From NCBI RefSeq assembly GCF_001945525.1, contig NZ_MPJW01000061.1:1-33266 (forward strand): a stretch of 33,266 bases of DNA, in the 5' to 3' direction. A model generated the notes under the pieces. The model searched no databases. It was not told where the DNA came from and was given only the letters and a program-made list of their open reading frames with translations. Positions within the stretch are counted from its first letter, which is position 1. Each line of letters opens with the position of its first letter. Below are positions 1-33,266 of this stretch, piece after piece. The translations under genes and the position numbers were made by a program. Origin of the DNA: Ileibacterium valens (GTDB lineage Bacteria; Bacillota_I; Bacilli_A; Erysipelotrichales; Erysipelotrichaceae).

Positions 1-1
1 G

Positions 2-73
2 GGAAGAGAGAATGGAGCAGTGGCAAACGGCCCTGAATCGAGTTATAGTGTGTTTGGTAATTTTGTTTATTGA
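2..73 (+). CDS. C-terminal tail of an unidentified plus-strand gene (5' end outside window)
   Basis: Frame 2 is open from the window edge to a TGA at 71-73 and encodes 23 residues ending FGNFVY. A strong hairpin terminator starts about 25 bases downstream, which fits the end of a plus-strand gene. I do not recognise the family from so short a tail. Because an IS-end-like motif follows at 149-167, it could be the end of a transposase, but the residues do not show this. A longer ATG-started frame (12-224) runs straight through the terminator and is judged spurious. Confidence 0.25.
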   Translation, partial: GRENGAVANGPESSYSVFGNFVY

Positions 74-96
74 GCATGAACATATTTTACCAAAAA

Positions 97-138
97 AGGC
101 ACCTCATCCATTACGGATCAGGTGCCTCTTTTTATTTT
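97..138 (+). terminator. Rho-independent terminator
   Basis: AGGCACCT at 97-104 pairs perfectly with AGGTGCCT at 120-127. The inner ATCC/GGAT arms extend the stem past a C:C mismatch around the loop ATTAC. A T-rich tail (CTTTTTATTTTT) follows on the plus strand, and a run of A precedes the stem, so it may also act weakly on the minus strand. Confidence 0.75.
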
Positions 139-148
139 TGGACTGTCA

Positions 149-167
149 GAAATTTAACAGCCCCTTT
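149..167. repeat. IS-end-like 19-bp motif, inverted copy of the right-edge IS end
   Basis: GAAATTTAACAGCCCCTTT here is the exact reverse complement of 32844-32862, which lies beside an IS1182-type transposase. The orientation is that of an element ending here and extending leftwards out of the window. It could be an IS terminal repeat or a solo remnant. The sequence just inside it differs from the right-hand copy, so the two elements need not be identical. Confidence 0.4.
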
Positions 168-226
168 GTCGTTCATGTCTTGCAACTTATATTTTGTCCG
201 TTAATCAAAGTGTTTTACTTCTGATT

Positions 227-1999
227 TTACGGATTTAGCGGTCTCGTACTTTTAAGTTTCTTAAAAAATTCAAAAACAAGCAGCACTGAAAAGACTTCTG
301 TGAGATATTGAAGAGTAATCCCCCCAGCTGTATAAAAAGTCAGAATGCTTCTTGCCCAGTCGTCCAAACCGTCTTCTATAAAAATGAATTCTGAAAACCA
401 GCTTACGACAAATACATATGCAATCCATATTCCTATCATGCAAAAGACGGAAGACAACAGATAGATTATCTTAGGTTCTCCTGATATCTGCCTAAATTGA
501 TTCAACAACAGATAAACCCAGCTGATAAAACCAGTCAATAACAAAAGTGGATTCATGATTCTATAAATCCAGAAAATGAGTTCTGCGATTCCGTTGGCAA
601 TTTTTCGATTATTCCAGAGTTGTTCCTGATTAGCCTGATTAGCAGGAGCAAAAAGATCTTCATGCGCAGTATTCTGTGCTTTTTTAAAAGTTCCTGAATT
701 GCTGTCTATGGATGGTTTCATTGTGACTTTATAGCTGTCTAACAATATACTTCCTCTTAATGTATTGACCATATAAGGCCATAAATTAAAAATTTCCTCC
801 ACACTCCTGCTGCCTGCCTGTTTTGTCAGGAAAAACCTTCCCTCCTGCTTTTTTAGTTTTCCCTGCCTGAAAGCCTCTTCGATTTCATCATTCACCTGAC
901 CAAAAAAGGCCTGAGTTTTTTCTCCTGATTCCCAGGTTTTGCTGTCTGCAAGAGCAGATAATATGACCCACGGTATAAAGTCTCCATGAATCTGCTCTTT
1001 ACTCAGATCGAAGAAGGAGCCTTTATAGATCCTTTTAAGTAATTCAGGTTCATTTTTCAGTGTCGGTGATGCTTCAATCGCTGAAAACAAAGCATCGTTT
1101 GGTGCCCAATAAATCGAGTCTCGTTTTGATGAATCAATCTCATAAACCAGAGAAGCAAAATGGGCTAATTCTCCTTCTGTTCTTGAATTGATCAAACGCA
1201 CTCCGAATGCTTTTTCATTAATGCAGCGAACTGTCTCATTCGCTGCAAACGAAACACAAAAAGGTAGAGCTAATAATAAAATCAATACCCCATTTCTCTT
1301 CAGTAAACTTGAAAAACCATCATTAAGTATTCTGTTGTTTCTGAGATACTCTGCAATTTCAACCCCTATTCGGATTAAACAGGCTGAAACTGTAAATATC
1401 AGTACCGCAAGCAGCCAGAGTCCGTCTTCCTTTGAAAGATAAGCAATCGGATAAGTTACAGAGACAAGTCCAATATCCCAGAATACAGACTTAAGAGGCA
1501 CTTTCTTTTTTAACCAGAAATCCATTGTCAGCAAAAGGTAGGACTCAAAAAACAGTCCCAGCCAGGGTGCCATAAACATTGATCGGTAAATTTTAAGTCC
1601 CGAACGATAATCAAAAGCAATTGGACAAAAAAGTATAAATATGAATCCAAAAAACAAAATTTTCCTATTTTTTGTCAACCTGGACATAATGAACCAGCAC
1701 AATCCCGAAACAGCCAGCCATAAAAGACTTGACCAGAACCATAGAGGAATATGAGATTTTCTGACAAACCATAGAAACACGAAATATACTGGACTTTTTA
1801 TCATTGACCATGCGCTGTTTGCCGTAACGTATGAATGCAGATAGCTGGAATTGACAAACCAGCCATCATCATAACCTGCTTCTGAGTTAATCGTATTTCC
1901 TAAACCTGCAGCCAGTAAAAAACGAAATAGAATCAACAGGCCAATCAATGCAAATAATATCCATGGTTTAGCAACATCTTTCTTTTTTTCAGACACCAT
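227..1999 (-). CDS. Large polytopic membrane protein, GT-C-like, function unknown
   Basis: Encodes about 590 residues. I start it at the ATG at 1999 because GGGAG sits 5 bases upstream; the ATG 24 bases earlier has no ribosome binding site. One hydrophobic segment lies near the N-terminus (residues 12-32), several more follow up to about 255, then a hydrophilic domain of roughly 180 residues that is probably extracytoplasmic, then four or so membrane segments at the C-terminus. An acidic YDDGWF motif follows the first membrane segment, and a KEDG lies further on. Acidic residues in the first outer loop are typical of GT-C glycosyltransferases that use lipid-phosphate sugars, but I cannot assign a family. 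A role in envelope glycan assembly is inference only. Confidence 0.75.
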   Translation of the reverse strand: MVSEKKKDVAKPWILFALIGLLILFRFLLAAGLGNTINSEAGYDDGWFVNSSYLHSYVTANSAWSMIKSPVYFVFLWFVRKSHIPLWFWSSLLWLAVSGLCWFIMSRLTKNRKILFFGFIFILFCPIAFDYRSGLKIYRSMFMAPWLGLFFESYLLLTMDFWLKKKVPLKSVFWDIGLVSVTYPIAYLSKEDGLWLLAVLIFTVSACLIRIGVEIAEYLRNNRILNDGFSSLLKRNGVLILLLALPFCVSFAANETVRCINEKAFGVRLINSRTEGELAHFASLVYEIDSSKRDSIYWAPNDALFSAIEASPTLKNEPELLKRIYKGSFFDLSKEQIHGDFIPWVILSALADSKTWESGEKTQAFFGQVNDEIEEAFRQGKLKKQEGRFFLTKQAGSRSVEEIFNLWPYMVNTLRGSILLDSYKVTMKPSIDSNSGTFKKAQNTAHEDLFAPANQANQEQLWNNRKIANGIAELIFWIYRIMNPLLLLTGFISWVYLLLNQFRQISGEPKIIYLLSSVFCMIGIWIAYVFVVSWFSEFIFIEDGLDDWARSILTFYTAGGITLQYLTEVFSVLLVFEFFKKLKSTRPLNP

Positions 2000-2095
2000 T
2001 CTTTCTCCCACTGTTCCAAACATAAAACCAGTAAATTTTTATCCGATTTTATCTGTTCACAGGCAAATCAAGCCACCTTAAGAACATACTTATCA

Positions 2096-2124
2096 ATTAT
2101 CTCAGAATACTCTAAATCATTCAA
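2096..2124 (-). promoter_or_regulatory. Candidate sigma-A promoter for the membrane protein gene
   Basis: On the minus strand TTGAAT (2119-2124) and GATAAT (2096-2101) are separated by 17 bases. It lies between the upstream gene's terminator and the start at 1999, giving a leader of roughly 90 bases. Confidence 0.45.
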
Positions 2125-2148
2125 AATCTGATTGTTTTTGGCGCAAGC

Positions 2149-2179
2149 AAAAAAAGACAGCACTAGTTGGCTGTCTTTT
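2149..2179 (-). terminator. Rho-independent terminator of the 3D-like gene
   Basis: AAAAGACAGC and GCTGTCTTTT form a perfect stem around an 8-base loop, and the minus-strand transcript ends in a run of seven or so U. It lies about 50 bases after the stop codon at 2230. Confidence 0.8.
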
Positions 2180-2229
2180 CGAACGGGATAATCATCTACA
2201 TTTATCAATTTTTAGTTTTAAAATTAACT

Positions 2230-2991
2230 CTACCAGGCAGTAGCAATATCGATCTGAGTTGGATTTCCACTTGCAAATCCGCCGGTATCACAAACAATAC
2301 CCATGCCCAGAGATGTAGGAACCAAAGATCCTCTTGGGAGAATCCCCAGATGGGCCGCTATCATGACATAATTGCCAAGCATCTTTACTCCATCGTCGCG
2401 AACCCAGTACGGTTCGTTATTTCCGATACCCCTCATAATGCTAACAACTCCATCCATCGGTAGATTGTAATAAGTTTCCTTTCCTGATGGTCCATAGTTT
2501 ACGCCAGCTGAAGCACTCAGCACAGAACCATTCCAATTGGAGCTGGATTTTGTTTCAGCTTTCTTTGCAGCTTCCTTTTCTTCTTTTTCTTTCGCTGCTT
2601 TCTTTCTGGCTTCTTCTTTCGCCTTTTCTTCAGCCGCTTTTTTCTGCTTCTTCAGGGCTGTGATTTCTGACTGATCATACGTAAATGATGCAGGTGAAAC
2701 ATAGTAAACTTCACCTTTCACCTTAACCTCTGCTAATCCAGTATGAGAACCTGAAATCATGGTTCCTTCTGTATATTTTTTGATTTTCTGATCCAGAGTA
2801 CTGTGAAGCTGATCATCTCTTTTTGCAAGAGTATCTTCTTTAAACATCACGGGAATATCGACATTTGAATGAATATCTACAGCTTTTAAGTTTAGATTAT
2901 CAGAAGCTGCTTCAACTTCATGAATTCTAGAAGCAAATGGAGTGACCATTGCAGCGCAAAGCAAACCGGTAAATAATGCTTTTTTCATCAT
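2230..2991 (-). CDS. Secreted protein with C-terminal 3D-like (double-psi barrel) domain
   Basis: Encodes 253 residues. The start is the ATG at 2991, preceded by AGGAGGT at a spacing of about 6. An upstream in-frame ATG at 3012 has no such site. A signal peptide (MMKKALFTG...) with probable cleavage near VEA-A is followed by a region of about 90 residues, a Lys/Glu/Ala-rich helical stretch (about 115-148), and a C-terminal domain ending in VCDTGGF and a final Asp (QIDIATAW). The order of PRGS, a Gly-rich strand, DTGG and a later Asp recalls the 3D domain of Gram-positive lytic transglycosylase-like proteins such as YocH. The match is by eye and the N-terminal part is unfamiliar. Likely role: cell-wall remodelling outside the membrane. 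Confidence 0.7.
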   Translation of the reverse strand: MMKKALFTGLLCAAMVTPFASRIHEVEAASDNLNLKAVDIHSNVDIPVMFKEDTLAKRDDQLHSTLDQKIKKYTEGTMISGSHTGLAEVKVKGEVYYVSPASFTYDQSEITALKKQKKAAEEKAKEEARKKAAKEKEEKEAAKKAETKSSSNWNGSVLSASAGVNYGPSGKETYYNLPMDGVVSIMRGIGNNEPYWVRDDGVKMLGNYVMIAAHLGILPRGSLVPTSLGMGIVCDTGGFASGNPTQIDIATAW

Positions 2992-3054
2992 ACTGTGACC
3001 TCCTGTATTCATCTATTTCGTTTTCAAGTTATAATTTGGAACAAATTCACTAAT

Positions 3055-3098
3055 TAAAAAGGGAGACTTCTTCCGCATAATGCTTCGAGTCCCCCTTT
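3055..3098 (-). promoter_or_regulatory. Hairpin with U-run in the leader of the 3D-like gene (possible attenuator)
   Basis: On the minus strand an AAAGGGGGACT arm pairs with AGTCTCCCTTT with one mismatch, over a loop of about 19 bases, and is followed by five T. It lies only a few bases after the predicted transcription start and about 65 bases before the gene start. Termination there would stop the gene's own transcript rather than an upstream one, since enolase already has a terminator at 3219-3246. Confidence 0.5.
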
Positions 3099-3107
3099 GA
3101 CCAGGAA

Positions 3108-3136
3108 ATCTTAACAATTTATAAAGTTTCTCTCAA
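3108..3136 (-). promoter_or_regulatory. Candidate promoter of the 3D-like gene
   Basis: TTGAGA (3131-3136) and TAAGAT (3108-3113) on the minus strand have the ideal 17-base spacing. The -35 matches 5 of 6 and the -10 matches 4 of 6 consensus bases. Confidence 0.45.
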
Positions 3137-3218
3137 TAGAATTTAAAGACCACGCCCAATGAAAGCTTTACCAGTTCATTTTTTCTGATATTTTTCCAAA
3201 GATGTAAACGGATTCTAT

Positions 3219-3246
3219 AAAAAAAGACTCCCGAAGGAGTCTTTCA
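3219..3246 (-). terminator. Rho-independent terminator of enolase
   Basis: AAAGACTCC and GGAGTCTTT form a 9-bp stem closed by a stable four-base loop. A run of T follows on the minus strand. It starts about 25 bases after the eno stop codon. Confidence 0.85.
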
Positions 3247-3270
3247 TTTTTGATTCAAATTAGTTTTTGA

Positions 3271-4620
<1,350 letters not shown>

Positions 4621-4652
4621 TTAATTTCCTCCTTCGCCTTCAATTCACCTTC

Positions 4653-4661
4653 AGTATATCA
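4653..4661 (-). promoter_or_regulatory. Extended -10 promoter of eno
   Basis: TGATATACT on the minus strand is an extended -10 element (TG-N-TATACT) about 35 bases before the eno start. No good -35 hexamer lies 16-18 bases upstream. Confidence 0.5.
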
Positions 4662-4755
4662 TTTCTGAATCCTCAATGTTACTTGTTTTCAACGAAATGA
4701 AAAGAGCTGTCATTCTCATTTTTTATGGCATGTAAATGGAGCGCATTCATCTATT

Positions 4756-6966
4756 TTAAACTTCAAAATGCTTTGAAAATCGCTCCAGAACTTGCCTGGT
4801 CTGATTTTTATCTTCATCACTCATTGACAGCAAAAATGAATCGATTCCCTGCTCCTTGAAACTTTGAATCTCATCAATATGGTCCACTTTATCTTCATCA
4901 AAAACCTGCATTCTGCATTTTGGATCTCCATAAAGCCAGGCCCGTTTTCCATCTTTACCTTCCAGACGATAATCTGCTTTTCTGCATTCAGCACATTCTT
5001 TTCTTGTTCCATCTTTTAAAGCAGTATTAATTGGGCAATGATTCATTAACATCATCTGGTTTGCTCCATAAACCGGAAGAATGACAGGTGCTTTCTGATG
5101 ATATCTGCTTTCAAAGGATTCAATCATTTCTTTTCGGCCTTCATCGGATAATTCCGGTGAGAGAATTGCTCCTTCATAACCCATTTCAAGCAGCGCAGCC
5201 AACGCGTATGAATTGGTTATGTTCATGCCTGAAACAATAGGTGCTTCACCGAGGTGAACACCGACAAGCCCCTGCTGATCACTTAATGAAGCTTCCCTAT
5301 GTGTATTTTGTATTGGAAACTGACTGATGATCGTCCACTTACTATTCTGGTTGTCATCATCATTCAATTCGGTTGAATTTATTACCTGTTGTGGCTTTTG
5401 AATTTCGAGAAGGTTAGGCATCTGTCTGACTTGATTGATCTGGAAATCATAATCTTTTCTGTCAATTTCTTTTGGTTTTAATATCTGTTTGGCCAGAAGG
5501 TCAAGAACATCATCACGTAATCGATTCAACTCTTTTAGAGGAACAAAAACCGGTTCAAGAATAGTCACATCGATATGCTTTGTTTTGGCAAAAGAATTGC
5601 CAGTCTTCGAGAGCTGTTTAATGAAATCATCTTCGGCGGTGGGGCGTTTAACGGGATTTTGAGCAATCATTCTTTCAATTTGGGCTTCATAAGGACCGCA
5701 CAGAACCCGGAGCAATACCGGTTTATCCGCTCCATCTGCAATCAGTTCAAAATGAACTGACCGTTGCCTTTTAGTCTGCTGTACTTCTCTTTTCACTTCT
5801 TTTTCAAGCAGAGAATCTACAGTTTTAAGAACTCGTGCTCCATTAAAGACACCTTTAACAAATGGAATCTGAACAGTTTCAGCTTTTTTGGCTGATGATT
5901 TTAATCGACCATCTTTGCCATAAAGAAAATTGACACGGCAGCCTGTTGAAGATCGTTCACTGTCAAATCGAATACCATCATCCTGATGAAGATCATCAGA
6001 CAGTTCGACCTGGATTCGATCTTTACTGATTCGAACCACCTTTCCAATTTCAATCCCCTGATGCGAACCGGAATGACTGTTCATCAGATCGTTGCCGCGC
6101 TTATTAAATGTATGACCTCTGGTAAATCCTCTGCTGTACGCTAAACTCAACTCTCGAATATCCTGATCAGAAAGATGAATTCCTTTCTGCGCTTTTCTTG
6201 CTTTCAAAACGGATTCATAGACATAGACCGGTGATTTCATACGGCCTTCTATTTTCAAAGAATCCACTCCTGCTTTCTGCAGGGCTGGAATATCCTGCAA
6301 AATTGAAAGATCTTTAGGAGACAGAAGATAAGTACCTGAGGCATGAACAGGCTTTCCATTTTTTAGCAAAGTATATTCCATACGACAGGGCTGCGCACAA
6401 GAACCTTTATTCCCTGATCGACCATACCGGATCCGTGAAAACTGGCATTGCCCAGAATAAGAAATACATAGAGCCCCATGGACGAAAACTTCCAACTCCA
6501 AACCAGCCTTTTTACAGGCTTTAATTTCTTCAAGTGTGGCTTCTCTGGCAAGTACAACTCGAGTGACACCCAATTGTTTCAGCTTTTCAATTTGTTCTGG
6601 CCGATTAACAGATACCTGAGTTGATGCGTGAAGTTCTATTTCCGGTAAGGTATGGTGTAAATAGTGAATCAATCCTAAATCCTGAATAATCAATGCATCT
6701 GCACCTGCACGAGAGACTTCTTCAGCCAGGGCAGCAGCTTCCAGAATTTCAGATTCTTCAAGAATCGTATTCATAGTGATATAGATTTTCATACCTGCCA
6801 GATGGGCTTTATGAATAACTTCTTTCATTTCACTCATACCAAAGTTTGCTGCATAAGCACGAGCCCCAAATTTAGGAAGCCCCATATATACAGCATCTGC
6901 ACCAGCCGCAAAGGCCGCTTCAAAAGCTTCTCTGTTTCCCGCTGGCGCCAAGATTTCAGCTCTCAT
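4756..6966 (-). CDS. U32 peptidase-family protein, RlhA-like (probable rRNA C5-hydroxylation factor)
   Basis: Encodes 736 residues. The ATG at 6966 is 7 bases after GGAGG; an adjacent ATG at 6969 is the alternative, and the longer upstream frame lacks support. The N-terminus (MRAEILAPAGNREAF) and the signature HGALCISYSGQC with a later SCAQPC are the U32 hallmarks; Cys167, Cys174, Cys190 and Cys194 would be the iron-sulfur ligands proposed for this family. A long collagenase-associated (DUF3656-like) region follows. In E. coli the long U32 member RlhA hydroxylates a 23S rRNA cytidine and the short ones (TrhP) act on tRNA. The length here fits the RlhA type. A third Cys cluster near the C-terminus (CPINTA...CAECRKADY...C) is visible. 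No prephenate/chorismate or other partner gene is adjacent. Confidence 0.9.
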   Translation of the reverse strand: MRAEILAPAGNREAFEAAFAAGADAVYMGLPKFGARAYAANFGMSEMKEVIHKAHLAGMKIYITMNTILEESEILEAAALAEEVSRAGADALIIQDLGLIHYLHHTLPEIELHASTQVSVNRPEQIEKLKQLGVTRVVLAREATLEEIKACKKAGLELEVFVHGALCISYSGQCQFSRIRYGRSGNKGSCAQPCRMEYTLLKNGKPVHASGTYLLSPKDLSILQDIPALQKAGVDSLKIEGRMKSPVYVYESVLKARKAQKGIHLSDQDIRELSLAYSRGFTRGHTFNKRGNDLMNSHSGSHQGIEIGKVVRISKDRIQVELSDDLHQDDGIRFDSERSSTGCRVNFLYGKDGRLKSSAKKAETVQIPFVKGVFNGARVLKTVDSLLEKEVKREVQQTKRQRSVHFELIADGADKPVLLRVLCGPYEAQIERMIAQNPVKRPTAEDDFIKQLSKTGNSFAKTKHIDVTILEPVFVPLKELNRLRDDVLDLLAKQILKPKEIDRKDYDFQINQVRQMPNLLEIQKPQQVINSTELNDDDNQNSKWTIISQFPIQNTHREASLSDQQGLVGVHLGEAPIVSGMNITNSYALAALLEMGYEGAILSPELSDEGRKEMIESFESRYHQKAPVILPVYGANQMMLMNHCPINTALKDGTRKECAECRKADYRLEGKDGKRAWLYGDPKCRMQVFDEDKVDHIDEIQSFKEQGIDSFLLSMSDEDKNQTRQVLERFSKHFEV

Positions 6967-7117
6967 CATCAATCCTCCATCTGCCAGTAAAATATTAATC
7001 ATTTTCCGGCTACTCCTATTGTAATCAGTCTTCCTACGGATTGCTGAATTATACAAAGCATGATCAGCTGAGTCCAAAGTATTCGCATTAGATTATTGAA
7101 AACTTATTCATGCATCG

Positions 7118-7158
7118 AAATTTAATTAACTTATGGCAAATTTAATTAACCTATGACA
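7118..7158. repeat. Two tandem copies of a 20-bp AT-rich unit
   Basis: The unit AAATTTAATTAACYTATGRC occurs at 7118 and again at 7138, differing at two positions. It lies between the terminator of the NlpC/P60 gene and the start of the U32 gene, about 150 bases upstream of the latter. It could be a paired regulator site or chance AT-rich sequence. Confidence 0.5.
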
Positions 7159-7159
7159 T

Positions 7160-7197
7160 AAAAAAGCTGTATCCGTGTTATAACGGAACAGCTTTTT
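7160..7197 (-). terminator. Rho-independent terminator of the NlpC/P60 gene
   Basis: AAAAAGCTGT and ACAGCTTTTT form the outer stem, with CCG/CGG inside. The minus-strand transcript ends in six T. The A/T symmetry would let it work in both directions. Confidence 0.8.
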
Positions 7198-7223
7198 GGA
7201 ATATCACTATTATTTTCGTAACA

Positions 7224-10200
7224 TTAAACCGGAAGGCGCATTGGATACCTTGGTGCTGGGCCTCCATAATGATAGGCAATGTCATACATTGAACCAATCT
7301 GACATCCACCTTGGGCCATGTACATAATCATTCCATTACCTACATAAATTGATGAATGAGTAAAACGTGTTGTCACTGGAGTCCAAGTTCCACAATACAC
7401 TACGAGATCTCCAGGCACCAGGGAACTAACACTTGGCAGCATATAAGCATATCCTTTTTGTGTAACAAATTCATGAACATTTGCTGCATTCATATGCAGA
7501 TCAAATGCCTTATTGAAAGTTCTCATAACAAAACCAATGCAATCAAGATATTTATCATTGTCACGGCCACCGGAAGAAAATTGTGCACCCCAATGTTCGG
7601 AAGCAGAAAGCAAAAGCTTACCCAACTTTGTATTAGCACCCGCGTATAGCGTAGGATAACCAGGGGGATCGAAGATAACCTGACCATTGACTATCTTGCA
7701 CCAACTTGGGCGAGTTGAAATTTGTTTTGCCTTACCCGTTGCTGGATCAATTTTGAACTTACTTCCGTTAATCTCGTATTCTGCTTGATAAACCAGATTT
7801 CCATTTTTATCAAAAACATAGTTCTGATCTTCATTATGAATACTGTTATAGGCTTTTTTTATATTTACAAATTCGTTAACAGCCATTGCTCCTGAGCCAG
7901 GATGGAAATATTTCCAATTATTATCAATTTTGCGAGTGCCATACACCATTTTTCCATCAGATCCATAGTAAACTGTCTTTTCACCCTGAGGTTCAAGGTC
8001 CTTCGTCAGTTTTACCAGTTTGTTTTTGGCAACCTGTCCATTCCGATCCATGAAATACCAGCCGCCCTGATATTCAAACTGTGTATTAACCGCCCGATCT
8101 CCATTCTGGTTGTAGACAGCAAAACCATCTTTTTCCACTCTGGCATATTTGTTTTTCAGTTTTCCACTTCCAGGAGCTGCATAGAAGACTTTAGAGTCCC
8201 GTTCAATTTCTCCATACAGCATTTTACCTAGTCCGGATCCAGGTTTACCTGTTGTTTCATAGTAAACCCACTTTGGATCGTTTGGCTGATAATTCTTATC
8301 TAGATAGAATTTTCCTGTAATCATTCTTCCGGATCCGCGTTCAAAGCAATACCAGTCATTTCCAATCTGGCGCTGTCCATATACCATGATTCCTGTTTTG
8401 GTGTCGTAATAGACCGTCTTATCCCGGTCAGTTTTGTCCGCGGTCTTCTTCAGGTCATGGAATCCTGTTTTCATCAATCCGGTATTGTAATCAAAGAATC
8501 TCCACTGGTTGGGGCCTGTCTCTTTTTCTCCAGTCACCATTACTCCATTGCCATCCAGATAGATTTTTCCGCCAGTAACATCTACCAGTTTATTGACAGC
8601 TTTCGTTCCAGATCCTGGCATCAGATAGTATTTTTTTCCATTGATTTCCTGCAGACCATAGAGCATGGCTCCTCTGTTTTCCTGTTTAGGACTGTAGTAA
8701 ACCAGTTTGGGATCATCCGGCTGATAGTTCTTATCTAGATAGAAAAATCCAGTAATCATTCTTCCAGATCCGCGTTCAAAGCAATACCAGTCATTGCCAA
8801 TCTGGCGCTGTCCATATGCCATGATTCCTGTTTTGGTGTCGTAATAGACCGTCTTATCCCGGTCAGTTTTGTCCGCGGTCTTCTTCAGGTCATGGAATCC
8901 TGTTTTCATCAATCCGGTATTGTAATCAAAGAATCTCCACTGGTTGGGGCCTGTCTCTTTTTCTCCAGTCACCATTACTCCATTGCCATCCAGATAGATT
9001 TTTCCGCCAGTAACATCTACCAGTTTATTGACAGCTTTCGTTCCAGATCCTGGCATCAGATAGTATTTTTTTCCATTGATTTCCTGCAGACCATAGAGCA
9101 TGGCTCCTCTGTTTTCCTGTTTAGGACTGTAGTAAACCAGTTTGGGATCATCCGGCTGATAGTTCTTATCCAGATAGAAAAATCCAGTAATCATTTTTCC
9201 AGATCCGCGTTCAAAGCAATACCAGTCATTTCCAATCTGGCGCTGGCCATAAGCCATGATTCCTGTTTTGGTGTCGTAATAGACCGTCTTATTCTGATCT
9301 GTTTTATCTTTGATTTTATCCAGATCTTTGAATCCGGCAACCATCAGATGAGTGGTCTTGTCAAAGTATCTCCACTGATTTGGTCCGGTCTCTTTTTCTC
9401 CGGTAATGGCCTTACCATCACTGCCTAGATAGATTTTTCCTTTAGTTCCGTCAACTGTGACCTCTGCAATACCATTCGTCAGCATCTTTCCGGAACCATC
9501 TTTGAAATAATAAAGGTCCTTACCCACATTAGCCATTCCATATACCATGGCTCCATAAGGGGTCTTTCCACTTTTGCTTGTGTTGTAATAAACCACTTTT
9601 GGATCGTCCGGCTGATAACTCTTATCCAGATTCACAATTCCTGTCTTCATCACTCCGGTCTGGTTATCAAAGCAATACCAGTCATTATTAACCTGATGCT
9701 GACCATATTGCATCGTTCCGTCTTTTCCATAGTAATAGGACTTATCGTCGGTAACCGCCACAATTTTGTTGACGGCCATAGCTCCTGTTTTCTGATCAAA
9801 GAAATAGTTCTTATTATCTAAAGTCAGCTGGCCAAAATGCATGTAACCGTTCTTATCATAGTAAACGGTTTTTTCACCTTGAGGATTGTATTCTTTTTTC
9901 AGATGAGTCAGCCCGGTAAACAGAACACCAGTCTGCTTGTCCGCACAGACCCATAATTCCCTGCCGGCTTCTTCTCCGACTTTATTCTGACCATAAATGA
10001 TTTTTCCATCTAAACCAAAGTTATAAAGCTTTCCATCGACTGTTTTAACACCAATCAGCGCCTGTCCGTTTTCAAAGTAGCTGAGCTTATCGCTGCTCCA
10101 GCCATTCAATTGAACTTTCGGAGTTTCAGTGACCACCAGTTCTGTAATGATAGAGGTCTTATCGTCCAGGTTAGATTCTTCGTTTTTCAGAAGAACATTT

Positions 10201-10571
10201 TCATTTTCTTTAACTTCGTCAGTCTGATCTGAACCCTCCGATTTATTTTCTTCATTTTCATCCTTCAGATTCGTTTCATTCTTATTATTTCCTGAAGGCA
10301 GGTCTGTAATCGTTTGGTCTTCAGCAGGACCTGAATTTGTTGAAACCACATCCAGAACTTGAGAACCCTCTGAAGGTAAAGCTGAAAGATCTTGTTCTGC
10401 GGTCTGAGCCTTTTCATTATCATTAATGAAAGGGGTACTTGATGTTTCCTGCGTAGTCTGTTCATCACCAGAAACTGCAATAACGGCATCTTCTGCAAAA
10501 ACTTCAGCAGCAGCTGCTGTGCTGAATCCTGTCGCAGCAATGACAGCGGCAGCAACAATTGATTTTTTCAT
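7224..10571 (-). CDS. Secreted cell-wall-binding repeat protein with C-terminal NlpC/P60 peptidase
   Basis: Encodes 1115 residues. A signal peptide (MKKSIVAAAVIAATGFSTAAAA) is followed by a Ser/Thr/Glu/Asn-rich linker to about 160. Residues from about 165 to 975 are aromatic-glycine repeats of the glucan/choline-binding (CW_binding) kind, recurring as WYCFD-TG-M-TG, LDK-YQPDDPK-VYY and G-M-YG. Residues about 983-1115 form an NlpC/P60-like domain with Cys1011 in LDCIGF and His1072 in FTHSSIYVGNG as the presumed catalytic pair. Family members cut peptidoglycan stem peptides. AGGAAGG lies 9 bases before the ATG. Two central blocks of 145 residues are almost identical. It is probably a cell-separation or surface autolysin held to wall polymers by its repeats; the ligand cannot be read from sequence. 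Confidence 0.9.
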   Translation of the reverse strand: MKKSIVAAAVIAATGFSTAAAAEVFAEDAVIAVSGDEQTTQETSSTPFINDNEKAQTAEQDLSALPSEGSQVLDVVSTNSGPAEDQTITDLPSGNNKNETNLKDENEENKSEGSDQTDEVKENENVLLKNEESNLDDKTSIITELVVTETPKVQLNGWSSDKLSYFENGQALIGVKTVDGKLYNFGLDGKIIYGQNKVGEEAGRELWVCADKQTGVLFTGLTHLKKEYNPQGEKTVYYDKNGYMHFGQLTLDNKNYFFDQKTGAMAVNKIVAVTDDKSYYYGKDGTMQYGQHQVNNDWYCFDNQTGVMKTGIVNLDKSYQPDDPKVVYYNTSKSGKTPYGAMVYGMANVGKDLYYFKDGSGKMLTNGIAEVTVDGTKGKIYLGSDGKAITGEKETGPNQWRYFDKTTHLMVAGFKDLDKIKDKTDQNKTVYYDTKTGIMAYGQRQIGNDWYCFERGSGKMITGFFYLDKNYQPDDPKLVYYSPKQENRGAMLYGLQEINGKKYYLMPGSGTKAVNKLVDVTGGKIYLDGNGVMVTGEKETGPNQWRFFDYNTGLMKTGFHDLKKTADKTDRDKTVYYDTKTGIMAYGQRQIGNDWYCFERGSGRMITGFFYLDKNYQPDDPKLVYYSPKQENRGAMLYGLQEINGKKYYLMPGSGTKAVNKLVDVTGGKIYLDGNGVMVTGEKETGPNQWRFFDYNTGLMKTGFHDLKKTADKTDRDKTVYYDTKTGIMVYGQRQIGNDWYCFERGSGRMITGKFYLDKNYQPNDPKWVYYETTGKPGSGLGKMLYGEIERDSKVFYAAPGSGKLKNKYARVEKDGFAVYNQNGDRAVNTQFEYQGGWYFMDRNGQVAKNKLVKLTKDLEPQGEKTVYYGSDGKMVYGTRKIDNNWKYFHPGSGAMAVNEFVNIKKAYNSIHNEDQNYVFDKNGNLVYQAEYEINGSKFKIDPATGKAKQISTRPSWCKIVNGQVIFDPPGYPTLYAGANTKLGKLLLSASEHWGAQFSSGGRDNDKYLDCIGFVMRTFNKAFDLHMNAANVHEFVTQKGYAYMLPSVSSLVPGDLVVYCGTWTPVTTRFTHSSIYVGNGMIMYMAQGGCQIGSMYDIAYHYGGPAPRYPMRLPV
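8386..9255. repeat. 435-bp tandem duplication inside the NlpC/P60 gene, two near-identical copies
   Basis: Copy one is 8386-8820 and copy two 8821-9255, exactly 435 bp (145 codons) apart. About the first 345 bases are identical, and only about five differences are seen in the rest. A third, diverged start of the unit follows from 9256 with roughly 35 identical bases. The unit length is a multiple of three, so gain or loss keeps the reading frame. Confidence 0.92.
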
Positions 10572-10609
10572 AAGATGTTTCCTTCCTAAAAAATTATTAC
10601 TACGAACAA

Positions 10610-10629
10610 ATTATATTCGTTTCCGAAAC
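10610..10629 (-). promoter_or_regulatory. Candidate -10 and palindromic site upstream of the NlpC/P60 gene
   Basis: A perfect TATAAT lies at 10610-10615 (minus strand), about 40 bases before the ATG. Just upstream, in the spacer, is the 11-base palindrome GTTTCCGAAAC (10619-10629). No convincing -35 is seen 16-18 bases upstream, which is compatible with an activator- or repressor-controlled promoter. Confidence 0.4.
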
Positions 10630-10776
10630 TAATTCTATAGGAAAAACATAATTTGTCGTAATTTTTGTTATTTTGAATAGAGTTTTACCATTTTGTGAAT
10701 ATATTCAAGCATTATGAGACAATAAATCAGTCTTGTGTGATTGTTTTTTCCAAAAGATTCCTTAACAAATTGACTT

Positions 10777-10813
10777 AAAAAAAAACGGTTTAACATGGAA
10801 TTGATGCTAAACC
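10777..10813 (-). terminator. Rho-independent terminator with no intact gene to serve
   Basis: GGTTTA-CAT and ATG-TAAACC arms (10787-10813) form a stem followed on the minus strand by CG and nine T. On the plus strand it is followed by TATATTTTTT. It would stop minus-strand transcripts from 10.9-11.4 kb, where only degraded-looking open frames remain. Confidence 0.7.
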
Positions 10814-10974
10814 CTATATTTTTTGATCAAAACAAAGCTTCTATTTCCCTTTGTTTCATTAACAGCATACATATTTTGTATTCTTTATGATCCAGATGAC
10901 GAGGCGCTGGATAGCCTTGATGAAAATTGTATTAAATAGGCATTTGCCGCAATAAAAAAATGGCAATTTTACGC

Positions 10975-11301
10975 TTATTCATTATTTAAATTATCCAAAC
11001 TTGAAGGGAAGGAACCGAATTCTCCATCGAGATCGTGATACTGAACCGCTAATGATGAAATATGGTTACAGGAATAGATATGGGTACGGATAAAACAGAT
11101 CCATTCGATGCTGCTGCAATTCCCGTGTTTCGTCCCTATGACAATATAGTAATGATCATCATTAATATTTCGTTGGTTTTTTTGTTTTGGAGCTGCTGTT
11201 CCAATGAAACTGCAGGAGCGTTCCTGCTGTCCAGCCTGTCCACAACTAACCGGATAAACCCATATACAATGCCAATGCACTCTTTCGCCCAAACAATCCA
11301 A
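10975..11301 (-). pseudogene. Possible remnant or hypothetical ORF, 108 codons, TTG start
   Basis: The frame opens with TTG at 11301, with AGGAAG just before it, and reaches a stop at 10975. Its translation has protein-like stretches (for example a VIGTKHG segment and YHDLDGEFGSF) but matches nothing I recognise. In-frame stops lie just upstream of 11340 and neighbouring frames carry short open pieces. An overlapping plus-strand frame (11062-11325) contains KTDPFDAAAI, faintly like the KTD-DA motif of IS110 transposases, but lacks a ribosome binding site. Treat as a decayed or non-coding region unless homologs are found. Confidence 0.2.
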
Positions 11302-11670
11302 TACTTCCTGATTGCAGATTCGTAAAATCTCTCCTACCTCTCATCCTCTATGTGAATAGTATATAAAAGGCAGGCGGTTTACTCCTGTCGAACATCTTCC
11401 TGATATCCTATTTTGACCGAAGAGTAAAACACGAGAACGATAAACTTATGAGTCCATTTAAGTCGTACCATTCCAGAATTAACACTAAATTTAAATCAAG
11501 CGAATATCTATTTGGACTTATTGAATATAAATAATCCGAAGAAGAGAAAGAAAATGATATCAGCGCGCCTTATCTAGCTTGAATAAATCCCATGGAGTAT
11601 CACTCCATTTATTTAATATGGATGTCGACTTATAACATTTCCTCAATAATGCCCATTGAATTTTGACAAG
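11302..11670. other. Intergenic stretch without a supported gene
   Basis: No open frame with a ribosome binding site is seen. The only clear structure is the hairpin ATGGAGT-atc-ACTCCAT at 11591-11607, flanked by AAAT/ATTT. Together with 10830-10974, this makes the region between the NlpC/P60 gene and the DtxR-type gene the least coding part of the window. Confidence 0.6.
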
Positions 11671-11701
11671 AAAAAAAGTGGCTCTATTTCTAAGCCACTT
11701 T
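11671..11701 (-). terminator. Rho-independent terminator of the DtxR-type gene
   Basis: AAAGTGGCT and AGCCACTTT form a 9-bp stem with a 9-base loop and a following T run on the minus strand. It lies about 45 bases after the stop codon at 11744. Confidence 0.8.
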
Positions 11702-11743
11702 AATCACAATATTTAGCCTTTTTTCGGTACAATCCTGTCTCTA

Positions 11744-12157
11744 TTAGTTGCTATCGTCGCTGCGTTTTGATTCTAACTGCTCTGCTTTCTGATAGAAATT
11801 TTGAATTGCTTCAAATGTTTCTTCACTGATGATGTGCTCAATACGACAGGCATCTTTTTGAGCAATATCTCGAGGTACTCCTATATTTTCAAGCATTTCA
11901 GAAAAAAACAGATGTCGCCGATATGTAGACTGAGCGACTTCCTTCCCGTTTTCGGTAAGGATCAGATATTTTTTGGGATCGATCTGAAGCAAGCCTTCTT
12001 CCTGAAGCAGTTTAACCGCGTGAGATACAGAAGGTTTAGAAAATCCAAGATAACTGGCTACATCCACACTTCTGACATGATCAAGCTGTTCAGACAGAAC
12101 CAGAATAGATTCAAGATAGTCTTCTACCGATTCAGTAAGTGGTAGTTTTTTGTTCAT
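11744..12157 (-). CDS. DtxR/MntR-family metal-dependent transcriptional repressor
   Basis: Encodes 137 residues: an N-terminal winged helix (VRSVDVASYLGFSKPSVSHAVKLL) and a dimerisation domain with metal ligands in the DACRIEHIIS segment. The SH3/FeoA-like third domain of DtxR/IdeR is absent, as in MntR. Candidate ligands are Asp13, Glu16, the His of YRRHLFF, and the Cys, Glu and His of CRIEH. MntR of Bacillus has Glu where Cys stands here, so the metal (Mn or Fe) cannot be told from sequence. The usual targets are metal importers, but none is adjacent. The promoter -10 lies only 6 bases before the ATG and there is no Shine-Dalgarno sequence, implying a leaderless mRNA. Confidence 0.9.
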   Translation of the reverse strand: MNKKLPLTESVEDYLESILVLSEQLDHVRSVDVASYLGFSKPSVSHAVKLLQEEGLLQIDPKKYLILTENGKEVAQSTYRRHLFFSEMLENIGVPRDIAQKDACRIEHIISEETFEAIQNFYQKAEQLESKRSDDSN

Positions 12158-12163
12158 AGTTAA

Positions 12164-12192
12164 ATGATAGTTGACGCTAACTCAAGAGTCAA
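12164..12192 (-). promoter_or_regulatory. Promoter of the DtxR-type gene, giving a leaderless transcript, with overlapping inverted repeat
   Basis: TTGACT (12187-12192) and TATCAT (12164-12169) on the minus strand are 17 bases apart, each 5 of 6 to consensus. The -10 ends 6 bases before the ATG, so transcription should begin at or next to the start codon. The spacer holds ACTC-TT-GAGT and TTGAC...GTCAA inverted repeats that cover the polymerase site, suggesting autorepression. Confidence 0.65.
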
Positions 12193-12269
12193 TCCTGTCG
12201 ATAGTTTCAATAGTTGGCTGTTCATTAGTTCATCTCAATATTTAAAACCTGAAGAATATGCCATTTTAA

Positions 12270-13190
12270 CTAATTTTTAAGCATACTTATACGGATCAAC
12301 CGATAAACTTTATCCATATAAGCCATTGAAATAAAAGGGACCTGAACCAGGCTAGAAAAAGCTTTAATCAGATTTCTATTTTTTAACAATGTAAGCCCAT
12401 TGTTGAACTTTCGATTAGCGATTGTATATTTTTCGGATTCTTCTATGTTGGTATCAGCCAACACCTGTTTCTTGATCTTATCAGGATCAACCACCTTATT
12501 ATTTCGATAACTATCTGAAAGGATCTTCATCGTTAAGTACTGGTCATAGAGGCTGCTGCGGCTGACAGAACCAGTACTCATACGATATTGAAATAACACT
12601 TCCGGAACATTCCCAGCTTTTGCACCTGAAAGAACTGCTCGCAATGTGAAATCATAGTCTTCAGCTGTTGGAATATCTCTATATCCATTTAACTTTTCGT
12701 AAAGTTCTCTTTTCATCATCCAGCTTGGATGAGCGAGGACCTGACCATATCTCAAAGCTTTTTTAACTTTCTGACTCTTAGTGGGTATCATTGCTGCTGA
12801 ATACATGATTTTTCCATTATCATCAATGACCTCGGTCTGCGTTCCGCAAAGATCCAGTTCATGGTCTTTCATCCAGCTCAGCTGCTTTTTAAATCTATCA
12901 CGTAATGAAATATCATCCGCATCCATCCTGGCAAAGATCTCTCCCTTTGCATTAGAAAATCCTTTTCTCAACGTACTATTCACTCCCAGATTTACTTCAT
13001 TCTGAAAGAATCGAATTCGAGAATCCATTAGCTTCTTCTTATCCATAAAGTTGACTATCTGTGAATTTTTCGGATCATCCAGAATCACTATCAGTTCAAA
13101 ATCCTTATAACTCTGATTCAAAATCGAATCAATTGACTGCTCAAGTAAATCGATTGATTCTCTGTAGCATGGCAACACGACTGAAATCAT
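12270..13190 (-). CDS. Family 2 glycosyltransferase
   Basis: Encodes 306 residues. The ATG at 13190 has GAAGGGGTG about 6 bases upstream; the longer frame to 13247 overlaps the metK terminator region and is rejected. The GT-A fold starts at once (MISVVLPCYRE), with ILDD for the nucleotide, the metal-binding MDADD (DXD) and a downstream AEDYDF. Such enzymes transfer a sugar from a nucleotide donor to cell-surface glycan or lipid acceptors. It lacks membrane segments. It is an isolated gene 110 bases after metK with no clear promoter of its own, so it may depend partly on read-through of the metK terminator. Donor and acceptor are unknown. Confidence 0.9.
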   Translation of the reverse strand: MISVVLPCYRESIDLLEQSIDSILNQSYKDFELIVILDDPKNSQIVNFMDKKKLMDSRIRFFQNEVNLGVNSTLRKGFSNAKGEIFARMDADDISLRDRFKKQLSWMKDHELDLCGTQTEVIDDNGKIMYSAAMIPTKSQKVKKALRYGQVLAHPSWMMKRELYEKLNGYRDIPTAEDYDFTLRAVLSGAKAGNVPEVLFQYRMSTGSVSRSSLYDQYLTMKILSDSYRNNKVVDPDKIKKQVLADTNIEESEKYTIANRKFNNGLTLLKNRNLIKAFSSLVQVPFISMAYMDKVYRLIRISMLKN

Positions 13191-13225
13191 CTTTAACACC
13201 CCTTCGTTTATTAACCAGATTTTCA

Positions 13226-13261
13226 GAAAAAAGCTGGAATGTTCCAATTGAACGTTCCAGC
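13226..13261 (-). terminator. Rho-independent terminator of metK
   Basis: GCTGGAA-GTTC and GAAC-TTCCAGC arms give an 11-12-bp stem with one mismatch and a 5-base loop, followed by six T on the minus strand. Confidence 0.85.
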
Positions 13262-13301
13262 CGGATCAAATTTATTAATGATTATTCATTACAGAATTCA
13301 A

Positions 13302-14411
13302 TTACATCTCTAAGTCAATAATTCTTTCCCACGGAAGTTTAGGATCCCCGAAATGTCCATAGTTAGTTGTTGTGCGATAAATTGGTTTTCTTAAATCGAG
13401 CTCATCAAGAATGTTTCCAACTTCAAAATTGAAATTTTTATTGATGATCTCAAGTAGTTTTGCATCGCTGACTTTTCCTGTATTGAAGGAATCAACCATG
13501 ATAGCTACCGGCTCCTTGCGTCCAATCGCGTAGGCAACTTCTACTTCAACCTTATCTGCCAGACCGGCTGCTACCAGGTTTTTGGCTACCCATCTTGCAT
13601 AATAAGCGGCTGACCGGTCGACTTTGGTTGGATCTTTTGATGAGAAGCAGCCTCCGCCGATATGTCCCATACCTCCATAAGTATCGCAGACAATTTTTCG
13701 TCCAGTCGTACCAGAATCTCCGAAGGATCCCCCAACGACAAACGATCCGCTTGGATTTATAAAATATTTCGTATTTTCATCGAGCATCTCTGCTGGAATA
13801 ACAGCATCAATCACCTGTTCGCGCACGATCTTCTGAACTTCTTCTAAATCAACATCCTTAGAATGCTGAGTGGATACGACAATTGTATCGATTCTTACCG
13901 GCTTATCATCCCTGTACTCAACAGAAACCTGGGTTTTTCCATCTGGTTTAAGAACATCTGGCATGCTTCTTCTGACTTTAGAAAGCTGTCTTGAAAGAAG
14001 GTGAGCATAATAAATTGGCGCTGGCATCAGCTCTTTTGTTTCATTGGATGCATAACCGAACATGATTCCCTGGTCACCAGCTGCCACTTCCAGAGTTCCA
14101 TCCTCATTCTTATTGACGGCATCATGAATTTCTTTGGATTGCTCGTTCACGACCACTGTCACTTTATAGTCTTCTGGATATCCAATTTCTTTGAGAACGT
14201 CTTTTGCAATTTTTTCATAATCCAGAACAGCCTTCGTATTTGCTTCCCCATAAACGAGGATAAAATCATCCTTGATTGTGGCTTCTACAGCCATGTTCGA
14301 CAAAGGATCCTGTTCTAATGCTGCATCGAGAATAGAATCTGCGATCAGATCGCAAACTTTATCTGGATGCCCTTCTGTGACTGATTCACTGGTAAAAATA
14401 TAATCTTTCAT
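13302..14411 (-). CDS. metK: S-adenosylmethionine synthetase
   Basis: Makes SAM from methionine and ATP. At 369 residues it is a little shorter than the usual 380-400. Visible motifs are SVTEGHPDKVCDLIADSILD at the N-terminus, GDQGIMFGYA (signature 1), and GGGCFSSKDPTKVDRSAAY (signature 2; the more common form is GGGAFSGKDPTKVDRS), so a Cys-Phe-Ser-Ser variant is present here. GGAAAGGAAGCAGG lies before the ATG. Upstream is a promoter with a consensus -10, a structured leader with SAM-riboswitch features, and a hairpin terminator, so expression is probably shut down by SAM. Confidence 0.97.
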   Translation of the reverse strand: MKDYIFTSESVTEGHPDKVCDLIADSILDAALEQDPLSNMAVEATIKDDFILVYGEANTKAVLDYEKIAKDVLKEIGYPEDYKVTVVVNEQSKEIHDAVNKNEDGTLEVAAGDQGIMFGYASNETKELMPAPIYYAHLLSRQLSKVRRSMPDVLKPDGKTQVSVEYRDDKPVRIDTIVVSTQHSKDVDLEEVQKIVREQVIDAVIPAEMLDENTKYFINPSGSFVVGGSFGDSGTTGRKIVCDTYGGMGHIGGGCFSSKDPTKVDRSAAYYARWVAKNLVAAGLADKVEVEVAYAIGRKEPVAIMVDSFNTGKVSDAKLLEIINKNFNFEVGNILDELDLRKPIYRTTTNYGHFGDPKLPWERIIDLEM

Positions 14412-14452
14412 ATTCCTGCTTCCTTTCCAAATCTATAATGACTCAACTTATT

Positions 14453-14484
14453 AAAAAACTCAGACACGCCTGAGCATGTCTGAG
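14453..14484 (-). terminator. Leader terminator (expression platform) upstream of metK
   Basis: CTCAGACA-GC and GC-TGTCTGAG arms form a stem of about 11 bp with six T after it on the minus strand, only about 40 bases before the metK start codon. It lies inside the metK leader, so its role must be regulatory. The competing pairing TGAGC (14497-14501) with GCTCA (14481-14485) would block its 5' arm. Confidence 0.85.
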
Positions 14485-14501
14485 CTGATCTCTTCTGCTC
14501 A

Positions 14502-14582
14502 TTATCGATGTTAGCCGGACCACCGGATGAACGGTTGGCGCAGGATCTGCGAGCTAACTCTCTCCCCTGACTCTTGATAACA
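14502..14582 (-). ncRNA. SAM-riboswitch-like aptamer in the metK leader (SAM-I clan variant)
   Basis: The RNA begins UUAUCAAGAG, identical to the 5' end of many SAM-I (S-box) aptamers, and closes with GAUAA pairing to UUAUC (P1). In between are a purine-rich GGGGAGAGA, a CCAACC (GCAACC in SAM-I) and GGCUAACAUC (GGUGCUAAAUCC in SAM-I). Pairings I can see are GUUAGC with GCUAAC, hairpin CGCAG-AUC-CUGCG, and hairpin ACCG with CGGU. It is only about 80 nt, with a much reduced P3 and no P4 arm. The P1 3' strand overlaps UGAGC of the proposed antiterminator, so ligand-stabilised P1 would favour the terminator. Location before metK supports SAM as ligand. The class assignment is by eye. Confidence 0.7.
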
Positions 14583-14593
14583 GATTCATTAGA

Positions 14594-14621
14594 ATTATAA
14601 GTGATTCAATCGGCATTTCAA
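14594..14621 (-). promoter_or_regulatory. Promoter of metK
   Basis: TTGAAA (14616-14621) and a perfect TATAAT (14594-14599) on the minus strand are 16 bases apart. Transcription would start near 14587, just before the aptamer P1 helix. An 11-base palindrome CCTGAATCAGG (14626-14636) sits directly upstream of the -35. Confidence 0.8.
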
Positions 14622-14709
14622 CTGTCCTGAATCAGGTATTTTACAACCTGAGAAAACAGCTCACAATTGATTCGATTTTCTCACTGGTTAAGCGATTGCG
14701 AAAATAACC

Positions 14710-15015
14710 TTATTGTTTTTTCTCTTTCTTATCATCAGATTCCTGAAGATTTTCCTGACTGTCTACCAGATTTCTCCAGGAAAAGGATTCCTTGAGAACT
14801 GGATTATCGTCCACGGCAGGATCATCATTTAAAGCGATATTTTTCATCAATTTTTTTAATGTGAGAAAGCGAATCAGCCCAAACAGGAAAATTCCGGCTC
14901 CTACGAAGATAAAAATTTTCAGTGAATCATAGCGCAGAATTCCCATGGCCATGACGACAATTCCTAATCCGGCTACCTGAAGCTGAGTAAACAGGGCTTT
15001 CTGGTAATTATTCAT
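14710..15015 (-). CDS. Small two-helix membrane protein, unknown function
   Basis: Encodes 101 residues. Two hydrophobic segments (about 12-28 and 32-50) are followed by a charged cytoplasmic-type tail rich in Asp, Glu and Lys. The start lies 8 bases after the metG stop codon, so the two genes are very likely cotranscribed. I do not recognise the family. A function linked to metG cannot be inferred from cotranscription alone. Confidence 0.75.
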   Translation of the reverse strand: MNNYQKALFTQLQVAGLGIVVMAMGILRYDSLKIFIFVGAGIFLFGLIRFLTLKKLMKNIALNDDPAVDDNPVLKESFSWRNLVDSQENLQESDDKKEKKQ

Positions 15016-15023
15016 TCTGGTTA

Positions 15024-17021
15024 CTAACGAAGGACAGTTCCCGGTTGAATTGAGTCTGGAAGGAAAATGACTTCATAGCCATCTGCTGAATCAGCACAGA
15101 GAATCATTCCGCTTGAAAGTTCTCCACGCAGTTTGGCAGGTTTCAGATTTGAAACTACCAAAACTGTTTTCCCAGTAATTTCCTCTGGAGTATATTTTTC
15201 AGCGATTCCACTGACGATCTGACGAACATCTCCGTTTCCAAGATCTACTTCTTCAATCAGCAGCCGATCCGCTTTAGGATGTCTTTTCGCACTGAGAATC
15301 TTTCCAGCTTTCAATTCGATCTTTTCAAAATCACTGAACTCAGCTTCTTTTTTGATTTCAGATTCATTCTTCTTTTCTTTTTTTGATTCTTCTTTTTTTG
15401 CCTTTTTCTGCTGCTTCTCTACTTTTTTATTTTCCTTCTTTAAATCTGCAGCCTGTTCACCCATTTCTTCTGCAAATTTTTTCGGATCAATTCTGGCAAA
15501 TAAAGCGGGAGCTTTAGGTGCTGTATGAATACCTTCTTCAAGAAGCCCAAATGTTTCTGCGGATTCTAAAGAGCGCTGATCGGTGTTCAGCAGATCAAGG
15601 ATCGTCTTTCCAGTATCTGGCATGAATGGCTCAAGAAGAATTGCACTAATACGGAGACTTTCAAGCAAGTTATAAAGAACTGTCTGCAGGCGGTCTTTCT
15701 TTTCTGGATCTCTGGCCAGAATCCAGGGTTCTGTTTCATCGATATATTTATTTGAACGGCGAAGCAGAGTGAAAATTTCATCCAGAGCATCCTTAACGCG
15801 GAATTCTTCCATTTTAGCGATGGTATTGTTTACAGCTTCCTTCGCCGTTTCCTTGAGCTGTTCATCTACTTCTTCATTCACATTTGGATTATGGACTTCC
15901 CCATCAAAATACTTCTGATTCATGGCAATCGTTCTGGATACCAGATTTCCAAGAATATTCGCCAGATCTGAGTTGATTCTTTCAACGACTAAATCCCACG
16001 TAATCGTTCCATCCGATCCAAATGGGATTTCATGCAGACAATAGTATCGAACTGCATCTACCCCAAATTTTTCAACCAGGTCTTCTGCATAAATAACATT
16101 CCCTTTGGACTTGGACATCTTTCCTTCGCCCACAAGCAGCCATGGATGTCCAAATACCTGTTTTGGAAGAGGCAGATCCAAAGCCATCAGGAAGATCGGC
16201 CAGTAAATTGTATGGAATCGTAAAATATCTTTTCCAATAATATGAGTTCCCGGCCAGAATTTGGTGAACTCTTCACTTTGTTTTTCGGCATAAGGATCAT
16301 ACCCAAGAGAAGTAATATAGTTTGTCAGGGCATCCAACCATACATAAACGACGTGCTTGTCATCAAAGTCTACTGGCACTCCCCAGGTAAATGAACTTCT
16401 TGAAACGCACAGATCCTGCAGTCCTGGACGCAGGAAGTTATTGAGCATTTCATTCTTACGGCTTTCAGGCTGAATAAATTCTGGATGATCTTCGATATAC
16501 TGAATCAGCCGATCCGCATATTTTTGCATATTGAAGAAGTATGCTTCCTCTTTTGCTTTCTGTACAGGTCTGCCGCAATCCGGACAGTTTCCATCGACGA
16601 GCTGAGATTCGGTCCAGAAAGATTCACATGGAGTACAGTACCATCCCTCATATTCGCCTTTATAAATGTCTCCCTGTTCGTAAAGTTTCTTAAAAATTTT
16701 CTGAACGATACGAACATGGTCTTCATCAGTCGTACGAATAAAGTAATCGTATGATGTATTCATTAAATCCCAGTTGCTTTGAATCTGCTGTTTAACACCA
16801 TCAACAAATTCCTGAGGGCTTACTCCAGCAGCTGCTGCTTTTTCTTCAATTTTGATTCCATGTTCATCGGTCCCAGTCTGAAAAAACACATCGTAGCCCT
16901 GCTTTCTTTTAAAGCGGGCAATTGCATCACTGAGAATAATTTCATAGGTATTCCCAATATGGGGACGGCCGGAAGTATAAGCAATAGCCGTCGTCAGAAA
17001 ATATGGTTCTTTCTTTTCCAT
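15024..17021 (-). CDS. metG: Methionyl-tRNA synthetase
   Basis: Charges tRNA-Met. Encodes 665 residues, the usual length for the form with a C-terminal tRNA-binding domain. The class I HIGH motif reads HIGN (PHIGNTYE), a normal variant in this family. A zinc-type CTPC...CPDC knuckle lies near residues 128-147, and KMSKS is at 301-305. A Lys/Glu-rich linker of about 50 residues leads to the EMAP/Trbp111-like domain (FEKIELKAGKI...SSGMILCA) at about 560-665. The ATG has GGAAAGGATGAAG upstream. The leader is about 120 bases with a small GGCAGC/GCTGCC hairpin (17050-17066); no T-box is seen. Confidence 0.97.
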   Translation of the reverse strand: MEKKEPYFLTTAIAYTSGRPHIGNTYEIILSDAIARFKRKQGYDVFFQTGTDEHGIKIEEKAAAAGVSPQEFVDGVKQQIQSNWDLMNTSYDYFIRTTDEDHVRIVQKIFKKLYEQGDIYKGEYEGWYCTPCESFWTESQLVDGNCPDCGRPVQKAKEEAYFFNMQKYADRLIQYIEDHPEFIQPESRKNEMLNNFLRPGLQDLCVSRSSFTWGVPVDFDDKHVVYVWLDALTNYITSLGYDPYAEKQSEEFTKFWPGTHIIGKDILRFHTIYWPIFLMALDLPLPKQVFGHPWLLVGEGKMSKSKGNVIYAEDLVEKFGVDAVRYYCLHEIPFGSDGTITWDLVVERINSDLANILGNLVSRTIAMNQKYFDGEVHNPNVNEEVDEQLKETAKEAVNNTIAKMEEFRVKDALDEIFTLLRRSNKYIDETEPWILARDPEKKDRLQTVLYNLLESLRISAILLEPFMPDTGKTILDLLNTDQRSLESAETFGLLEEGIHTAPKAPALFARIDPKKFAEEMGEQAADLKKENKKVEKQQKKAKKEESKKEKKNESEIKKEAEFSDFEKIELKAGKILSAKRHPKADRLLIEEVDLGNGDVRQIVSGIAEKYTPEEITGKTVLVVSNLKPAKLRGELSSGMILCADSADGYEVIFLPDSIQPGTVLR

Positions 17022-17144
17022 AGCTCTTCATCCTTTCCTGTTATCTATAGGCAGCAAGCCGCTGCCAGAATTGGGCAGATCGTTTTCAGGTGATTCTCTG
17101 CGCAATGAATTTCTTACTCTGCAAAAAAACAGAATGGTATAGCT

Positions 17145-17153
17145 AGTGTATCA
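17145..17153 (-). promoter_or_regulatory. Candidate extended -10 promoter of metG
   Basis: TGATACACT on the minus strand resembles an extended -10 (TG-N-TACACT). A TTGTAA lies 19 bases upstream of the hexamer, which is a poor spacing. It lies in the 236-base gap shared with the divergent Nudix gene. Confidence 0.3.
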
Positions 17154-17257
17154 TATTGAACAAAGGGTCTTACAACTCGTCACAAAGTTCATCGTGTCTT
17201 ATATGAAACAAATCTAATTTTGAAATATTGAGCATTTTGAATGTTCAGGAGAAGAGA

Positions 17258-17737
17258 ATGCAAAATACAACACTTGGATATATTGAACGAAACGGATGCT
17301 GGCTGATGCTGCATCGAGTCAAGAAAAATAATGATATTAACCATGATAAATGGATCGGGATCGGCGGCAAATTCGAACCTGGAGAAACCGCATTGGAATG
17401 CATGAAAAGAGAATGTCTTGAAGAAACAGGATTAGTCTGGCATGATCCAGAGCTTCGAGGAATTGTGACTTTTAATTTCCGAAAGCATGAAGAAGATGAC
17501 CTGTTTTCTGAACAGATGTTTCTTTTTTCCGGCAGTGAGATTTCCGGAGAATTAAAGGAATGTTCAGAAGGTGTTCTTGAATGGATCAGATTGGATGAAG
17601 TTAACCAATTGCCCTTATGGGAAGGTGATTTTCTGTTTTTAGATTGCCTTAAAAATAATGCTCCATTCTTTTTTCTGAAACTTGATTACGTCGGTGATCG
17701 CTTAATTCACCATGAATTTTCATTTGATCCTTCATAA
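17258..17737 (+). CDS. Nudix hydrolase, MutT/8-oxo-dGTP diphosphatase-like
   Basis: Encodes 159 residues. The ATG at 17258 has AGGAG 6 bases upstream; an in-frame TTG at 17228 is rejected. The Nudix box is complete: Gly37, Glu43, then RECLEETGL at 51-59, matching GX5EX7REUXEEXGU. The N-terminal TTLGYIERNGCWLMLHR and the KWIGIGGKFEPGE context match the group that sanitises oxidised purine nucleotides, but substrates of Nudix enzymes are hard to predict. It is one of two genes here on the plus strand and is divergent from metG and convergent with the RDD-PHP gene. Confidence 0.92.
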   Translation: MQNTTLGYIERNGCWLMLHRVKKNNDINHDKWIGIGGKFEPGETALECMKRECLEETGLVWHDPELRGIVTFNFRKHEEDDLFSEQMFLFSGSEISGELKECSEGVLEWIRLDEVNQLPLWEGDFLFLDCLKNNAPFFFLKLDYVGDRLIHHEFSFDPS

Positions 17738-17765
17738 CCCAAACAACCGCAATCCATATAAAAGC

Positions 17766-17807
17766 AAAAACACTGCATGAACCGGATCTGATTCATGCAG
17801 TGTTTTT
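17766..17807. terminator. Bidirectional terminator between the Nudix and RDD-PHP genes
   Basis: A perfect 16-bp stem AAAAACACTGCATGAA / TTCATGCAGTGTTTTT with a 10-base loop gives T runs on both strands. It sits between two convergent genes. Confidence 0.9.
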
Positions 17808-17853
17808 GTGTAATCAATTCAAGAGAAACATATCCTGTTTGTCCAGGCTGAAG

Positions 17854-19494
17854 TTATGCGCGAGGCATATTTGGATCCGGCTTTTCATTGTCCAGCGCAC
17901 GGGTAAAGACTTCAACAGAATGAAGTCCTTTAGCAGGACAATTTGTTTTTCCAAGTTCACGGTCCGGACGTTTGCTTCCGTGATAATCACTTCCAGCAGT
18001 AACAAACAGTTTTTCATCACTGGCTACTTTTAACAGGAAGGCCGCAGTTTTTGAATCGACATCCGGGGTGAAGACTTCAAGACCATCCAGACCGGCTTCG
18101 ATGAGATCCACCAGAGTTTCATTGTCGAGTTCATCGACATGCCAGCCAGACAAAACAGCCATACCTCCGGATTCGTGAATGGCATCAATAAAACTGATAG
18201 CATCCGGATAGGTACGTTCGATATAGCAGGGTTTGCCTTGCGTGAAATACTCCTCAATAAAGATTTCACGTGCTTTCTGTTCATCGCCTTCTGCCTGACG
18301 GATTGCCTTTTGTACTGGTTCAAGCTGTCTGGTTCTGGGATTTCTAAATACCATATTGGTAAGATCCGCTCCAGTCAGGATCTGAAAGCGGGATTTGGAA
18401 AGGATTGAATCCAGATCAATTCGAATATTCATCAGCTTCTCAAAAGCCTGTGCTCTTTTCAATGAAGCTTCTTTTTCGCGCTTCAAAGAATTCTTCTCGA
18501 CTTCATCAAAGACTGGATTCGTCCAGTCGATGTAGTAACCGAGAATTCGGACTCTTTGATTATTCAAAGAGACATCTGCTTCCATTCCAGGGATATATTG
18601 GATGTCATACATGGCCGCAAACCGTAAGGCCTGCGCGTTGGCTCTTGCGCAGTTATGGTCTGTAATTGAAATCACCCGCATATTCTGCTGCTTGGCCTTT
18701 TTAAAAATTTCCTCAACATCATCGCTGGCATCATCCGAATAACTCGATCGGATATGAAGATCAATCGGCGAAACGGATGATGAAGGCACTGGATTTGCCG
18801 GTTCAGCTTTCTGCTCTTCTTTTTGTTCAGGCTCTGCTTCTTTTGGCTGCTCAACTTCATTTACAGGCTGTTCTTCATTATGAGAAAGAATATGTCTGAA
18901 TGGATTTCCTAATCGAATTTTATAGGAAGGAACGTAGACTGGAATCAGGGAAAAAACCCAGTCAAACAAAGTCTGCTGCTTATTGCTGGCCAGAACAACC
19001 AGGATGGATACAGCCCACCAGACTAACAGCCCGGTAATCGAAAAGAAATATCCAAAAAGCATGATTGGAATTCCAAATCCAAGAAGCTCCCGAAGAACAA
19101 GCCGCATGAGGGGAGCTTCTTGCATCGAGATATCTACCAATTTGATTCCAACAACCTGCATACCCCATGTCTGCCCTCGCGTAGCCGCTAAGCGCAGCGG
19201 CATTAAAACACAGCTGCAGAAAAACAGAAGAGCATACATCAGATAAAACAGCCAGTCAAAGAAATGGGGAGGAATCAGCCCCGTAAGGATCAGAATAAAT
19301 TCAATAGCCCAGATATAAACCGGCAGCAGACAGATGTTCAGATCGATCAAAAAAGCAAAGAGATGATTTTCATAATCATCAAAGGTTCTTTTAAGTGGTT
19401 TTGCTTTTCTGAACCCTTCTTCACGATACAGCTGCTGTTCTTTCAGCTGGGCGGCCCGGTTAATTTCACTTTCACTAAATTTTGTAGATGGCAT
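17854..19494 (-). CDS. RDD membrane domain fused to a PHP domain with substituted metal ligands
   Basis: Encodes 546 residues. The ATG at 19494 has AGGAGG 7 bases upstream; an adjacent in-frame TTG is rejected. Residues about 40-195 are an RDD-type membrane domain (LRLAATRGQTWGMQVVGIKLV is its signature). A Glu/Pro/Lys-rich linker (205-240) leads to a PHP phosphoesterase-like domain (243-530). PHP landmarks: DLHIR (245-249), ITDHN (277-281), GMEAD (303-307), ILGYYID (317-323) and GSDYHG (501-506). Normal members have HxH, a His before ILGY, and an AHP motif; here these read HxR (Arg249), Arg316 and SGW-His (449-452). A trinuclear metal site like that of RNase AM is therefore unlikely to be complete, though His247, His280, Glu305, Asp503 and His505 remain. 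Confidence 0.85.
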   Translation of the reverse strand: MPSTKFSESEINRAAQLKEQQLYREEGFRKAKPLKRTFDDYENHLFAFLIDLNICLLPVYIWAIEFILILTGLIPPHFFDWLFYLMYALLFFCSCVLMPLRLAATRGQTWGMQVVGIKLVDISMQEAPLMRLVLRELLGFGIPIMLFGYFFSITGLLVWWAVSILVVLASNKQQTLFDWVFSLIPVYVPSYKIRLGNPFRHILSHNEEQPVNEVEQPKEAEPEQKEEQKAEPANPVPSSSVSPIDLHIRSSYSDDASDDVEEIFKKAKQQNMRVISITDHNCARANAQALRFAAMYDIQYIPGMEADVSLNNQRVRILGYYIDWTNPVFDEVEKNSLKREKEASLKRAQAFEKLMNIRIDLDSILSKSRFQILTGADLTNMVFRNPRTRQLEPVQKAIRQAEGDEQKAREIFIEEYFTQGKPCYIERTYPDAISFIDAIHESGGMAVLSGWHVDELDNETLVDLIEAGLDGLEVFTPDVDSKTAAFLLKVASDEKLFVTAGSDYHGSKRPDRELGKTNCPAKGLHSVEVFTRALDNEKPDPNMPRA

Positions 19495-19514
19495 CAAACC
19501 GCCTCCTGTGGTTA

Positions 19515-19523
19515 ATCATAACA
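19515..19523 (-). promoter_or_regulatory. Candidate extended -10 promoter of the RDD-PHP gene
   Basis: TGTTATGAT on the minus strand fits an extended -10 (TG-N-TATGAT) about 20 bases before the start codon and directly after the terminator of the upstream gene. No -35 is evident. Confidence 0.35.
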
Positions 19524-19537
19524 AAAACATCACAATG

Positions 19538-19574
19538 AAAACAGCAGAGTAAAATTACGTTTCTTACTCTGCTG
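19538..19574 (-). terminator. Rho-independent terminator of the large surface protein gene
   Basis: CAGCAGAGTAA and TTACTCTGCTG form a perfect 11-bp stem followed by TTTTC on the minus strand. Confidence 0.8.
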
Positions 19575-19604
19575 GAGGATATGAATTTCAAAAGCCATAG
19601 GCTG

Positions 19605-21707
19605 TTAATCCGGATCCTTTTTTAAGGATTTTTTCAAAAACAGACCACAAAGCGATCCAAAAAGAACTGTCATATAAGAATAGGTCAAGCCATGTTCAGC
19701 TGTGGCAGTCGCCGGACGATTTGCTGCGGTTGGTTTCTTAAGCTGTGTGTTTGAAGAAACAATACCAAGCCCGAGCAGCACCCGATGAGCCTGTCGATAA
19801 AGTGATGTGTATGAAACAGATCCGACTTCGGCCAGTCTGGCATTAATTGCCTGTTTATCTGCAAAATCCAGTGTTTTCCAGACTGAATATCCTGACATGA
19901 TCTGTTTGTAATTTGCTGACCAGGCCTGCAGATAAATCTGCCCGGCGCTATTCGAACAATAGGTATTGATGAATGAGTTGACCGCATTCGAATTCAATCG
20001 GTTCACTGGCTGAATTCTGGAAGAATCGGACTTCCTGGAAGTATTATTCTTATTCACCGCAGAAAGCGAAGAAGCATCTCCAATGGCTCCGACGCCATTC
20101 TGAACCGCTTTAGTATTTGTACCTGGTTTAACTTCGGCAGCCAATGCGATTATTGAATTCTTCTGGGGTTCTGCAGAACCCTTTACAAGCGCTAATCCTT
20201 CGTTCAATGAATGGTCTGGCATATATGGGAGATCATCAGTATTTATTGACTCTTCCTGTTCAGAATCGTTTTTTTCAGAATCTGGTTTTTCCGTTTCTGT
20301 TTTATCTTTTTCTTCTGTAGCAGAATCAGATGAATTGTCTGAGTTTACAGGCTGATTCGTATTTTCATTTTTATTTGCAGTGTCTGTCTTTTCATCAGAT
20401 CCTGCTTCTGCATTTGCAGAGTCATCAGGATCTTCAAGACCAGAAAGCAGGACTGAATCCTGGCTTGTTGATGAAAACGAGATCTTACCTGAAGCGTAAT
20501 CAATTCTTACTGAAGCTGGCTGAATCCAGGTTATCGTTCCCTGAGTCTCATCTTTTTCAAGGGTATAGAATCGGCTGAACCCTTCATTATTCACCTTCAC
20601 TGCAGAAATTGGATCTGAACTGGCCTGAAAACCATCTTTTGTGGAAGTAAATAAAACATCGACATAAAGACTCAGATCATCAGGATCAACCTTCAATGCA
20701 TTGGCCAGAATCAGCGCTGTTTTTGGATCCCTGATTTCCTTTCCATGGGCAGAATACTCAATCGTGCCAAGTGAATCTGAGCTCAGGGAAGATTGATACA
20801 ACAAAGCTTCCTGGTTTTCATCATTATCCTTGTTCTCATTCGAATCGTCTGGATTCTGATCTGTATTGTCATTTACTGTATCTGATAAATCCGAGCCAGG
20901 TTTCACCGGATTTTTATCCTCGTCAGTCAGATCAGCAGAAGAATCCGTCTGATTCTGATCAGAAGAGTTATTCGCTGGTTTATCTTTTGAAGAATCTGTT
21001 TTGTTTCCAGAATCAGTCACTGCTGAAGAAGACTGATCTGTCTTAACATCATCTTTTATATTTTCTGTATTTTCTGGCTTTGCAGCAAGTTCAGGCTCTT
21101 CATCCTGCTGAGTCTGCGAAACTGTCGCTTCAGTTTTTGAAGGCTGTTGTTGAGGTGAATTCTGAATATTCTCCTGAACAATTTCATCAGCTGGCTGATT
21201 ATTGGAGTTTTCTGCAGCTTTATTAGCTTCTTTTGCTGCTTTAGCCTCTTCTTCCTGCTTTTTTAAATTCTGAGCTTCCTGCTGCTCTTTGATCCGTATT
21301 TCTTCCTGAATTTTTGCATTTTCCTGATCAATCTGTTCCTTGATATTTTTCGCATTATCAATCAGAACAAAATAGTCAATTTTCTGTTCATTATAGGAAG
21401 CCAGAATTTCTTTTTGGATTGGCTCTGAAAGCTGATTAAAAACAGAATTTCCATCCAGAAGAAGCTGATAATTTTCGCGGTTTGCTTCTTTAAACCAGAT
21501 CCATTCTTCCTTAGTCGCTTTTAAAGAGTCCTGTGTCGTAATTTTAGTTCCGGCATACGTCTGAATAAAATCCTGACTGCTCATATCCTTAACATCAACA
21601 ACTGCTGCCACAGGTACAATCGGCTGGCTTTTTACATTGGCTAAAACAGGTGAAGTACTGCCAAGCCAGACAACAGCGCTCAGGCTGACTGCTGCGAGTT
21701 TATTCAT
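19605..21707 (-). CDS. Large secreted surface protein with related modules at both ends
   Basis: Encodes 700 residues from the ATG at 21707, which has AGGAGG about 6 bases upstream. A signal peptide (1-24, ending VLA) is followed by a helical module (45-120) starting FIQTYAG and containing NYQLLLDGNSVFNQL. A charged coiled-coil (120-168), an acidic Asn/Asp/Ser/Gln-rich linker, a compact middle domain of about 110 residues (312-425), and a second acidic linker come next. A second module (577-645) starts FINTYCS and contains NYKQIMSGYSVWKTL, clearly related to the first. The C-terminus has a membrane segment (674-691) followed by KKSLKKD, like a cell-wall or membrane anchor, but there is no LPXTG. 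Function unknown; adhesin-like architecture. Confidence 0.8.
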   Translation of the reverse strand: MNKLAAVSLSAVVWLGSTSPVLANVKSQPIVPVAAVVDVKDMSSQDFIQTYAGTKITTQDSLKATKEEWIWFKEANRENYQLLLDGNSVFNQLSEPIQKEILASYNEQKIDYFVLIDNAKNIKEQIDQENAKIQEEIRIKEQQEAQNLKKQEEEAKAAKEANKAAENSNNQPADEIVQENIQNSPQQQPSKTEATVSQTQQDEEPELAAKPENTENIKDDVKTDQSSSAVTDSGNKTDSSKDKPANNSSDQNQTDSSADLTDEDKNPVKPGSDLSDTVNDNTDQNPDDSNENKDNDENQEALLYQSSLSSDSLGTIEYSAHGKEIRDPKTALILANALKVDPDDLSLYVDVLFTSTKDGFQASSDPISAVKVNNEGFSRFYTLEKDETQGTITWIQPASVRIDYASGKISFSSTSQDSVLLSGLEDPDDSANAEAGSDEKTDTANKNENTNQPVNSDNSSDSATEEKDKTETEKPDSEKNDSEQEESINTDDLPYMPDHSLNEGLALVKGSAEPQKNSIIALAAEVKPGTNTKAVQNGVGAIGDASSLSAVNKNNTSRKSDSSRIQPVNRLNSNAVNSFINTYCSNSAGQIYLQAWSANYKQIMSGYSVWKTLDFADKQAINARLAEVGSVSYTSLYRQAHRVLLGLGIVSSNTQLKKPTAANRPATATAEHGLTYSYMTVLFGSLCGLFLKKSLKKDPD

Positions 21708-21773
21708 GAGAATCCTCCTTTTTTCAGGCAAATGTGCCGGTTTTTAATCCTTTTTGCAGGATACGCAAACGTT

Positions 21774-21779
21774 ATTATA
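21774..21779 (-). promoter_or_regulatory. Candidate -10 for the surface protein gene
   Basis: A perfect TATAAT on the minus strand lies about 65 bases before the start at 21707, just after the ispC stop codon. A TTGACC lies only 7 bases upstream, too close to be its -35. The leader between holds a weak ATCC/GGAT hairpin. Confidence 0.3.
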
Positions 21780-21788
21780 TTACAAAGG

Positions 21789-22976
21789 TCAAAAAAGATC
21801 CCGGACAAATTGTCTTGCCTCTGAATCGGCTTTCTTAAGATCTTCGAATGTAGGGTTTTCAACATTTTTAATGTTTTTCAGGGCTTCTAATATACAGGTT
21901 TCTATATCAAGAAAGCCAATCTTTTCATCCAGAAACAATTCGACTGCCTGTTCATCGGCTGCATTCATGACAGTTCCGCGGTTTCCTTTTTCCCTACCCA
22001 CAAGCCATGCAAGTTTCAGCATCGGATATCGTTCAAAATCCATTTTCTTAAAATGAAGATCAAGCGTCTGCGTCATATCGAGCGGCTTTTCTTCAGTAAT
22101 GTTCATACGGTCTGGATAACACAGGGCATATTGAATCGGAAGATGCATATCGGCAGAACCAAGCTGGGCGATAATTGCATGGTCCTTAAATTCAACCATC
22201 GAGTGCACGATACTTTCTGGATGAAGTACAGTTTCAATCTGATCAAACGGAATTCCAAACAGATAGTGCGCTTCGATCACTTCAAAAGCCTTGTTGACCA
22301 TTGTGGCAGAATCAAGCGTAATTCGTTTTCCCATTGCCCAGTTTGGATGAGCCAGAGCTTCGTTTACGCTGACTCCTTCCAGTTCATCCCGATTTCGGTT
22401 GCGAAAGCTTCCTCCTGAAGCTGTAATGATGAGTCTGGCCGCCTGATCTATTCGGTTTCCCTGCAGGCATTGAAAAATAGCTGAATGTTCTGAATCAATC
22501 GGATAAAGCTTACAACCATGTTTCTGCAGGGCTTCAAGAACAAGATCCCCCCCGCAGACCAGAGATTCCTTGTTGGCCAGGGCTACATCCTTTCCTTTTT
22601 CAATGGCCTTCAGCGTTGGTTCCAGGCCTCGAAATCCAACCGTCGCATTGACTAAAATATCAAAGTCGAGATCACGAATCATATCACACATCTGATTGTC
22701 CCCTCGATAAAGTTTTTTTGATGCCAGCATTTCAGGGGCATCATTCAGAGCGATTCCTCCGGCCTGAACGGCAGGAAACTCTTTCATAATTTCTTCAAGT
22801 TTCTTTAACGAAAACCCTGCGCTGACTCCAACGAGCTCAAAGTGATCAGGATATTCACGCAGAATGTCCAGAGTCTGGCTTCCAATCGAACCGGTCGCCC
22901 CTAAAAGCAGGACTTTTCTCTTCTTATTCTGATGGTTTGTATCTGATGATACTGGTTCTGGGATCGCTGAATACAT
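21789..22976 (-). CDS. ispC: 1-deoxy-D-xylulose-5-phosphate reductoisomerase
   Basis: Also called dxr. Second step of the MEP (non-mevalonate) isoprenoid pathway: DXP plus NADPH gives MEP. Encodes 395 residues, normal for the family. The Rossmann motif GATGSIGSQTLD, ALANKESLVCGG, DSEHSAIFQCL (metal-binding Asp and Glu), ITASGGSF, HPNWAMGKRITLDSATMVNKAFEVIEAHYLF and HPESIVHSMVEF are all present. The first 20 residues (MYSAIPEPVSSDTNHQNKKR) are an unusual polar extension. GGAAAGGAAGCAGC precedes the ATG. The frequent neighbours cdsA, uppS and rseP are not in this window. Confidence 0.96.
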   Translation of the reverse strand: MYSAIPEPVSSDTNHQNKKRKVLLLGATGSIGSQTLDILREYPDHFELVGVSAGFSLKKLEEIMKEFPAVQAGGIALNDAPEMLASKKLYRGDNQMCDMIRDLDFDILVNATVGFRGLEPTLKAIEKGKDVALANKESLVCGGDLVLEALQKHGCKLYPIDSEHSAIFQCLQGNRIDQAARLIITASGGSFRNRNRDELEGVSVNEALAHPNWAMGKRITLDSATMVNKAFEVIEAHYLFGIPFDQIETVLHPESIVHSMVEFKDHAIIAQLGSADMHLPIQYALCYPDRMNITEEKPLDMTQTLDLHFKKMDFERYPMLKLAWLVGREKGNRGTVMNAADEQAVELFLDEKIGFLDIETCILEALKNIKNVENPTFEDLKKADSEARQFVRDLF

Positions 22977-23064
22977 AATGCTGCTTCCTTTCCTTTAATC
23001 GGGCATTTAAATCCGATCATGATGAATGTTTTCTGTTTCAAATTTAAGTCTGATTTTTGCTTTT

Positions 23065-23070
23065 ATTATA
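23065..23070 (-). promoter_or_regulatory. Candidate -10 of ispC
   Basis: A perfect TATAAT on the minus strand about 90 bases before the ispC start, following the glgP terminator. The -35 region (GTTTTT at 17 bases) is poor. Confidence 0.35.
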
Positions 23071-23099
23071 CTTCATCCTACCGCAGGAAAAACGACCTG

Positions 23100-23130
23100 A
23101 AAAAGCAGCAGATCTTCAGTGACCTGCTGC
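23100..23130 (-). terminator. Rho-independent terminator of glgP
   Basis: GCAGCAG and CTGCTGC form a 7-bp GC-rich stem over a 12-base loop, with five T following on the minus strand. It lies 70 bases after the stop codon. Confidence 0.75.
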
Positions 23131-23200
23131 AGAAATGGATATTCAACAACTCAATAATAACCAGAATCGTTTTACTAGAATTATTTTTTGATTGATCGGA

Positions 23201-25627
23201 TTATTTTTCATCCTTTGAATCAAAATCGAGAGGTTTAAGTCCCCAGATATGATCTGCGTATTCCTGAATCGTACGATCAGAAGAGAAATAACCGGATTTT
23301 GCGATATTGATCAGCATTGCACGTGCCCAGGCCGGTCTGTTTTCATACCAGCTCTGAACATCTTCCTGCGCTTTGCAGTAGGCTGCAAAATCAGCAAGAA
23401 CGAAGAATTCATCCCGGTTGAGCATCAGATCATTATAGATCAGCTGGAACTCATTCGGATTACTTGAGAAGGTTCCATTGCGCAGACTTTCAACAACCAT
23501 GCGGATACGTGAATCGGAATTGTAATAAGACCATACATCATAGGAGTTTTCACGGCGCATGATATTGACATCTTCTACACGAAGGCCAAAAATCTTCGCA
23601 TTTTCATATCCGACCTGTTCAACGATTTCAACATTCGCTCCATCCAGTGTACCAATCGTCAGGGCTCCATTCATCATATATTTCATGTTTCCAGTTCCTG
23701 AAGCTTCTTTACCCGCTGTTGAGATCTGTTCAGAAACATCAGCAGCATTAATCAGCAATTCAGCAATGGATACGGAATAGTTCGGAATAAATACCACTTT
23801 CAGATACTGACTGATTTCTGGATCATTGTTCACCTTTTCGGCAACCATATTAATCAGCTTTATGATTTCCTTTGCCAGGTTATAGCTTGGCGCCGCTTTC
23901 GCTGAGAAGAAGAAAGTTCTCGGATAAATGCGGAAACCTGGATCCTGTTTCATTTTCAGATACAGGTAAATGATATGAAAGATATTCAGCAGCTGACGCT
24001 TATAGGCATGCAGTCTCTTGGACTGGCAATCAAAAATTGAATCCACATTGACTTCAATTCCAAGATTTTCCTTCACCCAGGCAGCCAGAATTTCCTTACG
24101 TTCGCGCTTAACCTGCATGAACTCGTTTTGAACTTCCGGATTATCCACATAGTCCATCAGACGGCTCAGCTCTTCAGGATGCTTAATAAAGCCATCCCCA
24201 ATGGTCTTTTCAAGTAAATGAGTCAGCTGCGGATTGGAATAAACCAGCCAGCGGCGATGAGTAATTCCATTGGTCTTATTATTGAATTTTTCAGGATAGA
24301 AGCTTGCAAATGTACTTAATACATCGTCCACGAGAATCTGCGAATGCAGCTTGGCTACGCCGTTAACAGAATGGCTTCCAACAACAGCCAGATTGGCCAT
24401 ATGAACCTGATTATCCTTAAGAATCGACATTTGATAAAAATCATTACCACGTCCGGCATGATTGACTTCATAGCGGAATCGACGTTCGATTTCTTCAATG
24501 ATCATATAAACTCTGGGCAGCAGTCGGCGAACCATCTTCTGATCCCATTTTTCCATGGCTTCAGCCATAACCGTATGGTTTGTATAGGCAACTGTTTCCT
24601 TTACAATGGCCCAGGCATGATCCCATGAGTAATCATAATCATCCATCAGCACACGCATCAGTTCCGGAATAACAAGCACCGGATGGGTATCGTTTAACTG
24701 AATGGCCACTTTTTCACCCAGATTATCAAGCGTTGGATACTCTAAAAGGTGAGTTCTGATGATCTGATCCACTCCGGCACACACAAAGAAATACTGCTGG
24801 CGCAGACGCAGTTCTTTCCCTTCATTGGTTGAATCGTCAGGATAAACATTGACAGTCAGTTCACTGACATCATTGAGATATTTTGTCAGCTGGCCTCCTG
24901 GAACAGACTCTTCATCAAGTTCTGCATCCCAAAGGCGCAGGGTATTCGTGGTTGTTGTATGGTAACCGACAACCGGCATATCGTAAGGGACCGCTTTTAC
25001 CGCAAAATCAGGTACATGAGCAGAATGGAATTTTCCATTATTATCCATATAGGCATTCAGCTGTCCGCCAAATTTAACACGGACGGCATGATATGGCTTC
25101 CAGACCTCCCATACGTTTCCAAGTTTCAGCCAGCAGTCTGGTTTTTCAACCTGCTGACAGTTAACAATTTCCTGACGGAATAATCCATAGTGGTACCGGA
25201 TGCAGTTTCCGTTTCCTGGCAGATTTAAACTGGCAAGTGAATCTAAAAAGCAGGCTGCCAGACGGCCAAGTCCGCCATTTCCTAATCCTGGATCCTGTTC
25301 CATCATTTCGACATCATGGATATTGATACCCAGTTCCTCAAGGCCATCACGAACAACGTCATAGACGCCAAGATTCATCAGGTTATTGGTCATCAGACGG
25401 CCGAGCAGAAATTCCATCGAAAAGTAATACAGCTGCTTGGCTCTTTGTTCTTTTACAGCATTTTTCGTTTCGCGCCAGTTTTCATTGACGTAATCCGTAA
25501 TCATTTTCCCTAAAGCGACATACTTTTCTTCGGGATGAGCCTCCTCGAAGTTCCGGCCGAAAGAGTGCGAGATTTCATCTTTGTACGCTCTCTTAAAGTT
25601 CTCTTTTGAGCTGAAATAATCGTTCAT
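23201..25627 (-). CDS. glgP: Glycogen/maltodextrin phosphorylase
   Basis: Releases glucose-1-phosphate from alpha-1,4-glucans using phosphate and PLP. Encodes 808 residues, typical of the family. The PLP-lysine signature EASGTGNMKYMMNGA is intact, with the cofactor Lys at residue 649. Other conserved runs are LGNGGLGRLAACFLDSLASL, QLNDTHPVLVIPELMR, and THRRWL. GGAGG lies 12 bases before the ATG, rather far but the only candidate. No glycogen synthesis gene (glgA, glgB, glgC) or malQ is in the window, so I cannot say whether it serves glycogen or imported maltodextrins. The upstream neighbour is a stand-alone winged-helix regulator. Confidence 0.96.
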   Translation of the reverse strand: MNDYFSSKENFKRAYKDEISHSFGRNFEEAHPEEKYVALGKMITDYVNENWRETKNAVKEQRAKQLYYFSMEFLLGRLMTNNLMNLGVYDVVRDGLEELGINIHDVEMMEQDPGLGNGGLGRLAACFLDSLASLNLPGNGNCIRYHYGLFRQEIVNCQQVEKPDCWLKLGNVWEVWKPYHAVRVKFGGQLNAYMDNNGKFHSAHVPDFAVKAVPYDMPVVGYHTTTTNTLRLWDAELDEESVPGGQLTKYLNDVSELTVNVYPDDSTNEGKELRLRQQYFFVCAGVDQIIRTHLLEYPTLDNLGEKVAIQLNDTHPVLVIPELMRVLMDDYDYSWDHAWAIVKETVAYTNHTVMAEAMEKWDQKMVRRLLPRVYMIIEEIERRFRYEVNHAGRGNDFYQMSILKDNQVHMANLAVVGSHSVNGVAKLHSQILVDDVLSTFASFYPEKFNNKTNGITHRRWLVYSNPQLTHLLEKTIGDGFIKHPEELSRLMDYVDNPEVQNEFMQVKRERKEILAAWVKENLGIEVNVDSIFDCQSKRLHAYKRQLLNIFHIIYLYLKMKQDPGFRIYPRTFFFSAKAAPSYNLAKEIIKLINMVAEKVNNDPEISQYLKVVFIPNYSVSIAELLINAADVSEQISTAGKEASGTGNMKYMMNGALTIGTLDGANVEIVEQVGYENAKIFGLRVEDVNIMRRENSYDVWSYYNSDSRIRMVVESLRNGTFSSNPNEFQLIYNDLMLNRDEFFVLADFAAYCKAQEDVQSWYENRPAWARAMLINIAKSGYFSSDRTIQEYADHIWGLKPLDFDSKDEK

Positions 25628-25652
25628 ATCGTTCTAATTCCTCCGCAACACA

Positions 25653-25680
25653 ATTATAGATTTAATGTTGTCAAAAGCAA
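25653..25680 (-). promoter_or_regulatory. Candidate promoter of glgP
   Basis: A perfect TATAAT (25653-25658) lies about 25 bases before the start codon on the minus strand. TTGCTT (25675-25680) is 16 bases upstream. A consensus TTGACA also lies nearby but only 10 bases from the -10, too close to be used with it. Confidence 0.5.
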
Positions 25681-25959
25681 TCAAAATTCGGATTTTGAAA
25701 CAGAATCATAACAATTTAGACATTATTTTTCCGTATTATTCACATGATTTCTAATCTTGATTATTTTCCACAAATTTCTGACAGTTTCTGATTTAATGTT
25801 CATCTCTGTACTATTTATGTAATTTGTCCATTAGCTTTTTCAGACAATCGGCGGTTTTTGACTAGTTCGTATCATTTGCTTTTAAAGGAATTTCAGGCGT
25901 TATGCTGAAACGGCTTTCAATATACGTAGATTTAATAAACATGTCGATTTCGTACATTT
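25681..25959. other. Intergenic region between glgP and the winged-helix gene
   Basis: AT-rich and without a supported open frame. A small hairpin TTTCAG...CTGAAA (25891-25910) about 50 bases after the winged-helix stop codon might be a weak terminator, but it lacks a clean T run. The rest is probably the regulatory region of glgP. Confidence 0.45.
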
Positions 25960-26460
25960 TCAGTCTTCAGCAGGCGAAGACATGCTTTTAGAATTCTCCA
26001 GATTTCCCCGATGTTCATTTGCGAGCTCGGCATCAACGAGTGCTAACGCCTGGGGCAGCCCCAGTTTTTCCACCGGAACGGCCCATTGATAACCAACTGA
26101 GTGACAGGTTCGGATGAAACTTTCCCCACCAAAATTTCCAATCTTATGGCGTATTCGATTGATATGCTTGCTCAGAGTATTGTTTTTGAGAATATGCGAA
26201 TAATAAGAACCGGCTATATCCAGAAGCAGTTGTCTGGTACATGTTCTGGGGGCATTCACAATCAGACAGAGAATCATGTCAAATTCTACGCGGCCTGCGG
26301 CTACAGGCGTTCCATTTCGAAAGATAGTACATCTTTCCGGATCGATAATCAGGTTTCCTGTTTTATAACACACCGATGTTATACAGGAGGAGTCATAACC
26401 GGCGGCCTGTGAGGTAATGGTCTGACTCATCAAAGATTCATTGTTCTTATGGATTTCCAT
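25960..26460 (-). CDS. Stand-alone OmpR/PhoB-type winged-helix DNA-binding protein
   Basis: Encodes 166 residues from the ATG at 26460, with AAAGGA about 11 bases upstream; the longer TTG-started frame is less likely. Residues about 35-130 form a Trans_reg_C winged helix: beta strands LIIDPERCTIFRNGTPV, then a recognition-helix region NTLSKHINRIRHKIG and the wing FIRTCHSVGYQW, which matches the usual IRTVRGVGYRW. There is no receiver domain, which response regulators normally carry, and no adjacent histidine kinase. Tails at both ends are low in structure. A palindrome overlaps its likely promoter, which could mean autoregulation. Target genes are unknown. Confidence 0.8.
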   Translation of the reverse strand: MEIHKNNESLMSQTITSQAAGYDSSCITSVCYKTGNLIIDPERCTIFRNGTPVAAGRVEFDMILCLIVNAPRTCTRQLLLDIAGSYYSHILKNNTLSKHINRIRHKIGNFGGESFIRTCHSVGYQWAVPVEKLGLPQALALVDAELANEHRGNLENSKSMSSPAED

Positions 26461-26554
26461 ATTTCGTTTTTTCCTTTCAGATTTAAATCCTGTGATACAT
26501 CTTCTTTTCAACAATAAGTCAATCCATCCAGGATGAATGTCTTATTGTGATAAC

Positions 26555-26580
26555 ATTATGACAATTTATAATGACATAAT
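26555..26580. promoter_or_regulatory. Imperfect 26-bp palindrome with TGTCAT direct repeats, candidate operator
   Basis: ATTATG-T-CA...TG-T-CATAAT arms form an imperfect palindrome. On the minus strand it also reads as two TGTCAT direct repeats 13 bases apart. It lies about 95 bases before the winged-helix gene start, amid TATAAA- and CATAAT-like hexamers that could serve as -10 elements. Confidence 0.4.
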
Positions 26581-26642
26581 TGTGAATTTTAACATTTAAA
26601 TCGGAAATTCCATAAAGATTTTTAAATGAATGCTTATAAAGC

Positions 26643-26670
26643 AAAAAAAGAAGAGAATTATTCTCTTCTT
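26643..26670 (-). terminator. Rho-independent terminator of the divIC-like gene
   Basis: AAGAAGAGAA and TTCTCTTCTT form a 10-bp stem with a very tight loop, followed by seven T on the minus strand, 12 bases after the stop codon. Confidence 0.75.
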
Positions 26671-26681
26671 CGACATCTTGG

Positions 26682-27002
26682 CTATTCCTCCTGGGTCGCT
26701 GGATTTTTATCAATCGCCGGGAATTTAAAGATCTGTTCCCCTTCTTTGGTCACCAGGTACTTTCCACGAGCAACAAATTCCGCGTAATCCGGATTGGAAA
26801 GATTTGTTTTTTCAGTTTCGAGACTCTCTTTTTTCTCCACCAGCTGGTCTCTTTTTTGCGAATTCGTTCGTATATTCTGATTCAACGCTACATAGGTACC
26901 GATATCCCGAACGATACTGATACTGAAGCATCCGATGGAGACAAGCATCAGAAACATAACGAGTCCGCGAAAAGCATGAAACTGAGCAGATTTTTTCTTC
27001 AT
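26682..27002 (-). CDS. DivIC/FtsB-type septum formation protein
   Basis: Encodes 106 residues from the ATG at 27002, which has AAAGGGAGTG about 5 bases upstream. A short basic N-terminus leads to one membrane segment (about 15-35), then a heptad-rich coiled coil (about 40-75) ending in NPDYAEFVARGKYLVTKEGEQIFKFP. That C-terminal motif is typical of DivIC, the partner of FtsL and DivIB in the Gram-positive divisome. DivIC usually lies near mfd, yabP or S4-domain genes, but here it follows mnmG. I am confident of the family but not of strict orthology. Confidence 0.85.
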   Translation of the reverse strand: MKKKSAQFHAFRGLVMFLMLVSIGCFSISIVRDIGTYVALNQNIRTNSQKRDQLVEKKESLETEKTNLSNPDYAEFVARGKYLVTKEGEQIFKFPAIDKNPATQEE

Positions 27003-27048
27003 CGAATCACTCCCTTTCAAACCTTAAACAGTCTGTTTTTACTTAATC

Positions 27049-27057
27049 ATTATAACA
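27049..27057 (-). promoter_or_regulatory. Extended -10 promoter of the divIC-like gene
   Basis: TGTTATAAT on the minus strand is a perfect extended -10 (TG-N-TATAAT). It lies about 45 bases before the start codon. No -35 of good quality is present at 17 bases. Confidence 0.55.
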
Positions 27058-27075
27058 AAACAGGATTCTCTCCTG
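27055..27075 (-). terminator. Short terminator hairpin of mnmG, abutting the divIC-like promoter
   Basis: CAGGA-gagaa-TCCTG (27061-27075) with TTTTGTT on the minus strand. The stem is only 5 bp, so it may be weak. Its T tail runs directly into the -10 of the next gene. A second 5-bp hairpin (CTGGA/TCCAG) precedes it. Confidence 0.4.
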
Positions 27076-27100
27076 GACCAATTCCAGTCAATCACTCATT

Positions 27101-28951
27101 CTAGCGGGCGTACATCGACAAAACAGCGATATCTGCCGGATTGATTCCAGATATTCGACTGGCCTGGCCAAGGGTCTGAGGCCTGATTTTGTCAAGCTTC
27201 TGTCTGGCTTCTAAAGCCAGATTATCCATATTCAGATAATCAAGATCATAGCTGAGTCTTCGGCTTTCAAGCTTTCGCATACGCTCTGCATCTTTTTTCG
27301 ATTTTTCAATGTAACCGGCATATCTGGCTTCAATTTCGATTTCATCGGCAATTTCCTTATCCATTGAAAGTCCAAGAAGTTCAGCGACATGATATAGACT
27401 GATTTTTGGACGCTTAATTAGTTCGGAAAGATTCAATGATCGAGTTAATGGCTCATACCCTAAAGAAACTAGATACTCCTGAACCAAATCGTCATGAATA
27501 GATACTTTGACTTCTTCAATGCGCTTTGTCCATTGTTCAATCTGTTCAACCTTATTTAAAAACTTCTGATATCTCGCTTCATCGATGAGTCCAGCCTCAT
27601 GTCCCTTTTTCATCAGTCTCAGATCTGCATTATCATGGCGAAGAAGCAGCCGAAATTCTGCCCGGCTTGTCAGCAATCGATAAGGTTCACTTGTCCCTTT
27701 CGTGCTTAAATCATCGATCATCACCCCGATATAAGCTTCATCGCGGCCTAAAATCAGTGGGTCTTTTCCTTCGGTTTTCAAAGCCGCATTGACTCCAGCC
27801 ATCAATCCCTGACCAGCTGCTTCTTCATAGCCTGATGTGCCATTAATCTGACCGGCGGTAAACAGATTTTCCACAATCTTACTTTCAAGAGAAGGCTTCA
27901 TGGTCAGCGGATCGATCGCATCATACTCAATAGCGTAAGCATATTTGAGTATTTTTGCATGTTCAAGTCCTGGAAGCGAATGGACCATTAATTCCTGAAC
28001 ATCCTCTGGCATGGAAGTAGAAAAGCCCTGAACATAAATCGTGTCATAATCCAGCGTTTCAGGTTCAAGAAAGAGCTGATGTCTCTCCTTATCCGCAAAA
28101 CGCACCAGTTTATCTTCAATACTTGGGCAGTAGCGAGGTCCTACACCTTTTACCAGACCCGAATACATTGCTGAATCCTGAAGATGATTCCGAATGATTT
28201 CATGAGTTTTTGGTGTTGTATGAATCATGTAGCAATCCAATTCATCGGATTTGCTGATCATTTCTTCGGATGTGCTTTCCGTTGAAAAGGAATAAAACTC
28301 CTCTGAGCCTTTCTGGACTTCAGCCTTTGAAAAATCAATCGTATCGCGAACAATCCTGGGCGGCGTTCCGGTTTTTAAACGAAAGGTTGGAAGCCCGGCA
28401 TCACGCAGGCTCTGCGAAAGACTTGTCAGTGTCGGCTGTTGGTCGGGACCACCTTCAACGGCGGTATGGCCTTTAAGTATTGTTCCAGACATATAGGTTC
28501 CAGTAGTCAGAATGACTGTGCGGGATAAAATCCGAGTCCCATCTGTACATTCAATGCCAATCGCCTTTCCATCCTCTACGAGCAGTCTGGCTGCCTGTGA
28601 TTCAAGCAGATCAAGGTGTTCCATGTGTTTCAGGGCATTTTTCATCCAGCGTTTATACGCTTCCTTATCGGATTGAACCCGCAGACTCCAGACTCCCGGT
28701 CCTTTAGACGTGTTGAGCATCTTCACCTGTAAAGCCGTCTGATCCGCCGCTTTAGGCATCAGACCTCCTAAGGCATCAATTTCCCGAACAACAATCCCTT
28801 TGGCTGGTCCGCCAATACTTGGATTGCATGGCATAGAACCTGCAAAATCCAGATTTCCTGTCACCAGCATCGTTTTTTTATTCTTTCTTGCAGCCGCTGC
28901 TGCGGCTTCAATTCCGGCATGTCCGGCTCCAACGACCAGAACATCGTACAT
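27101..28951 (-). CDS. mnmG: tRNA uridine-34 5-carboxymethylaminomethyl modification enzyme
   Basis: Also called gidA. With MnmE it uses FAD, GTP and methylene-tetrahydrofolate to modify the wobble uridine of certain tRNAs. Encodes 616 residues, close to the usual 620-630. The FAD-binding motif VVGAGHAGIEAA is at the N-terminus, followed by MPCNPSIGGPAKG and REIDALGG, then TGTYMSG, GPRYCPSIEDK and GYEEAAGQGLMAGVNAA. The C-terminal helical domain that binds MnmE is present (EARQKLDKIRPQTLGQASRISGI region). GGAGGG lies 7-8 bases before the ATG. MnmE and rsmG, frequent neighbours, are not in this window. Confidence 0.97.
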   Translation of the reverse strand: MYDVLVVGAGHAGIEAAAAAARKNKKTMLVTGNLDFAGSMPCNPSIGGPAKGIVVREIDALGGLMPKAADQTALQVKMLNTSKGPGVWSLRVQSDKEAYKRWMKNALKHMEHLDLLESQAARLLVEDGKAIGIECTDGTRILSRTVILTTGTYMSGTILKGHTAVEGGPDQQPTLTSLSQSLRDAGLPTFRLKTGTPPRIVRDTIDFSKAEVQKGSEEFYSFSTESTSEEMISKSDELDCYMIHTTPKTHEIIRNHLQDSAMYSGLVKGVGPRYCPSIEDKLVRFADKERHQLFLEPETLDYDTIYVQGFSTSMPEDVQELMVHSLPGLEHAKILKYAYAIEYDAIDPLTMKPSLESKIVENLFTAGQINGTSGYEEAAGQGLMAGVNAALKTEGKDPLILGRDEAYIGVMIDDLSTKGTSEPYRLLTSRAEFRLLLRHDNADLRLMKKGHEAGLIDEARYQKFLNKVEQIEQWTKRIEEVKVSIHDDLVQEYLVSLGYEPLTRSLNLSELIKRPKISLYHVAELLGLSMDKEIADEIEIEARYAGYIEKSKKDAERMRKLESRRLSYDLDYLNMDNLALEARQKLDKIRPQTLGQASRISGINPADIAVLSMYAR

Positions 28952-29182
28952 GGGCAGACCCTCCTTAATTAACTATTGAATATAAATGATTGAAATATTG
29001 TGATGAGCCAATATGCTTTTTGCGTCTGATAATCACCTTTTAGTTCAGTCTTACATCCTAAACGTTTTTTTATCGATGTCAAAGCCGGCAATCAAAAACA
29101 GACTGCATCCTCTTCCAGTTCTGAAATTTCCTGATAAATCAAAAAATTGATGAATGAAGAAAACGACGATTTGATGCCTCGA
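28952..29182. other. Leader and upstream region of mnmG
   Basis: No coding frame with a start and ribosome binding site is seen on either strand. No strong promoter for mnmG is apparent; only AT-rich hexamers such as TATATT near 28977-28985 are candidates. A small ATCAA/TTGAT hairpin lies near 29138-29150. Confidence 0.4.
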
Positions 29183-29244
29183 TAAAAATAAAAAGAAGAA
29201 GATCAGTCAATGCCGTAATGGCTGGTGTTCTGGTCTTCTTCTTT
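29183..29244 (-). terminator. Rho-independent terminator of the flippase gene
   Basis: AAAGAAGAAGA (29192-29202) pairs with TCTTCTTCTTT (29234-29244) in an 11-bp stem, with further inner pairing (GCC/GGC). The minus strand ends in a long T-rich tail. Confidence 0.75.
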
Positions 29245-29299
29245 AAAATTGTGTTCTCTTATTTCCTGTTCAACTTTTGGGTATCACCATTTTTAATGC

Positions 29300-30907
29300 T
29301 TAACGAGGCATTTTTAGTCTGAAGTGGAAAAGCTGCTGCGGCAGCTGCAGGACTAAAGCGGCAATCAGGAAGACGATCGTTGAAACAACACCGGAAACAA
29401 GCATTGTTCCAAGACAAACCAGCTTGGAGGATGCCGGATTCGCTAATCCAAGATTGCTGAGCAGCCAGGCACATAATCCCATGCAGCACAGTGAAATCAT
29501 CGTTTTGATGAATACCTGTGCAGTCGATTTCAGAGACACTCCGAATTTCTCAGAAAGTTCCATCGTATTAAAAGTCAGAATATATCCATAGGAAACCATG
29601 GTCGCCAATACGGTACCGGGAAAGCCCATCCAGATGGTGAGAGGAACAATCAGCACCCCTTTAATCACCGTACCGATTGCCAATCGCCGAAGCAACGATT
29701 TCTGTAAAGAAAGGGCCATCATAATGCTTGTTACTACAGGCGTAATGGTTCCCATTAATCCTTCCAGACTGATCCAGCGAATGATATCCGTCGATAATGG
29801 AAGGTCTGATGTATAAAACAGGGTATGGAAAATTGGCCCAGCATAAATCATAATCGCAAAGCTTAAAAACAGTCCCATAAAAAGAACGATATTCATACAT
29901 TCACGAATATCTTTTCGAATTCGTTTGTATTTCTTTTCAAGCAGCGAAGATGAAAGATGAGGAATAATGGCTGCAGTAAATCCAGGAGCAAGAATCATCG
30001 GTATGGCAGTGAGCTTTGTACCTACATAATTGGCAGCAGACATGACGGTATCAATCTGTTCAGGAGTATAGGATGAATAACGCAGTCCAATTGGAAGCAA
30101 TACCGAGTTATAGATATCATCCGAATAGCCCAGAATGGCACTTCCCATATACGGTAAAGCCAAAATAACAAGTTCCTTGAATAAAGGACGGATGGGAACT
30201 GTTTTTACCTGCTGCTTTTTTGCCATGACTGAAAGCATTTTTTCCTGTTTTCTCGAGAATTTCGAGATCTGAATAATTCCAGCCAGAGCAGCAACTGAAG
30301 TGGATAGAACGGCTCCATACAGGGCCCAGACCCGATCCATGTGGAACCCATAGACCAGCAGACAGGCTGCTGATAAAAGAAATCCAACCCGGAAGATCTG
30401 TTCAAAAGCCTGAGAAAACGCGTATTCTTCCATTTCCTTTCTTCCCTGAATGAATCCCCGGTAAGAAGAAAGAATTGGAACAAGAAAGATCGCTACTGCC
30501 AGTATACAAAGAACCAGAGTCATGACATGCGCTCCGTCGGCTGTTTCAGTCATTAACATGGCTAAGAGCCCGGATAAAAGCATCATGATGATCATTCCCA
30601 GAAAGCCAACGCAGGCCATGAAGATCAGGGATAGTTTGCGAACCTGAAGCACAGTCTTCCAATTCTCAAGAGTGGAATATTTAGCGACCAGAGTGGCGAT
30701 CGCAAATGGAAAACCGGCTGTAAATACGTTTAAAATGTAACTGTAGATTCGGTATGCCGTTCCATAATAGGACATATAGGCATCCGAACCAAGAATTGTT
30801 GAGAACGGTATGGAATAAACCAGCCCGATGGCTTTTGCGATTAAAAACCCGGAGGTCCCTACCAGTCCGCCTACAATAAGAGATTTTTTGGTGCTGGAAG
30901 ATTTCAT
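29300..30907 (-). CDS. MOP-superfamily lipid-linked oligosaccharide flippase (MurJ/SpoVB/YtgP-like)
   Basis: Encodes 535 residues with about 14 hydrophobic segments throughout. The N-terminal region (GLVGTSGFLIAKAIGLVYSIPFSTILG) and the cytoplasmic-loop motif RGFIQGRKEMEEYAFSQAFEQIFRV are typical of the SpoVB/YtgP branch, whose members flip lipid II or related undecaprenyl-linked glycans across the membrane. In Bacillus YtgP is the MurJ, but SpoVB paralogs are alike in sequence, so lipid II is a likely but not proven substrate. AAAGGACAGG precedes the ATG. It has its own promoter and terminator and is divergent from the NAD(P)HX repair gene. Confidence 0.88.
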   Translation of the reverse strand: MKSSSTKKSLIVGGLVGTSGFLIAKAIGLVYSIPFSTILGSDAYMSYYGTAYRIYSYILNVFTAGFPFAIATLVAKYSTLENWKTVLQVRKLSLIFMACVGFLGMIIMMLLSGLLAMLMTETADGAHVMTLVLCILAVAIFLVPILSSYRGFIQGRKEMEEYAFSQAFEQIFRVGFLLSAACLLVYGFHMDRVWALYGAVLSTSVAALAGIIQISKFSRKQEKMLSVMAKKQQVKTVPIRPLFKELVILALPYMGSAILGYSDDIYNSVLLPIGLRYSSYTPEQIDTVMSAANYVGTKLTAIPMILAPGFTAAIIPHLSSSLLEKKYKRIRKDIRECMNIVLFMGLFLSFAIMIYAGPIFHTLFYTSDLPLSTDIIRWISLEGLMGTITPVVTSIMMALSLQKSLLRRLAIGTVIKGVLIVPLTIWMGFPGTVLATMVSYGYILTFNTMELSEKFGVSLKSTAQVFIKTMISLCCMGLCAWLLSNLGLANPASSKLVCLGTMLVSGVVSTIVFLIAALVLQLPQQLFHFRLKMPR

Positions 30908-30932
30908 GACAAACCTGTCCTTTCAGCCAAAA

Positions 30933-30941
30933 ATTATATCA
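30933..30941 (-). promoter_or_regulatory. Extended -10 promoter of the flippase gene
   Basis: TGATATAAT on the minus strand is a perfect extended -10 (TG-N-TATAAT), leaving a leader of about 20 bases that holds just the ribosome binding site. No -35 is evident. Confidence 0.55.
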
Positions 30942-31089
30942 TGCAGAAATTCAAATCGATCTTTCTGTCATATCAATACAACAGTTCCCTATAAAAACTG
31001 ACATTTAATAGGATTTGCGTTTTTTTGATGGACTTCGAAACAATTTTGATCATTAAAAATTATCACTTCAGTTTAGAAAAGGAGAATCT

Positions 31090-31221
31090 ATGTTGATTTT
31101 CCAGAAGATTCAACTTGAAAAGGGAGACTCCAATTATGAAAGAACCCACCTTCGAATTCGATCCTTCAGCAATGTTTTTAGAAAACATCCAGTATTATGC
31201 TTCAGAGCCTGGCGTTCATAG
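31090..31221 (+). CDS. Possible 43-codon upstream ORF overlapping the start of the NAD(P)HX repair gene
   Basis: AAAAGGAG lies about 5 bases before ATG at 31090, as good a ribosome binding site as that of the gene itself. The frame (MLIFQKIQLEKGDSNYE...) runs to a TAG at 31219-31221 and overlaps the first 86 bases of the next gene in another frame. The peptide has no recognisable domain. It may be a translated leader peptide or chance. Confidence 0.3.
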   Translation: MLIFQKIQLEKGDSNYERTHLRIRSFSNVFRKHPVLCFRAWRS

Positions 31222-32767
31222 TTCGTCTGCAGCTCGAAAATTCGATCAGATCACCATTGAAAACTTTCATATTCCATCTCTGGTATTGATGGAAAATGCT
31301 GCCCGGGGTATGGCGGACAGAATCATCGCCAACTATCCAAAAGCAAAGAAAATAGCCGTTCTTTGCGGACCGGGAAACAATGGCGGAGATGGTCTGGCTT
31401 TAGCCAGGATTCTGTATCTGAAAGGATATCGCGTTGCCATCTTACTCAAAGCTGATTCTGCCCTCTCGGATGATGAAACGGTTCAGTTTGAAAGCTGTCT
31501 GGCTCTTAATATCCAACTTTATCCTCTGGAACTTTTTGTTGAAGATTATCGCCCATTTGATGAGTCCTATGATCTCTATGTGGATGCACTCTTTGGTTCC
31601 GGACTCAATCGCCCTCTTGGCGGAATCTACAAAGAAGCCGTATGCGCTCTTAACCGCAGTATTAAACCTGTTGTTTCCTGTGATATTCCAAGCGGAATTT
31701 ATGGAAACACAGGTCAGGGAGAAACTTTTGTATATGCGGACCTTACCCTTGCGCTGGATTGTCGAAAATTTGGACATATCATCTCTAAAGGTCACCAAGC
31801 CAGCAAAACAGTCGAAGTGATCGATATTGGAATTCCAGCAGCTGTCCATGCTTTGGACCCAGGACAAATTAAATGGATCAACAAAAAGAGTGCAGCCCAT
31901 GGTCTGCCTGTGCGAAGCAGGTATCTGAATAAAGGCCGTTTTGGAAAAGTCCTTTTGTGCGGCGGTTCCTTTCGAATGCAGGGAGCTCTAGCCATGGCCG
32001 CTTCTTCGTGTTTTCATGCCGGGGTGGGCACTCTCAGTTTGTATACTCCAAAGTCTGCAGCCCGGGCCATTGCCGCAAAAATGGATCTGGCCATGATTAT
32101 TCCTGCTGATGAAACTGATGGATATTTTTCAGAGCAGGCAGCAGATCGATTGACAGACTTATTAGATCAATACACTTTTGTCTGCTGCGGGAATGGGATG
32201 GGGACAGAAGATGGCGCTTTGAAGGTTGTCCATACTCTGCTGAAAAAACGCATGAACATGATTCTTGATGCTGATGCGATCAATATTGTCTCCAGACATC
32301 CAGAATGGCTCAAAATCAATTCAGAATTCCGAACACTGATTCTGACCCCTCACGTAGTGGAATTCTCGAGACTTTCCGGATTCACAGTTGAACAGATCCA
32401 GAACTCGCCGATCAAATGCATTGATGCATTTCTGAGAGAATATCCAAACATTATTCTTGTTTTAAAATCTGATGTGACCTTTGTTGCGGATGCTGAAAAC
32501 ATCTCCGTCCTTGATCATCCAGATTCAACGCTTTCCAAAGGGGGCAGCGGAGATGTTCTTGCGGGTCTGATCTGCGGTTTATGCGCTCAACAGTCTGTTT
32601 TCTATGAGGCCTGCGCCAGTGCAGTATGGATTCATAATCAGGCAGCCAGCTATCATCAGAACAATCAGGACCGGATCAATCCAGCCTGTTTTACCCCATT
32701 AGATCTGATCGAAAATTATTCTTCCATTTTTAATGAACTCGAAAAAGTTCGAGAACATTGCGCCTGA
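31136..32767 (+). CDS. nnr: Bifunctional NAD(P)HX epimerase / ADP-dependent NAD(P)HX dehydratase
   Basis: Repairs hydrated NADH and NADPH: the N-terminal YjeF_N domain interconverts R and S epimers and the C-terminal ribokinase-like domain dehydrates the S form. Encodes 543 residues from the ATG at 31136, with GGGAG about 9 bases upstream; a TTG-started longer frame is rejected. GPGNNGGDG (78-86) and CDIPSGI are YjeF_N motifs; LCGGSFRMQGA, LDADAINI, LTPH and KGGSGDVLAG (468 on) belong to the dehydratase. The N-terminal 30 residues are an unusual extension ahead of AARKFD. Domain order and length match bacterial Nnr (YjeF). It stands alone on the plus strand. Confidence 0.95.
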   Translation: MKEPTFEFDPSAMFLENIQYYASEPGVHSSSAARKFDQITIENFHIPSLVLMENAARGMADRIIANYPKAKKIAVLCGPGNNGGDGLALARILYLKGYRVAILLKADSALSDDETVQFESCLALNIQLYPLELFVEDYRPFDESYDLYVDALFGSGLNRPLGGIYKEAVCALNRSIKPVVSCDIPSGIYGNTGQGETFVYADLTLALDCRKFGHIISKGHQASKTVEVIDIGIPAAVHALDPGQIKWINKKSAAHGLPVRSRYLNKGRFGKVLLCGGSFRMQGALAMAASSCFHAGVGTLSLYTPKSAARAIAAKMDLAMIIPADETDGYFSEQAADRLTDLLDQYTFVCCGNGMGTEDGALKVVHTLLKKRMNMILDADAINIVSRHPEWLKINSEFRTLILTPHVVEFSRLSGFTVEQIQNSPIKCIDAFLREYPNIILVLKSDVTFVADAENISVLDHPDSTLSKGGSGDVLAGLICGLCAQQSVFYEACASAVWIHNQAASYHQNNQDRINPACFTPLDLIENYSSIFNELEKVREHCA

Positions 32768-32839
32768 GATTTCATTACATCTTTGATTTATCAGTTTCGT
32801 ATTTCGGATTTGTCATCTGTAATCTATATCCTGATACGT

Positions 32840-32902
32840 AAAAAAAGGGGCTGTTAAATTTCGACTGATTTTTCATCAGCGAGATTTACAGCCCCTTTTT
32901 CT
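32840..32902. terminator. Long hairpin at the IS end, probable shared terminator
   Basis: A stem of about 16 bp pairs GGGGCTGTTAAATTTCG with CGAGATTTACAGCCCC (one mismatch, one bulge), with an inner CTGAT/ATCAG hairpin, flanked by an A run on the left and TTTTT on the right. It could terminate nnr on plus and the transposase on minus. The left arm is also the 19-bp motif found inverted at 149-167. Confidence 0.65.
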
Positions 32903-33266
32903 ATGCTTTTTATCTGATTCAATCCTGTTTTATGATGTGTTTTTCCGCTCAAGTCAATTTTTGAACGCACTGAAAAGAGCCAAAACTCAAAAAGACTGTT
33001 TATAATCTTTTTCAGATTTCGCTTTTCTGCTCCTTTAATTTTCCATAACGTTCGAGTTCTGGGCAACTCATCCGATTTCTGTTGTTTAATTTTCTGATAT
33101 TGTGTCCCATGGCCACAATAAGCACCTCAAATTTTACGTTTTCCAGTCCCCGGCGTCTCAATCGGCTGTATCTGTAGTTTTCTTTAAGATCTCCGAAGGT
33201 TCCTTCCGCCTGAATGCTCCGGCTGACCATAATCTCATGTCCTGCATCTGAAGACATGTTCTCCCG
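32844..33266 (-). mobile_element. IS1182-type insertion sequence, 3' end only
   Basis: The right edge of the window holds the 3' end of an insertion sequence: the transposase C-terminus (33012-33266), about 165 bases of non-coding tail, and an end motif GGGGCTGTTAAATTT at 32847. The other end, the terminal inverted repeat partner and the target duplication lie outside the window. Confidence 0.7.
33012..33266 (-). CDS. IS1182-family transposase, C-terminal fragment
   Basis: The open frame enters from the right edge and ends at 33012. Its residues RSIQAEGTFGDLKENYRYSRLRRRGLENVKFEV and the following AMGHNIRKL are the conserved end of the DDE transposases of IS1182 (DDE_Tnp_1_6), including the catalytic Glu of QAEG. 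The start is outside the window, so intactness is unknown. The end (ERYGKLKEQKSEI) is charged. A second frame (32854-33066) overlaps the tail but lacks family motifs. Confidence 0.85.
   Translation of the reverse strand, partial: RENMSSDAGHEIMVSRSIQAEGTFGDLKENYRYSRLRRRGLENVKFEVLIVAMGHNIRKLNNRNRMSCPELERYGKLKEQKSEI

Follow-up and report, generated by a model that had tools for sequence, protein, structure and literature searches.

An RDD membrane domain fused to a PHP domain with an altered metal site in Erysipelotrichaceae

The closest described relatives of the PHP domain analysed here are RNase AM, also named RNase RNM (YciV; PDB 7ug9 and 9etk), and CV1693 (PDB 2yb1). In RNase AM, Mn-alpha is bound by His13, Glu72 and Asp255, Mn-beta by Glu72, His83 and His198, and Mn-gamma by Asp20, His45 and His257; Mn-alpha and Mn-beta are proposed to coordinate the attacking water, the substitutions D20A, E72A and D255/H257A disrupt activity, and Arg201 binds sulfate (PMC9410882). 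PMC3666897 counts the second His of the HxH motif among the nine ligand positions, and the RNase AM text does not include it among the alpha ligands (PMC9410882). Variant PHP domains have been described in DNA polymerases. At six of the nine positions the most frequent substitute is Arg, which stands in for the charge of the metal, and position 7 becomes Gly or Ala; R10 and R203 of E. coli Pol III are situated at metal sites (PMC3666897). RDD proteins include B. subtilis SppI/YteJ and a Halobacillus RDD antiporter, and SppI is able to regulate a membrane partner (PMC7568657). The literature searched, outside which most subscription journals lay, held nothing relevant on RDD-PHP fusions, PHP pseudoenzymes or RDD proteins in Erysipelotrichales, and the searches made turned up no experiments on any member of the RDD-PHP family.

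Architecture and metal site of the RDD-PHP protein

The window, a stretch of 33,266 nucleotides from Ileibacterium valens (contig NZ_MPJW01000061.1, positions 1 to 33,266), encodes a protein in which an RDD membrane module is joined to a PHP domain by an acidic linker, as the initial annotation had proposed. The gene and its parts are the following:

17854..19494, minus strand: RDD-PHP fusion gene (546 aa plus stop; ATG at 19494, stop at 17854)
18952..19359, minus strand: RDD membrane domain, residues 46–181 (Pfam PF06271)
18766..18897, minus strand: acidic linker, predicted disordered, approximately residues 200–243 (pLDDT below 50 at 204–237)
17890..18765, minus strand: PHP domain, residues 244–535, of the RNase AM/CV1693 type with a helical insertion
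18748..18750, minus strand: Arg249 codon (RNase AM His15; second His of HxH in homologs)
18547..18549, minus strand: Arg316 codon (RNase AM His83, beta-metal ligand)
18142..18150, minus strand: Ser449-Gly450-Trp451 codons, replacing Ala-His-Pro (RNase AM His198, beta-metal ligand)

An AGGAGG Shine-Dalgarno sequence lies just 5' of the ATG codon at 19494. The RDD domain scored 42.7 bits against PF06271 (E 8.5e-11), above the gathering cut-off of 24.1, and R36, D40, D51, R135 and D178 of the RDD part are unvarying among the nine closest homologs, R36, D51 and D178 being candidates for the conserved Arg-Asp-Asp residues of the family. PF06271 and conserved Arg and Asp residues are common to this protein, SppI/YteJ and the Halobacillus antiporter, whereas a PHP domain has been described in neither of the latter.

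The PHP part matched PF02811 over residues 246–312 (E 3.6e-10) and fell far below the cut-offs of two curated models, with 96.7 bits against NF041577 (3',5'-nucleoside bisphosphate phosphatase; cut-off 400) and 67.5 bits against NF047791 (RNase RNM/RNase AM; cut-off 375). Its closest PDB chains by sequence were 2yb1 (CV1693) and 9etk and 7ug9 (RNase AM). An AlphaFold model based on 63 related sequences reached a mean pLDDT of 90.5, with values mostly of 96–98 in the PHP part and an unstructured linker, whose length differs among RDD-PHP homologs. The top Foldseek match of the model was V. cholerae RNase AM (9etk; E 2e-16, TMt 0.75), and the PHP domain of E. coli Pol III, a known metal-deficient case, was also matched. 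Model and matches agree in assigning to the protein the PHP fold with the insertion domain that characterizes RNase AM.

The nine metal-ligand positions were mapped by aligning the window protein with RNase AM and homologs. Positions 2, 6 and 7 are altered (H to R249, H to R316, and AHP to S-G450-W), and the protein therefore lacks the full nine-ligand tri-metal set of RNase AM. The initial annotation had reported these three alterations (as H-I-R249, Arg316 and S-G450-W-H452) together with the retention of His280, Glu305, Asp503 and His505; both observations hold, and His247 and Asp255, the latter unlisted there, are kept as well, so that six of the nine positions are retained. The alpha site still has all three named ligands (His247, Glu305 and Asp503), next to Arg249, and the gamma site has its complete triad (Asp255, His280 and His505), whereas the beta site (Glu305, Arg316 and Gly450) is lost. 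The phosphate-binding Arg of RNase AM is also absent, Val453 standing at the Arg201 position. His452 was considered as a substitute ligand and rejected; only 19 of the 29 fusions in the window's clade (see below) carry it, and it is therefore not dependable as a replacement.

Compared with RNase AM and CV1693, its best fold and sequence matches, the window protein shares the PHP fold, the helical insertion and six of nine ligands, but differs in three changed ligands that include both beta His residues, in the Val at the Arg201 position and in the RDD fusion. A PHP fold with an incomplete ligand set in a conserved domain is what distinguishes variant PHP domains, and this combination is found here. 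Like the variant PHP domain of E. coli Pol III alpha (PMC3666897), the window protein keeps the fold, has Arg as a replacement and has Gly at position 7; Pol III alpha, however, is changed at five of nine positions (1, 4, 5, 7 and 9) rather than at 2, 6 and 7, and is a polymerase, whereas the window protein is a membrane protein of separate origin.

Conservation, selection and stepwise history

The sample comprised 52 distinct RDD-PHP fusions and 69 soluble PHP homologs. Every fusion found belongs to Erysipelotrichaceae, and strong full-length matches in a class-wide sample of 296 genomes were confined to the same family. The complete pattern HHDHEHHDH is present in 55 of the 69 soluble homologs, and the remaining 14 carry Glu or Asp at position 316 (the His83 position) and few other changes. 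The window's clade contains 29 fusions, all of which have Arg316 and Trp451 (29/29 each); Ser or Gly stands at position 450, and position 249 is Arg in 24, His in three and Leu in two. This degree of conservation of R316, W451 and R249 indicates that the altered residues did not arise by chance. The retained ligands are similarly constant in the clade (H247 and E305, 29/29; D255, H280 and H505, 28/29; D503, 26/29). In the alignment the vacated positions are not taken over by any one substitute residue in a consistent way, and none of the numerous homologs with the same Arg residues is known to be active.

Across the 29 clade sequences, 56 of the 292 PHP columns are unvarying. Six close clade pairs gave computable dN/dS values of 0.016–0.085 for the PHP part, similar to those of the RDD part, with synonymous sites near saturation in several pairs. 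The altered PHP domain is under purifying selection, and the reading frames are open throughout the clade except in one broken copy (genome G061). Arg or Lys residues at PHP positions 314, 339, 341, 369 and 389 are kept in the 29-member clade but seldom or never seen in soluble homologs; they may form a new surface for an anionic ligand.

In a maximum-likelihood analysis of the PHP part with the metal-site columns excluded, the soluble proteins and all fusions were separated (bootstrap 100, SH-aLRT 98), a topology showing a single origin of the RDD-PHP fusion. The site is intact in three fusions (L168, L065 and L163), and these are distributed over both branches that arise from the first split; the simplest assumption is therefore an ancestral fusion with an intact site. 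In a parsimony reading of the tree, H316R came first, at the base of a large branch in which some later changes occurred, followed by AHP to (S/G)W (support 100/100) and then by H249R (100/99). The Merdibacter-type fusion L060 combines H249 with R316 and SW. A second branch (L164–L167) lost ligands separately, resulting in Thr316, Tyr450 and Tyr505. The fusions of genus g57 carry R316, retain H249 and vary at residue 450, and further ones have lost most ligand positions; L159, L160 and L170 are heavily degenerate.

Gene neighbourhood and the surface protein c2

The surroundings of the RDD-PHP gene in the window contain the following features:

19605..21731, minus strand: c2, uncharacterised surface protein of 708 aa, upstream of RDD-PHP
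19542..19574, minus strand: intrinsic-terminator-like hairpin of 13 pairs with a T-rich tail, between c2 and RDD-PHP
19515..19523, minus strand: candidate extended -10 element TGTTATGAT, a pattern match just 5' of RDD-PHP
17765..17808, minus strand: intrinsic-terminator-like hairpin of 19 pairs with a T-rich tail, 3' of RDD-PHP
15024..17021, minus strand: metG (methionyl-tRNA synthetase), conserved downstream neighbour

An Rfam scan of the window gave zero matches. The c2 protein consists of a signal peptide, two copies of a helical domain, an acidic disordered middle, a C-terminal transmembrane segment and a basic tail, its C-terminal membrane anchor being devoid of LPxTG. The helices of the domain are confidently predicted (pLDDT of about 96 across the C-terminal copy); its fold had no PDB or viral match at E 0.001, and no Pfam family match was found for c2. 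A 474-aa frame at G006:C1:263416-264495 contains five tandem copies of the same domain.

In the window's subclade, c2 adjoins RDD-PHP on the upstream side. A profile of the c2 C-terminal part gave strong matches (E <1e-27) in exactly 27 of the 268 family genomes, and comparison by eye of the two genome lists revealed that these are the 26 genomes with an RDD-PHP of the R249/L249 subclade plus G061, which has the broken copy. The two genes lie on different contigs in five of the 27 (G001, G208, G209, G211 and G212), so that their co-occurrence outlives, or is at least independent of, close adjacency; it may be accounted for by the common ancestry of the genera, which form one clade. An operon of c2 and RDD-PHP was rejected as the default arrangement, since in the window and in most homologs a terminator-like hairpin and then a -10-like element intervene, which argues for separate transcripts. 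In most homologous loci a hairpin with a T-run lies directly 3' of the stop codon of the upstream gene, and TATAAT could be read at the corresponding place in 12 of 21 loci. Of the 52 loci, 44 have metG near RDD-PHP, downstream of it and usually at a distance of 200–330 bp; an operon with metG is unsupported, given gaps mostly of this size and, in the window, a NUDIX gene on the opposite strand between the two.

Other arrangements were observed elsewhere in the family. Eight loci of other branches (L149, L159, L161, L162, L163, L168, L169 and L171) encode, directly 5' of RDD-PHP and often overlapping it, a protein of approximately 107 aa with CxxC pairs (zinc-ribbon-like) and hydrophobic helices, a possible operon partner. 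In L164, L166, L065, L165 and L167, parB is followed directly by RDD-PHP, with soj/parA present in most of them, possibly an origin-proximal setting. A second RDD-type ORF, of 411 aa, is situated two genes after the intact RDD-PHP of L163 (genome G147). In the window itself, positions 7224–10571 (minus strand) encode a 1115-aa protein with glucan-binding repeats (TIGR04035) in four stretches and a weak C-terminal match, NlpC/P60-like.

Interpretation of the altered PHP domain

The explanation that we consider probable is a membrane-anchored variant PHP protein that has lost the beta-metal site and, with it, RNase AM-type hydrolysis, and that serves as a ligand-binding or scaffold module. Given the proposal that the attacking water is coordinated by the alpha and beta metals, the loss of both beta histidines should stop hydrolysis of the RNase AM type; this loss, together with the fact that metal-deficient PHP domains of polymerases usually have Arg in place of a lost ligand, makes a membrane-tethered variant PHP the best reading. 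The RDD domain would anchor the variant PHP domain, presumably on the cytoplasmic side of the membrane. Fold and pocket would be retained and phosphoester hydrolysis of the RNase AM type lost, the guanidinium groups of Arg316 and Arg249 would be expected to sit where the metal charge was, and the pocket or the surface would act as the ligand-binding or scaffold module, possibly in cooperation with c2, the surface protein of the adjoining gene. Some metal is probably still bound, because six conserved ligand positions exceed the need of a pure scaffold.

The initial annotation had suggested either a non-catalytic sensor or a different chemistry. The incomplete site, the loss of the beta His83/His198 equivalents and the conservation of the change favour a non-catalytic role, and we infer sensing or scaffolding as its nature; conservation of six of nine positions, including the gamma triad, nevertheless leaves room for a weak or different chemistry at a reduced metal site. 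Because of this conserved triad, the main rival is an enzyme in which D255, H280 and H505, together with the alpha ligands H247, E305 and D503, hold one or two metals, the Arg residues position the substrate, and a different or slower phosphoester reaction takes place at the membrane. Near-invariance of the six ligands in the clade, unlike the degenerate L159, L160 and L170, fits such an enzyme, and the clade-specific R314, R339, K341 and R389 could bind a phosphorylated substrate, but both His residues of the beta metal, half of the pair proposed to coordinate the nucleophile in RNase AM, are gone and Val occupies the Arg201 position; we regard this explanation as possible, if somewhat doubtful.

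A non-catalytic partner of the cell's soluble canonical PHP enzyme, acting for example through membrane recruitment or a mixed dimer, appears improbable. Most genomes of the window's clade do encode a soluble RNase AM-like protein, but four genomes that are each at least 98% complete (the window's, G060, G190 and G191) carry an altered RDD-PHP and no second RNase AM-like match; in the window's genome (98% complete) the other PHP proteins found were only DnaE, PolC and three HisJ-like proteins. A strict requirement for a soluble canonical paralog was therefore rejected. Even less credible, to the point of being very improbable, is a decaying relic in which the RDD part matters and the PHP part drifts: most ligands have indeed been lost in some other branches of the family, but in the window's clade selection holds the PHP part about as tightly as the RDD part, the low dN/dS speaks strongly against drift, and the invariant columns and the open frames, save the G061 copy, point the same way.

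For the preferred reading of a membrane-anchored variant PHP that would bind a ligand or a partner, SppI provides a precedent of an RDD protein controlling a membrane partner (PMC7568657). In the most specific and speculative form of a partnership with c2, which we consider rather unlikely, the altered RDD-PHP and c2 would constitute a two-part transmembrane module of one gut Erysipelotrichaceae clade, whose Arg-rebuilt pocket binds a phosphorylated intracellular ligand and whose state is passed to the extracellular partner.

Metal-deficient PHP domains are known from DNA polymerases; the RDD-PHP protein would add a membrane protein to them, and it ties an uncharacterised surface protein of gut bacteria to this family. 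Intact, half-changed and heavily degenerate metal sites occur within one well-supported tree, and such a series makes the order of events from enzyme to pseudoenzyme testable step by step with living proteins.
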